Part shown: piece by piece, positions 1 to 64,000 of the stretch
How the letters are laid out: every line of letters starts with the position of its first letter
Position numbering within the stretch: position 1 is the stretch's first letter
NCBI GenBank assembly: GCA_025462645.1
Contig: JAOAPB010000001.1
Location: forward strand, 1-64,000
Reading direction: 5' to 3'
Length of the DNA stretch: 64,000 nt
Origin: Edaphobacter sp.
GTDB lineage: Bacteria > Acidobacteriota > Terriglobia > Terriglobales > Acidobacteriaceae
Notes under the pieces: generated by a model
The model's input: only the letters and a program-made list of their open reading frames with translations
What the model was told of the DNA's origin: nothing
Database searches by the model: none
Translations under genes and position numbers: made by a program

Positions 1-1828
1 GATGAGCGCGGCCGCGGGTGGAATGCAACTCTTCGCCGGTGGCCATGAAGCTGGGGCACATGGTTCCGGCGTCGGTTTTGCGGCAGGCTCCTACGCCTAC
101 GCAGCGAAGGTTGGCGGAGGCGAAGCTGCCGTTGTCTTCGGCGAAGGCGAAGTGGGTTTTGGGCTGCCAGGGTTTGTAGTCGGCGCCGAGGCGGAGGTCC
201 TCGTGGGGCTCGTGGGCGTCGATGAGCTTGCCGGGGTTCATGCGGTTGGAGGGATCGAAGATCCGCTTGAAGGCGCGGAAGGCTTCCATTAGTTCTTCGC
301 CGAACATCTTGGGGAGGAGCGCGCCGCGGGCCTGGCCGTCGCCGTGTTCTCCGGAGAGGGAGCCGCCGTGGGCGAGGGCGATGTCGGCGGCTCGATCCAT
401 GAAATGGCGGAAGTTGAGGATGCCCTGTTCGGTTTCGAGATCGAAGCTGAGGCGCATGTGGACGCAGCCCTGGCCGAAGTGGCCGTACATGGGGCTGTGG
501 TAGCCGTACTCCTGCATGAGGGCGTAGATCTGCCGGAGGTAGGAGCCGAGTTGCGTGGGGTCGACGGCGGCGTCCTCCCAGCCCTCCCAGCCGGTTCCGA
601 TGCCAGGGACAAAGGCTGTGGCTCCCAGGCCGGACTCGCGAATCGCCCAGACGCGGGCCGCTTCGCCTTTGGTGTAGACGCGAGCGGTGGTGATGCTCTG
701 CAACGAGAGGGCGAGGGCTGCGGCGCGCTCGTCGGACTCGGCCTGCGTGGCTCCGCCGAACTCGACTAAAAGGAAGCCACGGCCTTCGGGGAGGAGCGGG
801 AGATCTTCGAGGGCCTTCTGCTTGCGGCGGAGGGAGTCGAGAAGGAGACCGTCCATGCCTTCGAGGCCGATGGGCTTGTGGGTGAGGACGAGGGGGACGT
901 GGTCTGCGGCGACGAAAACGTCTGAGAAGCCGACGCCGACGAGGGTGCGGAACTGTGGGCTTTGGACGAGGTTGAGCGTGGCTCCGAGGATGACGGCGCA
1001 GGTGCCCTCGCTGCCGACGAGGGCGCGGGCTACGTTAAAGCCGTTTTCGGGGAGGAGCTCGTCGAGGTTGAAGCCGGAGACACGACGGGGGATGTTGGGG
1101 AAGCGGGCGCGGACGAGGTCTGCGTAGGCGTCGCGGATGCGCTTGAGCTCGGCGTAGACCTCTCCGATGCGGCCGCCTGCGGCGATGTGCGCCGTCAACT
1201 CCTCTTCTGTGGTGGCGCCGACGGTCATGCGGGTGCCGTCGTAGAGGAGGAGGTCGAGGGAGTGGATGTTGTCGACGGTCTTGCCGCCCATGAGAGCGTG
1301 GACGCCGCAGGAGTTGTTGCCGATCATACCGCCGAGGGTGCAGCGGCTGTGCGTGGCGGGGTCGGGTGCGTAGGTGAGGGCGAAGTCTTCGGCGGCCTCG
1401 CGGACTCGGTCGAGGACGATGCCGGGCTGAACGCGGACGGTGCGGGTGACGGGGTCGACGGGGCCCATCTTGTTCATGTACTTGGAGAAGTCGAGGATGA
1501 CGGCGGCGTTGCAACCCTGGCCGGCGAGGCTGGTGCCGGCTCCACGAGAGAGGAGAGGTGCGTTGAAGGCGCGGCAGAGCTCCACGGTGGCGATGACGTC
1601 GGCTTCGTCGAGCGGGATGACGAGACCGATGGGGATGTGGCGGTAGTTGGAGGCGTCGGTGGCGTAGAGGGCCTTCGAGGCGGGGTCGAAGCGGACCTCG
1701 CCGCGGATCTTCTGGCGGAGCCGCTTTTCAAGATCGTCGGCGCCGGGAAACTGATCGTGTACACGAGCGTGAGAGCTGGGGAGAAGAACAAAGGGCGATG
1801 TTGGCGTAAGCGTGGACGACGTGGACAT
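1..1828 (-). CDS. FAD-linked oxidase fused to Fe-S domain, D-2-hydroxyglutarate dehydrogenase-like (partial)
   Basis: The ORF track lists only shadows here because the true frame has no stop inside the window. Reading the minus strand from an ATG at 1828 gives at least 609 codons that run off the left edge. The N-terminal half is a PCMH-type FAD-binding domain (LLSRGAGTSLAGQG at about residues 90-105, then CTLGGMIGNNSCGVHALMGG). Near the edge comes a ferredoxin-like cluster motif, CVGVGACRK followed by GTMCPSF. This is the layout of YdiJ-type FAD/4Fe-4S dehydrogenases, which oxidise D-2-hydroxyacids to 2-oxoacids in the cytoplasm and pass electrons to a quinone or flavoprotein acceptor. It lies 41 bases downstream of the HglS-like gene, which supports D-2-hydroxyglutarate as substrate. 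A D-lactate or glycolate substrate cannot be excluded. Confidence 0.85.
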   Translation of the reverse strand, partial: MSTSSTLTPTSPFVLLPSSHARVHDQFPGADDLEKRLRQKIRGEVRFDPASKALYATDASNYRHIPIGLVIPLDEADVIATVELCRAFNAPLLSRGAGTSLAGQGCNAAVILDFSKYMNKMGPVDPVTRTVRVQPGIVLDRVREAAEDFALTYAPDPATHSRCTLGGMIGNNSCGVHALMGGKTVDNIHSLDLLLYDGTRMTVGATTEEELTAHIAAGGRIGEVYAELKRIRDAYADLVRARFPNIPRRVSGFNLDELLPENGFNVARALVGSEGTCAVILGATLNLVQSPQFRTLVGVGFSDVFVAADHVPLVLTHKPIGLEGMDGLLLDSLRRKQKALEDLPLLPEGRGFLLVEFGGATQAESDERAAALALSLQSITTARVYTKGEAARVWAIRESGLGATAFVPGIGTGWEGWEDAAVDPTQLGSYLRQIYALMQEYGYHSPMYGHFGQGCVHMRLSFDLETEQGILNFRHFMDRAADIALAHGGSLSGEHGDGQARGALLPKMFGEELMEAFRAFKRIFDPSNRMNPGKLIDAHEPHEDLRLGADYKPWQPKTHFAFAEDNGSFASANLRCVGVGACRKTDAGTMCPSFMATGEELHSTRGRAH

Positions 1829-1869
1829 AAACTGCACAGCTCTCCGGATGATGCGGCTATTTTAACGGA

Positions 1870-2901
1870 CTAGGACTTTGCGTTCGCCGTCATCTTGAAG
1901 ATGGCCTGGGCATTGGAGCTATCGAAGCTCAGGTCCAGGCCGGTTTTGCCGTCCTGCTCGGGGAGCGGGAGGCGGGTGATGAACTCATAGAAGGATCCGG
2001 GGACCTCTTTCTCGATGATGGTGCCGTCGGGGGCGCGGAAGGTTCTCATTACGCGGGCTGCGTGGAAGGCGGTCTGGCGGACGCGGCCGGACTGCGAGGT
2101 CTCGACGGCAGCCTTCATGGGCTGGCCGAGCGCCTTCTGCTCTTCGGCGAGTCTGTCGACGTCGGGGACGCGGTCAGTGGCGTGATTGAAGGCGTTGCCC
2201 TCGGTGGAGATCCATGCCATCTCGGGGGACTCGGCCAGGAGGATCTCGTAGTCTGCGAGTGCGGCGTCGGAGTGCTGACGACCGAAGCAGGCGACCAGCG
2301 CGGGGAGCAGTGTCGCGGCGTGATCGAGCGTGAGGGAGCCTTTGGATTCGAGTTCGTGGAGCAACGCTTTTGCCTCAGGGGTTACGGGATCAGCGGAGGT
2401 GGAGGTCACCCGGAGTACGGCTGCCTGAAATTCGGGAGTGAAGCGCTCGGGGTGCAGCTCGCTGATGAAGAACTGCGCGATGTCCTCGGGGTAGTCGGCC
2501 TGGGCGTGGGAGCGGCCGGTCATGCGAAGGCGCTCGAGGGGATAGACTCCGTTGAGAGCGTAGCCGAGTGGGCCCAGGATGCGGGTGATCGCCTCCTGGC
2601 CGGCGGGAAGAGCACCCATGCCGGAGAGTGCTACCGTGCGAACTGCTCCGTGATCGTGCATCACGGTCTTGCCGTCACGGAGGCACTGCTCGACGTAGGT
2701 CTTCGCGGCGGGGACGCGCTTGAGCAGGTCTTCAAAGAGGAGCATGTTCAAGGCCTGGGAGAGGATTGCCCTGGAGACCTTCGGCCCTTGATCCGAAACA
2801 AGTTCGGGGTGCAGGACGAGCACGTGGAATAGGTGCTCGGTTCTCTCAGAGCCGATGTTTTTTTCAAGAAGCTGCCGAAGTACGCCAATCTCGGATTTCA
2901 T
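1870..2901 (-). CDS. hglS: DUF1338 family protein, probable 2-oxoadipate dioxygenase/decarboxylase (HglS-like)
   Basis: A 343-residue soluble protein with no signal peptide. Recognisable DUF1338 features are HDHGAVRTV (about 82-90), LERLRMTGRSHAQADYPED with ISELHPERF, GNAFNHATDRVPDVDRL (about 235-251) and the C-terminal EVPGSFYEFITR. In the characterised HglS family, two His and one Glu bind the catalytic Fe(II); the DHG and NHA histidines and the Glu of FYEF are the candidates here. The reaction would turn 2-oxoadipate into D-2-hydroxyglutarate in lysine catabolism. The start is well supported by GGGAG 8 bases before the ATG. The dehydrogenase for the product is the next gene, probably co-transcribed. 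The family call rests on motif memory; the substrate is inferred partly from context. Confidence 0.72.
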   Translation of the reverse strand: MKSEIGVLRQLLEKNIGSERTEHLFHVLVLHPELVSDQGPKVSRAILSQALNMLLFEDLLKRVPAAKTYVEQCLRDGKTVMHDHGAVRTVALSGMGALPAGQEAITRILGPLGYALNGVYPLERLRMTGRSHAQADYPEDIAQFFISELHPERFTPEFQAAVLRVTSTSADPVTPEAKALLHELESKGSLTLDHAATLLPALVACFGRQHSDAALADYEILLAESPEMAWISTEGNAFNHATDRVPDVDRLAEEQKALGQPMKAAVETSQSGRVRQTAFHAARVMRTFRAPDGTIIEKEVPGSFYEFITRLPLPEQDGKTGLDLSFDSSNAQAIFKMTANAKS

Positions 2902-3023
2902 CGTTCAAACTCCCATACTGGCCAAATCTCACCATCAAAGCCATCCCATCATCTTCAATCGGGAGAGCTCTGTAAATGGTAATCCTTATACGCAGCAGGT
3001 GTGGCTACTTCCATTCGCCTTCT

Positions 3024-4919
3024 CTAAGGGGCTTTCGTTTTACATACATCTGGGGAAGCGTCCATCGAGAGAGACTTTACCTCCCGCAGGCCACGGACTG
3101 AATTGCAAAGAAAGACAGCCTCGGCGGATGCGAGATCGTTCGTTGTGAGGATGCGCTCCTCCGCGAGCGCGTTCGTCTCCAGTAGATGGCGGCGATAGAT
3201 TCCGGGCAACACGCCAGAGCGGAGTGGCGGAGTTAGCAGCTTGCCTCCCTGCCGTATGAAGATGTTGCTGATCGATCCCTCCGTCACTTCGTCTCGCTCG
3301 TTGACGAAGATGACTTCGTCGAATCCGTCGGCGCGTGCCTGCGCATACTGACGCTCGTATGACTCTCGATGCGTCGTTTTGTGGCGCAGGAAGACATCGC
3401 TCGAGTTGGTGTGCTCGTGCGACAGGCGGACCGAGACCATCGATGTCTCTTCCGTGAACTTCGTAGGAGTGAGCGTGATGTTGCCCGATAAATCGAGCAG
3501 CAGTCTGATGCGGTATCGCTCTCCGGTTTGAAGCTGATGCGAGATTTCGGCTATTCGAGCCAGGAGATCGGCACGATCAAACGAGAAGTCAAAATAGTAT
3601 GCCGACGATTCGAGGCGATCGAGATGCATCGAGAGAAAGGGCAGGTTTCCATCCACCCATAGCATCGTCTCGATCAGTTGGAAGTCATATCGGCGACGGG
3701 TGAGGAACTCCGCTTTCAATAGACATTCGCGATACTCGTCTATGGGGTTGGAGTCCGCGACGATGCCACCACCTACGCCCATCTGGCCGATGCCATCCTT
3801 CAAGACGAGTGTTCGAATGGCTACGTTGAAGACGGATGATCCATTGGGCGAGATGAAGCCGATGGTGCCGGTATAGATGCCACGAGGGGCGCGCTCCATC
3901 TCGCGGATAATCTGCATGGTGCGAATCTTTGGAGCGCCGGTGATGGAGCCGCTGGGAAAGACACCTTTGAAGATGTCGTAGTACCGCAACCCCGGGCGAA
4001 GGGTACCCGAGATCGTCGATGTCATCTGCAGCAGGGTTTGATATCTCTCAATGGAGAATATCTCGTCGACGCGAACTCCGCCCATCGTGCAGATGCGGCC
4101 GAGATCATTGCGAAGCAGATCGACGATCATGACGTGCTCGCTGCGGTTCTTGGCGTCGCTCTGTAGCCGGGATGCTTGCTGCTCATCTTCGGAGGCGTCG
4201 AGACCGCGAGACATCGTGCCCTTCATAGGTCGCGTGACAATGCGACCGGCATCGATCCTGAAGAACAGCTCGGGAGACAGGGAGAGAACATGGTGACCGG
4301 CTACATTGATGAAGGCACTATAGGCCACAGGCTGCGACTCCGACAGTGCGGCGAATGCCGAGGCCGCGGGGCTGTCGGTATGCACGGAGACGCTGTCGGT
4401 GAAGTTGACCTGGTAGGTCTCACCGGCCTGGATATACTCCTTGATCTTCAGGATCTTCGCGCGGTATTCCTGTTCTGGAATTGTGAGAGTGGCGCTCTCG
4501 GTAAAGCGAACGGTGGTCGCCTCCTGAGAGGTGTCGTTCCTTGGGGCGGGCTCTGAGCCTTCGAAGCGTCCTTTTGCGTGATCGTAGACAAAGGGACGCG
4601 CATAGATTCCTAACCAAGCCAGAGGGAGTTCTTGCAGTGAGAGATGCACGCCCTCGAAGCGCTCGAAGTGGTAGCCACACTCATAGCTCAGGTATCCCGC
4701 TACGTGGAGGCCGCTGGCGAGCGCCTGTTCAATCTGGCGAAATAGCTCCGGGATCTCATCGAGCGTCTTTGCAGCAATAGTCTTGACAGGATTGAGGAAG
4801 AGATAACTGTGACGATTGGATGGATCAAAACGCGAGGTCTGCAGCAAGACCGATTCAGGCGTACCGGCAACGATTGAATGCAGATACTTCGGAAGCTGAG
4901 TCCATTGAGGCAAAAACAT
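3024..4919 (-). CDS. pabB: Aminodeoxychorismate synthase component I fused to 4-amino-4-deoxychorismate lyase (PabB-PabC)
   Basis: The N-terminal two thirds is a chorismate-binding domain (PSGSITGAPKIRTMQIIREME and GVGGGIVADSNPIDEYREC). The C-terminal third, from MLWVDGNLPFLSMHLDRLE, is a class IV aminotransferase fold with DEVIFVNERDEVTEGSISNIFI and GVLPGIYRRHLL, as in PabC. The fused enzyme would aminate chorismate using ammonia from a PabA partner and then release pyruvate to give p-aminobenzoate for folate. No pabA is in the window. The ORF can begin at 5042, but the first 41 residues look non-homologous and MFLPQWTQLPKYLHS resembles the family start, so I chose the ATG at 4919. Neither start has a clean SD site. 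Confidence 0.92.
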   Translation of the reverse strand: MFLPQWTQLPKYLHSIVAGTPESVLLQTSRFDPSNRHSYLFLNPVKTIAAKTLDEIPELFRQIEQALASGLHVAGYLSYECGYHFERFEGVHLSLQELPLAWLGIYARPFVYDHAKGRFEGSEPAPRNDTSQEATTVRFTESATLTIPEQEYRAKILKIKEYIQAGETYQVNFTDSVSVHTDSPAASAFAALSESQPVAYSAFINVAGHHVLSLSPELFFRIDAGRIVTRPMKGTMSRGLDASEDEQQASRLQSDAKNRSEHVMIVDLLRNDLGRICTMGGVRVDEIFSIERYQTLLQMTSTISGTLRPGLRYYDIFKGVFPSGSITGAPKIRTMQIIREMERAPRGIYTGTIGFISPNGSSVFNVAIRTLVLKDGIGQMGVGGGIVADSNPIDEYRECLLKAEFLTRRRYDFQLIETMLWVDGNLPFLSMHLDRLESSAYYFDFSFDRADLLARIAEISHQLQTGERYRIRLLLDLSGNITLTPTKFTEETSMVSVRLSHEHTNSSDVFLRHKTTHRESYERQYAQARADGFDEVIFVNERDEVTEGSISNIFIRQGGKLLTPPLRSGVLPGIYRRHLLETNALAEERILTTNDLASAEAVFLCNSVRGLREVKSLSMDASPDVCKTKAP

Positions 4920-5110
4920 ATCTCCGTCTGAACCCTCATGCGCTACAGGTCGCAGAGGCCTGGTGATTTGTGTAAGGTGTAGTGTTTCACGTCCACGTGC
5001 CTTACAGTTCGCAGGCGTGGCTTGGGGTTTTCTACCGATCATCTCAATCGCAAAATGGCGGGCACTTTCAAGGGTGCTGCCACTTTGCTATCCGTCTATT
5101 TCTACTACCT

Positions 5111-7519
5111 CTAGAGGCTCTCAGCCGGTGTGCTCGTCAGAGCGATCTCAATCGACTGTGAGCCGAGATAGGGATGGGTTGCGGTGAGACGGACGGTCCC
5201 GGCCTGCTCTTTCGCGCGAATCCATACAGCACCAGTTCCGCCGATGAGCGAGAAGGGATTGTCGCCGATCAGGTCTGCCGGACCTTCGAGCCTGAACACT
5301 ACAGCATCATTTGCGTAGGTCCGGATGGCACCAAACTCGTCGGTCACCCGAAGTACGACGCGGGTTGCGTCGGCGCCATCGGCTGTCAGCTTTGTGTCAT
5401 CTGGCAGCAGGAGGAACTTCCTGTCGACACCGCTGCCGGACAGGGTCTTCGAGATGACCTGCTTGCCCTTGATATAGCCGTCGATCCTCAGGTCGCCCCA
5501 GCCGCGATGCCCCTGGGATTCAATCTTGTGGCGGTCGAGGACGAACGGCGGATAGGTCAGATGATTGAACTCGGTCCGCTCTGGATCGAGCTCCGCTATC
5601 TGTTCCCACGGATTGCTCTCGACACTATTCAGGCGGAGGAAGAACTTCAGATGATCGCAGTTGGAGCAGACGACTGCCTTTGTGAAGCTGGTCGACTCGT
5701 CACCGTTGGCCCAGTGAAATGCGGGCTCAAGGACGATCTCTTCCGCGGGGTCGCACTGCGATTTATAGAATCCCGCTGCCGGCTTGGGCTCGCGGAAGAT
5801 GTCCGTCACACCGTGATAGCAGATGCGATCTCCTGAACCGAAGTTCGAGTGCGTGTTGTAGTCGAAGGCGCACCATCCGATGCCACCGGCGTACTGCGGG
5901 TCGGATGCGAGCTGATTGTGAATGCGGGCGTGGCGCAGGGTGTGCTCCCGTTGACGCTCGTCTTCGTCCGTCGTCTTGGTGGGGAAGGTATGGCCGACGA
6001 ACTCGGTGTTGAGATAGCGGGGATGATTCGGCTTTCGGAGAGGGAAGCCGAAATCATTTATGGTGAAGACGTCTTCGAGGAGCTCGGAGTCGGCAAAGTT
6101 GCGGATACCGCCGCTTTGACGCGTTGGATCGAGAAGATGGGCGAGAGCGTTAGTGCGCGCGTAGAAGCTATGGTCGTCTTTGGACTCGTTGATACGCACG
6201 CCCCACAGGATGATGGACGGATGGTTCCAGTCGCGACGGATCATGCGACCGACGTTGTCGATCGAGATCTGCTTCCATGGTTCGGGACCGATGTGCTGCC
6301 AACCCGGAATCTCTTCGAGAACGAGCAGGCCGATCTCATCGCAGCAGTCCAGGAAGTGTCGCGACTGCGGATAGTGCGAGGTGCGGACGATGTTGCAGTG
6401 CAGGTTTCTGCGCAGGATCTTCGCATCCTGACGCTGTACCCGCGCGGGCATGGCCTGACCCACGAATGGGAATGTCTGGTGACGATCCAGACCACGGAGC
6501 TTGATGATCTTGCCGTTCAGAGAGAATCCGTGATCGGTGAAGGTTGCCTCGCGGAAGCCTATGCGGCGAGTATCCTCATCGATCACCTTGCCTGCCTGCA
6601 ACAGCTGAACGTGAACTGTGTAGAGATGCGGGTTGTTGAGGTCCCATAACTTGATGCCATCGATTGCCTTGAAGGAGACGGTCTGTCGTGCGGGATCGTT
6701 GGTCGTCTGCGTACTGGCATGCACGGGAGCGCTGGTCGTCGGATCGGCAGAGGCATCGGGATCAACCCCACCCTTGTGGGCAATTGCCTGATCTGCCTTC
6801 GCCAATGTGTGTTCGCCATCACGAAGTTCTACATGCAGCGATAAGGCTCCCCCGGTCGAAGGTTGTCCAGCGACAAAGCAGTCCACATCGAGCGATAGGC
6901 TGCCACTCAAAACATCCTTTGGGCGCGCGAAGATATTGTCGAGGTACGTTGTAGGAACAACGCGTAAGGCGACTTCACGATAGAGCCCGCCGAAGGTGAG
7001 GTAGTCGATCTGATGGCCGAAGGGTGGGATGTCTGCCCGTTCCGTCGAGTCCACCTGCACCGTCAACACATTGTCGCCTGTAGGTCGGAGGTGAGACGTC
7101 ACCTCGAATGAGAACGGCGTGTACCCGCCCCTGTATTCACCCAGCAGAACACCGTTGATCCACACGGTAGAGGCAGTCATCACTCCTTCAAAATCGACGA
7201 AGACACGCTTCCCTTGCGTTGCCGGTGGAGTTTTGAAACGCCTGCGATAGGTGGAGATGAATTCATAGGTCTTGTCGTCAAAGTTGTGCCAGGGTAGGAC
7301 AACATTCGTGTGTGGAATAACGACCCGCTGAAAGGCTGCGTCATTGAACGTAGGGTCTTCGGCTCCTACGACCTCGCTGGGGTGGTAACGCCAGCCACGA
7401 TTCATGGGGAAGATGTGACGGCCAGGTGCGGAAGGCTCTGCGGAGAGCGCAGGGACGCCGGGGATGGCAGTGGCGGCCAGAAGGGTGCCTGTCGTTTTTA
7501 GGAAGTCGCGTCTATGCAT
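5111..7519 (-). CDS. Glycoside hydrolase family 2 protein, Tat-exported
   Basis: The 802-residue protein begins with a twin-arginine signal (HRRDFLKTTG, then an Ala-rich stretch ending near LSAEPS), so it is probably exported folded. A jelly-roll sugar-binding domain (about 35-215) contains VWINGVLLGEYRGGYTPF. It is followed by an immunoglobulin-like domain and a TIM barrel from about 335 with RTSHYPQSRHFLD. The acid/base Glu is expected in GVRINES and the nucleophile Glu in LNTEFVG. C-terminal Ig-like modules follow. GH2 enzymes are exo-acting beta-glycosidases; galactosidase, glucuronidase or mannosidase activity cannot be told from sequence alone. It is the last gene of the five-gene glycosidase run that starts with the GH3 gene. 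Confidence 0.9.
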   Translation of the reverse strand: MHRRDFLKTTGTLLAATAIPGVPALSAEPSAPGRHIFPMNRGWRYHPSEVVGAEDPTFNDAAFQRVVIPHTNVVLPWHNFDDKTYEFISTYRRRFKTPPATQGKRVFVDFEGVMTASTVWINGVLLGEYRGGYTPFSFEVTSHLRPTGDNVLTVQVDSTERADIPPFGHQIDYLTFGGLYREVALRVVPTTYLDNIFARPKDVLSGSLSLDVDCFVAGQPSTGGALSLHVELRDGEHTLAKADQAIAHKGGVDPDASADPTTSAPVHASTQTTNDPARQTVSFKAIDGIKLWDLNNPHLYTVHVQLLQAGKVIDEDTRRIGFREATFTDHGFSLNGKIIKLRGLDRHQTFPFVGQAMPARVQRQDAKILRRNLHCNIVRTSHYPQSRHFLDCCDEIGLLVLEEIPGWQHIGPEPWKQISIDNVGRMIRRDWNHPSIILWGVRINESKDDHSFYARTNALAHLLDPTRQSGGIRNFADSELLEDVFTINDFGFPLRKPNHPRYLNTEFVGHTFPTKTTDEDERQREHTLRHARIHNQLASDPQYAGGIGWCAFDYNTHSNFGSGDRICYHGVTDIFREPKPAAGFYKSQCDPAEEIVLEPAFHWANGDESTSFTKAVVCSNCDHLKFFLRLNSVESNPWEQIAELDPERTEFNHLTYPPFVLDRHKIESQGHRGWGDLRIDGYIKGKQVISKTLSGSGVDRKFLLLPDDTKLTADGADATRVVLRVTDEFGAIRTYANDAVVFRLEGPADLIGDNPFSLIGGTGAVWIRAKEQAGTVRLTATHPYLGSQSIEIALTSTPAESL

Positions 7520-7624
7520 AGGGACCGATTACATACATCCTATTCATAACCTCATGTATTTGCCATGGGAGATGAACTGGGATGAGGTACCGTATGCCAT
7601 ACATCAACGCCTCCGTTGATTGTT

Positions 7625-10600
7625 CTAGTTGCTCAGTCCCTTCGCTCGTGTCTGAACGGCATAGAGTGAACTACGCGCCAGGATGAACAATGTCTTGCCC
7701 TCTTTGCCACCAAACACGAGATCGATCGGGCGGTCAGGAACATCAATCCTGTCGATGAGATGGCCAGAGGAGTTGTAGACATAGATCTGACCGGCGGCAA
7801 TATAGACGTTGCCGTCGGCATCCTGCGCGACGCTTTCGCCGCCTTGCTCGGCAAAGAGGCGAGCGTTCGTGAGTGTTCCATCGGCCGCGACCGTAGCTAC
7901 GTACGTCTTCTGCTCCGATTCGTCACTAACGTAGAACGGCTTTCCGGGAACTGCCCGCGCCAAGCCGAAGGCGCGCAGTACGTCGGCCATCTTGATGCCG
8001 TAGTAGAGGGCTCCGGTGACGAAGTCCTCGCCGGCCGGGATGAAGGTCGAACCGTCCGTCGATACGTACTGATAAGGCTTTTGCACGGGGACTGTCTTGA
8101 GGAAGTCGTTTTCGTTGCGCCAGTGGTTGGTTGGAAGAACAGGCGTCATTGCCGGTCTTGCCGCAGTGGGTTGCGGTTTGAGGAGAGTGATCTGCTCGTC
8201 TGGGGCGTCGGGGGAGAAGGTGTAAACCGTACCGTTGCCATCGTACGAGACAACGATGAGATTGCCCGATTTATCGAACGCCAACTGAACCGGAGCCAGG
8301 GGACTGTCGCGGATCATCGAGAGATGATGGCTATCCGGCGCCCAACGATAGATACGCTGCCAGTGAGGGTCGACGAAGTATAGCTGACCTGTCTTGTCGA
8401 CGGCGGCGCCTGAGATGTTGTAGAAGCCGTCACGCAGCTTCTCCACCTTGGCCCCTGCAGCAAGAACTACGGAAGGATGGTGAGGCTGTGCGGGACCTGA
8501 GGCGCCGTCGATGGTGAGTGAGGCGAACTCGCGATTGCGAATCAGGGTAGGGGTTGAGTGATTGATGATGACGGCGTTGTCGAAGGATGCCTTGTTGTCG
8601 CCGTAGACGTGAATATTGCGGAGACGAATGTTCTTCGAGTTCGATATCTCGATTGCAGTCGGGAACGGCTGGTAGCTGCTGACGACGCGGTAGCTGTGGT
8701 AGTTGGCAATTGTGATATTGCTGGAGCTGTCGATGGAAAGAGGAAGCGCGAAGCCACTCTCGCCTCGTTCCTCTTCGGTCTGCAGGGCGTAGATCTGCCA
8801 GTTGGAGGCGTTCTTTAACTTCACCTCGTTGCGGACATGGTGTTCGCTGGAGATCTCGTAGATGCGGCCTTCGGTGGTGGTGTTCGAGATGTAGAGGCCG
8901 GCCTGGGCGAAGCTGCTTGGAGTCCAGATGTTGGCGAAGGTGCCGCCACCGCCATCGGTGATCCAGAGGCTGGGATATTGGCTGTCCCAGCGACGGTTGA
9001 TATCGACGTCAGCAGTATGCGTGTTGTTATAGATGGCTGGAGAAGCTACCCCCGGAACATAGGTCCCATGGCCACCGAGGAAGCGAACGTCGTTCATCAT
9101 GGAGTCTTTGCCAGCCATCCACTTCGCACCGACTGCCCTGCTGTTGATGCCGTTGGTGTAGAGGCCGATGCCGGTCACGATGTTTGTTCCACCATGAGGA
9201 GCTTCGAGAAGAGCTTTGGGAGCTCCTGGACCCTGGAATGCAGGGGTGGAATCGGGAATATCGAGCTGGGTGGTTGTGGGGCTGAGGCCTATCAAAACCG
9301 TATCGGGTTTTAATGTAATCGTATCGGTTACGATATACCGGCCTGATGGAATATAGATAGTTTTATGCTCGGCGATTGCCTTTTGGAGGACGGCCGTGTC
9401 GTCGGTGACGCCATCGCCCTTGGCCCCTAGAGTACGCAGATTGACCCAGGTATCCTGTGCGGGGAGAGCGGGGATATCGGAGGACACCGGCGCGGGAAGC
9501 GTGGTGAGAGGGTTCTTCTGGTAGGTGGTTTTGATCTCTGGGGTGGAGCCGGCTCCGGCAAAGGTGAGTCCGTGAGTAAAGGCCGTGACCTGATACATAT
9601 CATCCCCGCCCTCGAGCTTTTTGCCGCTCTCGCGAAAGCTGGCGAAGACCGGGACGTGACGGCAGATGATGTTCTCGAGATTGATCTCGGTGCGTGCGTT
9701 GTTCTCGTTGCTGATCGTAACGGCGGGGCCGCTGATGTCTTCGAAGCGGGAGTCCTTTACCCACAACTCCTCAGCATAGCCGGGATCGATGGAGATAGCA
9801 GCCGGAACGTTTTTGATGTGAGCGCGAATGAGAGTGAGGCCAGCCTCGTGCTCCTTGATGGCAGCCTGGCTCTGGCCTTCGAAGGTGGAGTCGAGAAGCG
9901 TGAACTGCCAGCCTGGCGAGGGCTTTCGGGTCATGATGCCGTACTGGCCACCGTAGAAGTGCAGGTCCTCGGCCTCGTTGCCGATATCGTGCAAGCCAGC
10001 CAGGCCGGAGCCTATATGGAAGTCCATGTGGGCCAGGTAGCAGTGCTGCGCCACATGAAAGCGAATGCCAATGGCCGCGGGATTACCATCCTGGATCTCC
10101 ATGTCGATATTGCTCATCGCAGAGTAGAAGGTCCCAGGATTTCCATCTGGAATGGAGTTATTCGGCGGAACAATTCCCTGTGGGGAGGGACGCCGCGGTC
10201 TCGCACTCTGGCTGGCGGAGCGACTCGTATCTGCTACCGGGCGGCCACCGGTGAAGAGAACCATGTAGCCAATTCCGTCTTGATAGCCTGGTGTATCTTT
10301 GCCGAGAACGAAGACGGGGCGATTCGCGCCGTAGCCGATAAGGCGGATACCCGGCCAGACGAGAATGGTCTTGCTGATACGGTAGCGGCCCTCGGGAATG
10401 AAGAGGACTCCCTGCCCTGTCATCTCTTGGATCTTGTTGATGGCGTTCTGAATGGTGTCGGTATCGTCTCCTACACCATCGCCATGAACAGCGGGATCGT
10501 TCCGCTCCAGGTAGACCGCTTTAGGGTCGTTGAGGCGAAGTGGATAGTACGAGGCTGCAAACAATGGAGCCGTAAAAGGAGCCGAAAGAATGCTCGCCAT

Positions 10601-10627
10601 GAGCCAGAGAGAGGACTTCCACTTCAT
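7625..10627 (-). CDS. GH55/pectate-lyase-3-like double beta-helix glucanase fused to beta-propeller
   Basis: About 1000 residues. The chosen ATG at 10627 has GAGG seven bases upstream and starts a signal peptide (MKWKSSLWLMASILSAPF); the track start 16 codons earlier runs into the upstream gene. Two pectate-lyase-3-type repeats are visible: GDGVGDDTDTIQNAINKIQ with FIPEGRYRIS near the N-terminus, and TLGAKGDGVTDDTAVLQKAI with YIPSGRYIVTDT in the middle. This tandem beta-helix layout is typical of GH55 exo-beta-1,3-glucanases. The last 270 or so residues look like an SMP-30/NHL propeller (GAAVDKTGQLYFVDPHWQRIYRW, QDADGNVYIAAGQIYVYN). Secreted. It lies 16 bases after the GH30 gene. The fold is confident; the exact substrate is inferred. 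Confidence 0.82.
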   Translation of the reverse strand: MKWKSSLWLMASILSAPFTAPLFAASYYPLRLNDPKAVYLERNDPAVHGDGVGDDTDTIQNAINKIQEMTGQGVLFIPEGRYRISKTILVWPGIRLIGYGANRPVFVLGKDTPGYQDGIGYMVLFTGGRPVADTSRSASQSARPRRPSPQGIVPPNNSIPDGNPGTFYSAMSNIDMEIQDGNPAAIGIRFHVAQHCYLAHMDFHIGSGLAGLHDIGNEAEDLHFYGGQYGIMTRKPSPGWQFTLLDSTFEGQSQAAIKEHEAGLTLIRAHIKNVPAAISIDPGYAEELWVKDSRFEDISGPAVTISNENNARTEINLENIICRHVPVFASFRESGKKLEGGDDMYQVTAFTHGLTFAGAGSTPEIKTTYQKNPLTTLPAPVSSDIPALPAQDTWVNLRTLGAKGDGVTDDTAVLQKAIAEHKTIYIPSGRYIVTDTITLKPDTVLIGLSPTTTQLDIPDSTPAFQGPGAPKALLEAPHGGTNIVTGIGLYTNGINSRAVGAKWMAGKDSMMNDVRFLGGHGTYVPGVASPAIYNNTHTADVDINRRWDSQYPSLWITDGGGGTFANIWTPSSFAQAGLYISNTTTEGRIYEISSEHHVRNEVKLKNASNWQIYALQTEEERGESGFALPLSIDSSSNITIANYHSYRVVSSYQPFPTAIEISNSKNIRLRNIHVYGDNKASFDNAVIINHSTPTLIRNREFASLTIDGASGPAQPHHPSVVLAAGAKVEKLRDGFYNISGAAVDKTGQLYFVDPHWQRIYRWAPDSHHLSMIRDSPLAPVQLAFDKSGNLIVVSYDGNGTVYTFSPDAPDEQITLLKPQPTAARPAMTPVLPTNHWRNENDFLKTVPVQKPYQYVSTDGSTFIPAGEDFVTGALYYGIKMADVLRAFGLARAVPGKPFYVSDESEQKTYVATVAADGTLTNARLFAEQGGESVAQDADGNVYIAAGQIYVYNSSGHLIDRIDVPDRPIDLVFGGKEGKTLFILARSSLYAVQTRAKGLSN

Positions 10628-10643
10628 GTTCAACCTCGTGGTG

Positions 10644-12047
10644 TTACCAGATGTAAGTGCCAACTGCTCCAGCATTCAGAGAGGTGCTGGCTACGTTACC
10701 CTGATAGCGAATATTGAAGGCTTGAGAGGCGCTTCCGGTATTCGAGACGATGAGTACCCTCTTGCCATCAGGCGTCTTGAACGCGACGTTCGGCAACGTC
10801 TCCAGATCGTTCGAGCCTATGTGAATAGAGCCAGGACGAACGAACTTCGACGCATGCGCGATGGTGTAGTAGGCGAGGTTGCGAGTGAAGTTGTCGCCGT
10901 CGATGGTAATGGCGCCCTGACAGCCGGTGCAGCCGCCATCATTGGTATGGGGGCCAAAGTTCGGATCGGCGGCAAGGTTCCAGAGCAGCACGTTTTTGCT
11001 CCAGTTGCGCGTAACCCCAATGACGATCTTTGCCACCGGCTTACTTATGTTCATCGCCGGGCTACCGCTGTGATCGGACACCGACTGCTCCGTGAAATAC
11101 AGATTCTTCTTCGGGAAGGCATCGTGCACCTGGGTCAGTGCGTCGACGGTACCTCCGTATAGATGAAACCCAGTTCCGTCTACGTACTTATTCGCCGCGG
11201 GGTCCTTCAGAATGGAGAGCGGATAGGCCGGATGGTCGAGGTTGTGATCGTATAAGACGATCTTGGTCTTGATGCCGGCCCTTTGAAATGCAGGCCCGAG
11301 GTCATTCTTGATGAAGTCGTCCAGCTCCGACTCGAGCATCAACATGCTGGGCGTATTCTTCTCGTTCAGCGGCTCATTCTGGACAGTGAGGGTATCGATA
11401 TTAATGCCCTCGGCCTTCATCCCCTGAATATATTTAACGAAATAAGTAGCATAGGCGCCGAAGTATTCAGGCTTCAGAACACCGCCTCTGGCTACACCGG
11501 TCGTCTTCATCCACAACGGAGCAGACCACGGGGATGCAAGTATTCCAATCTTCGGATTAATGGCCAGGATCTGCTTGAGAACAGGGATGACATCAGCACG
11601 GTCCGGATCGAGGCTGAACTTCGCCATGGGGAGATCGGTTTGACCCTCTGGCAGATCGTCATAGGAGTAGACGTGGTCGTTCATGTCGGAGGCGCCGATG
11701 CTTACTCGTATATAGCTGGTTCCGATATTGTTGCCGTCCACAGCGAATAGATCCTGCAGGAGGGCCGCACGCTTCGCGGGGTCCATCTTCATAATCAACT
11801 GCGCGCTCCCACCAGTCAGCGCAAATCCAAAGCCATCCAAAGATTGATAGGTCTTGGTGTCATCGACATCGATGATCAAGTTGCCGGCAGGAGACCGCGT
11901 GAAAGAAGTAGGGGGCGTCTGCAACTGAAAGAGAGCAGACCGATCGGGATTCGTTAACCAGAGAGAGACGTCTCCTTGCGCATACGACGGCAATGGAGCC
12001 AGCGTTAGGACAAGCAGCAAAAGGAAGTTCATCATCTTTGTGTTCAC
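10644..12047 (-). CDS. Glycoside hydrolase family 30 protein (beta-1,6-glucanase/glucosylceramidase type), secreted
   Basis: GH30 is recognised from YQSLDGFGFALTGGSAQLI near the N-terminus, the acid/base Glu in TVQNEPLNE, and the probable nucleophile Glu in LYFTEQSVSD, in a TIM barrel followed by a short beta-sandwich. A signal peptide ends near PSYAQG. The best start is a GTG at 12047 with AGGAG five bases upstream (reading MNTKMMNFLLLL); an ATG at 12035 is the alternative, and the longer track ORF adds an unlikely basic leader. Characterised relatives cleave beta-1,6-glucan or glucosylceramide. The neighbouring GH3, GH5 and GH55 genes favour a branched beta-glucan substrate. It lies in the middle of a co-directional run. 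Confidence 0.9.
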   Translation of the reverse strand: MNTKMMNFLLLLVLTLAPLPSYAQGDVSLWLTNPDRSALFQLQTPPTSFTRSPAGNLIIDVDDTKTYQSLDGFGFALTGGSAQLIMKMDPAKRAALLQDLFAVDGNNIGTSYIRVSIGASDMNDHVYSYDDLPEGQTDLPMAKFSLDPDRADVIPVLKQILAINPKIGILASPWSAPLWMKTTGVARGGVLKPEYFGAYATYFVKYIQGMKAEGINIDTLTVQNEPLNEKNTPSMLMLESELDDFIKNDLGPAFQRAGIKTKIVLYDHNLDHPAYPLSILKDPAANKYVDGTGFHLYGGTVDALTQVHDAFPKKNLYFTEQSVSDHSGSPAMNISKPVAKIVIGVTRNWSKNVLLWNLAADPNFGPHTNDGGCTGCQGAITIDGDNFTRNLAYYTIAHASKFVRPGSIHIGSNDLETLPNVAFKTPDGKRVLIVSNTGSASQAFNIRYQGNVASTSLNAGAVGTYIW

Positions 12048-12113
12048 TGAATCTCCTGACTGATTACTTCTACGGATTCGACATCTCATTGCGCTATTGG
12101 AGCCGTCTTACGA

Positions 12114-13337
12114 TCACTGCGACGCTGACACAGGCTTCAAGCCAAGCGCCGTAAGATATCCGGCATTCACGTGGCAGTGTTGGAGCTGAATGTTTTCAAG
12201 AAAGCCCGCGAAAGCCTTGTCGATGGTCTGCTGATCGGGCCTCATCTTCAGACGCTCTTCAACGTGTCCCGTGCCGCGCGGCAGCTTGGCGAAGGCGACG
12301 ATCTGATCCCAGCCGGTGGGCAGCGCAATCGTGACAACGGCTGACGTCTTCTCCATCTTCTTGTATGGCCAGAAGGCCCAGCTGATGTCGTTCTTTTCGA
12401 GAAGGGCAACAAACTGCGCGATCCACTCGTCGGTATTTTCACCCGACTCTCCCATCCAGAGGGGAACGTTATAGCGGTCGCGAAAGTCGAGGTACTGGCG
12501 GATAACAGACTCGTCGGTTTTGCTCCAGTACTTGTGGAAGGTGTAGGCGGTATTGCTGTCGAAGGGAGGACCGAAGACGGCGAAGTTAGAGTCCCACTGC
12601 GCCCCTCCGAGGAAGAAGATATGGTGGGTATCGATCTGACGAACAGCAGTGGTCAGCTTCTTATAGAGTGGCTCCAGCTTGACGTTGAGAGGAGCAAGCG
12701 CAGGATAGTGAGGGATCGGCTCGTTCAGCAGGTCGTACCCGAGCACGGTTGGGTTGTCTTTGTAGTGGCGCGCGAGGCGCTGCCAGATAGCGATGAGATG
12801 TGCCTGCTCCTGCGGGCTGTCGTAGAGCCAGGGATAGCCGTCGCTGTCGTCGATGTTCGCGCCGGTCTGTCCGCCCGGAGCGGCGTGCAGATCGAGAACG
12901 ACGTAGAGACCCTCCTGTCGGCTCCACTGGATGACCCGGTCCAGCAGCTGGAAGCCCTCGGAGTTTTCCGCCTCAAAGAACTTATAGTGCAGCGGGATGC
13001 GGATGGAGTTGAAGCCTGCCTCGTGGAGCAGGTGTATGTCCTGCCGCGTGACATAGCTCTCGCGATACTGATGCCAGAAGGTCGCAGCCTTGTCCGGCCC
13101 AAGCAGCTCCGTCACCAGGCCTTCGATCTCGCGAGCTGACTGAGGGCCGCCCTCAAAGGTCCACATGTAGCCCTCCGGCACCATCCAGTTGCCCAGATTG
13201 GTTGCGCGGAGATGAAGCGCCTTGCCGCTGCCGTCGACGATCTCCTTCTGCCGGGTGTGGGCAAACTGAGCAAATAGATTCAACGGCAGCAGACATAGGG
13301 ACAAGGCGGTGAGACAAAGCAGACGACGAAGTGGCAT
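12114..13337 (-). CDS. Glycoside hydrolase family 5 protein, exo-beta-1,3-glucanase-like, secreted
   Basis: The start was moved from 13502 to the ATG at 13337, which has GAGG nine bases upstream and opens a signal peptide (MPLRRLLCLTALSLCLLPL, ending near LFAQ). The longer ORF would overlap the GH3 gene. Motifs include RATNLGNWMVPEGYMW, FNSIRIPLHYKFF, VLDLHAAPGGQTGANIDDSDG, the acid/base Glu in YDLLNEPIPH and the nucleophile Glu in LWMGESGENTD. The NLGNW and DLHAAPG elements resemble fungal-type exo-1,3-beta-glucanases of GH5. Predicted to work outside the cytoplasm with the GH30, GH55-like and GH3 enzymes. Subfamily is a guess; family membership is firm. Confidence 0.9.
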   Translation of the reverse strand: MPLRRLLCLTALSLCLLPLNLFAQFAHTRQKEIVDGSGKALHLRATNLGNWMVPEGYMWTFEGGPQSAREIEGLVTELLGPDKAATFWHQYRESYVTRQDIHLLHEAGFNSIRIPLHYKFFEAENSEGFQLLDRVIQWSRQEGLYVVLDLHAAPGGQTGANIDDSDGYPWLYDSPQEQAHLIAIWQRLARHYKDNPTVLGYDLLNEPIPHYPALAPLNVKLEPLYKKLTTAVRQIDTHHIFFLGGAQWDSNFAVFGPPFDSNTAYTFHKYWSKTDESVIRQYLDFRDRYNVPLWMGESGENTDEWIAQFVALLEKNDISWAFWPYKKMEKTSAVVTIALPTGWDQIVAFAKLPRGTGHVEERLKMRPDQQTIDKAFAGFLENIQLQHCHVNAGYLTALGLKPVSASQ

Positions 13338-13380
13338 CGATTGATCCTCTATCTTGCAAGCTCCTGCGCGCGGCATCCTT

Positions 13381-15702
13381 CTACGGCAAGACTGTGAATG
13401 TAGTGTGCTCCGTAGCCGAAGAGTCGACGCCAACCCACAGGTCGAAGGGGCCGGGCTCAATCGACCAGCGATGAGTCTGGGGACTCCAGAAGCCGAGATC
13501 ATGCGTATCGAGCAGGAGCGCTACGGTCTGCTTCTCTCCGGGTCGAAGGCTTACACGGCGGAAGGCCTTCAGTTCGCGTACAGGACGTGACGCGCTGCCG
13601 GACCGCTGATGCGTGTAAAGCTGTACAACCTGATCGCCAGCGAGGGACCCAGTGTTCTCCAGTTCAATCGAGACGGTCAGGGAAGACCCGGATTTAACTG
13701 AAGCCGCAGTGTTCTTGAGTCCATCCACCTTGAAGGTGGTATAGCTAAGCCCATAGCCGAAGGGATAGAGCGGCGCGCTGGAGTTATCCCAGTAGCGGGT
13801 GTCCATCGCATCTGGAATCTGGGTTAGATTGTGCGCATAGTAGAGGGGGACCTGACCAACATCGCGCGGCCAGGTGATGGGAAGTTTGCCGCCTGGATTC
13901 GCGTCGCCGAAGAGCAGATTCGCAATCGCGTTGCCGCCCTCGGTGCCTGGATACCAGGCATCCAGAATCGCGGGAACATGCTGCGAGGCCCAGGTGATAT
14001 TCAAAGGACGACCGTTCATCAGCACGAGCACGACCGGCTTGCCTGTGGCCACCGCGGCCTCGAGCAACTCCTGCTGACGGCCGGGAAGAGTGAGCGTGGA
14101 ACGCGAGGCGCGCTCGCCGCTCATCGTCTGCGCCTCTCCCAGAACGAGCACGGCCACCTGCGATTGTTTGACGAGAGCGATGGCGTGGGCGAACTCTGCA
14201 TCGCGCTCTGCATCCGTCTTAAGCACGGGCTTTGGGCTGGGGAATTGTCCATCGAAGATCGACGGCTGCACCCGCTCGATCTCAACTCCCTTTGCCGATG
14301 AGACGGTTGTGCCGGAGGGAAAACGCTTGCGGATACCTTCGAGCACGGTAACCGAATCCGCGGGGTGCCCCGCCAGGCTCCAGGAACCCATGATGTCCGG
14401 CTTCGAGTCGGCGAGTGGGCCGATTACGGCGATCGACGAGAGCGACTTACTGAGCGGAAGCACGCCGCCTTCGTTGCGAAGCAGAACGGCGCTTCGCTCT
14501 GCGGCCTTTCTTGCCGCATCACGTTGCGCGGTCGTCACAAGCTCCGTCTCCGCCCGCGACGGCGCGACATACGGATTCTTAAAGAGCCCGAGGCGGTACT
14601 TCATCCTCAGGATGCGGCGCACCGCCTCATCGATAGTGGCCTGTTGCACCACCCCCTGCTTGACCGCCTTCGGCAGCTCATCGCGATAGACATGGCTCGT
14701 CATCTCCATGTCGACGCCTGCATTCACGGCACGAGTGGCGGCATCTTCCGGCCCGGACGCAAAGCCATGCGTCGTCAGACTACGTATCGACTCCCAATCG
14801 CTTACCACGAAGCCTTTGAACTTCCACTTGTCCCTCAGCACGTCGTGGAGCAGAAAGTTATTACCTGTAGCTGGCACGCCGTTGAGGTCCATGTACGCCG
14901 TCATCAGCGAGCCTGAGCCTGCACGGACAGCCGCCTCGAACGGCGGCAGGTATACGTTCCACAACTGTTCCTCCGAGATGTTGGAGGAATCGTAGTCGCG
15001 TCCACCCTCGGCTACTCCGTAGCCCGCAAAGTGTTTTACGCATGCCAGGATGTGCTCCGGGCTACCGAGCGTATCCCCCTGAAAGCCGCGAACCTGAGCC
15101 TCTGCCATCCGCGAGCCAAGATACGGATCTTCTCCGGCGCCTTCCATGATGCGTCCCCATCGCGGGTCACGCGCAATATCCACCATCGGCGCGAAGGTCC
15201 AGTTGATTCCGACTGCGCTGGCCTCCTTCGCGGCCATCTTCTGGGCCTCCTCCGCTTGGGCCGGGTCCCACGATGCCGCGAGCGCGAGCGGCACCGGATA
15301 GATGGTCCGGAAGCCGTGGATGACGTCGAACCCAAAGATCAGAGGGATATGCAGCCGCCCCTTTTCGACGGCGAGATGCTGTAGACGGTTGATCTCTTTC
15401 GCATCGGTAATAAAAAGGAACGAGCCGACCTGGCCTTTCAGAATGAGCTCGTCTCGAGGGACGTCCTCCTTTTGATTGAGAGCGACCTGGCTCATCTGCC
15501 CTATCTTCTCTTCGAGCGTCATCTTCTGAAGCAGGTCATTCACAAAACGATCTGCCGCTGCATCGCCCTGACGGTTCTCCTGTGACGAAGGTTGCATCTG
15601 CGCTGCTAACGGCCCCAGGAGGAGGGTACCTGACAGAATAAGTGGCAGACTGCCGATGACAAACCGACGTACCAAGGGACGTGAAGGAAAGCGAAGAGAC
15701 AT
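13381..15702 (-). CDS. Glycoside hydrolase family 3 beta-glucosidase, exported
   Basis: 773 residues from the ATG at 15702, which has GGAG six bases upstream; the track start at 15714 is a TTG. A signal peptide covers RRFVIGSLPLILSGTLLLGP. The first domain holds GVNAGVDMEMTSH, KHFAGYGVAEGGRDYD and the nucleophile Asp in GFVVSDWES. The alpha/beta sandwich domain contains VAVLVLGEAQTMSGE, and a fibronectin-III-like domain ends the protein (LRPGEKQTVALLLDT). Length and domain order match BglX-type periplasmic beta-glucosidases, which release glucose from the non-reducing end of short beta-glucans. It is the first gene of the glycosidase run and faces the lacI-type gene across the intergenic region with the palindromic operator candidate. 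Confidence 0.93.
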   Translation of the reverse strand: MSLRFPSRPLVRRFVIGSLPLILSGTLLLGPLAAQMQPSSQENRQGDAAADRFVNDLLQKMTLEEKIGQMSQVALNQKEDVPRDELILKGQVGSFLFITDAKEINRLQHLAVEKGRLHIPLIFGFDVIHGFRTIYPVPLALAASWDPAQAEEAQKMAAKEASAVGINWTFAPMVDIARDPRWGRIMEGAGEDPYLGSRMAEAQVRGFQGDTLGSPEHILACVKHFAGYGVAEGGRDYDSSNISEEQLWNVYLPPFEAAVRAGSGSLMTAYMDLNGVPATGNNFLLHDVLRDKWKFKGFVVSDWESIRSLTTHGFASGPEDAATRAVNAGVDMEMTSHVYRDELPKAVKQGVVQQATIDEAVRRILRMKYRLGLFKNPYVAPSRAETELVTTAQRDAARKAAERSAVLLRNEGGVLPLSKSLSSIAVIGPLADSKPDIMGSWSLAGHPADSVTVLEGIRKRFPSGTTVSSAKGVEIERVQPSIFDGQFPSPKPVLKTDAERDAEFAHAIALVKQSQVAVLVLGEAQTMSGERASRSTLTLPGRQQELLEAAVATGKPVVLVLMNGRPLNITWASQHVPAILDAWYPGTEGGNAIANLLFGDANPGGKLPITWPRDVGQVPLYYAHNLTQIPDAMDTRYWDNSSAPLYPFGYGLSYTTFKVDGLKNTAASVKSGSSLTVSIELENTGSLAGDQVVQLYTHQRSGSASRPVRELKAFRRVSLRPGEKQTVALLLDTHDLGFWSPQTHRWSIEPGPFDLWVGVDSSATEHTTFTVLP

Positions 15703-16026
15703 CAGAAGCTCCAAGTTGCGGTTGTTTGCCCGAAGACACCGTGAAAAGAACGCAGCGCAAGCATTTAAGTTGACCAGACCTCTTGGCTGTCCGAGGAGAG
15801 GTTTTCATGGATATAGCGGCCGCACAAGTTTAGACAAACGTTTGTTCTTTTGTCCAGCAAGTAGATCAACGGAGTAGTCGAGATAGGATATGCATGATAC
15901 CGAGAGACTAATAGGATTTATCCGAGAGCGACTACAAAGAGTGAACTGCATTTGAACCAACGTCTATTGTTATTGTTATTCTTTTAGCAACGCTATTCCA
16001 GATCAGGTTCGGACATCGACGTCAGC
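15703..16026. promoter_or_regulatory. Divergent control region between GH3 gene and LacI-type regulator
   Basis: A 324-base gene-free stretch between two divergent genes. It holds the perfect palindrome listed separately and an AT-rich triplet-like run (ttattgttattgttatt) about 60 bases before the regulator. No unambiguous sigma-70 promoter could be picked by eye on either strand. The layout fits a sugar-responsive repressor controlling its own gene and the glycosidase run. Confidence 0.55.
15834..15845. promoter_or_regulatory. Putative LacI-family operator palindrome
   Basis: ACAAACGTTTGT is a perfect 12-base palindrome centred on CG, the usual centre of LacI/GalR-family operators. It lies about 130 bases upstream of the GH3 ATG and about 180 bases upstream of the adjacent LacI-type gene. 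Binding by that regulator is inferred from position and symmetry only. Confidence 0.55.
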
Positions 16027-17091
16027 ATGAAAAAACCGGCCTCGTCTTCCTCACACAACACACGACCGACCAATCTCAAGATGTTGGCGGCATACCTCAA
16101 CCTCAGCCCGTCAACGATCTCCTTCGTGCTCAACGATTCGCCGGGCCGTTCTATTCCGATGGCAACACGCGACCGCGTCAAAGCCGCCGCCGCGAAGTTC
16201 AACTACCAGCCCAGCATGATCGCCCGTACCCTTCAGGGCAAGCGTATGCAGACGATCGGTGTCCTGCTGCCGGAGCTTGGCGAGGGGTATCACTCCCAGG
16301 TATTGAGTGGCGTTGGGGACCTCCTCATACGAGAGGGCTACTTCTACTTCACGGTCCATCACAGGCACAAGCAGGAGCTCATTTCTGCCTACCCCGATCT
16401 TCTGCGATCGCGCGGCGTCGACGGCATCCTGGCCATCGACACGCATCTGGACTCGCCTCTCCCGCTGCCCACGGTGCTCGTTGCCGGCCATACGACTCTG
16501 CCTGGGGTCACGAATGTGATCCTCGATCACCAGCGCGCTGCGAAGCTGGCAATCCATCATCTCTATGAACTCGGTCACCGCAAGATCGCCTTTATGCAGG
16601 GCCAGCCATTCAGCTCCGACTCCGATGTCCGTTGGACTGCAACACTGGAGTCGGCCCACGAACTCGGCCTCGAGGTAAGCGAAGAGCTGACCGTTCACCT
16701 TGAGAAAGACTCTCATTCGCCCGAGATCAGCTACCCCGGTATCCGCAGGCTTATCCGGAGCCACCGGCACTTTACCGCAGTTCTCTGCTTCAACGACGTC
16801 TCGGCGATGGGCAGTATCCGCGCGCTGCACGAGGCTGGCCTCCACGTGCCGGCAGATGTATCGGTCCTCGGGTTCGACGACATTCAATCTGCGGCATTTC
16901 AGGTTCCCAGCCTATCGACCATCCGGCAGCCCCTACAAAAGATGGGCAGCACAGCCGCCCAGATGCTGCTGAAGAAGCTCGCAGGCAAGACTACGCCGGA
17001 CCTCGTCCACGTAGCTCCAGAGCTCGTTGTTCGCGAGTCCACGGCTCCCGCCAGCTCAAAGCCACCAAAGAAACACACAAAGGCAAATTAA
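16027..17091 (+). CDS. LacI/GalR-family transcriptional regulator
   Basis: 354 residues. An N-terminal helix-turn-helix (NLKMLAAYLNLSPSTISFVLNDSPGRSIPMATRDRV in several pieces, about 16-52) and hinge (FNYQPSMIARTLQGKRMQTIGVLLPEL) are followed by a periplasmic-binding-protein-like sugar domain. Typical C-terminal features include AVLCFNDVSAMGSIRALHEAG, VPADVSVLGFDDIQSA and PSLSTIRQPLQKMG. It should bind an operator in the absence or presence of a sugar ligand and control the divergent glycosidases. The ligand is unknown; a beta-glucan breakdown product is the natural guess. The C-terminus ends in a basic tail (KPPKKHTKAN), and the stop codon lies inside the first copy of a short direct repeat. 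Confidence 0.93.
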   Translation: MKKPASSSSHNTRPTNLKMLAAYLNLSPSTISFVLNDSPGRSIPMATRDRVKAAAAKFNYQPSMIARTLQGKRMQTIGVLLPELGEGYHSQVLSGVGDLLIREGYFYFTVHHRHKQELISAYPDLLRSRGVDGILAIDTHLDSPLPLPTVLVAGHTTLPGVTNVILDHQRAAKLAIHHLYELGHRKIAFMQGQPFSSDSDVRWTATLESAHELGLEVSEELTVHLEKDSHSPEISYPGIRRLIRSHRHFTAVLCFNDVSAMGSIRALHEAGLHVPADVSVLGFDDIQSAAFQVPSLSTIRQPLQKMGSTAAQMLLKKLAGKTTPDLVHVAPELVVRESTAPASSKPPKKHTKAN

Positions 17092-17136
17092 GCGGTTTTA
17101 GTTGGCATAGCCTTAAGCGGTTTTTAGTTGGCATAG
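17088..17136. repeat. Short tandem direct repeat over the lacI stop codon
   Basis: Two copies of ttaagcggtttt(t)agttggcatag, 23 and 24 bases long, occupy 17088-17110 and 17113-17136. They differ only by one T in a T-run. The first copy contains the TAA stop of the regulator gene. It looks like a local slippage duplication. Confidence 0.8.
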
Positions 17137-17307
17137 TCGTCTTGTTCTCCCACCCCCCAAAACCTCGTCATCCCGCCGGAGACGGCGTACTATGCCGATG
17201 CATGGCAGAATCCCAGCACTTCGAATTTGTCTTGAACTGTATCCATATCTATCGCCCTTCCGATTTTTCCAAGACGATCCCACATGGTTAGGAGCATCCT
17301 TCACACC

Positions 17308-17751
17308 ATGAGCGACCAAACCAAATCCCGCCTCTCCACTATTATTCCCTGTCTCCGCTACCGCGACGCCCTTGTCGCCATCGACTGGCTCGTCCGCGCC
17401 TTCGGCTTCGAAAAGCAAGCCGTCTACATGGGACCGAACGACACCGTCGCCCACGCCCAACTCACTCTGGGCAATGGGATGATCATGCTCGGCTCGGTCG
17501 ACAACGGTACCGAACACAGCAAATTGATGGCTCAGCCAGATGAGATCGGTCTCCGCGAGACGCAGAGCTCCTACCTCGTCGTCACCGACGCCGACGCCGT
17601 CTACGCCACGGCCAAAGTAGCCGACGCTGCCATCGTCATCGATATCGCAGACATGGACTACGGCGGCCGCGCCTTCACCTGCCGCGACCTTGAAGGACAC
17701 CTCTGGAGCATAGGAACTTACGATCCCTGGCACGTCGAACCAAAGCCCTAG
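17308..17751 (+). CDS. VOC (glyoxalase/bleomycin resistance) family protein
   Basis: A 147-residue cytoplasmic protein from MSDQTKSRLS; the track offers an ATG eight codons earlier, but AGGAG lies inside that extension (13 bases before 17308). The sequence STIIPCLRYRDALVAIDWLVRAFGFEK is the typical opening of PhnB/glyoxalase-like VOC proteins, and YGGRAFTCRDLEGHLWSIGTYDPW is the typical ending with the metal-binding Glu region. VOC proteins bind a divalent metal and cover lyases, dioxygenases and antibiotic-binding proteins, so no reaction can be assigned. It is a short gene before a co-directional DinB-like gene 33 bases on. Confidence 0.8.
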   Translation: MSDQTKSRLSTIIPCLRYRDALVAIDWLVRAFGFEKQAVYMGPNDTVAHAQLTLGNGMIMLGSVDNGTEHSKLMAQPDEIGLRETQSSYLVVTDADAVYATAKVADAAIVIDIADMDYGGRAFTCRDLEGHLWSIGTYDPWHVEPKP

Positions 17752-17784
17752 CGCCACCCCCCGCCCTTCTGATACCGTCTCGGC

Positions 17785-18270
17785 ATGGACCTCAATCCGT
17801 ACGCAAAGTTCCTTGACGGTCAGGAGCCTATCCCTGTCCTCACGACAACCGTCGATCTGCTGCGCGGTCTCACGGCCCCGTTATCCTCGGCCCAGATCGA
17901 TCGCCAGCCAGCGCCCGGCAAGTGGAGCATCCGTGAGATAGTCTCCCACCTGGCCGACTGCGAGATCGTCTTCAGCTTTCGCCTTCGCCAAACCCTCAGC
18001 GAAGCGCACTCCATCATCCAGCCCTTCGATCAGGACCGCTGGGCCGACCGTTACGCCGCGTACAACTTCGAGTTTGCTATGGAGACCTTCCAGGCTACCC
18101 GCAACTGGAACCTGAGACTCCTCACCACCATCTCCGAAGAGGACCGCCATCATCCCACCACCCACCCGGAGCGCGGAACCATGACCTTCTGGACCATCGT
18201 TGAAACCATGGCCGGCCATGACATCAATCACTTACGACAAATCGAACACCTCGCCTCCGCAGGCACCTAA
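17785..18270 (+). CDS. DinB/YfiT-like putative metalloenzyme
   Basis: 161 residues with the DinB_2 four-helix pattern: KWSIREIVSHLADCEIVFSFRLRQ near residue 50 supplies the first His, and GHDINHLRQIEHL near the C-terminus supplies the HxxxH pair. The family binds Ni, Zn or Fe through three His; some members are thiol-dependent transferases. The specific function is unknown. It lies 33 bases after the VOC gene and is convergent with hscB. A second DinB-like gene occurs at about 53 kb. Confidence 0.82.
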   Translation: MDLNPYAKFLDGQEPIPVLTTTVDLLRGLTAPLSSAQIDRQPAPGKWSIREIVSHLADCEIVFSFRLRQTLSEAHSIIQPFDQDRWADRYAAYNFEFAMETFQATRNWNLRLLTTISEEDRHHPTTHPERGTMTFWTIVETMAGHDINHLRQIEHLASAGT

Positions 18271-18315
18271 CATAACGAGAGGCGTTTCCAAAGCCTGAGA
18301 GCACCTGCAACCGGT

Positions 18316-18924
18316 TTACTCCAGAGCCTCATTTACGTCGCGTACAAGGTTCCGCAGATAGCTCCGTTTATTCAAAAGCGCAACCATCGCGTCCCTAATC
18401 GTGGCCTTACCGGCTGCATCACCGGAGTCCACCGCGGCATCCCACCGGGTCCAAAGCTCTTCCAGCTCCGCCTGCGTCTCCACCATCTTCGCGTCAAACG
18501 TATCTTTGGCTGTCATCAGGTCCCGGCGCAACTCCGGCTCATCCTCACCCATCTGCTTGGCAGCCCGCATCTCCTGAAGCTGCATGTTCAGCTCGAAGAC
18601 CTCCTCGAGCAGCTCCGGAGGAACAACCTGCTTCTTCTCCGTGCCTGTGGCGCGCGCCGTGTCGGTCGCAGCCTTGGACTGCTCCTCCAGCTCCACCCCT
18701 TCGAGCTTCAGCAGATACTGCGTCCGCAGGATCGGATCCTTGAGCGTACGGTAAGCATCGTTCAACTGCGAAGACTGAGCCAATGCCGCCTCCTGCTCCG
18801 CGACAGGCTTAGAGGCGAACCGGTCCGGGTGCAGCTTGCGGGAGAGCACATAGAAGTGTTTCTCAAGAGAAGCAGTATCAAGCGCGAGCTTGGACGGAAG
18901 AGAAAAAACCTCGAAGTAGTTCAT
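18316..18924 (-). CDS. hscB: Fe-S cluster assembly co-chaperone HscB
   Basis: 202 residues. The N-terminal J-domain has SRKLHPDRFASKPVAEQ with the diagnostic HPD at about 37-39, followed by DAYRTLKDPILRTQYLLKLEG, and then an acidic helical C-terminal domain that binds the IscU scaffold. HscB stimulates the HscA Hsp70 to release clusters from IscU. It ends the isc gene run on the minus strand, but neither hscA nor ferredoxin follows in the window. The linker EEQSKAATDTARATGTEKKQ is longer than in E. coli HscB. Identification is firm from the fold and context. Confidence 0.9.
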   Translation of the reverse strand: MNYFEVFSLPSKLALDTASLEKHFYVLSRKLHPDRFASKPVAEQEAALAQSSQLNDAYRTLKDPILRTQYLLKLEGVELEEQSKAATDTARATGTEKKQVVPPELLEEVFELNMQLQEMRAAKQMGEDEPELRRDLMTAKDTFDAKMVETQAELEELWTRWDAAVDSGDAAGKATIRDAMVALLNKRSYLRNLVRDVNEALE

Positions 18925-18949
18925 CGACTTCTATTGTAGAGGGGCACCG

Positions 18950-19291
18950 TTAGAAAGGGCCGTGCGTCTTCACATTCGCGATCACCGCTTCGAGGGGAGC
19001 TGTTTGTTTTTTGTATGCGGCCAGAATGCAGACTTTATCCGTGCCGCACCTGTTGCGTTCAGCGGGAAAGGCCTGCTGCGACTCACCGAGTTCGCCGCGC
19101 ACGCCCATACCGACAAACTGCGTGGCAATCTCGAAGTACGCGGTCATACGAGCATCGGCCTGCAGCAGTGACGGCGTGCGGCAGACCGTGCGCTCAGTAG
19201 CGGTATGGACCTTGGCGCAGTTAATTGGGGATGCCGCATGTGCGGCAAGCGAAGAGGCAAAGAGGGCTATCGCCAAACGGATCTTGATCAC
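18950..19291 (-). CDS. Secreted LprI-like (DUF1311-type) small protein
   Basis: 113 residues with a signal peptide (MIKIRLAIALFASSLAAHAA). The mature part has the Cys pattern of lysozyme-inhibitor LprI-like proteins: INCAKVHTATERTVCRTPSLLQADARMTAYF, then RNRCGTDKVCILAAYKKQ, allowing two disulfides. The family is exported, and some members inhibit lysozyme. It sits between iscA and hscB on the same strand with a 25-base gap to hscB, which is odd for an iron-sulfur operon; it may have its own promoter in the 47-base gap after iscA's stop. Function in this organism is unknown. Confidence 0.75.
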   Translation of the reverse strand: MIKIRLAIALFASSLAAHAASPINCAKVHTATERTVCRTPSLLQADARMTAYFEIATQFVGMGVRGELGESQQAFPAERNRCGTDKVCILAAYKKQTAPLEAVIANVKTHGPF

Positions 19292-19338
19292 AACCCATTA
19301 AATAACAACTGGAAATAAAGTTGGCACCAATCGATTGT

Positions 19339-19836
19339 TTACGCAGTAAAGCTAGACCCACACCCGCAGCTCTTGGTCGAGTTCGGATTGATGAAGTTGA
19401 AGCCCTGCCGCATCAGCGTCTCTTCAAAGTCGAGCACCATGCCATGCAGGTAGATGAAGCTCTTCGGGTCGACGAAGATGCGAACCGGCGCTCCATTCGT
19501 AGCGTCGCCGACCGTCGCGATCCCGGCACCGAAGGCATACACCCGATCCCGCTCGCGAGGCTGCGTATCGAACCGTATGTTATAGCTCAGCCCCGAACAT
19601 CCACCGCCCTGAATCCCAACCCGCAGCCCACCCTGCTCTGGCGAGACACTCTCCTTCGCCATGGCGATGCGAATCCGCTTCAGAGCCTTCTCGGTAATTT
19701 GAATGCCCTTCTGGGAGGGCTCCTGCCCCTCAGCCGTCAACACATTCATCCCGGCCAGCGGGTCCTTCGCATGACCGGCGGGTGCCGCTGCCTGTGCAGC
19801 CCTGTCCGTCTCGGTTTGTAGACTCACCATCGCCAT
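19339..19836 (-). CDS. iscA: Iron-sulfur cluster assembly accessory protein, IscA/ErpA type
   Basis: 165 residues from the ATG at 19836 (AGGGA eight bases upstream); the track ORF extends back into iscU. The A-type core starts near residue 56 (GIQITEKALKRIRIAMAKE) and has the three ligand cysteines: GGCSGLSYNIRF and the C-terminal SCGCGSSF. About 55 N-terminal residues form an extension rich in Ala and Gln not found in short IscA proteins. A-type carriers receive clusters from IscU and hand them to target enzymes, which in this window would include the 4Fe-4S and 2Fe-2S oxidoreductases. Whether it acts as IscA or ErpA cannot be told. Confidence 0.9.
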   Translation of the reverse strand: MAMVSLQTETDRAAQAAAPAGHAKDPLAGMNVLTAEGQEPSQKGIQITEKALKRIRIAMAKESVSPEQGGLRVGIQGGGCSGLSYNIRFDTQPRERDRVYAFGAGIATVGDATNGAPVRIFVDPKSFIYLHGMVLDFEETLMRQGFNFINPNSTKSCGCGSSFTA

Positions 19837-19930
19837 GATCGTATTCCCTGCCACTGACAAAACACGGTAGCGATGCGACTGGTTCCGCGCCGCTACCGTT
19901 GTTGTACTTCCTACTAACTGTTGGCCGAAC

Positions 19931-20353
19931 TTAGTGAGCAACGGCAACAGCAGCCGCTTCCGTCTCGCCGACGCTGTTCTTCTTCTTCCAGTCGCCAATC
20001 GCCGCGCGGATCGCATCCTCTGCAAGCACCGAGCAATGAATCTTAACCGGAGGAAGCGCAAGCTCCTTCACAATGTCCGTGTTCGAGATAGCAAGTGCTT
20101 CGGCAACCGTCTTGCCCTTCACCCACTCCGTAGCGAGCGAGGAAGAAGCGATCGCCGAACCGCAACCGAAGGTCTTGAACTTGGCATCTTCGATCACCTG
20201 CGTCTCGGGGTTCACCTTGATCTGCAGCCGCATCACGTCGCCACACTCTGGCGCGCCTACCAGACCTGTGCCAACCTCCGTCGAGCTCTTGTCCATCTGC
20301 CCAACGTTCCGAGGATTGTTGTAGTGGTCAATCACCTTATCGCTATATGCCAT
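19931..20353 (-). CDS. iscU: Iron-sulfur cluster scaffold IscU
   Basis: 140 residues. MAYSDKVIDHYNNPRNVG, the cluster-binding Cys in APECGDVMRL, FKTFGCGSAIASSSLATEW and the third Cys in PPVKIHCSVLAEDAI identify IscU. The LPPVKIHCSVLAEDA segment contains the LPPVK motif recognised by HscA. An AGGAG seven bases before the ATG supports the start. IscU receives sulfur from the adjacent IscS and builds 2Fe-2S clusters. The gene lies 55 bases after iscS and 94 bases before iscA, all co-directional. The C-terminus (KKKNSVGETEAAAVAVAH) is slightly longer than in E. coli. Confidence 0.97.
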   Translation of the reverse strand: MAYSDKVIDHYNNPRNVGQMDKSSTEVGTGLVGAPECGDVMRLQIKVNPETQVIEDAKFKTFGCGSAIASSSLATEWVKGKTVAEALAISNTDIVKELALPPVKIHCSVLAEDAIRAAIGDWKKKNSVGETEAAAVAVAH

Positions 20354-20408
20354 GTCATTTCTCCTATTTCTCTGATGCCAATACCAATCTCTTTTTGCTT
20401 CTCAAGCT

Positions 20409-21689
20409 TTAGTGCGCCGCCCACTCGATCTTCGAGAGGTCGATCCCTTCCTTCACCATCTCATACAACGGAGACAGCTCACGCAGCTTCGAAACTACAT
20501 CGATCAGCTTATCGGAAACGTAGTCCACTTCAGCCTTCGTATTGAAGCGGCCAAGACCAAACCTGATCGAGCTGTGCGCCACATCGTCGCCCAGGCCCAA
20601 AGCCTTCAACACATAAGATGGCTCAAGTGTCGCCGAGGTGCAGGCTGAACCCGAAGAAACGGCTATGTCGTTGATTCCCATCAACAGGCTCTCACCCTCG
20701 ACGTACACAAAGCTCATGTTCAGATTACCCGGCAGATGGTGTTCCATGTTGCCGTTGACGTGGACGTAGTCCAGAGCCTTCTCGAACTTGGCCCGCAGGT
20801 AATCGCGCAGTTCGGTCTCGCGCTTTGCCTCGGTGGCCATCTCTTCGCCGCAGATCTCACAGGCCTTGCCCAGCCCGACGATACCGGGAACATTCAGCGT
20901 GCCCGAGCGCATTCCACGCTCATGGCCTCCGCCGTTGATCTGCTCCGAGATCTGTACCCGCGGATTGCGTCGGCGAACATACAGCGCACCCACACCCTTC
21001 GGCCCATAGATCTTGTGACCGGAGAGGCTCAGCACGTCGATGTTCATCGACTGCACATCAACTGGAATCTTGCCCACGGCCTGCACCGCATCCGTATGGA
21101 AGATCACACCCTTCTCGTGGCACAGTTTGCCGATCTCCGCGATCGGCTGAAGCACGCCAATCTCGTTATTTGCAGCCATGATCGACACAAGAATCGTCTT
21201 ATCGTCCATCGCCCGCTTCAAATCCTCAAGATCGATCAGGCCGTCAGCCTGCACCGGCAGGTAGGTAACCCGGTAGCCTATCTTCTCGAGCTTCTTACAG
21301 GTATCGAGCACAGCCTTGTGCTCCGTCACCTGCGTGATGATGTGATTGCCGCGCTCGCGGTACATCTCGGCGATACCCTTCAGCGCCAGGTTGTTCGACT
21401 CCGTCGCGCCGCTCGTGAAGATGATCTCCTTCGAGGTCGCGCCAATCAGCTTCGCGATCTGTTCGCGAGCCTTCTCGACAGCCTTCTCGGCCTCCCACCC
21501 AAACGAGTGATTGCGGCTCGCCGCATTGCCGAATGTCGAGGTGAAGTAAGGCATCATCGCCTCTAGAACCCGCGGATCCAGCGGCGTCGTCGCATGGTTG
21601 TCCATGTAGATCGGCAGATGCACGCCCTCAGGCAGCGGTGTTGCGCTCTCAGTGACAACCAATCCGTTATTGCTCCCGTTGCTGCTCAT
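20409..21689 (-). CDS. iscS: Cysteine desulfurase IscS
   Basis: 426 residues of a PLP class V aminotransferase. [22 protein letters not shown] opens the fold, [21 protein letters not shown] carries the PLP Lys, and [21 protein letters not shown] carries the catalytic Cys. The enzyme removes sulfur from cysteine for Fe-S clusters and tRNA thiolation. AGGAG five bases before the ATG supports the start. About 25 N-terminal residues precede the family start. It follows iscR on the same strand with an 85-base gap and precedes iscU, as in classical isc operons. Confidence 0.97.
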
Positions 21690-21774
21690 TGTCGCTCCTA
21701 ATCTCGTCAGTTGCTTCTTACTGCGTTGCTGCCACTCTCTGAACTTCGCCCTTCGTTATCGCTCTTCGTCGCCT

Positions 21775-22239
21775 CTAAACGGCGATGCTGACCAGCCCGC
21801 CACCGACTGGCGCGCCTGCGACATGCTCTGCATCCCCCGCCTCAACCAGGTCCGCGATATGGATTCCGCTCAACAGATCCTTGATACTGTCGTTCACCTT
21901 GCGCAGTGGTTCTTTGATGGTGCAAGTGCTCGTCAAGTCGCAAGCTCCGTGAATGGTAATGCAGCTTGTGATGAACAACGGACCGTCGATCGCTCGGATG
22001 ACCTCAAACGCCGAGATCTCTGCGGCCGCCCGCGAAAGCGCATATCCACCATTGGTGCCGGCATGCGAGACCAGCAACCCTGCCTTGGCCAGCGTCTGCA
22101 GGATCTTCGCCAGCAGTTGTGGGGGAATGTGGTACGCCTCGGCGATGTCCTTGGCGCTGTGCGCGCTGCCGCCCGTCTGCTCGGCAAGGTACTTCAGAGC
22201 CATCAGACCGTAATCCGCTTTTTTGGTCAGGCGAAGCAT
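21775..22239 (-). CDS. iscR: Rrf2-family Fe-S regulator IscR
   Basis: The family start MLRLTKKADYGLMALKYLAEQ fixes the beginning at 22239; the longer track ORF lies in the promoter region. The 154-residue protein has a winged helix (HIPPQLLAKILQTLAKAGLLVSHAGTNGGY) and the three cysteines expected to bind 2Fe-2S (SCITIHGACDLTSTC, spacing 6 and 5 residues between Cys). IscR senses cluster status and represses its own operon. The 220 bases upstream to the small plus-strand gene should hold the promoter, but no certain box was recognised. It heads the iscR-iscS-iscU-iscA order. Confidence 0.92.
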   Translation of the reverse strand: MLRLTKKADYGLMALKYLAEQTGGSAHSAKDIAEAYHIPPQLLAKILQTLAKAGLLVSHAGTNGGYALSRAAAEISAFEVIRAIDGPLFITSCITIHGACDLTSTCTIKEPLRKVNDSIKDLLSGIHIADLVEAGDAEHVAGAPVGGGLVSIAV

Positions 22240-22456
22240 CTCAGGTATCGAGCTCCCACTCGCCGTAATAATTGGCAGAATGCCGACAATTACAGTCCTA
22301 GTTAGTGTACGTCCAGAAGGACGCGTATGCAACCCACCTTTGCCACGCTTCTGACCATCGCCTGACCACAAATTGGCATCACAAAAGCGTACGGAGAAAC
22401 CCGGTTGACAAGGCGGTTGAAGACGGGCAGAATCCATACCATTCACATCCCAATCC

Positions 22457-22624
22457 ATGACCGTTCAATGCAAACATCCCATCGTCAAAGTCGTCGCCCG
22501 AGAGGACGATGCAGAGTTCGTTGAGTGCCAACAATGCGGAGAAGTCTTTGATTCCGCTGAGTACAGTGACATCGCTTTAGAAGAAGAAGAGGCAGCGGCG
22601 ACAAAGACCCCTGCCGAGGACTAG
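22457..22624 (+). CDS. Small CxxC zinc-ribbon-like protein
   Basis: This 55-codon ORF is too short for the track: MTVQCKHPIVKVVAREDD, then AEFVECQQCGEVFDSAEY and an acidic tail rich in Glu and Ala ending at a TAG. The C-x-H and CxxC pairs could form a single zinc site. It is divergent from iscR and lies 33 bases before the convergent end of pgsA. No clear SD was seen. The composition and Cys spacing look like a real small protein rather than chance, but the function is unknown. Confidence 0.55.
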   Translation: MTVQCKHPIVKVVAREDDAEFVECQQCGEVFDSAEYSDIALEEEEAAATKTPAED

Positions 22625-22657
22625 CTCAGCTAAACCACCCGCTCCTGCGGCGTTGAG

Positions 22658-23230
22658 CTAAACCACTGTCTGCTGCGGCGTATTGATCCGCCGAAAAACA
22701 ATCCACGCATACTGCGCCGCCGAAAGCGGCGCCAGGACTGAAATCGTTCGTATCAGGCCATCCCGCAGCATGGCCAGCCCGGGAGATGCAAACAGCTTCC
22801 CGCAAAGTACTGCAATCAAAGCGATTATCTGAACAAGCGTGTTCAGCTTCCCAAACAGGCTGGGGCGAAAATCCCGCAGCGTGCCCGTAGCGAATAACAA
22901 TGTGGCGATCAGCAAGATACCCAAATCCCGGCTGAACACCAGCACCGTCACATAGCGGGGCATCAGGCCCACATGTGTAAGTACGAGAAACAAAGTACTT
23001 AGAAGTAACTTATCCGCGATAGGGTCCAGGTACTGACCCAGGGTCGTCCGCTGGCTCAACCACCGGGCTAACAAACCGTCCAAAGCGTCGCTGATCCCGG
23101 CCAATATAAATAGCGCAAAAGCCTTCCCGTAGTGTCCATCGAGAATTTCGATCACCAGAAAAGGGATAATAAACAACCGCATCAAGGTCAGCAGGTTCGG
23201 CGCGGCGCGGAATTGGCTCAAAAAGGGCAT
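22658..23230 (-). CDS. pgsA: CDP-alcohol phosphatidyltransferase, probable phosphatidylglycerophosphate synthase
   Basis: 190 residues of a multi-helix inner-membrane protein. The family signature DG-x2-AR-x8-G-x3-D-x3-D is complete in SDALDGLLARWLSQRTTLGQYLDPIADK (about 47-74). APNLLTLMRLFIIPFLV opens the protein. PgsA joins CDP-diacylglycerol to glycerol-3-phosphate on the way to phosphatidylglycerol and cardiolipin; a different CDP-alcohol acceptor is possible. The gene is divergent from the tRNA-Val gene. Its last codons lie in a short imperfect direct repeat (gagctaaaccac then ctgcggcg) that recurs just past the stop. Confidence 0.88.
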   Translation of the reverse strand: MPFLSQFRAAPNLLTLMRLFIIPFLVIEILDGHYGKAFALFILAGISDALDGLLARWLSQRTTLGQYLDPIADKLLLSTLFLVLTHVGLMPRYVTVLVFSRDLGILLIATLLFATGTLRDFRPSLFGKLNTLVQIIALIAVLCGKLFASPGLAMLRDGLIRTISVLAPLSAAQYAWIVFRRINTPQQTVV

Positions 23231-23263
23231 GTTAGATCAATCAATCGTATATCAGCCCTATAG

Positions 23264-23293
23264 TTGCTCTTAGCCGCCACTTCCGTTTAGACT
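23264..23293 (+). promoter_or_regulatory. Possible promoter of tRNA-Val
   Basis: TTGCTC and TAGACT are separated by 18 bases, and the second box ends 14 bases before the tRNA 5' end. This spacing suits a sigma-70 promoter with a very short leader. Match to consensus is only fair. Confidence 0.35.
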
Positions 23294-23307
23294 GGTAGGA
23301 CGCACGC

Positions 23308-23384
23308 AGGCGCGTAGCTCAGTTGGTTAGAGCGCTACCTTGACACGGTAGAGGTCAGGAGTTCGAGTCTCCTCGTGCCTACCA
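23308..23384 (+). tRNA. tRNA-Val (anticodon GAC), CCA encoded
   Basis: The cloverleaf can be drawn by hand: acceptor AGGCGCG pairs with CGTGCCT (one G-T), the D-arm is GCTCAGTTGGTTAGAGC, the anticodon stem is CTACC/GGTAG with loop TTGACAC giving anticodon GAC, and the T-arm is AGGAG-TTCGAGT-CTCCT. The discriminator A is followed by an encoded CCA. The gene sits just before rpmB, which may be read through from the same promoter. Confidence 0.96.
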
Positions 23385-23468
23385 CTTCCACGGCCCCGTT
23401 TGAGATTTTCTTCGCTCAAGCTTGATACCCGGGAAGTTTCTGCGATTCGAGATTGGAGTACTTTCGTC

Positions 23469-23657
23469 ATGGCTCAAAAATGTGATCTCTGCGGCAAGGG
23501 TCCGCAGTTCGGCAATAACATCTCGCACGCCCACAACACCACTCGCCGTCGCTGGAACGTAAACCTCCAGCCTGTCAAGGCCCAGGTGAACGGCGCGAGC
23601 AAGCGCATGCGTGTCTGCACCAGCTGCATCAAAACCGGCAAAGTCGTCAAAGGCTAG
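23469..23657 (+). CDS. rpmB: 50S ribosomal protein L28
   Basis: 62 residues from MAQKCDLCGKGPQFGNN; the track ORF starts 23 codons earlier in the spacer. The ATG at 23469 has GGAG eleven bases upstream. L28 is recognised by CDLCGKGP, HNTTRRRWNVNLQPV and the C-terminal CTSCIKTGKV. The four cysteines make this the zinc-binding C+ form. L28 binds 23S rRNA near the E site. It stands alone after tRNA-Val, without rpmG, and is followed by a strong terminator. Confidence 0.97.
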   Translation: MAQKCDLCGKGPQFGNNISHAHNTTRRRWNVNLQPVKAQVNGASKRMRVCTSCIKTGKVVKG

Positions 23658-23684
23658 ACCGCAAACGCTCTCAGAAACACATCG

Positions 23685-23725
23685 CCCCAGCCGCGTTTTC
23701 GACGGCTGGGGCTTTTCCTGTTTTT
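23685..23725 (+). terminator. Rho-independent terminator after rpmB
   Basis: CCCCAGCCG and CGGCTGGGG form a perfect nine-pair stem around a nine-base loop, followed by cttttcctgtttttc. It lies 27 bases after the rpmB stop and may also insulate the convergent msrB gene. Confidence 0.9.
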
Positions 23726-23731
23726 CTTCTC

Positions 23732-24142
23732 TTATTGTTTATTGAAGCCCAGAGAGGCGCTGTTGATGCAGTACCTCATTCCTGTCGGCTTTGGCCCATC
23801 CGGAAATACATGTCCCAGGTGAGCACCGCATCTCGCACAAGTCACTTCGATCCGCCGCATGCCGTGTTCGTTATCCTCATGCGCTTCAATGGCATCGGCG
23901 GATACCGGCAGCCAGAAGCTGGGCCATCCGCTTCCGGACTCAAACTTCTTGTCTGAAGTGAATAGCGGAGCATCACATGCCGCACAGTGATAAATCCCAT
24001 TGTCGTGATTATTCAGCAGCGCGCCGGTAAAAGCCCGCTCTGTCCCCTTCTCGCGCATTACATGAAACTGCTCGGGGGTCAGCAGCTCACGCCACTCAGC
24101 TTCTGTCTTCTGAATCTTTTCCGTCTTCGTCGTTTCGGCCAT
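23732..24142 (-). CDS. msrB: Peptide-methionine (R)-S-oxide reductase MsrB
   Basis: 136 residues. The fold is shown by [29 protein letters not shown] and [17 protein letters not shown], whose two CxxC pairs bind structural zinc. The catalytic Cys is in [12 protein letters not shown]. The enzyme reduces the R-epimer of methionine sulfoxide using thioredoxin. AGGAGG eight bases before the ATG supports the start. No signal peptide is present, so it is cytoplasmic. A ridA-like gene follows upstream on the same strand, 48 bases from the msrB start. Confidence 0.96.
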
Positions 24143-24190
24143 GGCTCATGCCTCCTGTCTATCAGATGCCCGGGAATGGTTTACGCAACG

Positions 24191-24601
24191 CTACCCTTCG
24201 GCCGACTCCTTGGCGATCACTTCAATCTCCACGAGAGCATCCTTCGGCAATCCCGCGACGGCAACGGTGGAGCGTGCCGGCGGTACCACTCCTTCAGGCG
24301 CCAGATACTTTGCATAGACCTCGTTCATCGCTGCGAAGTCGCTCATGCTCTTCAGGTAAACCGTTGTCTTGACGACATGAACCATATCGAATCCCGCCTG
24401 GGCCAGAACTGCTTTGATGTTCTCCAATACGCGTTTCGTCTGCTCTGTAATGCCTCCCGGAGCGAGCTGACCAGTAGCCGGATCAAGGCCAATCTGGCCG
24501 GAGGTGAACAGCATATCGCCAGACCTGACTGCCTGTGAGTAGGGGCCAATAGCGGCGGGAGCTTCCTTCGTGGAGATCGAGGTCTTTACTTGATTGCTCA
24601 T
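24191..24601 (-). CDS. ridA: RidA family enamine/imine deaminase
   Basis: The family start is MSNQVKTSISTKEAPAAIGPYSQAV at 24601, so the 71-codon extension in the track is dropped. Features include GDMLFTSGQIGLDPATGQL, VKTTVYLKSMSDFAAMNEVY and VVPPARSTVAVAGLPKDALVEIEV, in which the Arg of PPARST is the conserved catalytic residue of the Rid family. RidA hydrolyses reactive 2-aminoacrylate formed by PLP enzymes. The 136-residue length is typical. It lies upstream of msrB on the same strand, so the two may share a transcript, both being damage-control functions. Confidence 0.93.
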   Translation of the reverse strand: MSNQVKTSISTKEAPAAIGPYSQAVRSGDMLFTSGQIGLDPATGQLAPGGITEQTKRVLENIKAVLAQAGFDMVHVVKTTVYLKSMSDFAAMNEVYAKYLAPEGVVPPARSTVAVAGLPKDALVEIEVIAKESAEG

Positions 24602-24744
24602 GGGGCTAAGTCTAAATCCTTCTTGACTGGACGCAAATCTGCCAGAAGGCAGCACGACAGTCATCGTGAAGACCTGATAAAAGTCTCGGGTTTCTAAAGA
24701 ACCACTCAGTAAAGCAGCCCTATAATTCGCATCGAGGTGTCGAC

Positions 24745-25155
24745 ATGGGAATTCTGGATACGATTCAGTCACTAGCCGGACAGGTGGGTCAGTCCGCCGG
24801 TACCGACCAGGCAAAAGTAGCAGGCGGCTTCATCGAAGCCTTAACCAACCACCCTGAAGGCATCCAGGGCGTGCTCGATGCTTTCAAGAACAACGGCATG
24901 GAGCAGCATGTCGGCAGTTGGGCCAATGGAGAAAACGCAACCGCAACGCCGGAACAGGTGCAGCAGGGACTTGGCGGAACCGGTCTCATCGAGAAGACAG
25001 CAGAGCACGCCGGTGTCTCCCCGCAGGTGGTACAGATGGCGCTCGCGACCATCCTTCCTATGGTGATTCAGCACTTTGCTCCTAACGGCCAGGCAGCTCC
25101 GCAGAGCTCCTTCGGTGGCGCGGCTCAACAGCTTCTGGGTAAATTCCTTAGCTAA
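24745..25155 (+). CDS. YidB family protein (DUF937)
   Basis: 136 residues, Gly/Gln/Ala-rich and without a signal peptide. MGILDTIQSLAGQVG, the repeated helices around GGFIEALTNHPEGIQGVLDAFKNNG, and AGVSPQVVQMALATILPMVIQHFAPNG match YidB/DUF937 proteins. GAGG about seven bases before the ATG supports the start. The function of the family is not established. A BON-LysM protein follows on the same strand 83 bases away, and the two may act together at the envelope or under stress. Confidence 0.82.
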   Translation: MGILDTIQSLAGQVGQSAGTDQAKVAGGFIEALTNHPEGIQGVLDAFKNNGMEQHVGSWANGENATATPEQVQQGLGGTGLIEKTAEHAGVSPQVVQMALATILPMVIQHFAPNGQAAPQSSFGGAAQQLLGKFLS

Positions 25156-25238
25156 CGTGACAATGCGCTGGGGCCATCGGCGCGCGATACCTAACAGAAT
25201 GAAAAACGGGTTAGCGCAGCTAACCAAGGAGAAGTCTG

Positions 25239-25631
25239 ATGGCTGATCTGGAACAGTTGAAGCAGAAATATGCGCCGGTAATTGCGACAATTCAGGGATT
25301 TGCGGAATATGGCGCGACGTTGGATGCGGTTGAACTTGATGGTGAGCAGCTGCATTTGAAGGCGACTGTGCCTTCGCAGGTGGTTGCCAATCGTGTATGG
25401 GATGCTATCAAACAGGTTGATCCGACGTTCTCCGACTTGAAGCACGAGATCGTCACGACGGGCGGAGCAGAGCAGCCTTACACCATCAAGTCCGGGGATA
25501 ATCTCTCGAAAGTAAGCAAGCTGTTCTATGGAAATGCTAATAAATACAGTCAGATAGCTCAAGCCAACGGGATCGAAAACCCGGACAGGATTCAGGCTGG
25601 GCAGCAGATCAACGTTCCTGTGCTTCCCTAG
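25239..25631 (+). CDS. BON-LysM domain protein, Kbp/YgaU-like
   Basis: 130 residues from an ATG with AAGGAG seven bases upstream. The first half (YAPVIATIQGFAEYGATLDAVELDGEQLHLKATVP) looks like a divergent BON domain, and the C-terminal half (YTIKSGDNLSKVSKLFYGNANKYSQIAQAN, ending INVPVLP) is a LysM domain. This is the architecture of E. coli Kbp (YgaU), a cytoplasmic potassium-binding protein. There is no signal peptide, consistent with that. Potassium binding is carried over from the family, not shown here. A strong terminator follows. Confidence 0.82.
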   Translation: MADLEQLKQKYAPVIATIQGFAEYGATLDAVELDGEQLHLKATVPSQVVANRVWDAIKQVDPTFSDLKHEIVTTGGAEQPYTIKSGDNLSKVSKLFYGNANKYSQIAQANGIENPDRIQAGQQINVPVLP

Positions 25632-25649
25632 TTGGACCAAATAGAAGAT

Positions 25650-25686
25650 CCGCGACTGGGATCTCCTGGTCGCGGTTTTTCGTTTT
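25650..25686 (+). terminator. Rho-independent terminator after BON-LysM gene
   Basis: CCGCGAC and GTCGCGG pair around a loop, followed by tttttcgttttt. It starts 18 bases after the stop. Confidence 0.88.
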
Positions 25687-25862
25687 TAAGCAGATTTTTT
25701 GAAGGATGGTGGAAGGGCCTTTTTGCTTGGTTTTTTGAGGGAAATGCGCGGTAGCGGTGGTGTTTTTGTGGTCAAGTCGTGGTGGAATGTGTGGCAACCG
25801 TGGGCAGACATGTGGCCAGAATCAGCATCGAAGATTAGGTAGTCGAAAACGGAGATAAAAGA

Positions 25863-26237
25863 ATGAAAGCAAAATGGTTATATGGCAGTATTTTGGCTCC
25901 GGCTTTACTTATTCCGGCGTCAATTCCGGCGTTCGGGCAGGTTTCGGTCATTATCGGTACCCCTCCTCCACCGATCCGTTATGAGGCGCGTCCGCCGATG
26001 CCCGGGGATGGCTATATGTGGGTCGACGGCTACTGGGCGGTGCGGGGCAGACGGTATGTCTGGGTTCCGGGCGTCTGGCAGCAACCTCCCTATGGAGGAG
26101 CGTACTGGAGTCATCCGCACTACGACCACTATCCTGAGGGCTGGCGAGTCCATGAGGGTCATTGGGACCACGAGGACCATCGTGACCATTACGACAACCA
26201 TCATGACGACCATGGCCATGACGACCATCGCCACTAG
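25863..26237 (+). CDS. YXWGXW-type secreted protein, His/Asp-rich tail
   Basis: 124 residues with a signal peptide (ILAPALLIPASIPAFGQ). The mature protein carries aromatic repeats of the acidobacterial/proteobacterial YXWGXW type: PPMPGDGYMWVDGYWAV, RRYVWVPGVWQQPPYGGAYW. The last 40 residues are almost only His, Asp, Tyr and Glu (HWDHEDHRDHYDNHHDDHGH), a likely metal-binding tail. GGAG eight bases before the ATG supports the start. A paralogue follows 199 bases later, implying tandem duplication. Cell location is probably the periplasm or surface; function unknown. Confidence 0.8.
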   Translation: MKAKWLYGSILAPALLIPASIPAFGQVSVIIGTPPPPIRYEARPPMPGDGYMWVDGYWAVRGRRYVWVPGVWQQPPYGGAYWSHPHYDHYPEGWRVHEGHWDHEDHRDHYDNHHDDHGHDDHRH

Positions 26238-26264
26238 AGTGATGGTCTAACGGCATTTCCATAA

Positions 26265-26304
26265 GGAGAGGCCTGGCAGAGAGCCGGGCTTTTCCTTTTT
26301 CACC
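26265..26304 (+). terminator. Possible terminator after first YXWGXW gene
   Basis: GCCTGGC and GCCGGGC (one G-T pair) flank a five-base loop and are followed by ttttcctttttc. It lies about 30 bases after the stop. Confidence 0.65.
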
Positions 26305-26436
26305 GAGCCCTCCCCAGCGACGGAGTCTGCACAGTCTTCGAACTACCTTTCAACAGGGTTCCTCTTGTGTAAACCACCCCAGATCAACCAATAAGCATCC
26401 AACTCTGCTGTAGTACGACAGGAGAGACTTACGGAC

Positions 26437-26817
26437 ATGAGATCAAAATGGTGGTTATGCGGCATTCTGGCTGGGGCAGCTTTTTCGGCTCCGGCGTTTG
26501 GACAGATTCAGATCTATATCGGGACTCCCCCGCCACCGATCCGTTATGAGGTCCAGCCCCCCATGCCAGCCGTCGGGTACATGTGGACCGATGGGTATTG
26601 GGAGCCGTATGGCGAGCGCTATCGCTGGATCTCAGGGCGCTGGATGGTGCCTCCCTATCCGGGCGCGTACTGGCGGCCTACACGGTACCAGCACTATGAC
26701 CGGGGATGGAGGGCCCAGCCGGGGTATTGGGACCGCGGGGACCATGATCGTGGTCGTGACCATGATCGCGGACGCGGGCATGCCTATGGGCATTGGAAGC
26801 ACGGTGATCGTGACTAG
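26437..26817 (+). CDS. YXWGXW-type secreted protein, paralogue of preceding gene
   Basis: 126 residues with a signal peptide (WWLCGILAGAAFSAPAFGQ). The mature part closely parallels its neighbour: IYIGTPPPPIRYEVQPPMPAVGYMWTDGYWEPYGERYRWISGRWMVPPYPGAYWRP in several pieces. The C-terminal tail differs, being rich in Asp, Arg, Gly and His (DRGDHDRGRDHDRG) rather than mainly His/Asp. AGGAG lies about 13 bases before the ATG. The pair share a head and have divergent tails, suggesting that the tail sets specificity. Function unknown. Confidence 0.78.
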   Translation: MRSKWWLCGILAGAAFSAPAFGQIQIYIGTPPPPIRYEVQPPMPAVGYMWTDGYWEPYGERYRWISGRWMVPPYPGAYWRPTRYQHYDRGWRAQPGYWDRGDHDRGRDHDRGRGHAYGHWKHGDRD

Positions 26818-27294
26818 AATCGCGACTTGAGACAAGAGGGCGGCTGCCAGATGGGGCCGCCTTCTCTTCGCTTGTGCGTAATTCGAGAAGAGGCTCGGGC
26901 TGAGACGAGTCGCTGCACTCCCCTTGAAGATGCGGGGGTTCTTCCCCTTCGACTATGCTCGAGGCCAGAATGACAGCTTGAAACAGACAACGGCAAGGGC
27001 AAATGCAACAGCGGTGGAGTTGGTCGTTGAAAAGGGCCGAACACGTGTGATGAGGGTGGACCTTCGGGATCCTTCGCTGCGCTCAGGATGACAGCAAAAA
27101 CTTACAACAGCAAAGGCAAAGCTGGCGAGGAGAGGTTCTACATCCCACCCATCGCGATGGGGCTGCGATGGATGGGGCACTCGATCATCTTTGCCTGTGT
27201 GGAGAGAATGGGCACACACGATCATCTGCCTGCTTGGAGAGGATGGGCATACACGATCATCCTTGCCTGTGTGGAGATTGACCTGAGTCGCTGA
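26818..27294. other. Gene-free spacer with repeat remnants
   Basis: No gene could be supported in these 477 bases. Two related segments end in gccagaatgacag (about 26960) and ctcaggatgacag (about 27090), each preceded by a ccttcg stretch, which look like copies of one dispersed intergenic repeat. The right part is the degenerate tandem repeat listed separately. The single long ORF (27088-27294) runs through the repeat and has no SD. Confidence 0.6.
27171..27277. repeat. Degenerate tandem repeat, three units of 35-37 bases
   Basis: Units 27171-27205, 27206-27240 and 27241-27277 share the pattern ggatgggca-(t/c)acacgatcat, then ttgcctgtgtggaga. Unit lengths are 35, 35 and 37 bases with a few substitutions. 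There is no spacer/repeat alternation of a CRISPR kind. Confidence 0.75.
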
Positions 27295-28323
27295 CTACTG
27301 CGACTCGGCGGGAAGGTCGTCGGTGGGGCCGCTCCAGTAACTTTCGCGGAAGCGGATGCGGGCATCGGGGTAGTCGGGGATCTTTACGCGGATGGAGTGC
27401 ATTCCGGCGGTTGGGTTGCCATCGGCTTCGGGGTGGGGCTGGAAGCTGAGCAGGTAGTAGTTGTGGATGTGGTTGGCGAGCTCGTGGAGGCTGTTGTCGA
27501 AGCCCTTCTGCGTGGTGAAGTTGATGTACTCGCCACCGGAGAGTGCGGCCAGCTCGTGTGCGGCATTCTTCTTGAGGGAGTTCACCGCCATGAAGAGCAG
27601 GCCGAAGGGGCCGCTGCCCCCGCCGTAGTGCAGGCTGTTGAGGATCTCGGTCTTGCCCGGAGAGAAGGCCACGGAGTCGACCACGGTATTGGTGCGGCCC
27701 AGCTCGGCGATCACCTTGGCAGGTTTGATATCGCTGCCGTGGTCTCGGGTCTCGCTGACGAGCAGGATGGCGTGGCGGTAGTGGTTCTGGCGTGCTTCGA
27801 GAAGCCCGGTCGCGTAGGAGACGGCGTCGAGCGTGGCTGCATCCGGGTCATCGCAAGGCTGGAGCTGCGCCAGAGCAGAGGCAACGGCGTTGGGGTCGGT
27901 GGAGAATTTGCCGAGCAGTACCGGCCTGCCGCCGTAGGTGACGACTGCAACCTCGCGGGGTGCGTCCCCGGCTACGGCGTCGACCATGGCAGCGAGGCCG
28001 CGCAGCTTGGCGAACTCCATGTCGGCTGCACGGCTGCACTGGACGAGGACGACGAGCGAGAGACCGAGGGAGTCGGTGTCCTCGTCGAGGTGGATGGTCT
28101 GGGGGACGCCGTTGTCCTCGACGACGAACTGCTCGGGCTTGAGGGTGTAGATCATCTCGCCGTGCTTGGTCTGAACCTGAGTGGGGACGAGGACGACGTT
28201 TGATTGGGTCTTGAGGGTGTAGCTCTGGTTGTCCTGATTACCCGGAGTGTTCTGGGCGATGGCCGTGGCGGCGAGCAGGAGGGTCAGGATCGGCGCGAGA
28301 GGCCGGAATCTCGAAAGACGCAT
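27295..28323 (-). CDS. VWFA-related acidobacterial domain protein, secreted
   Basis: 342 residues with a signal peptide (LAPILTLLLAATAIAQ). The sequence TLKTQSNVVLVPTQVQTKHGEMIYTLKPEQFVVEDNGVPQTI is the usual lead-in of the acidobacterial VWFA-related domain. The VWA fold follows, but its metal site is degenerate: LSLVVLVQCSRAADMEF stands where DxSxS is expected. The C-terminus (MHSIRVKIPDYPDARIRFRESYW) is typical of the family. Such proteins are abundant in Acidobacteriota, of unknown function, probably adhesive or structural. It is divergent from the inhibitor-like gene. Confidence 0.88.
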   Translation of the reverse strand: MRLSRFRPLAPILTLLLAATAIAQNTPGNQDNQSYTLKTQSNVVLVPTQVQTKHGEMIYTLKPEQFVVEDNGVPQTIHLDEDTDSLGLSLVVLVQCSRAADMEFAKLRGLAAMVDAVAGDAPREVAVVTYGGRPVLLGKFSTDPNAVASALAQLQPCDDPDAATLDAVSYATGLLEARQNHYRHAILLVSETRDHGSDIKPAKVIAELGRTNTVVDSVAFSPGKTEILNSLHYGGGSGPFGLLFMAVNSLKKNAAHELAALSGGEYINFTTQKGFDNSLHELANHIHNYYLLSFQPHPEADGNPTAGMHSIRVKIPDYPDARIRFRESYWSGPTDDLPAESQ

Positions 28324-28437
28324 AGTCCTATCCTAATTAGGAAGGATAGAGGGTGGAGATACAAGGCTTCTTGTCGTGGAGATTGCGGATAGGAGTTTGG
28401 GACTATGATTTTTTTGCTCCGATGCGCGGAGGGTTTG

Positions 28438-28832
28438 ATGGGTTCCAGAGTGTGCCGGGTGAGCCTTCTGGTTGCGCTTAGTGCATTACAGGGATGCAGG
28501 CGAGGTGCAGTGATGCTGGAACTGAATGAGGCAGCAGCGGGGCGGCCGGTGAAGGCTGAGGTTGGGCAGCGGCTTCGGATTACTCTGCCGGAGAACAGGA
28601 CCACGGGGTATCGATGGCAGGCAGGTGGGAGTGTGCGCGGATTCTTACTACGGAAGACGACGAGTCGAAGACGGTAGAGGGTCCACCAGGTGCCGGCGGG
28701 CAGAGGATTTGGGTGTTTGCGGCGAAGGCAGAGGGACAGTGCGAGCTGCGGTTTGAGTCTGCGAGAGTGTGGGAGAAGAGGGCGACCGGGAGGGTGGTGA
28801 CGTTCCCGGTCGTGGTAGTGAAGGGCGGTTGA
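28438..28832 (+). pseudogene. Chagasin-type (I42) protease inhibitor lipoprotein, frameshifted
   Basis: Two overlapping ORFs in different frames (28405-28677 and 28614-28832) together make one chagasin-like protein. The first frame has GGAGG five bases before the ATG at 28438, a lipobox (LSALQGC) and the first inhibitory loop NRTTGYRW. The second frame supplies the other two loops, GAGGQRIWVF and RVWEK, and the beta-strand VVTFPVVVV. The shift must occur at about 28614-28645 near ggcaggcaggtggg and equals one missing or two extra bases. Intact I42 proteins block papain-like cysteine peptidases. The adjacent convergent gene encodes exactly such a peptidase. This could be a true pseudogene, a recoding site or a sequencing error. 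Confidence 0.75.
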
Positions 28833-28835
28833 TTC

Positions 28836-29654
28836 CTACTGGACGCTGCGGATAGTCCAGAGGTCTGAGGCCAGACTGCGGTTGGTGAGATAGGAGTAAG
28901 GCATCTTGAAGTAGCCTTTCAGCCCCCAGTCTTTGCCCCATGAGTTGCGAATGAGGAAGGTTCGGGATTTGTCGTCGTAGCCGACGCAGAGTACAGCGTG
29001 GCCACCGACTACCTTTTCGCCGGACTCAGGCATGGGGAGGACTCCGGATTTGGCTACGGCCTGGCTCTCGAAGGACTCATAACAAGTAAAGCCGAAGACG
29101 AAGGGAAAGCCAGAGGCCAGGCAGCCTTTGAAGGTGTTCAGATCCTGTATGAGGCGCTGATAGAGGACGACGAGGTGTTGCCTGGCGTCTGTGTAGGCCT
29201 TGTCCGGTGGCCTTTGCGTAAATGTAGCGATGTTGTAGGGCCAGTCCGGTTCGGGTGGAGCACCGAGAGTGGCGACGCTTTTGATCCCATCGCGGATCTG
29301 CGCGCCGGAGTCGGAGTTGATCGTGCCTTCCATGGCGCGCTCGTTGTAGTAGATGAAGAGTCGGGATGGTGTGAACTGTTTTAGCTTGGCCTTCCTCTGA
29401 TCGAAGTGGATGGCTCCGCCGATCGCGTTCGCAGTACAACTTCCGAGTTGTCCCTGATCGTAGACGGGTGGACACTTTTTGCTGAGATCGATGCTGGGTG
29501 GGGTCTTGGCCTGATATGGGGCGGGTGCGGCGTAGAGGAAGTCGCGTTGATCGGGCAGGTCCGGAACCCATCCATACCATTGGACATTGCGAGTTGTAAG
29601 TGCTGCGACGGGATCGACGACACGTTTGGCTGGGGCCCTTTTCGATTTGGCCAT
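28836..29654 (-). CDS. Papain-like C1 family cysteine peptidase
   Basis: 272 residues from the ATG at 29654, which has AAGGAG eight bases upstream; the track start is 17 codons earlier. The catalytic Cys is in YDQGQLGSCTANAIGG (about 80-95), the His in GGHAVLCVGYDD and the Asn in IRNSWGKDWGLKGYF, in normal papain order. No signal peptide or long propeptide is seen; the N-terminus is basic (MAKSKRAPAKRVV), and a WYGWVPDLPDQRDF segment precedes the catalytic domain as in bacterial C1 proteins. The stop is three bases from the stop of the inhibitor gene on the other strand. Location is uncertain. Confidence 0.9.
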   Translation of the reverse strand: MAKSKRAPAKRVVDPVAALTTRNVQWYGWVPDLPDQRDFLYAAPAPYQAKTPPSIDLSKKCPPVYDQGQLGSCTANAIGGAIHFDQRKAKLKQFTPSRLFIYYNERAMEGTINSDSGAQIRDGIKSVATLGAPPEPDWPYNIATFTQRPPDKAYTDARQHLVVLYQRLIQDLNTFKGCLASGFPFVFGFTCYESFESQAVAKSGVLPMPESGEKVVGGHAVLCVGYDDKSRTFLIRNSWGKDWGLKGYFKMPYSYLTNRSLASDLWTIRSVQ

Positions 29655-29806
29655 GACAGTTGCTCCTTGGGATTCAATTTTTGAGAGGGCCCGCTGGGAG
29701 AACACCGTTATAACCCTCTACACGAGCTTTCGCAAGAAAGCCGACGCGAGATTCTGCGATACTTTTCGGAGCGGCGAGGAAATCTTCTGCCGGAGTACAC
29801 CGAGAG

Positions 29807-31960
29807 ATGCGATTGATGAAACCGATTCTTGCCGCTGCACTGATGTCCGCCGATGTAACCACGACCACGGCTGCCGACAAGGCCCCCGCACTCGCCTATC
29901 CGAAGGCCCACATGGTCGAGCAGGTGGATGACTACTTCGGCACCAAGGTCAGCGATCCCTACCGGTGGATGGAGGACGTCGACTCTGCCGAGGTGAAGAC
30001 ATGGGTGGATGCGGAGAACGAGCTGACACAAAGCTATCTGGCGCAGGTGCCGGAGCGCGCGAAGATGCATGCGCGGCTGATGGAGCTTACGAACTTCGAG
30101 AGGTATACGGCTCCCGAGCGACGGGGGACGCGCTACTTCTACGCGCATAACGAGGGCCTGCAGAACCAGAACGTCCTGTACTGGCAGGAGGGGCTGACGG
30201 GCGAGCCGAAGGTATTGCTGGACCCCAATACGATGTCCGCCGATGGCACGGTTGCGATCAGCGGCATCAGCATCAACGACGACGGCAGGCTGGCGGCCTA
30301 CTCGATTGCAGACGCGGGCAGCGACTGGGTGAAGTGGCACGTTCGCGATGTGTCGACAGGCAAGGACCTGCCGGACCTGATCGAGTGGTCGAAGTTCAGC
30401 AGCGCATCGTGGCTGAAGGATGGCAGCGGCTTCTTCTACGAGGGCTACGACGCTCCGAAAAACGTGTCCAAGGCCGATGCGCTGAAGGCCGCGAACTACT
30501 ACCACAAGGTCTTCTTCCATAAGCTGGGCACGAAGCAGAGTGAAGACAAGCTGGTCTTCGACCGTCCGGACGACAAGGAGTTGAATGTGGGCGCGCAGGT
30601 GACGGACGATGGCCGCTACCTGCTGCTGTACCAGACCAAGGGGACGAGCCCCAACAACGAGCTTTCGGTGAAAGACCTGGAGCACCCGGACGCACCTGCG
30701 ATCAAGCTGGTGACGACGGCGGACGCGGTCTATCAGGCGGTCGACAATGACGGCACCATCTTCTGGCTGCGAACGACGTTGGACGCTCCGAATGGGAAGG
30801 TGATCTCGATCGATCTGAACCATCCTGAGCGGACGAGTTGGAAGACGGTGATTCCGGAGAGCAAGAACAGTCTGGACGGCGTCACCATGGTGCACGACAC
30901 GCTGATCGCAAACTATCTGGCCGATGCACAGAGCCTGGTGGAGTTCTATACGCGCGATGGCAGGCTGATCGAGAGGCTGACGCTGCCGGCGATCGGCACG
31001 GCGACGGGCTTTGAAGGCAAGCGGCACGATGAGGAGACCTTCTTCCGGTTCACCAACTTCACCACGCCGGGCACGATCTACCGGCTGGATATGAAGACGC
31101 GCAAGACGGCGCTGTATCGCCAGCCCAAGCTGAAGTTCGATCCTGCGCAGTATGAGACGAAGCAGGTGTTCTACACGAGCAAAGACGGCACGCGGATACC
31201 CATGTTCCTGAGCTATAAAAAGGGCCTGAAGCCGGACGGCAACACACCTACGCTGCTGTATGGCTATGGCGGCTTCAACGTCTCGCTGATGCCTGAGTTC
31301 TCCGCGATTCATGTGCTCTGGATGGAGATGGGCGGCATCTACGCGCAGCCCAGCCTGCGCGGCGGCGGCGAGTACGGCGAGGCGTGGCACAAGGCCGGCA
31401 CGATGCTGAAGAAGCAGAATGTCTTCGACGACTTTATCGGCGCGGCGGAGTGGCTGATCGCGAACAGATATACGTCGACTCCGAAGCTGGCGATCTCGGG
31501 CGGCAGCAACGGCGGACTGCTGGTAGGGGCGTGCGAGATCCAGCGGCCGGAGTTGTTTGGCGCGGCGCTGATCGCGGTGGGAGTGATGGATATGCTGCGC
31601 TTCGACAAGTTCACGATTGGCTGGGCGTGGAAGGCAGACTATGGCGCCCCTTCGGAGAATGCGGCGGAGTTCGCGGCGATCTACAAGTACTCGCCGCTGC
31701 ACAATGTGAAGCCGGGGGTGGCCTATCCGCCAACGCTGATTACGACAGCGGACCACGACGACCGGGTTTTTCCGGCGCACAGCTTCAAGTTTGCGGCGGC
31801 CATGCAGGCGGCACAGGCGGGACCAAATCCAGTGCTGATCCGCATCGAGACCAGGGCTGGACACGGCGGCGGAATGCCCTTGAGCAAGCGGGTGGAGCTG
31901 GCGGTCGACCAGTTCGCCTTTTTGGTGAGAGAGCTGAAGATGCAGGTATCGCAGCCCTGA
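29807..31960 (+). CDS. Prolyl oligopeptidase family serine peptidase (S9A)
   Basis: 717 residues. A short hydrophobic N-terminus (MRLMKPILAAALMSADV) may act as a signal peptide. The N-terminal half is the seven-bladed propeller (VSDPYRWMEDVDSAEVKTWVDAEN; SGISINDDGRLAAYSIADAGSDW). The C-terminal alpha/beta hydrolase has the Ser in SGGSNGGLLVGA, the Asp in TADHDDRVFPAHS and the His in RAGHGGG. These enzymes cut after proline in short peptides. GAGAG lies just upstream of the ATG. A 718-residue antisense ORF across the gene is a GC-rich shadow. Together with the C1 peptidase next door this makes a small proteolysis neighbourhood. Confidence 0.95.
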   Translation: MRLMKPILAAALMSADVTTTTAADKAPALAYPKAHMVEQVDDYFGTKVSDPYRWMEDVDSAEVKTWVDAENELTQSYLAQVPERAKMHARLMELTNFERYTAPERRGTRYFYAHNEGLQNQNVLYWQEGLTGEPKVLLDPNTMSADGTVAISGISINDDGRLAAYSIADAGSDWVKWHVRDVSTGKDLPDLIEWSKFSSASWLKDGSGFFYEGYDAPKNVSKADALKAANYYHKVFFHKLGTKQSEDKLVFDRPDDKELNVGAQVTDDGRYLLLYQTKGTSPNNELSVKDLEHPDAPAIKLVTTADAVYQAVDNDGTIFWLRTTLDAPNGKVISIDLNHPERTSWKTVIPESKNSLDGVTMVHDTLIANYLADAQSLVEFYTRDGRLIERLTLPAIGTATGFEGKRHDEETFFRFTNFTTPGTIYRLDMKTRKTALYRQPKLKFDPAQYETKQVFYTSKDGTRIPMFLSYKKGLKPDGNTPTLLYGYGGFNVSLMPEFSAIHVLWMEMGGIYAQPSLRGGGEYGEAWHKAGTMLKKQNVFDDFIGAAEWLIANRYTSTPKLAISGGSNGGLLVGACEIQRPELFGAALIAVGVMDMLRFDKFTIGWAWKADYGAPSENAAEFAAIYKYSPLHNVKPGVAYPPTLITTADHDDRVFPAHSFKFAAAMQAAQAGPNPVLIRIETRAGHGGGMPLSKRVELAVDQFAFLVRELKMQVSQP

Positions 31961-32178
31961 TCTGGCCAGGGGAACGGACTGCCATGAGGTAACGATGTAG
32001 CTCCTGGGATGGAAATTTGGGCAAATCAGCGTGGCTTACGCCTGAATTCCCCCGGATACTATCAGCAGCATCCGTTTCGCGGAAAAGAGCGAGGTTGCGT
32101 TCTCGTGTAGGATGGATGCCCAATTCTGAATCCGACGATGGGCTTTGCGCGTCCTATAGGTGAAGCAGAAGGATTCTT

Positions 32179-32337
32179 ATGAGATTGAAGATCTACTTGG
32201 CATTGCTGTTGGTCCTCGCTCCTGTTGCGGCCTCTGCCCGACCCAGGACGACGGGTGGACGCATGCACCCACAGCTGTTCCGCGACCGTACTCCCAAGGC
32301 ACGTGTCCACACACAAATCATTAAGGCCGTACGCTAA
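32179..32337 (+). CDS. Small secreted basic protein
   Basis: A 52-codon ORF too short for the track, with AAGGA five bases before the ATG. It starts with a clear signal peptide (MRLKIYLALLLVLAPVAASA) and has a mature part of about 32 residues rich in Arg, Lys, His and Thr (RPRTTGGRMHPQLFRDRTPK). Its stop overlaps the last bases of convergent trpF by four bases. No homologue is recognised. The signal peptide plus SD make it credible. Confidence 0.55.
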   Translation: MRLKIYLALLLVLAPVAASARPRTTGGRMHPQLFRDRTPKARVHTQIIKAVR

Positions 32338-33020
32338 ACGCCTTTTGCCTGTCTGGCATTATTGATGAATGCGGCCAGTTTTTCCGGGTCTTTCCGGCCT
32401 GGGTGAGCCTCCACGCCACTAGCCACATCGACACCCCAGGGATTGAGATCATGAATCGCCTCCGCCACGTTCTCCGGGCGAAGACCGCCAGCAACGATCA
32501 GCTTCAAGCGATCTGCTCCTTTGGTGAGGACAGCCTTCGCTCCCTCCCAATCGAAGGTTCTACCGGTACCGCCTGTGGCCTGGCCTACCTTGGAGTCAAT
32601 CAGGACACGATCGACTACACCGGCTGAGGCGATCTCCGCGAGCTGCCGACTGACTGTTGCGACGCAGCCTATATCGGCGTCTACGTGCCAGTGCAGCGTC
32701 TGGATAAGGGTCAAACGACCTTTGAATCGTTCGTCCCACTCTGCCAACTCTGCCGCAAGTTCGTGGTTAACTCCGCCATGAAGCTGCACCGTTGTGAGGC
32801 CTGCCTCCAGCGCGATGTTCGCGATCTCTTCCGCGTTCTGTGTGGCGAAGACTCCGACGCGTTCGACGGCCTGAGGAAGATGCGTTGTGATACGTGCAAC
32901 TTCAGTTGCGGTGACCTGACGTTTGCTGGGTGCGAAGACAAAGCCCAGGGCATCGGCTCCGAGTTCAATGGCTAGTAGCGCGTCGTCGAGGTTCGTGTTG
33001 GCGCAGATCTTGATCCACAT
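32334..33020 (-). CDS. trpF: Phosphoribosylanthranilate isomerase
   Basis: 228 residues of a TIM barrel. MWIKICANTNLDDALLAIELGADALGFVFAPSKRQV holds the catalytic Cys of the KIC motif, and LIVAGGLRPENVAEAI with WGVDVASGVEAHPGRKD forms the phosphate-binding end; the general acid Asp is in VDRVLIDSKVG. The enzyme performs the third step of tryptophan synthesis from anthranilate. The start is two bases after the trpC stop, so the two are co-translated. Other trp genes are not in the window. Confidence 0.96.
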   Translation of the reverse strand: MWIKICANTNLDDALLAIELGADALGFVFAPSKRQVTATEVARITTHLPQAVERVGVFATQNAEEIANIALEAGLTTVQLHGGVNHELAAELAEWDERFKGRLTLIQTLHWHVDADIGCVATVSRQLAEIASAGVVDRVLIDSKVGQATGGTGRTFDWEGAKAVLTKGADRLKLIVAGGLRPENVAEAIHDLNPWGVDVASGVEAHPGRKDPEKLAAFINNARQAKGV

Positions 33021-33022
33021 GG

Positions 33023-33826
33023 TTAGCGCTCGGAGGCATATTCAGGATCGAGCAGGCAAGCAAGCGCTGCGCCGGGATCTGGTTGCCGCATGAGAGCCTC
33101 GCCAACCAGGAAGGCACCGTATCCGGCGGCACGCAGCTGTGCGATGTCGGCTGCGGTACGGATGCCGCTCTCGGCTACCTTGACGGCTTCTGCAGGTATC
33201 CACTGCGCGAGCTCCAGCAAGGGCTCAGTGCTAACCGTGAAGGTGCGCAGGTCGCGGCTGTTGACGCCGATGAGATCGAAGCCCAACTGGACGGCGCGAT
33301 CCAGCTCCTCGCGGTCGTGGGTCTCGCAGAGGACGTCGAGCCCCATGCGGTGAGCTTCGTCCCGCAGATCTCTAAGAGCCGCATCGGTGTGGGACGAGAC
33401 AATCAGGAGGATGGCGTCGGCACCCGCGGCACGGGCTTCGAGTATCTGGAAGGGGTCGAGGATGAAGTCCTTGCGGAGGCAGGGGATTCGTACCGCTGCG
33501 GAGGCTGCCGCGAGATCCTGGAGCGAACCCTGGAAGAACTTGGTATCCGTCAACACGGAGAGCGCGGCTGCGCCGGCAGACTCCAAGGTGCGGGCCAGAG
33601 TCTCCGGGTGGAAGTCGCTGCGGATTAGGCCTTTTGATGGCGAGGCCTTCTTGATCTCCGAGATAATGGCCGGTCCGTCGTTGCCGACCTCCCGCAGTCT
33701 GGCTATGAAGCCTCGCGGCGTGTGGACTGCGGCCCTCCGCTCCAGCAAGCCATAGTCGGCTGCTGCCTTGCGGGCGTTCACCTCCAACTGCGTGTTGGCA
33801 AGAATCTGGTCTAGCTGTGTCGACAT
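33023..33826 (-). CDS. trpC: Indole-3-glycerol phosphate synthase
   Basis: 267 residues from MSTQLDQILANTQLEVNARK; the track adds 20 codons upstream. Family motifs are ISEIKKASPSKGLIRSDF, LSVLTDTKFFQGSLQDL, IPCLRKDFILDPFQI, LIGVNSRDLRTFTV and VAESGIRTAADIAQL, including the catalytic Lys and Glu residues. It converts CdRP to indole-3-glycerol phosphate and is followed at once by trpF, whose product feeds it. The SD is weak (AGGA three bases before the ATG). It lies next to tRNA-Leu. Confidence 0.96.
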   Translation of the reverse strand: MSTQLDQILANTQLEVNARKAAADYGLLERRAAVHTPRGFIARLREVGNDGPAIISEIKKASPSKGLIRSDFHPETLARTLESAGAAALSVLTDTKFFQGSLQDLAAASAAVRIPCLRKDFILDPFQILEARAAGADAILLIVSSHTDAALRDLRDEAHRMGLDVLCETHDREELDRAVQLGFDLIGVNSRDLRTFTVSTEPLLELAQWIPAEAVKVAESGIRTAADIAQLRAAGYGAFLVGEALMRQPDPGAALACLLDPEYASER

Positions 33827-33916
33827 AGATCCTATTTTATGGTGTCTTCCCGCAAGACGAAAACGAGCACCCCGCAGGGTGCTCATTCAATGCTTTTCTT
33901 CTTAGCTCTGAAGCTT

Positions 33917-34003
33917 TGGTGCCGAAGGGGGGACTCGAACCCCCACACCCTTGCGAGTACATGGACCTGAACCATGCGCGTCTGCCAATTCCGCCACTAC
34001 GGC
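33917..34003 (-). tRNA. tRNA-Leu (anticodon CAG), CCA encoded
   Basis: Read on the minus strand, GCCGTAG pairs with CTTCGGC (one T-T mismatch). The D-arm is GGCGGAATTGGCAGACGC, the anticodon stem is CATGG/CCATG with loop TTCAGGT giving anticodon CAG, a long variable arm TGTACTCGCAAGGGTGT follows, and the T-arm is GGGGG-TTCGAGT-CCCCC. The discriminator A is followed by an encoded CCA. The class II variable arm confirms leucine. Confidence 0.95.
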
Positions 34004-34154
34004 ACGGTATGATCGCCCGCCCTGATGGGAGGAACACGCAACCGCGAGCTTTCAGTCTTACAAACACCGGCTTCCCTGTCAATTCCGTGTTGTCTTTCGT
34101 AGACTAATTGGGTGATCGAAAACGTCTAAATCCCAGAGGCATCGTTTCCCTGTT

Positions 34155-34418
34155 ATGACTGAGCCAACGAATGCAATACCCCAACCTGGGCCAGACTCCG
34201 AGAGCATTCCTGAAGATGTCGCCGTTGAGATACGCAAACTGGCCCACGAACTCAGCAACGCTCTTGAGATCATCGTGCAGACAAGTTATCTATTACATAC
34301 AACGGAGATGAAAGAACCCGCCAGTGAGTGGCTACGCATGATGGACAACGGCGTACAGAAGGCGATGGACATCAATCTCACATTGCGCACCTACATCAAG
34401 GCGCATAGTCCCAGCTAG
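34155..34418 (+). CDS. Stand-alone histidine-kinase dimerisation (DHp)-like small protein
   Basis: 87 residues. After a Pro/Glu-rich head, IRKLAHELSNALEIIVQTSYLL resembles the H-box helix of sensor kinases (compare HELxNxLxxI), and EWLRMMDNGVQKAMDINLTLRTYI fits the second helix of the hairpin. There is no ATPase domain and no sensor domain, so it cannot autophosphorylate by itself. It might act as a phosphotransfer or dimerisation partner. The convergent neighbour, six bases away, encodes a receiver-domain protein. No good SD was found. The family call is inference from helix pattern. Confidence 0.6.
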   Translation: MTEPTNAIPQPGPDSESIPEDVAVEIRKLAHELSNALEIIVQTSYLLHTTEMKEPASEWLRMMDNGVQKAMDINLTLRTYIKAHSPS

Positions 34419-34424
34419 ACGCAC

Positions 34425-34976
34425 CTACGAGCGCTTCGCGGCAGCCTTCTTTGCAGGAGACTTGGCTACTGAGTTTTTGACTGCTTTCTTCGCACTCTTC
34501 TTCGGTGCAGCAGCCTTCACGGCTTGCTTGACCGAGCCATTTTTACCAGTCGATTTTCCCGTTGTTGCAATCGCCTTCTTCGCGCCTGCGGACTTCCCGT
34601 TACTTACCTTGCCCTCGTGGGTCGAAAGAAGTCTTTCAATCTGCACCAGCAGATCCCGGACGTGCATGGGCTTGACCAACATCTTGTCGGCACCCATCTC
34701 CTGCCAGTCCTCATCGGCGATGGGAAAGGCTGTCAACAGAGCCACAGCTGGATGATAGGGGGCAGAACGGGCCGCCTCGATCACCTCGGCACCAGCCGCA
34801 TCATTCTCCATCCGCATGTCGGTGATGACCATCTGATACTCGCGGGTGTGGAGCTTCGACTTGCCCTCGCGGCCCGATGCCGCGGTATCGACCTCAAACC
34901 CGCTGATCTCCAGGATGGCTTTCATGGTTAAGAGCACGGCTACTTCATCGTCTACAAGCAGAATGCGACGTTTCAT
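34425..34976 (-). CDS. Response-regulator receiver with histone-H1-like Lys/Ala tail
   Basis: 183 residues. The receiver domain (about 1-120) is complete: acidic pair in LLVDDE, phosphoacceptor Asp in VITDMRMEN, Thr in LLTAF and Lys in LVKPMHVRDLL. There is no classical output domain. Residues from about 127 to the end form a low-complexity tail of Lys, Ala, Ser and Pro (AAPKKSAKKAVKNSVAKS, PAKKAAAKRS), like histone H1 or AlgP-type tails that bind DNA non-specifically. The next gene, on the other strand, is the lone DHp-like protein. A role in phospho-controlled nucleoid binding is speculative. Confidence 0.88.
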   Translation of the reverse strand: MKRRILLVDDEVAVLLTMKAILEISGFEVDTAASGREGKSKLHTREYQMVITDMRMENDAAGAEVIEAARSAPYHPAVALLTAFPIADEDWQEMGADKMLVKPMHVRDLLVQIERLLSTHEGKVSNGKSAGAKKAIATTGKSTGKNGSVKQAVKAAAPKKSAKKAVKNSVAKSPAKKAAAKRS

Positions 34977-35217
34977 TCAATTCCTCTCCTGGTTCGAAGT
35001 CACACCTGGTATCCGGATATGACTCCAGCGAAGCAAGTCTAACAACACCGGGTTGCACAAATCCTGTGCCTTCCGATCTCCTATCCGCCCCTCTGGTAAA
35101 CAGGGGTTGTCCTGCTATAGAGTGTTATACTTCTTGTTCCAGCGCAGATTTACGTAATGTGCATCTAACCCAAAAACAACGCATGGCGAGCTTGATGGCT
35201 CGCTGTGGAGGCGACCT

Positions 35218-35844
35218 ATTCCACCGATTGATAAACGTTCCGCCAAGTCCTTTATTCGTACCAACGAGCGCATCCGCGCCCGCGAAATTCGCGTCATCGA
35301 CGAGAATGGTGAGCAACTCGGCGTCATGGCCCCCTTCGACGCCCTCAAGATGGCCCGCGAACGCGCCCTTGATCTTGTAGAAATCTCTCCGAACGCCGTG
35401 CCTCCCGTGTGCAAGATCCAGGACTACGGCAAATTCCTTTACGAAAAGGATAAGAGTGAGCGAGCAGCCCGCAAAAAACAGAAGGTCATCGTCATCAAAG
35501 AGGTTAAATTCTCTGTCACAGTCGACGAACACGACTACCAGACAAAGAAGAACCAGGCGGTTCGCTTCCTGGGCGAGGGCGATAAGGTAAAAGCTTCGCT
35601 TCGCTTCAAAGGCCGCCAGATGGCTCATCGCGACCTTGGCTACAAGATTATCAATCGCCTGATCCTCGATATCGGGGATGCTGGCCTCGTCGAATTCATG
35701 CCCCGCATGGAAGGCACTACGCTGCACGCCATCCTTGCACCATCGAAGAAGGCCGAAGCCGCCCCCAAAAAACCTGCCGGGCCGTCGACGCCCCAGGCTG
35801 AGAAGACAACCGCGCCTCCTGCCTCACCTGTCGCTCAAGCCTAG
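35218..35844 (+). CDS. infC: Translation initiation factor IF-3 with AUU start
   Basis: The track ORF begins at an internal ATG (35326) and lacks the N-terminus. Reading upstream in frame gives RSAKSFIRTNERIRAREIRVIDENGEQLGVMAPFDAL, the standard IF-3 beginning, with no ATG, GTG or TTG but an ATT at 35218 that has GGAGG six bases upstream (a second ATT at 35227 is possible). The AUU start is the classic autoregulated start of infC. The C-terminal domain (VKASLRFKGRQMAHRDLGYKII) is followed by a Pro/Ala/Lys tail of about 35 residues (APKKPAGPSTPQAEKT). IF-3 binds the 30S subunit and checks start codons. rpmI and rplT do not follow. Confidence 0.95.
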   Translation: MPPIDKRSAKSFIRTNERIRAREIRVIDENGEQLGVMAPFDALKMARERALDLVEISPNAVPPVCKIQDYGKFLYEKDKSERAARKKQKVIVIKEVKFSVTVDEHDYQTKKNQAVRFLGEGDKVKASLRFKGRQMAHRDLGYKIINRLILDIGDAGLVEFMPRMEGTTLHAILAPSKKAEAAPKKPAGPSTPQAEKTTAPPASPVAQA

Positions 35845-35864
35845 CCTTAGTTCAGCCTGACAAA

Positions 35865-35920
35865 GAACACTCCCGTTGCCCTCTAAGTTTGAGGGTGCAA
35901 CAGGAGTGTTCGTTGCTTTT
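35865..35920 (+). terminator. Rho-independent terminator after infC
   Basis: GAACACTCCcgTTGCcCCTC-type arms pair with GAGGGTGCAACAGGAGTGTTC around taagttt, followed by gttgctttt. The long stem begins 20 bases after the infC stop. Confidence 0.85.
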
Positions 35921-36266
35921 AACCCACACAAGACTCGTCCACCCTACGGCCTCTATCTCCTCAAAAAAGAGCTATCATGTGACGCCGCTGTGACGATCGA
36001 TAAGATCGCACAACGCATCGAAACACGCTCTATTTTCGCCCTTTCTGCGCCCAAAGTAGAACAAATCTGCCCACTCCAACGCCATTAGAATGCAAGCTGT
36101 TGCATATTGCGGAGAGGATGCGTTACTTCAGTAATTCTCGATGTTTAATATTGCACTATATATCTCATTCTATTGGACTTATCCTTACTCACATCCTATT
36201 GTTGTTTTATCTGATCTGTCCAGAGAATTATTAAAAAGTAAATCCCACTTTCGAGGTAGTTCAATC
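35921..36266 (+). other. AT-richer leader before the secreted peptide pair
   Basis: No gene could be supported. The last 150 bases are distinctly AT-rich compared with the surroundings (tattgcactatatatctcattc, ttgttgttttatctgatc, gagaattattaaaaagtaaat), as expected of a promoter or untranslated leader for the peptide genes. The track ORF 35876-36088 starts inside the infC terminator and is rejected. Confidence 0.5.
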
Positions 36267-36437
36267 ATGAAAACCATCATCCGCGCCTTCGTCCTCGTCC
36301 TCGCCATCACCGGCGCAGCAGCCTCCACCCAGATCGCCTCCGCCTCCGCTCAGACCAAGGTCACGGTTGCCAAGACCAGCGCCATGCCCGTTCCCATGTG
36401 CGCTCCCGATGATCCCAATGCCTGCGGCTTCCGCTAG
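36267..36437 (+). CDS. Tiny secreted peptide, copy 1
   Basis: 56 residues, partly hidden in the track by a longer ORF. A signal peptide (MKTIIRAFVLVLAITGAAAS) ends at a probable ASASA/QT cleavage site. The 28-residue mature peptide ends in MPVPMCAPDDPNACGFR, where two cysteines seven residues apart could form one small disulfide loop. Its mature part is identical in the second copy 79 bases downstream. It precedes a multi-pass membrane protein. No family is recognised. Signalling, structural or toxic roles are all possible. Confidence 0.7.
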   Translation: MKTIIRAFVLVLAITGAAASTQIASASAQTKVTVAKTSAMPVPMCAPDDPNACGFR

Positions 36438-36516
36438 ACCCAAAGATTCGCATTCCCTGACATCTCAAAAAACTCGCTGAATTCAATCTAAGTACAAGAA
36501 TACAAAGGCCAATAAC

Positions 36517-36687
36517 ATGAAAAACATTATCCGCACTTTCGTCGTCGTCCTCGCCCTCACCGGTGCAGCAGCTTCCACCCAGATCGCCTCCGCCTCTGCC
36601 CAGACCAAGGTCACCGTTGCCAAGACCAGTGCCATGCCCGTTCCCATGTGCGCTCCCGATGATCCCAATGCCTGCGGCTTCCGCTAG
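36517..36687 (+). CDS. Tiny secreted peptide, copy 2
   Basis: 56 residues with the same layout as copy 1: signal peptide MKNIIRTFVVVLALTGAAAS, cleavage near ASASA/QT and the same 28-residue mature part ending MCAPDDPNACGFR. The signal region differs by a handful of residues, while the mature coding region differs by only two or three silent changes, so the product is conserved. This frame is absent from the track. It lies 97 bases before the membrane protein gene with no terminator seen between, so they may be co-transcribed. Confidence 0.7.
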   Translation: MKNIIRTFVVVLALTGAAASTQIASASAQTKVTVAKTSAMPVPMCAPDDPNACGFR

Positions 36688-36784
36688 ATCATCAATCTGC
36701 AAATGAATGTCAAAGTAATTGAGATATTTATTGTATCGGTCCCAAAGTTGAGCTACGCTTAAGGTAGTCATTTGGGGGCAGTTC

Positions 36785-37687
36785 ATGTCTCAGAGCCTGT
36801 TCGTAGGATTGTTATCGTATCTTGAGCCACTTTTGTGCGCCTTAGTTTTGGTGTCTTTGGTGCGCTCTGGAGCTGCACGTAAGTTCGTCTTTCTAACTTC
36901 ACTATTGAGCCTGAAGCTCATCTCCGGATTAGCTTGCTTGTTTCTTATCGACCTGTCCTCACGAGGGATTGAGAGACATCTTGCATACCAGATGTACTTC
37001 TACGTCTACTGGCTCTCCTATGCTGTGGAATCTATTCTTTCGCTTTTAGTTATCTACAGCATCTTCAAGCTTGCGATGGAACCCCTCAAGGGATTGCAGA
37101 CCCTAGGTATGCTGGTCTTCCGCTGGGTGGCTGCTATCTCTATTGCCGTCGCCCTTGGAGTAGCATTCACTCCACACCTTTCTGGCTTGAAATTTATGGT
37201 GGCAATGGTCACCCAGCTACAACAGACTTCGAGCATTCTTACGCTCTGCCTTTTGCTGTTTGTCTCCTTCGCTATCCGGCCGATGGGTCTAAGCTATCGC
37301 AGCCGCATCTTCGGCATCAGCTTTGGCCTTGGCCTTATGGCAACCTTCGATTTGGTTAAAACTGCATGGATGTCTCATAGCGCGCAGGTGTACTCCAGTT
37401 TCAATATCATCAATGGCGTTGTCATGTGTGTAGCTCTTTGTATCTGGTCGGCTTACTTCACTTTCCCCGAGCCGAAGCGTCGCCTGATTGTGCTCCCCAC
37501 GACCTCACCGTTCCTGCGCTGGAATCAGATCTCCCTCGCCCTTGGCGACGATCCTGGTTATGTCGCGGTCGGCGGCATTCCACCGGAGCTCTTTGCCCCA
37601 GCCGAACTTGAGGTTATGCGACGTGCCTCTGCCAAGATGCCTGTTAGCATCGATTCTCCAGCTGCTCTACGCTCCATCTCCGCATAA
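36785..37687 (+). CDS. Multi-pass integral membrane protein of unknown function
   Basis: 300 residues with about seven hydrophobic helices, starting at SLFVGLLSYLEPLLCALVLVSLV and ending near IINGVVMCVALCIWSAYF at about residue 225. About 75 residues follow as a soluble tail (FPEPKRRLIVLPTTSPFLRWNQIS and a Pro/Ala-rich end). There is no kinase or transporter motif. A G-rich stretch (gggggcag) just before the ATG could serve as SD. The topology resembles the seven-helix sensor part of some bacterial kinases, but the signalling domain is absent. It follows the secreted peptide pair on the same strand and ends at a perfect terminator. Confidence 0.75.
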   Translation: MSQSLFVGLLSYLEPLLCALVLVSLVRSGAARKFVFLTSLLSLKLISGLACLFLIDLSSRGIERHLAYQMYFYVYWLSYAVESILSLLVIYSIFKLAMEPLKGLQTLGMLVFRWVAAISIAVALGVAFTPHLSGLKFMVAMVTQLQQTSSILTLCLLLFVSFAIRPMGLSYRSRIFGISFGLGLMATFDLVKTAWMSHSAQVYSSFNIINGVVMCVALCIWSAYFTFPEPKRRLIVLPTTSPFLRWNQISLALGDDPGYVAVGGIPPELFAPAELEVMRRASAKMPVSIDSPAALRSISA

Positions 37688-37704
37688 AGAAGGCAAGAAC
37701 ATAA

Positions 37705-37738
37705 CAGGAAAGCCGTCCCGAGTGGGACGGCTTTCCTG
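37705..37738 (+). terminator. Perfect inverted-repeat terminator after membrane protein
   Basis: CAGGAAAGCCGTCCC and GGGACGGCTTTCCTG form a perfect 15-pair stem with a four-base loop gagt. The U-tract is inside the stem rather than after it, so it is either a terminator or a strong hairpin. Confidence 0.75.
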
Positions 37739-37827
37739 CATCTGAATGGATGCGAGCCTGTCGCGCTGGACGGCCTAAAGAATAAAACGGGCTAAAGGAC
37801 AACTGGAGGCTGTAATGAACTTTGCGA

Positions 37828-37949
37828 ACTGGCCTGCGCCTCAACCATTGTGCCTTTTGCTGTTGACGGCAGTTGTTGTCCTAGGCCCCTTGAGCCCGGC
37901 TCCCTGTTTTTTCCTGTCAAGCCCTTGGAGCCGAAACTAATACGCAGCT
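37828..37949 (+). repeat. Dispersed intergenic repeat, copy 1
   Basis: About 120 bases starting actggcctgcgcctcaaccat and containing ccttttgctgttgacggcag and cctgtcaagccc. A second copy in the same orientation with scattered substitutions and small gaps occupies 63881-64000 and runs off the window. The segment is in a gene-free spacer in both places. Confidence 0.85.
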
Positions 37950-38053
37950 CTGTACGCAAATCAAACAAAACAAGAGCTTAGCCCCCGAAAATAATCTTCC
38001 GCAAAGTGGCATAGTAGTTTTACTCAATCGGCTATAGTTAATACAGAGTCAGA

Positions 38054-38086
38054 AAAAGCCCCGGCCAACACCGGGCTTTTCTCTTT
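38054..38086 (+). terminator. Orphan terminator-like hairpin
   Basis: AAAAGCCCcGG and CCGGGCTTTT pair (one bulged C), followed by ctcttt. No gene ends nearby on the plus strand; the preceding ~100 bases contain ttttact and tatagt boxes, so a short RNA is possible. Confidence 0.6.
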
Positions 38087-38092
38087 AAACTA

Positions 38093-38146
38093 GTAAACCA
38101 TTTAGAAAGACGACTTTAGCCGTAACCCATTTAGAATGACGAATTT
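38093..38146 (+). repeat. 25-base direct repeat
   Basis: gtaaaccatttagaaagacg-acttt at 38093-38117 recurs as gtaacccatttagaatgacg-aattt at 38122-38146, with 22 of 25 positions equal. Confidence 0.65.
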
Positions 38147-38197
38147 GCAGCGATAGATTCGCTTAAGTTGCTGAAGTCAGATGACTTGCAGACAAAG

Positions 38198-38222
38198 TAC
38201 CCCCCGGGGGGAGGGGGGTCCT
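38198..38222. repeat. C/G-rich palindromic tract
   Basis: gtaccccccggggggagggg with further G follows; it contains a self-complementary ccccccgggggg core and two runs of six G. A similar tract lies at 56847-56872, suggesting a recurring intergenic element able to form a hairpin or G-quadruplex. Confidence 0.6.
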
Positions 38223-38284
38223 AAGAGAAGCAGCGATCGTAGTTCATAACAGGCTCTAGAGATCTCATCCCTGGTTAACTAAAA

Positions 38285-38319
38285 TAAAAAGGGCCACCCT
38301 TAGATGGGGCGGCCCTTTT
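38285..38319 (-). terminator. Rho-independent terminator of rpsA
   Basis: On the minus strand AAAAGGGCCGCCCC pairs with GGGTGGCCCTTTTT around atctaa, followed by attttag. It lies about 20 bases beyond the rpsA stop. Confidence 0.88.
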
Positions 38320-38337
38320 GCTTATCCGATCGGAAGA

Positions 38338-40293
38338 CTAGTCGCGCTCAGACTCAGAGCGCTTCCAATTGATCAGATCACCCAGCGTTGTGCTGCTGCT
38401 GTTGCTCGAAGAGGAAGAAGAACTCGAGGATCCCTTGGGAGACTTCTCGCGCTCCTTGTAGCTCTCGACCTCTGCGCGGCTGGCCTCTTCGCCAACAGCA
38501 CGGATGCTGAGACCGACCTTCTTCTCTTCCTGGTTCATCTTGACGATCTTGAACTCGTGCTCGGAGTCAACGTCCATCTGCACGGGCTGGTGATTCGCAT
38601 CGACAGCCTCAGAGACGTGGCACAGACCCTCGACTCCCTCAGCAATCTCAACGAAGGCGCCAAACTGCGCCGTACGCAGGATCTTGCCCTTGATGACATC
38701 GCCGACGCGATGCTGCGCGAAGAACGTGTCCCACACATCCGGCTGCAGCTGCTTGACGCCAAGCGACAGGCGGCGATTCTCCGGCTCGACGCCGAGAACG
38801 ATCGCCTTGACCTTCTCACCCTTCTTGAGTACCTCGGAGGGATGCTTGATGCGCTTGGTCCAGCTCAGGTTCGAGACGTGTACCAGGCCGTCGATTCCGT
38901 CCTCGATCTCGATGAAGGCGCCGAAGTCGGTCAGGTTGCGCACGCGGCCCTCGATGATTGCACCGGTGGGGTACTTGTCCTCCAGCTGCTCCCAGGGGTT
39001 GTCCTGAAGCTGCTTCATACCCAGCGAGATGCGGCGGTCGTTCGGGTTCACGCTCAGGATGATGGTATCGACCTCATCGCCGGGCTTGACCATCTTCGAC
39101 GGATGCTTCATCCGCTTCGACCAAGTCATCTCAGACACGTGAACGAGTCCCTCGATGCCCTGCTCCAGCTCGACAAACGCGCCGTAGTCGGTGACAGAGA
39201 GCACGCGGCCGCGAACCTGCGCACCGATGGGGTAGCGCTCAGTGGCATCGAGCCACGGATCAGGCGTCAGCTGCTTGAAGCCGAGCGAGACGCGCTGCTT
39301 GTCCTTGTCGAACTTCAGCACCTTCACCTGGATCTCGTCTCCGACGTTGACCAGGTCGCGGGGGTGAGTCAAACGGCCCCAGCTCATATCGGTGATGTGC
39401 AGCAGGCCATCCAGGCCGCCCATATCGACGAAGGCGCCGTAGTCGGTCAGGTTCTTCACGGTTCCGGTCAGAATGCTGCCCTCTTCGAGAGTCGAGAGCG
39501 TAACCGCCTTCTTGGCGTTCTGATCTTCTTCCAGAAGCTCCTTCCGGCTGATGACGACATTGCCGCGCTTCTTGTTCAGCTTGATGACGCGAACTTCAAT
39601 CTCAGTGCCGATGTAGCCGTCGAGATTGCGGACGGGGCGAACCTCGACCTGCGACCCCGGCAGGAAGGCCTTGATGCCGATGTCGACGGTGAGACCGCCT
39701 TTGACGCGGCTGAGAACCATGCCCTTGACGGGAACCTTGTCATTGGCGGCCTGCTCGAGCCTGTCCCAAACCTTATGACGGAGAGCCTTGTCATAGCTGA
39801 CAAGATAGCCACCCTCGGGCTCTTCGCGCTCAACCACAACCTCGACCGAATCGCCGGCCTGGAACTTGGACACGCCATTGATGTCCAGAACCTGCTCCAG
39901 AGGAATAAGGCCTTCAGACTTAAGACCAATATCGACAACGACATGCTTGTCCGTAATCTTGACGACGGTGCCAGTGACGATGACCTCTTCTGCGGTCAGG
40001 TTCTGGGCAGCAGCCGTCTCAGCGGCCTGCTCGCGGTCAAAATTGGCCAATGCGGCCGCGAAATCAGCTGCATCGTAGTCCGGCTCGTCATGAACGGCTG
40101 TCGCGGTTGCGACATCGCTCTGGACTTCGCCGGCTGCGCCGGTTAACGCGTCGTGTGCGGTCTCATGCTGTTGGGTTGAGGTGGATTCAGAAGACAGGTC
40201 GGCATTAGCCGCTGTCGCATCGTGCGATAGGACTTCCAATTCGGTGGTCAGGGGTTTGCTCTCGGTTTGGTCAGGATTATGGTTGTCTACCAT
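38338..40293 (-). CDS. rpsA: 30S ribosomal protein S1 with terminal extensions
   Basis: 651 residues if started at MVDNHNPDQTES (40293); the track ORF adds 75 implausible codons. Six S1 repeats can be traced, from VIVTGTVVKITDKHVVVDIG to IKGKILRTAQFGAFVEIAEG; repeats three to six keep the YGAFV/FGAFV signature. S1 brings mRNA to the 30S subunit. Two unusual parts are an acidic, Thr/Ala-rich N-terminal region of about 95 residues and a C-terminal SPKGSSSSSSSSSNSSSTT linker before GDLINWKRSESERD. The SD is weak (GGAG 13 bases before the ATG), as is common for rpsA. A terminator follows. Confidence 0.95.
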   Translation of the reverse strand: MVDNHNPDQTESKPLTTELEVLSHDATAANADLSSESTSTQQHETAHDALTGAAGEVQSDVATATAVHDEPDYDAADFAAALANFDREQAAETAAAQNLTAEEVIVTGTVVKITDKHVVVDIGLKSEGLIPLEQVLDINGVSKFQAGDSVEVVVEREEPEGGYLVSYDKALRHKVWDRLEQAANDKVPVKGMVLSRVKGGLTVDIGIKAFLPGSQVEVRPVRNLDGYIGTEIEVRVIKLNKKRGNVVISRKELLEEDQNAKKAVTLSTLEEGSILTGTVKNLTDYGAFVDMGGLDGLLHITDMSWGRLTHPRDLVNVGDEIQVKVLKFDKDKQRVSLGFKQLTPDPWLDATERYPIGAQVRGRVLSVTDYGAFVELEQGIEGLVHVSEMTWSKRMKHPSKMVKPGDEVDTIILSVNPNDRRISLGMKQLQDNPWEQLEDKYPTGAIIEGRVRNLTDFGAFIEIEDGIDGLVHVSNLSWTKRIKHPSEVLKKGEKVKAIVLGVEPENRRLSLGVKQLQPDVWDTFFAQHRVGDVIKGKILRTAQFGAFVEIAEGVEGLCHVSEAVDANHQPVQMDVDSEHEFKIVKMNQEEKKVGLSIRAVGEEASRAEVESYKEREKSPKGSSSSSSSSSNSSSTTLGDLINWKRSESERD

Positions 40294-40639
40294 GGTGAAT
40301 GCGGACTCCGGGATCCAAGAATTCGTTCCATCTCGGGCGGTGCTGCTCCGGGAACCCATCAGCATTCCTGGAAGAGCGCTGGCTGGTTTTCCATCCCGTT
40401 GAAGCTCGGCAGGCAGGAATGAATCACTTCTAGCAGAGGAGCGGCTGCACTTGGATCCCACACGCAGTGGCTCACCTAAAAGCATAGAACTTTGGAGGAC
40501 GTACGTCAACCGAACCACCCCTCAACACAGCATTTTAATCACCATGTCATGATGAGCCTTCGAAGGGAAGCCTTTCCTCTCCTCGCCATCTTCAATCATG
40601 TGCTTTGATTAGCCCGCCTCCCGCTATACTCGCGGTTAT
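40294..40639. other. Divergent leader region of rpsA and the HIT gene
   Basis: 346 bases between two divergent genes. The minus-strand frame stays open to 40518, but its Arg/Ser-rich translation has no family match, so I treat it as rpsA leader. No clear promoter boxes, riboswitch or repeat were recognised. Confidence 0.5.
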
Positions 40640-41248
40640 ATGGATCGCCTCTGGACCCCCTGGCGCTACAGCTACATCACCCGCGCAGACGCACAGGCTC
40701 GAACCGGTGTCCCTCCCGAGCTCTCAGATTGGCCCGCCGCCGAGGATCGGCATTGTGTCTTTTGCAATATGATCGCGGCCACGGACTACGCCATCGCCCA
40801 TGGCATGCAGCCGGAGCTCGCCGAACGGGCCACTCACATCGTCTATCGTGGCACACACTGCTTCGTCTGCCTCAACGCCTATCCCTACTCGACCGGCCAT
40901 GTCCTGATCGTCCCCTATCTTCATCTCGACTCCCTCGCCGCCCTCCCCTCGGATGCGGCGCAGGAGATGATGCTCATCACGCAGCATGCCGAGGCCTCCC
41001 TTCGCCGCGTCTACCGACCCGACGGCCTGAACCTCGGCATGAATCTGGGAGAGGCCGCCGGAGCCGGCATCGCGGAGCATATTCACCTGCACGCTCTCCC
41101 GCGATGGAGCGGCGATACCAACTTCATGACCGTCATCGGCGAAACCCGGGTCCTGCCGGAGACACTGGATATTACCTGGGCAAAGCTTTGGGAGGCATTC
41201 AAAGTTAATACAACGCCCATACCATTAAAATCATCCAACTTGTCATAA
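40640..41248 (+). CDS. HIT-family hydrolase/adenylyltransferase (AP4A phosphorylase-like)
   Basis: 202 residues. The opening MDRLWTPWRYSYI is typical of HIT proteins of the AP4A phosphorylase-like group. CVFCNMI gives a zinc-type CxxC. The histidine triad is in AGIAEHIHLHALPRWSGDTNF (about 150-165). NAYPYSTGHVLIVPYLHL is the second conserved block. Such enzymes split dinucleoside polyphosphates or AMP conjugates in the cytoplasm. The substrate is not fixed by the sequence. It is divergent from rpsA and followed by a small hypothetical gene. Confidence 0.92.
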   Translation: MDRLWTPWRYSYITRADAQARTGVPPELSDWPAAEDRHCVFCNMIAATDYAIAHGMQPELAERATHIVYRGTHCFVCLNAYPYSTGHVLIVPYLHLDSLAALPSDAAQEMMLITQHAEASLRRVYRPDGLNLGMNLGEAAGAGIAEHIHLHALPRWSGDTNFMTVIGETRVLPETLDITWAKLWEAFKVNTTPIPLKSSNLS

Positions 41249-41284
41249 GAAGGCGAAGACCTCGCCACAATCGAGGGATCTCCA

Positions 41285-41584
41285 ATGGCAATCCTATCCA
41301 AGTATCCCCCCGCTTCGGAAAGAACTGGTTCGTCCGCTTCACGAACGAACTACGGTAGCGTTGCAGCTCATCCACATCCGTACTTGGTCACAGCACAACG
41401 TCGGCGTCTTACAAAAGTAGAGAGCCGTTATCTTCCACTCTTCCCTCATGAACCTGAAGATGCATGCCTTACAGGCTCAACTCGCTCCCTCTACCGCAGG
41501 GCACTCGGGTTGAACATTGCTGGAGATCTGGGTCGCATGAAGGCGACCTCCGTCTCCACTTTTACCGATTCGAAGATCGCTTAG
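41285..41584 (+). CDS. Small hypothetical protein
   Basis: A 99-residue ORF with GAGG eight bases before the ATG, starting 36 bases after the HIT gene and ending 28 bases before a strong terminator. The protein is basic and Ser/Arg/Leu-rich, with no signal peptide, helix pattern or motif that I recognise. The SD and terminator placement argue for expression of the region, but the translation has no convincing protein character. It could be an untranslated 3' region or a small RNA. Confidence 0.35.
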   Translation: MAILSKYPPASERTGSSASRTNYGSVAAHPHPYLVTAQRRRLTKVESRYLPLFPHEPEDACLTGSTRSLYRRALGLNIAGDLGRMKATSVSTFTDSKIA

Positions 41585-41612
41585 ATTCTCAAATTGCTCT
41601 ATCGAGAGCTGG

Positions 41613-41645
41613 AAAGACCCTGCCGCCGAGCAGGGTCTTTTATTT
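41613..41645 (+). terminator. Rho-independent terminator
   Basis: AAAGACCCTGC and GCAGGGTCTTT form an eleven-pair stem with loop cgccga, followed by tattt. It may serve the HIT transcript and the convergent DUF4440-like gene. Confidence 0.88.
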
Positions 41646-41668
41646 GGTATATCTCCTGCAATTGAAGT

Positions 41669-42241
41669 TTAGTTGAATCTTGGGTCGGAGGTCGGGGAGG
41701 CACTGGGGGGCTTTGCCGCTCGCTGATCATTGGACGATGTCTTCGCCGAGGGGATCCGGGTTGCCTCAAAGCTTGTAATTTTCCATCCTCCTGAAGGCAG
41801 ACGCCGGTATACCCGGGTGTATCGGAACGTTCCCTGCACGGGGCCGGTTTCGTTGGTCCCCTCGACCTCTGCCCGAGAGGTCACGATCGCAATTCCCCCG
41901 ATCAGTTTTACCTTCCTGTCGCTTAGCTCTATTTTGCTGAGCATCAGCTTATGCGAGCGTACGCGGTCGAGCTGCTGCGCCTTGGTGCTCACCTGACCCG
42001 ACATGGAGATGCCGATGAAATCGTCTGAAAGCAACTTGTCCATAGTGACAGCATCGCTCGCCAGCTGAGCCATCCGCCACTGCTCCTCTAGCAACTCTAC
42101 CTGCCGTTTAGCATCATGTTTCTTCTCGGAATGGTTGCCGGCAGCTAAAGCATGCTGCGGATTAACGGCCACGACAAAACAGGTCAGCAAAGAGGCGGCA
42201 GCTAACAGAGAGACACGAAATAATTGGACTGACCGAGGCAT
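41669..42241 (-). CDS. Secreted NTF2-like (DUF4440-type) protein
   Basis: 190 residues with a signal peptide (FRVSLLAAASLLTCFVVAV, ending near HALAAG). The mature domain has the SnoaL/DUF4440 pattern: LLEEQWRMAQLASDAVTMDKLLSDDFIGISMSGQVSTKAQ, then IAIVTSRAEVEGTNETGPVQGTFRYTRVYRRLPSGGWKITSFEATRI. This cone-shaped fold binds small ligands or acts as an enzyme, and the family is functionally diverse. A Ser/Lys/Pro-rich tail ends it. It stands alone on the minus strand. Confidence 0.82.
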   Translation of the reverse strand: MPRSVQLFRVSLLAAASLLTCFVVAVNPQHALAAGNHSEKKHDAKRQVELLEEQWRMAQLASDAVTMDKLLSDDFIGISMSGQVSTKAQQLDRVRSHKLMLSKIELSDRKVKLIGGIAIVTSRAEVEGTNETGPVQGTFRYTRVYRRLPSGGWKITSFEATRIPSAKTSSNDQRAAKPPSASPTSDPRFN

Positions 42242-42342
42242 AGACGTACCGGATGTTAGACCGGTTCGCCGCCTGGAGTCAAAGCCGCTTTAGTTGTACA
42301 GCTATATCGCGGTGACCCGGGTGTATTGCAAAGCCCGATAGA

Positions 42343-42630
42343 TCAACAGACAGCGGTCAGATTTTCGAGCTGTCGGTCACGCATCCTTTGGTAGAGGCCA
42401 CCAACCGCATATTGATGGAAGTGCGGAGCGTTGCGGTGATGATCCAGCGCAGCCTCATCGACATACTGCTCGTAGATCAGCACCGTGCAGGGTTCTCCCT
42501 CAACAAAGTGAGGGATGTAGCTCACACATCCCGGCTCCTGTCGCGAAGCGGACGTCAAGAGCCGCAGCCATTCGGCGACTTGTTCGCAATCTTCCTGCTC
42601 AAACTTCATGCGTACGATAAAACTCAACAT
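42343..42630 (-). CDS. Antibiotic biosynthesis monooxygenase (ABM) domain protein
   Basis: 95 residues from MLSFIVRMKFEQEDCEQV; the track start is eleven codons upstream, and the internal ATG has an AAGGG-like SD. The ABM ferredoxin-like fold is visible in SRQEPGCVSYIPHFVEGEPCTVLIYEQYVDEAALDHHRNAPHFHQY. Small ABM proteins include quinol monooxygenases (YgiN) and haem-degrading enzymes. His and Tyr residues in HHRNAPHFHQY match the usual active-site side. Substrate unknown. Confidence 0.8.
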   Translation of the reverse strand: MLSFIVRMKFEQEDCEQVAEWLRLLTSASRQEPGCVSYIPHFVEGEPCTVLIYEQYVDEAALDHHRNAPHFHQYAVGGLYQRMRDRQLENLTAVC

Positions 42631-42744
42631 AGTCTGCCCTTTTCTCTCTTGAACAGCTGCCATAAGTCATTGTCTTGAAGCGGGCAGAACTTCAATCCCG
42701 CCCTAAAGTGAACCACCAAGGAATATTCCCTGTCGATCAGAGGC

Positions 42745-44055
42745 TTAAGCCTTCAGCGCCTCGGCGAACTCCGGCAGCGTCATCGTCTGGTCGCGATCTG
42801 GTCCGGTAGAGACCATTCCGATCTTCGCACCCGACTCCTTCTCCAGGAACCGCAGATAGTCCTGCGCCAACTGCGGCAGCTTGTCGAACTCGGTGATGCC
42901 CTCGGTCGATGCCTTCCAGCCCTTCAGCCTCGTATAAATCGGCTGAATCGACTCAAATCCGCGCATATCGGCAGGGATCACATCCGTGATTTTTCCGTCA
43001 ATCTTGTAGCCCGTGCAAACGGGAATCTCCGCGCACTCGTCCATCACATCCATCTTCGTGACCACCAGCCACTCCGTACCGTTGATCATGTTGCTATAGC
43101 GCAACAGCGGCAGATCCAGCCAGCCACAACGCCGCGGACGGCCCGTCACCGCACCGTACTCCTGCCCACGCGCGCGAAGGAGATCGGCGGAGTCGTCGTG
43201 AATCTCCGTCGGGAACGGCCCTTCGCCGACTCGCGTCACATAAGCCTTGGTCACACCGATCACGGTGCCGATCTGCGTCGGGCCGACACCCGTCCCGGTG
43301 ACCGCACCCCCCGCCGTAGCCGACGAGGATGTCACAAACGGATATGTCCCATGGTCGATGTCGAGCAGCGCGCCCTGCGCCCCCTCGAACATCACCTTCT
43401 CGCCGTTCCGAATCGCCTCGTTCAGCATGACGGCCGTATCCGTCACAAACGGGGCTATCTGCTCGGCTGCCCGCGAGTACTCCTCGTACATCATCTTGGG
43501 ATCGAGCGGCTCCGTGCCGAACAGCGCATGGGCGATCGTGTTCTTCTCGTGGCAGGCGTTCTCGATATGCGTTCTCAGCAGCGCCGAGTTCAACAGATCG
43601 ACCACGCGCAGCCCGCTGCGATGCATCTTGTCCTCGTAGGCCGGCCCAATGCCACGGCTCGTCGTCCCGATCTTCGTCCGTCCCGGCGCATTCTCCGCCG
43701 CCAGTTCGATCATCCGGTGGTAGGGCAGGATCACCTGCGCCCGGTTCGATATGAAGAGCTGTCCATCCACCGGCAGCCCGGCGTCCTTCAGCTTCTTCAC
43801 CTCGTTCAGGAAGGCCATCGGGTCGAGCACGACACCATTGCCAATCACACCTTTGCACTCCGGCCGCAGCACGCCGCAGGGAATCAACTGGAGCACGAAC
43901 TTCTTGCCCTTGATGATGACCGTATGGCCGGCATTGTGCCCGCCCGCATACCGCGCCACCACAGAGAACCGCTCCGACAGCACATCGACGATCTTGCCTT
44001 TACCCTCATCGCCCCACTGGGCACCCAAAATTACCGCTGATCTGCGTTGACTCAC
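42745..44055 (-). CDS. purA: Adenylosuccinate synthetase
   Basis: 436 residues from a GTG at 44055 (reading MSQRRSAVILGAQWGDEGKGK); the upstream part of the track ORF has no family match. The GTP loop GAQWGDEGKGKIVD, GGHNAGHTVIIKGKKF, GTTSRGIGPAYEDK and GRPRRCGWLDLPLLRYS identify PurA. The enzyme makes adenylosuccinate from IMP and aspartate using GTP, the first committed step to AMP. GGAG lies about 12 bases before the GTG. It is the downstream neighbour of the vsr-ogt pair on the same strand, 121 bases apart. Confidence 0.97.
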   Translation of the reverse strand: MSQRRSAVILGAQWGDEGKGKIVDVLSERFSVVARYAGGHNAGHTVIIKGKKFVLQLIPCGVLRPECKGVIGNGVVLDPMAFLNEVKKLKDAGLPVDGQLFISNRAQVILPYHRMIELAAENAPGRTKIGTTSRGIGPAYEDKMHRSGLRVVDLLNSALLRTHIENACHEKNTIAHALFGTEPLDPKMMYEEYSRAAEQIAPFVTDTAVMLNEAIRNGEKVMFEGAQGALLDIDHGTYPFVTSSSATAGGAVTGTGVGPTQIGTVIGVTKAYVTRVGEGPFPTEIHDDSADLLRARGQEYGAVTGRPRRCGWLDLPLLRYSNMINGTEWLVVTKMDVMDECAEIPVCTGYKIDGKITDVIPADMRGFESIQPIYTRLKGWKASTEGITEFDKLPQLAQDYLRFLEKESGAKIGMVSTGPDRDQTMTLPEFAEALKA

Positions 44056-44176
44056 GTCTGATATGTCTCCAAAGGAAAGGCTTGGCCGGAATAGGCGCGC
44101 CTCGCACATGCGGACGCACCTCTCCCATCATATCGTGTCCCGCCCGAAGGCCCAACGAAATGCCGCGGTTTGTCTG

Positions 44177-44680
44177 TTAGAGAAGCCTGGCCTGGCGCGC
44201 CATGGGCGCATTCTCCAGCTCCAATAGAAATCGTTTGCGGTCGAGCCCACCGGCATATCCGGTCAGGCTCCCGTCGCTCCCCACGACGCGATGACACGGT
44301 ACGACGATGCTGATGGGGTTCCTGCCATTGGCCAAACCCACGGCCCGGATCGCAGCCCTGTTGCCAAACGCATCGGCGAGCTGCATGTAAGTGCGGGTCT
44401 CCCCATAGGGAATCCCTCGCAAGAGCTCCCATATACGCTGCTGGAACGCCGTGCCGGTTGCCGCGCTGGGAAACGTGAACGCGGTACGCCTCCTGTCGAA
44501 GTACTCCTGCAACTGCTCCACCACTATCTCGAAGCCAGACCGAGCGCGTGAGCCGAGCGTCTCCACCTCGGGTCCGCGCAGGTGGCTGGGCATATAGATA
44601 CCGCTGAGAACGCCGTCCGTGTGCACCAGCGTCAAAGTCCCCAACGGCGAGTCCATGAAGAAATGTTCCTTTACCGGCAT
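44177..44680 (-). CDS. ogt: Methylated-DNA-[protein]-cysteine S-methyltransferase
   Basis: 167 residues. FQQRIWELLRGIPYGETRTYMQLADAFGNRAAIRAVGLANGRNPISIVVPCHRVVGSDGSLTGYAGGLDRKRFLLELE (in pieces) contains the acceptor Cys in PCHRV and the Arg finger region. It removes alkyl groups from O6 of guanine or O4 of thymine in a suicide reaction. AAGGAG six bases before the ATG is an excellent SD and lies inside the end of vsr, whose stop overlaps this start by ten bases. The two are therefore translationally linked. Confidence 0.96.
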   Translation of the reverse strand: MPVKEHFFMDSPLGTLTLVHTDGVLSGIYMPSHLRGPEVETLGSRARSGFEIVVEQLQEYFDRRRTAFTFPSAATGTAFQQRIWELLRGIPYGETRTYMQLADAFGNRAAIRAVGLANGRNPISIVVPCHRVVGSDGSLTGYAGGLDRKRFLLELENAPMARQARLL

Positions 44681-45168
44681 CCCGATCTCCTTCCGTCAGC
44701 GGATACGCTTCGCCGACTCCTTGCCCTCTGCGTCATCCCTGCCGCTAGCCTACAACGCACCTCTGCTGCGATTCGCGCTGCTACACCATCCGGCTCTTCA
44801 TGCGACCAGAAGCGCATCACCGTCCACCCGGCCGCCTCAAGCGATGCGGTCGTGTGCGCGTCGCGAGCCTTGTTCGTGGCAATCTTCACAGCCCAATACT
44901 CCGCGTTGGACTTTGGCGGCAGATGATGCGCGGGACACCCATGCCAGAAACATCCATCCACGAAGATGGCAACGCGCACCCGAGAGAACACCATATCTGC
45001 GGTTCGCCGCAGTGTGGTGACAGGCCGTTCAGCCACGCGATAGCGCATCCCCAGCGCATGCACCGCGCAACGCACGGCAATCTCTGGCCCGGTATCCCGA
45101 GACCTGTTCCCCTGCATCACCCTGCGAACAGCGGGAGATGTAGCCCAGGACGTACCTCGATCCCTCAT
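44671..45168 (-). CDS. vsr: Very short patch repair (Vsr) endonuclease
   Basis: About 165 residues from the ATG at 45168; a start at 45228 is possible. Family features are RRVMQGNRSRDTGPEIAVR, the metal-binding Asp in TADMVFSRVRVAIFVDGCFWHGCPAHH and NKARDAHTTASLEAAGWTVMRFW. Vsr nicks beside T:G mismatches that arise when 5-methylcytosine deaminates. It normally accompanies a cytosine-C5 methyltransferase, but none is in the window. The final codons overlap the start of ogt, giving a two-gene unit for repair of damaged or deaminated bases. Confidence 0.92.
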   Translation of the reverse strand: MRDRGTSWATSPAVRRVMQGNRSRDTGPEIAVRCAVHALGMRYRVAERPVTTLRRTADMVFSRVRVAIFVDGCFWHGCPAHHLPPKSNAEYWAVKIATNKARDAHTTASLEAAGWTVMRFWSHEEPDGVAARIAAEVRCRLAAGMTQRARSRRSVSADGRRSGCR

Positions 45169-45462
45169 CGCCCGAAGCGGCGCACCCTCACAGACCATCG
45201 TCCCGGAAACATCCTTTGCTCTTCTCATCTCAACACTGCCTTAATCTCAGTTTTTGTCGCCGTGCGCGCCATGACACCCGGCGACCTGAGTCAAGGCTAG
45301 CGATCTCTATCCGCTCCCACACTCCGTTTCTTGCTCTTGAACTCGCTCCATTCCAGCCCCGAGGACCGGCCCAGTGTCCCGGCGCAAAACCAAGCTGAAT
45401 CCCCAAAGCGCCACAGCAGGGCAATAGCATAAACTGGCTCATCTTTCGGTGCTCTTTCTTCT

Positions 45463-47520
45463 ATGACCTCATCCCGGTTGCTGTACTGCAGTGCTGTCTT
45501 CCTCTCGGCGTTTCTCCTCTTCCTGGTTGAGCCCATGGCGGCCAAACAGCTGCTCCCCGTCCTGGGTGGCTCCTCCGCGGTGTGGCTAACCTGCCTGGTC
45601 TTCTTCCAGCTCACGCTACTGCTCGGCTACCTCTACGCTCACTGGCTGAACCGCAGCGCCTTCACCCTCCGGAGGCAGAGCCTGCATCTCGCCCTGTTGG
45701 CACTGGCGATCGTCCTCTCGGTCATAGCCTCTCTGTTCCACCTCAACCTGAGCCACGGCACGACCCATCCCGTCACGACGATCTTCGTCACCCTCACCGT
45801 AACCATCGGCCTTCCGTTCCTCCTGCTCGGGTCCACCAGCCCTCTCCTGCAGGTCTGGCTCTCCCGCAGCGAAGAGGGAAAGGTCTGGTATCGCCTCTTC
45901 GCCCTCTCCAACGCAGGATCGTTACTGGCGCTGGTCGTCTATCCCACCCTCGTCGAGCCGCACCTCTCGCTCAAACTCCAGCGCATCCTCTGGTCGCTGA
46001 GCTTCGTCGTCTACGCCATCCTGTGCGCCATCCTCTCCCGTCAGGCGCGATCGACAGGCCAGCCAGGCATCGCGCAGCAACAGTCGCCGGACACGCCGCC
46101 ATCCTCCACCGCGAAGAAGTGGCTCTGGTTCCTTCTGCCCATGGGCGCCGCCATGCAGCTGAGCGCGGTCACCAGCCACCTCACCGTCAACATCGCCGCC
46201 ATCCCGCTCCTCTGGATACTTCCTCTAGCCGTCTACCTGCTCACCTTCATCCTCGCCTTCGAGTTCCCCACCCTGTACCGTCGCGCAGTCATAGTCCGCC
46301 TCCTCGTCCTTATGCTCGCAAGCCTGGGCTACGCACTCTCGAAGATCGACACAGATCTTCCCATCGGCATCGGTATCCTCTTCTTCCTGGTCGAGCTCTT
46401 CCTCGCCTGCCTCTTCTGTCATGCGGAGGCCTACGCCCTGCGCCCCCGCCGCGTCTCCGAGACCACCCTCTTCTATCTCCTCATCGCCGCTGGCGGAGCG
46501 GCAGGAACCTTCTTCATCGGCATCGCCAGCCCGCTCCTCTTCACCGCGAACTACGATATCGCCATCTCGTTCCTGACGATTGCCGTCCTTGCACTCCTCG
46601 TCACATGGAGCGACGAATGGGGTCAGCGCCTTCTCTGGTCTACCGGAAGCGCGCTGTTGCTTGCCCTGGTGATCTTGCTGCACACCGCCAACGCACGCGA
46701 GGCCCTCGTCCAGGTGCGGAACTTCTACGGCGCGCTGCGCGTGAAACAGAGCTTCACCCCACCACAGAACGCGCCAGTGCGAATGCTTCTCAACGGCGCC
46801 ATCCAGCACGGAACGCAGCTCTTCGCCCCCGGCAAAAGCAAGATCCCGACCACCTACTATGCCGAGGACTCAGGCGTAGGCTTAGCTCTGCTTCACTGTT
46901 GCGAAGACCGCCCTCGGAACATCGGCCGTAATATCGGAGTCATAGGCCTTGGCGCGGGAACCCTGGCCGCCTACGGCACCCCGGCCGACCGCATCCGCTT
47001 CTACGAGATCAACCCTCTCGTCCGGCCCATCGCGGAGAACCTCTTCACCTACCTCCGCAACTCCCCCGCCCAGATCACCTTCGCGGAGGGCGACGCCCGC
47101 GCCTCGCTCACCCAGGAGGCCCCACAGCACTTCGACGTTCTCGTCGTCGACGCCTTCTCCGGCGACGCCATCCCCCTGCACCTGCTCACGACAGAGGCCA
47201 TCGCGCTCTATCGCAGACATCTCGCCGCAAATGGAATCCTCGCCTTCCACGTCTCCAATCAATATGTGGATCTCGCACCCGAGATCGCCAGACTAGCCGA
47301 CTCCGCAGGCATGATGGCAAGGACCGTCGATAGCCCTTCAACTGAGTCACGCGGAGCCTACCGAGCCGTCTGGGTTCTGGTAAGCACCAACGCCGACTTC
47401 TTCAATCGCCCCGACATCGTCTCCCTAGCCTTGCCGGTGCCCGCCATCCCCGGGCTCCGAACTTGGACCGACGACTACTCTAGCCTTCTACCCGTTCTTC
47501 AACTGACAGGCCACTACTAA
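45463..47520 (+). CDS. Polytopic membrane protein with spermidine-synthase-like domain
   Basis: 685 residues. The N-terminal 400 residues contain about ten hydrophobic helices (AVFLSAFLLFLVEPMAAKQLLPVLGGSSAVWLTCLVF at the start), and the C-terminal 250 residues are a Rossmann methyltransferase-like fold similar to polyamine synthases (GVIGLGAGTLAAYG, RFYEINPLVRPIA, FAEGDARASL, VLVVDAFSGDAIPLHLLT). The combined architecture is common and usually annotated as fused spermidine synthase; its reaction is not established. No usual SD was found. It is convergent with the YncE-like gene, 12 bases apart. Confidence 0.87.
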   Translation: MTSSRLLYCSAVFLSAFLLFLVEPMAAKQLLPVLGGSSAVWLTCLVFFQLTLLLGYLYAHWLNRSAFTLRRQSLHLALLALAIVLSVIASLFHLNLSHGTTHPVTTIFVTLTVTIGLPFLLLGSTSPLLQVWLSRSEEGKVWYRLFALSNAGSLLALVVYPTLVEPHLSLKLQRILWSLSFVVYAILCAILSRQARSTGQPGIAQQQSPDTPPSSTAKKWLWFLLPMGAAMQLSAVTSHLTVNIAAIPLLWILPLAVYLLTFILAFEFPTLYRRAVIVRLLVLMLASLGYALSKIDTDLPIGIGILFFLVELFLACLFCHAEAYALRPRRVSETTLFYLLIAAGGAAGTFFIGIASPLLFTANYDIAISFLTIAVLALLVTWSDEWGQRLLWSTGSALLLALVILLHTANAREALVQVRNFYGALRVKQSFTPPQNAPVRMLLNGAIQHGTQLFAPGKSKIPTTYYAEDSGVGLALLHCCEDRPRNIGRNIGVIGLGAGTLAAYGTPADRIRFYEINPLVRPIAENLFTYLRNSPAQITFAEGDARASLTQEAPQHFDVLVVDAFSGDAIPLHLLTTEAIALYRRHLAANGILAFHVSNQYVDLAPEIARLADSAGMMARTVDSPSTESRGAYRAVWVLVSTNADFFNRPDIVSLALPVPAIPGLRTWTDDYSSLLPVLQLTGHY

Positions 47521-47532
47521 ACCTTCACGCAA

Positions 47533-48546
47533 TCAGCGCGCCCAACCCAGCCCATCCGTAAACTTGCCGGCATCGATCAGCCGCGCCACCTTCATCGTCT
47601 TCAGATCGATCATCGCCACCTGATCGGCGAAGTTGCACGCCACATAGGCTGACTTCCCATCGTCGCTTACAAGCACCTCCGACGGTCCACCCGGGACATC
47701 GATCGTCTGCGCCACCTTCATCGTCTTCAGATCGACCACCGCCACCTGCTTCACATCCCGCAGCGTGACCAGCAGCCATCGCCCATCGACAGTCGGAGCC
47801 GTGCCATAACCCTTACCCGGCAGCGGAACCCACGTCTTCACCTTGTTCGTCGCCGTATCGATCACCGCCAGCTGCGGCTTCTTCTGGTCCGCCGTAAACA
47901 CCATGCTGTCGTCCCGCGAGACCGCGATCCGCTGCGTATTCTCCGAGATCGGGATAATCGCAACCGTCTTCCGCGCCTTCATGTCCAGCACCGACACCGT
48001 CCCCGGACCGACATTTGCCGTATAGCCATGCAGCCCGTCATGCGAGAGCGCCAGCATATGCGACTGCTCCTGCCCCGTAGGAACAGACCCGACGATCTTC
48101 AGCGTCTTCGGGTCGATGATGCTCACCGACTTATCCAGCTCCGTCGTCACATACAGCATTCCGCTGTTCTTGTCGTAGACCGCGCAATGCGGCCGTACCC
48201 CATGCCCAAAGTCCACCTTGTTCACAACCTTGCGGCTGGCGATATCGATCACGGCCATCTCGCTGCCGTCCGTCCCTGCCCTGCTCACGCCGGAGTTGCC
48301 ATAGATGGGCACATAAGCCAGCTTGCCATCTGGAGACACCGCTACCTCATGTCCGGTCACGCCACCCACCGGCACGGACGCAACAACTTTGCCCGCACCA
48401 ACATCGACGAGGCTCATGGTGGCATCCTTCTGATTGATCGTCAGCAGCAGGCCAGCTTTAGCATGGCCCTGCGCATAACCGAGACCCGCGGCAACGCTCA
48501 TAGCCGCACACACTACCGCCGAACGCAAGAGGTTTTGATTCTTCAT
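47533..48546 (-). CDS. YncE/YVTN-type secreted beta-propeller protein
   Basis: 337 residues from the ATG at 48546; the track start at 48588 is a TTG. A signal peptide (LLRSAVVCAAMSVAAGLGYAQ) is followed by seven or so blades of the YVTN kind: KVVASVPVGGVTGHEVAVSPDGKLAYVP, GLHGYTANVGPGTVSVLDMKARKTVAIIPI, KMKVAQTIDVPGGPSEVLVSDDGKSAYVACNF (in pieces). Such propellers bind partners or ligands in the periplasm; no catalytic residue is recognised. The last two blades are almost repeats at DNA level (cttcatcgtcttcagatcga recurs). It is divergent from mutM. Confidence 0.87.
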   Translation of the reverse strand: MKNQNLLRSAVVCAAMSVAAGLGYAQGHAKAGLLLTINQKDATMSLVDVGAGKVVASVPVGGVTGHEVAVSPDGKLAYVPIYGNSGVSRAGTDGSEMAVIDIASRKVVNKVDFGHGVRPHCAVYDKNSGMLYVTTELDKSVSIIDPKTLKIVGSVPTGQEQSHMLALSHDGLHGYTANVGPGTVSVLDMKARKTVAIIPISENTQRIAVSRDDSMVFTADQKKPQLAVIDTATNKVKTWVPLPGKGYGTAPTVDGRWLLVTLRDVKQVAVVDLKTMKVAQTIDVPGGPSEVLVSDDGKSAYVACNFADQVAMIDLKTMKVARLIDAGKFTDGLGWAR

Positions 48547-48654
48547 AAGGAGGCAAGTATAGCCGCACAAAACTCCCCTAGTCTCCAACTATTTCGCAGC
48601 CGCCAACACGGCGATCAACCACGCCGTCCAGCCGCCCCATATACTGCAAGGGTC

Positions 48655-49497
48655 ATGCCCGAACTCCCTGAAGTCGAAACCATCGCCAACGGCGTCCACG
48701 AGCGCATCCACGGCCAGACCATCCAGTCCGTCTGGACGAGCAACAAGCCCCAGACCTTCAAATCAACCCCGGATGAGATCGTCCAAGTCCTCACGAAAAG
48801 TCGCATCGACCGTGTCTACCGCGTAGGCAAGACCATCGTCATCGATCTCACTCGCGGCAAAAGACCCGCCCAGTTTCTCATCCACCTCGGCATGACCGGC
48901 CGACTCCTCGTCTCCACCCCCGACACCCCGATCCCTCCCCACACCCACGCTATCCTCAGCCTCAGCAGCCGACCCGATGCTGCCTCTGGTAATAAAGAGC
49001 TCCGCTTCGTAGACGCCCGCCGCTTCGGCCGCCTCTCCGTAGTCGCCTCAGCCGATGACGAGACGAAATACGCAGGCCCCGGCAAAGAGCCCCTCACCAT
49101 CCCGCTCGCAGACTTCATCACCCTCTTCCGCAACCGCAAGACCCCCATCAAGGCCGCGCTGCTCAACCAGAGCCTCCTGCATGGCGTCGGCAATATCTAC
49201 GCCGACGAGGCGCTCTTCCACTCCGGCATCCGTCCCCTCCGCCAAGCCGGTCGCCTCACCCGCGCCGAGCTCACCCGCCTCCGCACCGCGCTCCAGAAGG
49301 TCCTCCGCGACGCCATCAAGCTAGGCGGCTCCTCCGTCTCCGACTACGTAGACGCCGACGGTGTAGCCGGCTTCTTCCAGCTCCACCACCACGTCTACAG
49401 CCGCACCGGCCAACCCTGCCGCATCTGCAAGACCCCCATCAAACGCATCGTCGTAGGCGGCCGCAGCACACACTTCTGCCCTATATGCCAAAAGTAG
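48655..49497 (+). CDS. mutM: Formamidopyrimidine-DNA glycosylase
   Basis: 280 residues from MPELPEVETIANGVHERIHG, which fixes the start because Pro-2 is the catalytic nucleophile; the track adds 209 spurious codons. LIHLGMTGRLLVS, LLHGVGNIYADEALFHSGIRPL and the C-terminal zinc finger CRICKTPIKRIVVGGRSTHFCPIC complete the Fpg/Nei pattern. The enzyme excises 8-oxoguanine and ring-opened purines and nicks the DNA. Only AAGGG two bases before the ATG resembles an SD. Convergent with the ROK gene. Confidence 0.97.
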   Translation: MPELPEVETIANGVHERIHGQTIQSVWTSNKPQTFKSTPDEIVQVLTKSRIDRVYRVGKTIVIDLTRGKRPAQFLIHLGMTGRLLVSTPDTPIPPHTHAILSLSSRPDAASGNKELRFVDARRFGRLSVVASADDETKYAGPGKEPLTIPLADFITLFRNRKTPIKAALLNQSLLHGVGNIYADEALFHSGIRPLRQAGRLTRAELTRLRTALQKVLRDAIKLGGSSVSDYVDADGVAGFFQLHHHVYSRTGQPCRICKTPIKRIVVGGRSTHFCPICQK

Positions 49498-49508
49498 CCG
49501 CTGACTCG

Positions 49509-50426
49509 CTAACCGGCTGACACGCCGTTCCTAAAGCCCGCAGCCTGCTCCGCCGACACCGCCGCCCCAATCACCCGAACCTCCGGCTTGTCTTCCACGA
49601 TCTCCAGCGCGTAGCTCTGCAGCGGGCTCATCTTAACCATCTGCTGCATGTAGTCCTTCAGCATCGGCAGATCCAAAAACCGTGCGTTGAAGCCCGTCAG
49701 GAAGAACTTGCCCGGCCCAGCCATATGCACCGACGTCGCCGTGGCAGCCGCCAGAGCCTTATGCCAGAGCCGCTTGAACTCCACACACCGGGCCTCGCCA
49801 TTCTTCGCAGCCTCGAAGACCTCCTCCGGCTCCATATCCAGAAACCGCAGCCGCATCGCCCGATGCCCCATAATGCCTTCCATGTGTCCGCGTCCACCGC
49901 ACCCGCAGTACCGCTCCTTGTCATCGAGCGTCACCACCGAGTGCCCTCCCTCCCACGTTCCAGGAGTAAATGGATACCGCCCATACCCAATTCCAACGCC
50001 CAGCGTCCACACGCGAATCATGCTGTCCAGCTTCCCATGCGTCGAAGCCAGCCCCGCGGCCATTCCATCCGCGTCATTCACAATCGTCACCGCTGTGTCG
50101 AGATCGTGGCTCCGAAGCTCCGTCGTCAGCAGCTCCCGCATCCGTGCGCCCTTGAGCTGCGGCAGGTTCGGAGACTCTTCCACCACCCCGTTCTTCACCA
50201 GTCCAGGGACCGCAACCCCGACGGCGGCGATATCCTTCGCGCCGTTCGCCGCCAGCACGACCTCTTCAGAGATCGTCTGAATCAACGCCTCCGTATGCAG
50301 CTCCACCAGCGCGTCCCGGTCTTCCTCACTCGCGGGAAAGCTTCGCAGCCCCCCATCCAGCTTGTGGTCCACGACCAGCCCAGCCGAGATGCGCTCCGAT
50401 AAAATAACTCCGATCGTCTTCGCCAT
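49509..50426 (-). CDS. ROK-family sugar kinase/regulator-like protein
   Basis: 305 residues without an N-terminal DNA-binding domain, so a kinase rather than a repressor. AAVGVAVPGLVKNGVVEESPNLPQLKG, VTIVNDADGMAAG and the zinc-binding CGCGGRGHMEG are typical ROK elements. The catalytic Asp would be in NDAD. Known relatives phosphorylate glucose, fructose, N-acetylmannosamine or similar sugars with ATP; the sugar is not determined. It lies 32 bases downstream of sthA on the same strand, linking sugar phosphorylation with pyridine nucleotide balance. Confidence 0.85.
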   Translation of the reverse strand: MAKTIGVILSERISAGLVVDHKLDGGLRSFPASEEDRDALVELHTEALIQTISEEVVLAANGAKDIAAVGVAVPGLVKNGVVEESPNLPQLKGARMRELLTTELRSHDLDTAVTIVNDADGMAAGLASTHGKLDSMIRVWTLGVGIGYGRYPFTPGTWEGGHSVVTLDDKERYCGCGGRGHMEGIMGHRAMRLRFLDMEPEEVFEAAKNGEARCVEFKRLWHKALAAATATSVHMAGPGKFFLTGFNARFLDLPMLKDYMQQMVKMSPLQSYALEIVEDKPEVRVIGAAVSAEQAAGFRNGVSAG

Positions 50427-50458
50427 GCCTCTTCCGCCTCACCCTGAGCCCGCGTTCT

Positions 50459-51856
50459 TTACTCAAACTTACTGACGCGATTCAATCCGTTGAAAGCCGC
50501 AACTTTATAACATTCCGCAAGAGTTGGATAGTTGAAGACCGTATCCACGAAATAATCCAGCTTTCCGCCCAGGGCCATCACCGCCTGGCCAATATGCAAC
50601 AACTCGCTCGCTCCCTCGCCGATAATGTGCACCCCGAGGATCGCATGGGTCATCCGGTGAAAGATAAGCTTCAGCCGACCTGTCGTATCGCCGCGAATCT
50701 GGCCGCGTGCAATCTCGCGATAGTACGCCACGCCGACCTCGTAGGGAACATCCTCCTCGGTCAGCTGCTCCTCCGTCTTGCCGATGAAGCTGATCTCCGG
50801 AATCGTATAGATCCCATACGGATATAACCCCGGATTCGACAGGATATTCTCATCTCCAAACGCCCGCGCCGCAGCCACCCGGCCCTGCTCCATCGACACC
50901 GAAGCCAGCGACGGAAAACCGATCACATCGCCTACCGCAAAGATCGTCGGCACCTTCGTCCTGAAGTCCTTGTCCACCGGAATACGCCCACGCGAGTCAG
51001 ACTCTATCCCGACGGCCGCCAGGTTCAGCTCGTCCACATTGCCCTGCCGCCCAACGGCATACAGCAGCGCATCGCCCTGCACCTTCTTCTTGCTCTCGAG
51101 ATTCGCGACGACGGTGCCGTCCGGCATCTCCTCAACAGACTCCACCTCTTCGTTCAGCCGCATCGTCACCCGCGAGTCCCGCAGGTGATAGCTCAGCGCC
51201 TCGATGATCTCCTGGTCGGCAAACTCCAGCAGCCGCGGCCTCCGCTCAATCAGTGTCACCCGCACTCCCAGTGCCGCGAACATACAGGTGTACTCCACCC
51301 CGATCACGCCGCCGCCCACCACAATCAGCGTCTTCGGCAGATTCACCAGATCCAGCACCAGGTCACTGTTGATGATGCTCCGCCCGTTGATCGGCACCTT
51401 CGGCGACGAGGCCGGCTTCGTGCCGGTAGCGATCATGACATTCTGCGCCTCGTATACGGTCGATCCCCGCGAGTTCGTCACCTTCACATGCGTCGGATCT
51501 TCAAAGCTCGCCACCCCCACCAGCATCTCGATGTTGTTCCTCGAGAGCTGTGCCTCGGTGACGTCGATCTCGGTCTTGATGACGTGCTGCACCCGGAAGG
51601 CGAGGTCCGCCATCGTGATGCGCTCCTTCACCCGGTAGTTCATCCCATAGATGGACTTGTAGTTATAGCCAGAGAGGTGAAGCACTGCCTCTCGCATGGT
51701 CTTCGACGGGATCGTGCCCGTGCTGATGCAAGCCCCGCCTACTACCTCGCGCATCTCCACCAGCGCGACCTTCTTACCCAGCTTGGAGGCATAAATTGCC
51801 GCGCGCTGTCCGGCCGGGCCGGATCCGATAACGATCAGATCGTACACACTGCTCAT
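50459..51856 (-). CDS. sthA: Soluble pyridine nucleotide transhydrogenase
   Basis: 465 residues of the dihydrolipoamide-dehydrogenase fold. FAD binds at LIVIGSGPAGQRAAIYASKLG, and NAD(P) at IVVGGGVIGVEYTCMFAALGVRV. Where true disulfide reductases have CxxxxC, this protein has GGACISTGTIPSKTMREAV, lacking the second Cys, which is the hallmark of SthA. The C-terminal dimer domain (AILGVHIIGEGASELLHIGQAVMALGG) is complete. The enzyme moves hydride between NADPH and NAD in the cytoplasm. It precedes the ROK gene and is divergent from thiE. Confidence 0.94.
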   Translation of the reverse strand: MSSVYDLIVIGSGPAGQRAAIYASKLGKKVALVEMREVVGGACISTGTIPSKTMREAVLHLSGYNYKSIYGMNYRVKERITMADLAFRVQHVIKTEIDVTEAQLSRNNIEMLVGVASFEDPTHVKVTNSRGSTVYEAQNVMIATGTKPASSPKVPINGRSIINSDLVLDLVNLPKTLIVVGGGVIGVEYTCMFAALGVRVTLIERRPRLLEFADQEIIEALSYHLRDSRVTMRLNEEVESVEEMPDGTVVANLESKKKVQGDALLYAVGRQGNVDELNLAAVGIESDSRGRIPVDKDFRTKVPTIFAVGDVIGFPSLASVSMEQGRVAAARAFGDENILSNPGLYPYGIYTIPEISFIGKTEEQLTEEDVPYEVGVAYYREIARGQIRGDTTGRLKLIFHRMTHAILGVHIIGEGASELLHIGQAVMALGGKLDYFVDTVFNYPTLAECYKVAAFNGLNRVSKFE

Positions 51857-52073
51857 AAACTCATACTCTTTGCGCCGTAGCGTCGTTGTTGATCGGTTTG
51901 TGGGCCCGTGCTCGGCGGCATCGGAGCCAGTCTTGGCAATGAGGCGAATAAGCCTCTACTGCCTAAAAACTACCACAATGCCCGCCCTCCCCCTCGCGCG
52001 ACTCCATCGCACGGCGGACACATTCCTGCTACCAAAGTTCGAGACCGTACGTCCTGCTACTACACTTATCGTC

Positions 52074-52685
52074 GTGATCCGTTACGCCATCACGAGCCGC
52101 GCCCTCTTTCCCGGCACCGAAGTCGAACAGCAGGCCGCCCTGCTGCGCCAGGCCGCCCTCTGGGCCGCCAACGGCATCGACATCATCCAGCTCCGCGAGA
52201 AAGATCTCCCCACCACCCAACTGGCCATCCTCTCTCGAAACATCCTCCACGCCCTTCAGGGCACCCACACCCAACTCCTTATCAATACTCGCTTTGACGT
52301 GGCCATGGCCACCTCCGCCCACGGGGTCCATCTTTCCTCGTCCCCCGGTGAACTGATCCCCATCCAGCTACGCCATCTCTACTCCAAGGCGCGCCTCCGC
52401 CAACCCCTGATCACCGTCTCATGCCATTCCATAGCCGAAGTCGAGCGGATCCGGATCCAGCACCCCGACGCCATCCTCTTCGCCCCCGTCTTCGAAAAAT
52501 CCATCGCAGGCCGGACGATCCTTCCCGGAGTCGGCCTCGACCGCCTGCGCGAAGCCTGCGCCGCCGCCGCCCCCATCCCCGTCTACGCCCTCGGCGGAGT
52601 CACCTTGGAAAACACGCAAGCCTGCCTGGAAGCCGGAGCCTCAGGCATAGCCGGCATCCGTCTCTTCCACAACCCCGACGTCTAA
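52074..52685 (+). CDS. thiE: Thiamine phosphate synthase ThiE-like
   Basis: 203 residues if started at the GTG at 52074 (reading MIRYAITSRALFPGTE); the 68 codons upstream in the track have no family character. IDIIQLREKDLPTTQLAILSRNI, LLINTRFDVAMATSAHGVHLSSS, VSCHSIAEVERI, DAILFAPVFEKS and VYALGGVTLENTQACLEAGASGIAGIRLF follow the ThiE/TenI pattern. ThiE joins the pyrimidine and thiazole parts of thiamine; TenI relatives are isomerases. No TPP riboswitch was recognised upstream, and no SD was seen before the GTG. Confidence 0.85.
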   Translation: MIRYAITSRALFPGTEVEQQAALLRQAALWAANGIDIIQLREKDLPTTQLAILSRNILHALQGTHTQLLINTRFDVAMATSAHGVHLSSSPGELIPIQLRHLYSKARLRQPLITVSCHSIAEVERIRIQHPDAILFAPVFEKSIAGRTILPGVGLDRLREACAAAAPIPVYALGGVTLENTQACLEAGASGIAGIRLFHNPDV

Positions 52686-52736
52686 CCCTCTCTGATCGGG
52701 CATGCAAAAGGAGACGGCGATGAGCTGTCCTCCACC

Positions 52737-53252
52737 CTAGAACCCACGCTCATCCGCCGAAGGCCCATACAACGCTGGCACCAGAGCCTCATTCAGCCTC
52801 AGATATACCGTCAGCTGTCCGCGATGATGCGCCAGGTGATTCATAACTCCATTGCGGATAGCAAGATAGCGTGGATCCTCGCTCACCAGGTACCCACCCG
52901 CCTTCAGCTTCCACGTCGTCATCAAGTGCTCATCCGTCGTTCCCGCCAGAGCCGCCCGTGCCCGTTCCACATTCTCATCGAGCGCCTTCACCAACTCCGC
53001 CGCCGTCCTCAGCTCCGGCGGTTTATTGTCGTTGTTCCCCACCGGGGCGAAGTCCAGCTCATCCAGCTTGATCATGTGCTCGATCCATACTGGCATCGTC
53101 GCCACCAGCGAGGCCAGATAGCCGAACGGCATCGACTTCGGATGCGGCCTCCAGTCGTAGTGCCCCTCCGGCACCCGCTCCAGCGCCTTGCGCGTGCCCA
53201 CCGCCTCATGCTGCAACTCATTCAGGAACAGCTCAGTCATCTTCAGATTCAT
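52737..53252 (-). CDS. DinB family protein
   Basis: 171 residues from the ATG at 53252 with GGAGG eight bases upstream; the track start is a TTG. The four-helix DinB pattern is seen in TELFLNELQHEAVGTRKALERVPEGHYDWRPHPKSMPFGYLASLVATMPVW and the C-terminal NGVMNHLAHHRGQLTVYLR, whose HLAHHRGQ gives the metal-binding His pair. The family is of mixed function, and no substrate can be named. It is convergent with thiE and precedes a secreted hypothetical gene upstream on the same strand. Confidence 0.88.
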   Translation of the reverse strand: MNLKMTELFLNELQHEAVGTRKALERVPEGHYDWRPHPKSMPFGYLASLVATMPVWIEHMIKLDELDFAPVGNNDNKPPELRTAAELVKALDENVERARAALAGTTDEHLMTTWKLKAGGYLVSEDPRYLAIRNGVMNHLAHHRGQLTVYLRLNEALVPALYGPSADERGF

Positions 53253-53357
53253 TCGGGGATCCTCCAACGGAAGCTACGCGTCTCCCCGAAATCTAGCCCA
53301 GGCCCGCATAGATGACAAGTCCGGCCTCGGACCGACGCCCATCACTGCCTGTCCCCA

Positions 53358-53873
53358 TCACTGCCTGTCATAGACCGTCGCCGTATCGAACTCACCCGCA
53401 TTCATCGCGACATGCGTCATCTTCCGCAACACCTTGCCGCCTGCAGACAGCGAATAGCTTGCCTTCAACGTCCCCTCCTCGCCCTGAAAGCTCACCTTCT
53501 CCATGACCACCAGCACCGCCCCCTGCCACTCTCCCTTCACGCTCCGAATCCGGAACGGTGCATCGTCGGCGAACGACCCCTTTGCCATCGGCATCTCCAC
53601 CCCGCCCGCCTGAAACCGTAGCGTGTAGCTCTGCTTGCCCTGCTCCCTCTCAAGCGTGATGGCGATCGCGAACTCGTCGCCAGCCTGTGTCACCACCTCC
53701 TCCTGCCTCGTCGGAGGAGGAACCTGGCCGAAGTCACTCTGCGCCGCATTCAGCTTCCATGTCCCATTCAGGTTCGGCTTCACCGCGGGACGCGACCCAC
53801 CCTGCGCCCGCACCGGAAGAACCGCCCCACCCAGCAGCACCAGCATGCACAGAATCTCTCTCATCGGCCTCAT
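53358..53873 (-). CDS. Secreted hypothetical protein
   Basis: 171 residues with a signal peptide (REILCMLVLLGGAVLPVRAQ). NLNGTWKLNAAQSDFGQVPPP after the signal resembles a lead-in seen in many acidobacterial secreted proteins of lipocalin-like or beta-barrel character. The rest alternates strands (GDEFAIAITLEREQGKQSYTLRFQAGG, GEWQGAVLVVMEKVSFQGEEGTLKASYSLSAGGKV). No enzyme motif is seen. Function unknown. The gene is divergent from the yceD-rpmF-plsX cluster. Confidence 0.72.
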   Translation of the reverse strand: MRPMREILCMLVLLGGAVLPVRAQGGSRPAVKPNLNGTWKLNAAQSDFGQVPPPTRQEEVVTQAGDEFAIAITLEREQGKQSYTLRFQAGGVEMPMAKGSFADDAPFRIRSVKGEWQGAVLVVMEKVSFQGEEGTLKASYSLSAGGKVLRKMTHVAMNAGEFDTATVYDRQ

Positions 53874-53966
53874 TGTAGCCCTGACTCAAGCTGCATTCAG
53901 TTGAAGCACAACCATATCTATCTGGCCGGTATTGACCTCTACCCCCAACCTGCTACCCTTAAAGAC

Positions 53967-54536
53967 GTGCTTATTACCCCGCTCCAACTCGTCGATGAGC
54001 CTCTCCAGTTCGATGAATCCATCGCCCCCGGTACCCTGGACTATGCCCCCGACATCCACCAGGTAGGCCCCCTGCCCGTCAAAGGCGAGGCCGACCTCCT
54101 CGTCGAGCACCGCAGCTCCAACTCCCACGTCCACGACATCCGCCTCCGCGCCCAATACACCGGCAACTTCGAGATCCTCTGCGCCCGCTGCGTCGAGCCC
54201 GTCGCCACCTCCTTATCCGGCGACTTCGACCTCATCTTCCGCCCCGAAGGGGCCGATGCCGTCTCCGGCGAGCACGCAATTACCGAAGATGAGACCGAAA
54301 TAGGGTATTATCAGGAGAGCGGTCTTTTGCTTGAGGATGTGGTACGCGAGCAGGTGTTGCTCTCCCTGCCAGGTCGTACCCTCTGCAAAGCGGACTGCCA
54401 AGGGCTTTGCCCCCGCTGTGGTCAGAATCTGAATCTTGCACAATGCTCCTGCGATAAGGCTCCTGCCGATCCGCGTTGGAATGCGCTGGCGGGTCTGGCA
54501 GACAAGATCGAGGTCAAGGTCCAGGTAAAGCACTAA
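53967..54536 (+). CDS. yceD: YceD/DUF177 family protein, 23S rRNA accumulation factor
   Basis: 189 residues from a GTG at 53967 (reading MLITPLQLVDEPLQF); the track start at 53901 is a TTG with an unconvincing leader. ILCARCVEPVATSLSGDFDLIF and the C-terminal CKADCQGLCPRCGQNLNLAQCSCD match YceD, with more cysteines than in E. coli as in many phyla. YceD promotes 23S rRNA accumulation and is nearly always followed by rpmF, as here (70 bases). No SD was found before the GTG, and 53901 remains possible. Confidence 0.9.
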   Translation: MLITPLQLVDEPLQFDESIAPGTLDYAPDIHQVGPLPVKGEADLLVEHRSSNSHVHDIRLRAQYTGNFEILCARCVEPVATSLSGDFDLIFRPEGADAVSGEHAITEDETEIGYYQESGLLLEDVVREQVLLSLPGRTLCKADCQGLCPRCGQNLNLAQCSCDKAPADPRWNALAGLADKIEVKVQVKH

Positions 54537-54606
54537 GCACTACCAAGTTTTGCTTCGTCGCCTGCGCAACGCATGGCCGCGCAGCGCGATTGAAAGGGAT
54601 ACCGCA

Positions 54607-54792
54607 ATGCCTAATCCGAAACGGCGCCACTCCAAGCAACGGACTGCCAAGCGCCGCAGCCACGACTTCCTCACCCCCACCGGTCTCTCCGAGTGCCCCA
54701 ACTGCCACGAGCGCAAGCTGCCCCATCGCGCATGCCGCAAGTGCGGCACGTACAAGGGCCGCGACGTTCTCGCTGTCAAAGAAGCAAGCTAA
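54607..54792 (+). CDS. rpmF: 50S ribosomal protein L32
   Basis: 61 residues from MPNPKRRHSKQRTAKRRSHD with AAGGGA eight bases upstream; the track start lies 19 codons earlier. The C-terminal CPNCHERKLPHRACRKCGTYKGRDV carries four zinc-binding cysteines, so this is the C+ form like L28 in this window. L32 is a 50S subunit protein. It lies between yceD and plsX, a widely conserved order, 33 bases before plsX. Confidence 0.97.
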   Translation: MPNPKRRHSKQRTAKRRSHDFLTPTGLSECPNCHERKLPHRACRKCGTYKGRDVLAVKEAS

Positions 54793-54825
54793 CCCTCAGC
54801 ATCGAAACACTGCTATCTTTTCCTG

Positions 54826-55872
54826 ATGCCGATTGACATTGTCGTTGACGCAATGGGTTCAGATAAGGCCCCCGAACCAGAGATTCGCGGGGCCGTTCTC
54901 GCTGCGCGTCAGTACGGCGTCCGGGTCCACCTCGTCGGTCCCGAGGATATTCTGCGCCCAATCCTCCGCCAGCACCTCCGCGGTTATCACCTGCCTGTCT
55001 TCATCGTTCCCGCCACCGAGTGGATCACCATGGGCGACAAGGCAGCACAAGCTGTCCGCACCAAGCGCGACTCCACCATGCGCGTCGGCCTGAAGATGGT
55101 TCGCGAAGGCCTCGCCTCTGGCCACAGCGACCACGGCCCCTCTGGCCCCGGCAAAGCAGCGGGCTTCTTCACCGCCGGCAACACCGGCGCTGCCATGGCC
55201 ACCGCCAAGATGGTCCTGGGCATGCTCTCCGGCGTAGACCGCCCTGCCCTTGCCACCATTCTCCCCACCGTCCGCGGCATCCCTTCGCTTTTACTCGACG
55301 TAGGCGCCAACGTCGACAGCGATCCCGACAACCTCGTCCAGTTCGCCGTCATGGGCCACATGTACGCCCAGAACGTCCTCAAGATCCACAACCCTCGCGT
55401 CGGCCTGCTCTCCATCGGCGAAGAGGACTCCAAGGGCAACTCCCTCACCCGCGACACCCTTCCCCTGCTCCGCGCCGTACCCGGAATCAACTTCATCGGC
55501 AACGTCGAAGGCCGCGACCTCTTCAACGGCCACGCCGACGTCACGGTCTGCGACGGCTTCGTCGGCAACGTAGCCCTCAAGACCACCGAAGGAGCCGCCA
55601 AGCTCTTCGGCGGAGCCCTCCGCGAGTCCCTGAAATCCACCGTCACCTCGCAGGTAGGCGCATTGCTCTCCCGCAAAGCCATCAGCGACTTCAAGAGACG
55701 CCTGGACTACTCCGAATACGGCGGAGCTCCTCTCCTCGGCGTCCGCGGAGTCTGCATCGTAGGCCACGGCTCCTCTAACGAGAAGGCGATCATGAACGGT
55801 ATCCGCGTAGCCGCCGAGTTCGCCCAGGCCGAAGTGAACTCAGGCATAGAAGCCGCCCTCCTCTCCACCTGA
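54826..55872 (+). CDS. plsX: Phosphate acyltransferase PlsX
   Basis: 348 residues. IDIVVDAMGSDKAPEPEIRGAVLA opens the protein, followed by AGFFTAGNTGAAMATAKMVLGML, RPALATILPTVRG, LLDVGANVDSDPDNLVQFAVMG, VGLLSIGEEDSKGN and GGAPLLGVRGVCIVGHGSSNEKAI. PlsX makes acyl-phosphate from acyl-ACP for phospholipid synthesis as a peripheral membrane enzyme. It ends the yceD-rpmF-plsX cluster. The usual next genes, fabH or fabD, do not follow; instead a dispersed repeat begins three bases after the stop. Confidence 0.97.
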   Translation: MPIDIVVDAMGSDKAPEPEIRGAVLAARQYGVRVHLVGPEDILRPILRQHLRGYHLPVFIVPATEWITMGDKAAQAVRTKRDSTMRVGLKMVREGLASGHSDHGPSGPGKAAGFFTAGNTGAAMATAKMVLGMLSGVDRPALATILPTVRGIPSLLLDVGANVDSDPDNLVQFAVMGHMYAQNVLKIHNPRVGLLSIGEEDSKGNSLTRDTLPLLRAVPGINFIGNVEGRDLFNGHADVTVCDGFVGNVALKTTEGAAKLFGGALRESLKSTVTSQVGALLSRKAISDFKRRLDYSEYGGAPLLGVRGVCIVGHGSSNEKAIMNGIRVAAEFAQAEVNSGIEAALLST

Positions 55873-55874
55873 CC

Positions 55875-55971
55875 GTTGCCTGTTCTCTCGAACCAACCCA
55901 CAAAACCGTCATTTCGACCGAAGCGGCTCACAGCCTCATCGTGAGACGCGCAGCGGAGAAACCCGCTTCTC
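55875..55971 (+). repeat. Dispersed 97-base repeat, copy 1
   Basis: Begins gttgcctgttctctcgaac and ends gcggagaaacccgcttctc. The second copy at 56703-56799 has the same length and orientation and differs at about 12 positions by eye. The element contains small inverted segments (agcgg, gcgga), like the short mobile-looking intergenic repeats of Acidobacteriota. Confidence 0.85.
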
Positions 55972-56056
55972 AACTCATACCCTTCCCAGCCACGCTCTTA
56001 CCCTTGTATCCTGATCGACGAAAAATCCCCGGAGAAAAATTGGCAGACTGGGTGAT

Positions 56057-56566
56057 TTAGCTACACGCGTCGACATGATTAAAGGCCAGGTCTTTGGCTG
56101 ACATCAGCACCCAGCCAATCTGGCCGGAGCGCGTCTTGACCTTTGCCCACCACCGATACGAAGAAACTGGCCCGCCGTAATCCGGATCAATCCGAACGGC
56201 TTTCCCCTTGAACCAGACCAACCAAAACCCTTCTCCCACTGGATGCAACAGATACACGACAGAACCTGCGGGAACACCGTCGTCATGAGGACCACTTCGC
56301 CTGACTCGAAAGCGCAGAGGCTTTGCGTGGATCTCTCCCGTAAGAGCTAAGACTTGTTCTCCATCAGCGATCCGGGCAATAGAACGCCCTCCCGGCCGAT
56401 CCAGTAAACTCAGAGGTCGCCGGGCAGTCCAATCTCGATAGGTGCAACACTCAAACGGACATGTCCCCTTGCTCACATAGACCTTCGGTGGCGCACCCTT
56501 CTGTTGAGAAAACCCTGGGTTTGCAGTCAAAACCAACAGCAGCCCAATATTGAGTAGCGTTCTCAT
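56057..56566 (-). CDS. Secreted SH3-like hypothetical protein
   Basis: 169 residues with a signal peptide (MRTLLNIGLLLVLTANPGFSQ). The mature part starts with a Cys-rich segment (SKGTCPFECCTYRDWTARRPLSLLDRP) followed by strands that look like one or two SH3b-type modules (ADGEQVLALTGEIHAKPLRF, GFWLVWFKGKAVRIDPDYG, RSGQIGWVLMSAKDL). No catalytic residues are seen. The gene lies between the two copies of the 97-base repeat, so it may belong to a mobilised or duplicated block. Function unknown. Confidence 0.7.
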   Translation of the reverse strand: MRTLLNIGLLLVLTANPGFSQQKGAPPKVYVSKGTCPFECCTYRDWTARRPLSLLDRPGGRSIARIADGEQVLALTGEIHAKPLRFRVRRSGPHDDGVPAGSVVYLLHPVGEGFWLVWFKGKAVRIDPDYGGPVSSYRWWAKVKTRSGQIGWVLMSAKDLAFNHVDACS

Positions 56567-56702
56567 AGTCTTTGATCACCCAATTATCTTATCCAAACTG
56601 CTGTGACAGTTCCTGAGGGCCGATCCTCCATGTGGTGCTTATCTCTCACCTGCTAGCTCGGTAAAAGTATCCGACAACCGCGCTCCTGCCGTTGCTCTTG
56701 CC

Positions 56703-56799
56703 GTTGCCTGTTCTCTCGAACAACCCCACAAAATCGTCCTTTCGACCGGAGCAACTCACAGCACCATCGTGGGAGGCGTAGCGGAGAAACCCGCTTCTC
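56703..56799 (+). repeat. Dispersed 97-base repeat, copy 2
   Basis: Same element as at 55875-55971, same orientation and length, about 88 percent identical by hand count. The two copies flank the SH3-like gene. Confidence 0.85.
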
Positions 56800-56846
56800 C
56801 ACCAACTCTGCCCATCCCCACCTTGTCAAATCCAAATCCCACCCAA

Positions 56847-56872
56847 CCCGAGGGGGGAGGGGGGTACCCCCG
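56847..56872. repeat. G-rich tract, second copy
   Basis: cccgaggggggaggggggta followed by ccccc; it shares gggggg-a-gggggg-t with the tract at 38198-38222. Confidence 0.55.
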
Positions 56873-56879
56873 CAAGAGA

Positions 56880-57278
56880 TCAAGAAGTATGCAGCAAGCC
56901 AAACAGCAACACCGCCAGCACCACCAGACCAATAGCCACATACAACCGGTCCCGCTCGACCGCGAACGCGATCACGGCAAAGACCACCCGCGCAATCGGG
57001 GTGGCAATCAGCAGCAACACCCCAAGCTGAACGATAGCTGCAGCATCCCCGGTGACGACCAGTCGAAGCACCTGTTCCGGATGACGCAGACTGGCTCGCT
57101 CACCGGTAAAAACCCGGTAGTCGACCGGAGCACCCGAATGCTGCCGAACGTAGAGAATGCCACCAACCAGGACGAAGACAGAGGCAAGCAGAACACCGAC
57201 CTGGAGGAGCCGCCCCATCATCGCATCCATGCGATAGTCGAGACCGCGAGCAGGAGTGTTGGACGATCTCAAAGTCAT
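56880..57278 (-). CDS. DUF1634 family membrane protein
   Basis: 132 residues from the ATG at 57278, which overlaps the stop of the TauE/SafE gene by four bases (ATGA), a sign of translational coupling; the long track ORF is mostly a shadow of that gene. Three hydrophobic helices are seen (LLQVGVLLASVFVLVGGILYV, IVQLGVLLLIATPIARVVFAVIAF, LYVAIGLVVLAVLLFGLL). DUF1634 proteins are often encoded beside TauE/SafE permeases and may be an accessory subunit. Role inferred from context. Confidence 0.85.
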   Translation of the reverse strand: MTLRSSNTPARGLDYRMDAMMGRLLQVGVLLASVFVLVGGILYVRQHSGAPVDYRVFTGERASLRHPEQVLRLVVTGDAAAIVQLGVLLLIATPIARVVFAVIAFAVERDRLYVAIGLVVLAVLLFGLLHTS

Positions 57279-58117
57279 AGCCTCCCCAGCCAGCCGTTGA
57301 CGATCATCTCCACGCCTAGAGCGAGGATGACGATGGTGAAGATGTTGCGAAGGATCGAGACCCGCGCACGAACCAGCACACGCGCACCCAACAGCGATCC
57401 GACAAGCACGCCGAGCATCACCGGAAAGGCTAGCCCGGGTTCGATATAGCCACGATGCAGGTAGATGCCCGCGCTGGCGGCAGCGGTCACGCCGATCATG
57501 AAGTTGCTGGTCGTCGTCGAGACCTTGAAGGGAATGCGCATGACGCGGTCCATCGCCAGCACCTTCACCGCACCGGAGCCGATGCCCAGCAACCCCGAGA
57601 GCGTGCCCGCTCCGAACATGGTCGCGAAGCCGGCCGGAATCCGATCCACCGTGTACGCAGTCTCCCCTCCCTGTCCATCGGGATACGAACCCGAGAGCCG
57701 CAATCGATCCGACCACGGATTGATCGCATGCTCCACTTGCTGCGTAGCCCGGCTCTGCTGCCAGGAGAGCCACGCCGAGTAGATCAGCACAGCTCCAAAG
57801 ATGACCGCGAGAGCCCGCGTCGGGACTCGCGAAGCCAGAAAAGCCCCGAAGACAGCCCCAATGGTGGTGGCAACCTCAAGGAACATGCCAATCCGAACGC
57901 TCGAAAAACCCTCGCGAACATAGGCCGAAGCGGCTCCCGAGGAGGTCGCGATCACCGAGATCAGCGATGCGCCGATGGCATAGCGAAGATCGACATGAAA
58001 GACCAGCGTAAGCAGCGGAACCAGGACAACGCCGCCACCAAGGCCAGTAAGAGCTCCCAGCAGACCAGCCGCGAATGAGCCAACAAAGACGAGTCCGGTA
58101 AAGAGCAGCACAGGCAT
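57275..58117 (-). CDS. Sulfite exporter TauE/SafE family permease
   Basis: 280 residues with about eight membrane helices. The two-fold repeat typical of the family shows as SFAAGLLGALTGLGGGVVLVPLLTLVFHVDLRYAIGASLISVIATS in the first half and TLSGLLGIGSGAVKVLAMDRVMRIPFKVSTTTSNFMIGVTAAA in the second. Members export sulfite, sulfoacetate or other organic anions; the substrate here is open. It overlaps the DUF1634 gene and is divergent from the SDR gene. Confidence 0.9.
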   Translation of the reverse strand: MPVLLFTGLVFVGSFAAGLLGALTGLGGGVVLVPLLTLVFHVDLRYAIGASLISVIATSSGAASAYVREGFSSVRIGMFLEVATTIGAVFGAFLASRVPTRALAVIFGAVLIYSAWLSWQQSRATQQVEHAINPWSDRLRLSGSYPDGQGGETAYTVDRIPAGFATMFGAGTLSGLLGIGSGAVKVLAMDRVMRIPFKVSTTTSNFMIGVTAAASAGIYLHRGYIEPGLAFPVMLGVLVGSLLGARVLVRARVSILRNIFTIVILALGVEMIVNGWLGRL

Positions 58118-58221
58118 CTGTTGGGCTGATTATGGCATGAAGCCCGCTACTACAGTTTGACGCCCGTCCAGTCGCACGGATAAGTTTGGGTCTCCGATTG
58201 CCCGAGAGCATCCAAACAGCT

Positions 58222-59181
58222 ATGAGCAAGACACAGAAGTCATGGACGGCAGCAGACATACCCTCGCAGGAAGGCAAGCGCATCCTCATCACCGGAGCGA
58301 ACAGCGGCATCGGCTACCACGCCGCGCTGAAGCTGGCCCGCAAAGGAGCAGTGGTGATGCTTGCCTGCCGCGACAGGCAACGCGGCGAGCTAGCCCTCGA
58401 CCGCTTGCACACCGAGGCTCCAAGCACCCACACGGAGCTGGTGATCCTGGACCTCGCCTCCCTAAGCTCAATACGCGAGTTCGCCGCGCAGGAGCTGGCG
58501 AAGAACCGCCCGCTGCACGTCCTGGTCAACAACGCAGGCGTAATGGCCCCTCCCATCCGAAAGGAGACAACCGAGGGCTTCGAACTCCAATTCGGCACGA
58601 ACGTCCTCGGCCACTTCGCCCTGACCAGCCTGCTAATGCCCGCACTCGATCGCGCCGCCGCCGAGTCCGACGAGAGACCACGCATCGTCACAGTAGCCTC
58701 TATCGCGCACAAGCGGGGACAGCTGAATTTCGATGACCTGCAGTCGACAAGGAGCTACTCGCCGATGAAGGCCTACCAGCAGTCCAAGCTGGCGAACCTC
58801 ATGCTCGCCTTCGAGTTGGATCGCCGTCTCCGGTCCGAGTCTTCACCTGTAATGAGCATCGCCGCCCACCCCGGCGTGGCGAACACGAACCTGTTCAAGT
58901 CAGACGACCACGCTCCTGTAGAGAAAGCCCTCCGCAATGTCGCAGCACACGCGATCGACATCTTCCTCAATACCGACGCAGAGGGAGCATTGCCCACACT
59001 TTACGCAGCCACGGCAGCAACCGCCGAGAGCGGCGGCTACTACGGGCCGCAGGGCTTCCAGGAGATGCGAGGCGACGAGGTAGGAGTGGCCAAAGTAGCG
59101 TCCCAGGCACGCGACGCCAAAGCCGCAGCGAAGCTATGGCAGGTCTGCGAAGAGCTTACGGGAGTTCCCTTCGTGGTTTAG
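58222..59181 (+). CDS. Short-chain dehydrogenase/reductase
   Basis: 319 residues from MSKTQKSWTAADIPSQEGKR; the track start is a TTG. The Rossmann motif is ILITGANSGIGYHAALKLARKG, the NNAG motif is VLVNNAGVMAPP, and the active site is SYSPMKAYQQSKLANLM, with Tyr-x3-Lys present. The catalytic Ser would be in VTVASIAHKRG. The length and the AAHPGVANTNLF segment place it with retinol-dehydrogenase-like SDRs that use NADP(H). The substrate is unknown. Its stop overlaps the convergent molybdenum subunit gene by four bases. Confidence 0.9.
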   Translation: MSKTQKSWTAADIPSQEGKRILITGANSGIGYHAALKLARKGAVVMLACRDRQRGELALDRLHTEAPSTHTELVILDLASLSSIREFAAQELAKNRPLHVLVNNAGVMAPPIRKETTEGFELQFGTNVLGHFALTSLLMPALDRAAAESDERPRIVTVASIAHKRGQLNFDDLQSTRSYSPMKAYQQSKLANLMLAFELDRRLRSESSPVMSIAAHPGVANTNLFKSDDHAPVEKALRNVAAHAIDIFLNTDAEGALPTLYAATAATAESGGYYGPQGFQEMRGDEVGVAKVASQARDAKAAAKLWQVCEELTGVPFVV

Positions 59182-61496
59182 ACCAGGACGCGCGACGTTA
59201 GAAGGTCCTCGACGCGAACCGGCAACTCACGGACACGGACACCGGTAGCGTGATAGACCGCTGCCGTGATGGCAGGAGCCACGCCAGCCAGGCCAATCTC
59301 CCCGATGCCGCGAGCGCCATACTCCCCCATCATGGGATCGGGTATGTCGAGGAAGTGGACGTCGATCTGGGGTAGGTCGGCGCTAGTGGGAACCAGATAG
59401 TCGGCGAAGTTGTCGTTGATGGGGTGGCCGTTGCGCGGGTCGTAGGTCGTCTGCTCCAGCAGGCCCATGCCGACACCCATCACAACCGCTCCGGCGATCT
59501 GGTTGGTAGCAGTCTTCTTGTTGAGGATGCGGCCGCCGTCAATGACGCTTACGACGCGGCTGACGTGAAGCTTTGCAATACCTGGATCCCATTCGACCTC
59601 GACGAACTGTGCGCCGAACGAATGAGTGGAGTAGTCGCGGGCCTTGGTATCGGAGCCAAGGCCACCAGACTTGCCGTCACCGTTGGCGCTGGCGAGATTG
59701 CCCATGCGGAGGACATCCTGGAAGGGGACGCCAGTTTCGGGCGACTGCCCCTTGGCGTGGATACAGCCTGCAGTCATGGCGAGCGATGCGGGATCCTTCT
59801 GCAGGAAAGGTGAACCTTTGGCGCGCACTGCGGTGGCAAGGAGGATTCCAATGGCTGCATTGGCTGCATCCGCGACAGCCGGAATGATCGTAGCGGTGGC
59901 CGTAGATCCACCGGAGGTCGGGCCTGGAACTAGTGAGCTATCACCGAGCACGACTTGAATCTTATCGATGGGAATGCCCGTCTTGTCGCTGACGATCTGC
60001 GCCACGATAGTGTAGGTGCCGGTACCTGGATCCTGCGTCGCTGAACTAACTCGTGCGGTTCCGTCGCTGCGAAGGTTGACAGTGGCTTCGGCGACGCCGC
60101 GTCCCGCTCCCCAGGAGGCGACTGCGACGCCCCAACCGAGGATGAGGTCGCCCTTGCGCATGGAACCTACCTCTGGGGTACGGCGCGACCAGCCAAACTT
60201 AGTGGCACCTACCTGCAGACACTCCTTGAGGTGTCGCGAGGAGAATGGCTTGTTCTTCTCTTCGTCAATAAGAGTGTCGTGCGCCAGGCGGAGCTCGACG
60301 GGATCCTTCTTGAGCTTGATCGCCAGCTCATCCATCGCGGACTCAAGAGCAAAGAGTCCAGGAACGGCGCCGGGACCACGCATGGGGGTTGGGGTACCTA
60401 CGTTGCGCTTAACAAGCGCGGAGCTTACCTGGAGATTGGCAACACTGTAGAGGAATGGAGTCGCTTCGCCGCAGTTCTCGCGAACGTCGTCGATCAGGGA
60501 GGTATGGTTGCGATAGTCCTGCTGAAGGGAGACGAGCTTGCCTTCCGCAGTGGCACCCAGGCGCATGCGTTGCTGCGTGCGTGGCCGATGACCTACGTTT
60601 GCGAACATCATCTTGCGTGAGAGCGTGAGCTTGACGGGCCGATTGAGCTGACGCGCGGCAACCGCGGCCAGTGCGGAGTGAGGCCAGGGGAAGAGCTTGC
60701 CGCCAAAGCCGGAGCCGATGAAACGAGAGATGATCTCGATGTTCTCGTTTGGAACCCCGAGCACTTGCGCCATGACATTGTGGTGGTTGACAACGCCCTG
60801 CGACGACTCATAGAGGGTGAACTTTTTGCCATCCCAAACAGCGACCGTGGCATGCATCTCCATGGGGTTGTGTGTCTCGGCGGGTGTCACGTAGGTGGCA
60901 TCCACCTGGACGGGTGCGGAGGCGAAGGCAGAGTCAGGATCTCCGCGCTTGCTCAGAACGCGAGGGCCACCTGTGGTTCCTACAGCAGGCATGGAATCGT
61001 CGAGGGAGGTCGCCACGTTGAACTTGTCGGCGTCATATTCGACCCGGACGACGGCTGCAGCGGCTTGTGCCTGCTGGAAGGTCTCGGCGACAGCGAGAGC
61101 AATATATTGGCCCCAGTAGTAGACGGTGTCGTCTTCGAAAGGCGGACGGCTCTCGCTGTTCCTTCCACCCGACCCACCCGACGCGTTGCGGAAGAGCGGA
61201 GCGACATTACCGTGGTGAAGGACGAGGAGAACGCCCGGCATCTTTTCGGCTGCGGTCGCGTCGATGCGGCGGATCTTGCCACTGGCGATGGTGGCGCCAA
61301 CGGGCACGGCGTAGACCATGCGGGGAAAGTTGTAATCGGAGGCGTAGGCCGCGGAACCTGTCGTCTTGAGCGGACCATCGACGCGGGAGAGAGAAGAACC
61401 AATAACAGCCGAGGGTGTGGCGAATGGTTGGGTCTGCGTGCTGCTTTGGCCATCCTGGCCAGACTGGATGAACTCGAGAAATTCGCTGAACATCAT
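59178..61496 (-). CDS. paoC: Aldehyde oxidoreductase molybdenum-binding subunit PaoC-like
   Basis: 772 residues of the xanthine dehydrogenase family. The start has AGGAG eight bases before the ATG. SRVDGPLKTTGSAAYASDYNFPRMVYA begins the first domain, FIGSGFGGKLFPWPHSALAAVAA and TPMRGPGAVPGLFALESAMDELA are pterin-binding blocks, and the catalytic Glu is in YGARGIGEIGLAG. The enzyme would oxidise aromatic or other aldehydes to acids, with molybdopterin cytosine dinucleotide as cofactor. It lacks its own export signal and would be carried by PaoA. It is the third gene of a paoA-paoB-paoC operon; the maturation factor PaoD is not in the window. Confidence 0.93.
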   Translation of the reverse strand: MMFSEFLEFIQSGQDGQSSTQTQPFATPSAVIGSSLSRVDGPLKTTGSAAYASDYNFPRMVYAVPVGATIASGKIRRIDATAAEKMPGVLLVLHHGNVAPLFRNASGGSGGRNSESRPPFEDDTVYYWGQYIALAVAETFQQAQAAAAVVRVEYDADKFNVATSLDDSMPAVGTTGGPRVLSKRGDPDSAFASAPVQVDATYVTPAETHNPMEMHATVAVWDGKKFTLYESSQGVVNHHNVMAQVLGVPNENIEIISRFIGSGFGGKLFPWPHSALAAVAARQLNRPVKLTLSRKMMFANVGHRPRTQQRMRLGATAEGKLVSLQQDYRNHTSLIDDVRENCGEATPFLYSVANLQVSSALVKRNVGTPTPMRGPGAVPGLFALESAMDELAIKLKKDPVELRLAHDTLIDEEKNKPFSSRHLKECLQVGATKFGWSRRTPEVGSMRKGDLILGWGVAVASWGAGRGVAEATVNLRSDGTARVSSATQDPGTGTYTIVAQIVSDKTGIPIDKIQVVLGDSSLVPGPTSGGSTATATIIPAVADAANAAIGILLATAVRAKGSPFLQKDPASLAMTAGCIHAKGQSPETGVPFQDVLRMGNLASANGDGKSGGLGSDTKARDYSTHSFGAQFVEVEWDPGIAKLHVSRVVSVIDGGRILNKKTATNQIAGAVVMGVGMGLLEQTTYDPRNGHPINDNFADYLVPTSADLPQIDVHFLDIPDPMMGEYGARGIGEIGLAGVAPAITAAVYHATGVRVRELPVRVEDLLTSRVLV

Positions 61497-61556
61497 AGGT
61501 CGATCTCCTGGTGCACTTGCAGCATTGCGGTTCTCGTCTACTTAAGTACTTACCGG

Positions 61557-62561
61557 TCAGGCCGTCTTGATGGACATCGTCAATGCCCTGACGAGGCAGC
61601 GCTTTGCGAGCTCAACTTTAAAGGCGTTTTCGCTGGCGGGATGCGCATCCTTGAGACCGGCTTCGGCTGCTTTACGAAAGTTGGCGGCATCGGCATCGTG
61701 ACCTTGCAGCACTCTCTCCGCCTCGATCGAACGCCAGGGCCTGGTTCCGACACCTCCAAGGGCGACGCGTGCGTATTGAATCTTTCCGCTGCTCACCTTG
61801 ATGACAATGGCTACAGAGGCAAGTGCGAATTCATACGCCGCACGATCGCGGAGCTTCAGATAGAGCGAGCGGCTTCCAGCCGCTGGAGCGGGCAGCGTGA
61901 CGCTGGTGATGACATCTCCCGGCTCAAGCACTGTTTCGCGATGGGGAGTCGAACCGGGGAGGAGATAGAAGTCGTGGATAGGAACGCTGCGCTGGCCTTT
62001 GGCCCCCTGGATCTGAATTGTGGCCTCAAGCGCAGTGAACGCAACATTCTGGTCGGAAGGGTTGGTGGCGATGCAGTCCTTGCTGGTGCCGAGGATGGCC
62101 AGCATACGGTTATGACCGCCGATGGCGGAACACCCCGTTCCCGGTTCGCGCTTGTTACAGGCGTGAGCCGTATCACGGAAGTACACGCAGCGAGTTCGTT
62201 GCAGGAGATTCCCTGCGGTAGTAGCCATATTGCGAAGTTGCGGTGATGCGCCGGACAGCAGAGCCTGCGAGAGAACCGCGTAGTCCCGCTGCACAGTGGG
62301 GTGATGAGCGACGTCGGAGTTACGCGCAAGCGCGCCGATGACGAGTCCGCCAGATGGAGTGGCTTCGATCCTGCCGAGAGGAAGACCGTTGATGTCGATG
62401 ACCTCCCTGGGCCGCTCGACGGTAAGCTTCATGAGGTCGATGAGGGTAGTGCCGCCGGCCAGCAATCGGACCTCGGCGCCCTGCTGAGCTGTGGACGACT
62501 TGGCCGCTGCCTGAACGGCCCGGTCGAGAGTAGTGGCCTTGCTGAACTTGAATGCATCCAT
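61557..62561 (-). CDS. paoB: Aldehyde oxidoreductase FAD-binding subunit PaoB-like
   Basis: 334 residues from the ATG at 62561 with GGGAG nine bases upstream; the track start is a TTG. LLAGGTTLIDLMKLTVERP is the FAD-binding loop, followed by RNMATTAGNLLQRTRCVYFRD. As in E. coli PaoB, an insertion supplies four cysteines for an extra 4Fe-4S cluster: CVYFRDTAHACNKREPGTGC and KDCIATNPSD. The subunit passes electrons from the Fe-S subunit to an acceptor. Second gene of the operon, 43 bases after paoA and 60 before paoC. Confidence 0.93.
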   Translation of the reverse strand: MDAFKFSKATTLDRAVQAAAKSSTAQQGAEVRLLAGGTTLIDLMKLTVERPREVIDINGLPLGRIEATPSGGLVIGALARNSDVAHHPTVQRDYAVLSQALLSGASPQLRNMATTAGNLLQRTRCVYFRDTAHACNKREPGTGCSAIGGHNRMLAILGTSKDCIATNPSDQNVAFTALEATIQIQGAKGQRSVPIHDFYLLPGSTPHRETVLEPGDVITSVTLPAPAAGSRSLYLKLRDRAAYEFALASVAIVIKVSSGKIQYARVALGGVGTRPWRSIEAERVLQGHDADAANFRKAAEAGLKDAHPASENAFKVELAKRCLVRALTMSIKTA

Positions 62562-62604
62562 AGCTATCTGCTCCCGCAACTATGATTAAGCTTATCTGCG
62601 CGGA

Positions 62605-63285
62605 TTAAGCTTGTCTGCGCACATACTGCACAGCGGCAACGATGTTGGAGTAAGCGCCACAGCGGCAGATGTTGCCGTACATCCCCTGCTGGACGTCTTC
62701 ATCCGTGGGTCCGACAGGCTCCTTGAGCAGCGCAACGGCTGACATGATCTGCCCCGATGTACAGTAGCCGCACTGATAGCCATCATGCTCGATAAAGGCC
62801 GCCTGCATGGGGTGGAGGTGGTCGGGTCGGCCGATGCCTTCGATGGTGATGATCTCGTCTCCAGAGTGCGCCACGGCAAGAGCAAGGCAGGAGTTGATAC
62901 GGCGACCGTTGACGTGAACGGTGCAGGCTCCACACTGGCCGTGGTCGCAGCCCTTTTTAGTACCGGGCAGGTTGAGATTCTCACGAAGGCAGTCAAGAAG
63001 AGTGGTACGAGGATCGATCTGAAGGTGATGATCTTTCCCGTTGACGTGAAGTGTTACGGCCGTGGCACCCTCGATGGAAGCAGCTTCTTCCTGGACCGGG
63101 GGCGCCGGAGAGGCGGTGGCAAGAAGCGGGGGTGCCGTGGCGGCGGCAATGCTGGCAGCTCCCAGATGCGAGAGGAAGGATCTTCTGCTGACGCGACCGA
63201 GAAGAGGCTGACTTGCCTCGGACACATGACCCGACTGCTCGCCAGATGTTCTTTCGGACTCGGACTCAGGTGGATGTTTTGCCAT
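62605..63285 (-). CDS. paoA: Aldehyde oxidoreductase 2Fe-2S subunit PaoA-like, Tat-exported
   Basis: 226 residues from the ATG at 63285, with GAGG about six bases upstream; the track adds 17 codons. A Tat signal (RVSRRSFLSHLGAASIAAATA) implies export of the folded complex to the periplasm. The plant-type 2Fe-2S centre is CDHGQCGACTVHVNGRRINSC, and the second is CGYCTSGQIMSA with ICRCGAYSNIVAA. A Glu/Ser-rich stretch of about 30 residues before the Tat motif is longer than usual. First gene of the paoABC-type operon. Upstream lies a gene-free stretch with a 16-base palindrome. Confidence 0.94.
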   Translation of the reverse strand: MAKHPPESESERTSGEQSGHVSEASQPLLGRVSRRSFLSHLGAASIAAATAPPLLATASPAPPVQEEAASIEGATAVTLHVNGKDHHLQIDPRTTLLDCLRENLNLPGTKKGCDHGQCGACTVHVNGRRINSCLALAVAHSGDEIITIEGIGRPDHLHPMQAAFIEHDGYQCGYCTSGQIMSAVALLKEPVGPTDEDVQQGMYGNICRCGAYSNIVAAVQYVRRQA

Positions 63286-63742
63286 ATGATCCTCTTCTCT
63301 AGGTAAAGAAAATAGGTCGATACGTGGCCTGACCAATTGTCTGCATTCCGCAGTCTGGATGCAAGCTTTAGCCTGGTTATTTACAGTTTGCTAAACGAAA
63401 AGTGGGGGCAGTGCGGAGTAGTACCTGCGAACCCAATTACGCTAGCAGATTCTGGGCTATGACTATTTTAGAACTGTCTTTGTGAAAAGCCAATATTGAG
63501 ACCTATAGTTTGGTGGCCTGAGGCAATATGACACCCGTTTATCCTAGCGAGTGGCGTCGCTCTTCTTGCTATCTGGTTGATTAGTCAACGATCATGCCCA
63601 CCCATAGAATCAATGGGCCCCCAAAGGTTATAAGTAACGCTTCTTAAAGACAGGCAACTGTTTGAAAAGGATTCCTACCGCTTCCTGGTGCATTGAGCTG
63701 TATGACCACGTAAAGTCCAGCTCATCCCAATAGCCAAAATGG

Positions 63743-63758
63743 TGCAACGATCGTTGCA
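63743..63758. promoter_or_regulatory. Perfect 16-base palindrome, possible operator
   Basis: TGCAACGATCGTTGCA is fully self-complementary. It lies about 460 bases upstream of paoA in a gene-free region. The length fits a dimeric regulator site, but no regulator is encoded nearby, and whatever gene lies beyond the window may be the target. Confidence 0.45.
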
Positions 63759-63880
63759 TTCAATATCCAGCCCAATGGAAGGACACCACCCTTCCTGATG
63801 TTTGCAGGTAAGCGATCAACCGAAGGCTCTCCCTTTAAAATTTGACCTGACCCTATCCTGCCAAACCTACCCTTCTATTG

Positions 63881-64000
63881 ACTGGCCTGCGCCTCAGCCA
63901 TTGAGCCTTTTGCTGTTGACGTCAGTTGTTGTCCTCTGCCCCTGAGCCTCGCTCCCTTTTCTTCCTGTCAAGCCCCTGCAGCAGAGACTAAGACGCATCT
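63881..64000 (+). repeat. Dispersed intergenic repeat, copy 2 (cut by window end)
   Basis: actggcctgcgcctcagcca, ccttttgctgttgacgtcag and cttcctgtcaagcccctg match the element at 37828-37949 in the same orientation. The copy runs to the last base of the window. Confidence 0.85.

Follow-up and report, generated by a model that had tools for sequence, protein, structure and literature searches.

Can a DHp domain encoded as a protein of its own serve, together with the response regulator encoded beside it, as a minimal phosphorelay? This question is raised by a locus in the window, a stretch of 64,000 nucleotides from Edaphobacter sp. (assembly GCA_025462645.1, contig JAOAPB010000001.1), in which the gene of an 87-amino-acid protein converges with the gene of a receiver that carries a positively charged tail. 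To our knowledge, all known DHp phosphotransferases retain an ATPase-like domain in degenerate form. If a natural DHp is conserved with nothing attached, this would show the hairpin alone under selection, and phosphatase could be told apart from phosphotransfer chemistry in a minimal system. The signaling network of the Acidobacteriaceae, an abundant group in soil, would moreover gain an uncharacterized component. The tailed receiver would provide an unusual output if binding by its tail depends on phosphorylation.

The initial annotation had placed the two genes on opposite strands and six bases apart, and our inspection confirmed this arrangement, with positions 34419–34424 separating the two stop codons. 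The locus contains the following features:

34155–34418, forward strand: 87-amino-acid protein, predicted stand-alone HisKA-type DHp
34245–34247, forward strand: codon of H31, the predicted phospho-acceptor, followed by that of the acidic E32 (H+1)
34257–34259, forward strand: codon of N35 (H+4), the position needed for HisKA phosphatase activity (PMC3510030)
34425–34976, reverse strand: 183-amino-acid single-domain response regulator with a C-terminal tail
34614–34976, reverse strand: receiver domain, residues 1–121
34428–34613, reverse strand: Lys/Ala-rich, histone-H1-like tail, residues 122–183, net charge +18
33917–34003, reverse strand: tRNA-Leu(CAG), the divergent conserved neighbor of the small gene
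35326–35844, forward strand: infC (IF-3), the usual divergent neighbor of the receiver gene, given from the first ATG (the true start is probably upstream)

Identity of the small protein

Homologs of the small protein were detected in 218 of 300 Acidobacteriaceae genomes at E ≤ 1e-3 (200 of the 300 were counted as strong) and are stand-alone ORFs of about 75–100 amino acids. In an alignment of 33 diverse members, R27, H31, N35, E38, Q42, L46, W59, and R78 are invariant and residue 32 (H+1) is always Asp or Glu; the conservation among 55 members from named records agrees with this alignment, and H31 and N35 are invariant in both sets. Its conservation across most of the Acidobacteriaceae shows the small ORF to be a real gene. 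Sequence divergence was concentrated at third codon positions (about 0.5–0.6, compared to 0.12–0.42 at positions 1 and 2), which indicates that the protein is under purifying selection. We also considered a pseudogene or a fragment of a kinase, both of which were ruled out by the constant length, the invariant residues, and the third-position bias of the divergence.

The H-box (LAHELSNALEII, residues 29–40) contains a phospho-acceptor-type His31, an acid at H+1 and Asn at H+4, as in HisKA domains, within a region of kinase-like hydrophobic spacing. Neither Pfam nor NCBIfam yielded a match for the window protein itself; Pfam HisKA (PF00512) was matched marginally by 20 of the 33 family members, at E-values of up to 10 with a best value of 9e-5. 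Run against 396 genomes of the phylum, a profile of the family recovered the H-boxes of complete histidine kinases, with E-values from 1e-5 to 1e-7 per genome, together with a small number of additional short ORFs. Structure prediction, which had been named beforehand as the test for a DHp-like hairpin, returned two long antiparallel helices (residues 20–48 and 56–84; pLDDT 95–98; AlphaFold2, single chain). Among solved structures, Foldseek placed the isolated GacS DHp first as a match to this hairpin (rmsd 1.2, probability 0.98, E 0.58). None of the Foldseek E-values was significant, as expected for a two-helix hairpin, de novo bundles followed closely behind the GacS DHp, and many unrelated folds matched as well. 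Searched with the profile of the family, the sequences of solved structures gave nothing relevant, including no match to Spo0B. A monomeric HPt domain was ruled out, as the protein has two helices only and no HPt match in Pfam.

That the protein has no kinase domain, as the initial annotation had asserted, follows from its length, which leaves no space for one. The HATPase_c (CA) domain of histidine kinases is absent, and the sequence stops after helix 2, with no residues past the hairpin that could form a C-terminal CA-like domain of the Spo0B/ChpT type. Based on the conserved H-box residues, the HisKA matches, the reach of the profile to true kinases, the predicted hairpin, and the GacS match, we conclude that the small protein is almost certainly a HisKA-type DHp without a CA domain. 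A helical hairpin of another function, such as a scaffold or a nucleic acid-related protein with a superficial likeness to DHp, would accord with the silence of Pfam on the window protein, the non-significant Foldseek E-values, and the near-fixed linkage of the gene to tRNA-Leu(CAG). Such a hairpin is nevertheless very improbable in view of the invariant His, the Asp or Glu at +1, the Asn at +4, the kinase-like hydrophobic spacing, the fact that 20 of 33 members match HisKA, and a family profile that singles out the H-boxes of true kinases. Literature searches for a DHp-only protein found no described example and, as far as our searches show, the small protein is undescribed.

Short stand-alone DHp-like ORFs (H-[RDQ]-L-N-N-Q-L-G) were also observed in other families of the Acidobacteriota (L241:3952–4128, L243:3573–3767, L242:3882–4082, and L240:3697–3906). 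In two other families, such ORFs have the His and Asn-Asn at +3/+4 and a variable H+1 residue. Those of L241 and L243 adjoin genes for an NtrC-type regulator, a sigma-70 factor, and a hybrid histidine kinase, a two-component context that speaks for a role of such proteins in phospho-signaling. A further DHp-like ORF of 70 amino acids (WLHDLNNRLGTI; L244:3890–4072) lies near FliL and FlgE-like genes and is possibly a flagellar or chemotaxis phosphatase. The presence of DHp-like ORFs in further families suggests that DHp proteins without a CA domain may occur more widely in the phylum.

The receiver and its tail

The description of the neighboring protein as an intact receiver was borne out by a PF00072 match (E 4.6e-17) and by five catalytic residues (D9, D10, D53, T82, and K102), none of which varies among 58 relatives. 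At the switch position, which is usually aromatic, these relatives have Met, Leu, or Val. The predicted structure shows a confident fold except around residues 81–110 (pLDDT about 75); helix 5 extends to residue 130, and the tail beyond it is unstructured (residues 131–183 mostly at pLDDT < 50). The best NCBIfam match was CpdR, with 52.7 bits against a cut-off of 180 bits. Like the single-domain response regulators CheY, CpdR, and DivK, the protein combines an intact receiver with the lack of a folded output domain, but it differs from them in the residue at the aromatic switch position and in its polycationic tail.

The 62 residues of the tail comprise 27% Lys, 24% Ala, and 3% Pro, with no acidic residue. 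The tail is thus long, disordered, Lys/Ala-rich, and highly positive in the manner of histone H1 or AlgP. It had been called Lys/Ala/Pro-rich, which is apt for Lys and Ala and for its disordered, polycationic nature, but not for Pro, so that “Lys/Ala-rich” is more exact. Such tails are rare within the same genome, where filtering 464 kb for the same composition yielded three ORFs. On contig C61 of this genome (L289:1775–2662), a 295-amino-acid ORF was observed in whose product a very acidic stretch precedes a long histone-H1-like tail of KKAPAKKAA repeats. Among the sampled relatives, tails were long only in the genera g1, g32, and g64 (median 75 amino acids, charge +24.5), whereas those in the other genera were short (median 31 amino acids, charge +6); the H1-like tail is a feature of one clade only. 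The long tail is kept in g64 and in the checked g32 genomes in which the two genes lie apart, showing that tail and adjacency are independent of each other.

The H1-like C-terminal domains of AlgP and PhaF bind DNA, and AlgP sits at polyphosphate granules (PMC9239181). They share with the receiver tail the disorder, the richness in Lys and Ala, and the high net charge, a likeness in composition only; the receiver tail is shorter, contains less Pro, has no KPAA tandem repeats, and is attached to a receiver. The disordered polycationic tail probably binds a polyanion, for which DNA or polyphosphate are possible candidates.

Gene order, co-occurrence, and partnership

The small gene is divergent from tRNA-Leu(CAG) in nearly every locus examined, while its other neighbors change; trpC and trpF often lie beyond the tRNA gene. 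In genomes with the two genes apart, the IF-3 gene lay within range of the receiver in 16 of 20 loci. The ancestral neighbor of the small gene is tRNA-Leu(CAG), and that of the receiver gene is infC, both of them housekeeping genes with no relation to the pair. Across the 300-genome survey, the two genes were adjacent in at least 33 of the 175 genomes that have both, a lower bound because some distant genomes had coordinates for one gene only (apart in at most 142 of 175). Joined blocks were found only in two genera, g1 and g32 (13 of 19 genomes of the latter), where the order is trpF-trpC-tRNA-Leu, small gene, receiver, infC; in 43 named loci, 6–665 bases separate the two genes. Terriglobus roseus DSM 18391, a cultured relative, is among the genomes in which they adjoin. 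The receiver gene was found in none of 40 small-gene neighborhoods from genomes chosen as having the genes apart, and the small gene in none of 20 receiver neighborhoods. The genes were joined by rearrangement in one lineage and are not an ancestral module. The view of the initial annotation that they form a gene pair at one locus therefore had to be abandoned, as homologs lie apart in most genomes, the outcome that the annotation itself had named as refuting. An ancestral gene pair or operon was likewise ruled out by the convergent orientation and the separation in most genomes. A scan of the locus gave no promoter match and one terminator-like site, which is no more than expected by chance. 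Farther along the window, two tandem, near-identical ORFs of 56 amino acids (36270–36437 and 36517–36687) begin like a signal peptide and share an identical C-terminal half (QTKVTVAKTSAMPVPMCAPDDPNACGFR); judged by sequence, they look like a recently duplicated small exported peptide.

Co-occurrence across genera, which had been proposed as a check on the pairing, was in part favorable. With one genome per genus and 79 genera, 49 had both genes, 7 the small gene only, 5 the receiver only, and 18 neither, a strong association in counts that are not corrected for phylogeny. However, occurrence is decoupled in several genera, and in some of them one partner was missing from both sampled genomes. 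Pairwise distances of the small protein and the receiver were significantly correlated in 30 genomes with linked genes (partial r 0.60, or 0.53 without outliers, controlled for IF-3, TrpC, and TrpF), which exceeds the values for TrpC with TrpF and for the small protein with flanking genes (0.08 or less). In 28 genomes with unlinked genes, the partial r was 0.18 (0.05 without the three deepest genomes, 0.42 in a subset of 14 genomes), and the small protein tracked TrpC as well as or better than it tracked the receiver.

In the strictest form of partnership, the small protein and the adjacent receiver would be the exclusive partners of a dedicated minimal phosphorelay, with phosphorylation switching DNA binding by the tail. 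The adjacency in the named loci, the correlated occurrence over genera, the strong distance correlation in linked genomes, and the intact catalytic residues on both proteins speak for such a system. It is still unlikely, because the available coordinates place the genes apart in as many as 142 of 175 genomes, their usual neighbors are tRNA-Leu and infC, their convergent orientation means that they are not co-transcribed, their occurrence is decoupled in several genera, tail length does not depend on adjacency, and unlinked genomes lack a robust distance correlation. Such a minimal phosphorelay, with its chromatin-like output, is possible, but the adjacency behind it is derived and lineage-restricted. 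More generally, the small protein and the tailed receiver are both real and widely conserved, they are neighbors in a minority of relatives, and a partnership between them is plausible, most so in the lineage where the genes are linked; a partnership in trans is possible. We regard the neighboring receiver as a possible, though somewhat doubtful, choice among candidate partners of the small protein. It is distinctly improbable that a lineage-wide, CA-less DHp dimer is dedicated to this receiver as its phosphatase or relay hub, with phosphorylation controlling the binding of the H1-like tail to the nucleoid or to polyphosphate. If true, hub and tailed receiver would constitute a minimal phospho-signaling pair, and the output would be of a kind new for response regulators.

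Possible chemistry and known DHp systems

The small protein is rather likely a natural stand-alone HisKA-type DHp, presumably dimeric, that acts on phospho-receivers, with the tailed receiver as one candidate partner. Two hairpins would dimerize to a four-helix bundle and, having no ATP-binding domain, the protein would be unable to phosphorylate itself. The phospho-Asp of a receiver would dock on helix 1. From there, N35 (H+4) could position a water molecule so that the phosphate is removed, or H31 could take over the phosphoryl group and hand it on, as in Spo0B and ChpT, the functional precedents for DHp phosphotransfer (PMC3433190, PMC5231405).

Four HisKA kinases were shown to depend on the H+1 acid for the kinase reaction and on the Thr or Asn at H+4 for phosphatase activity (Willett and Kirby, PMC3510030), and the DHp of NtrB or EnvZ alone is stated to suffice for a constitutive phosphatase phenotype (PMC3510030). 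As the small protein keeps the H+1 and H+4 residues, a stand-alone DHp of this kind is expected to act on phospho-receivers. Net action as a phosphatase or phosphate sink is our tentative first choice, ahead of two-way phosphotransfer as a possible second. Counting against a phosphatase, the Pro that is usual at H+5 in kinase HisKA domains is absent from the small-protein family, which has Ala or Ser there; in CrdS, the exchange P376A reduced phosphatase activity (PMC3510030). Moreover, the H+1 acid has its role in the kinase reaction, which involves a CA domain (PMC8292422, PMC3510030), and is unnecessary for phosphatase activity, so that its strict conservation favors phospho-acceptance over a pure phosphatase. 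Retention of this acid suggests that H31 is also phosphorylated, with either a receiver (by phosphotransfer) or a kinase acting in trans as the donor.

Phosphorylation in trans would also result if the hairpin formed mixed dimers with the DHp of a complete histidine kinase, which it might alternatively block in its activity. The conservation of the H+1 acid throughout the family despite the missing CA domain and the dozens of HATPase_c proteins in the genome would fit mixed dimers. We give them a low probability, however, as no kinase gene was a constant neighbor in the small-gene loci examined and the nearest kinase DHp in the same genome was reached at E 0.009 only.

Compared to known systems, our preferred reading of a stand-alone DHp acting on phospho-receivers combines familiar and unfamiliar traits. 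The small protein shares with the HisKA DHp domains of the kinases NtrB, EnvZ, and CrdS the His, the acid at +1, the Asn at +4, the hydrophobic spacing, and the helical hairpin, but it is a separate protein of 80–100 amino acids without CA domain and sensor. Spo0B has an H-box of the H-D-x-x-N type, like that of the small protein, and carries a C-terminal CA-like domain that the small protein does not have. Spo0B is a DHp-based phosphotransferase built from two hairpins (PMC3433190, PMC5231405), the architecture presumed for the small protein. ChpT is a dimeric DHp four-helix bundle that passes phosphate to receivers (PMC3433190), to which the small protein would correspond if it forms the presumed dimer, and PhyT is described in the same terms (PMC5898713). 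The small protein differs from ChpT in lacking both the C-terminal degenerate ATPase-like domain and the Pro kink in helix 1.
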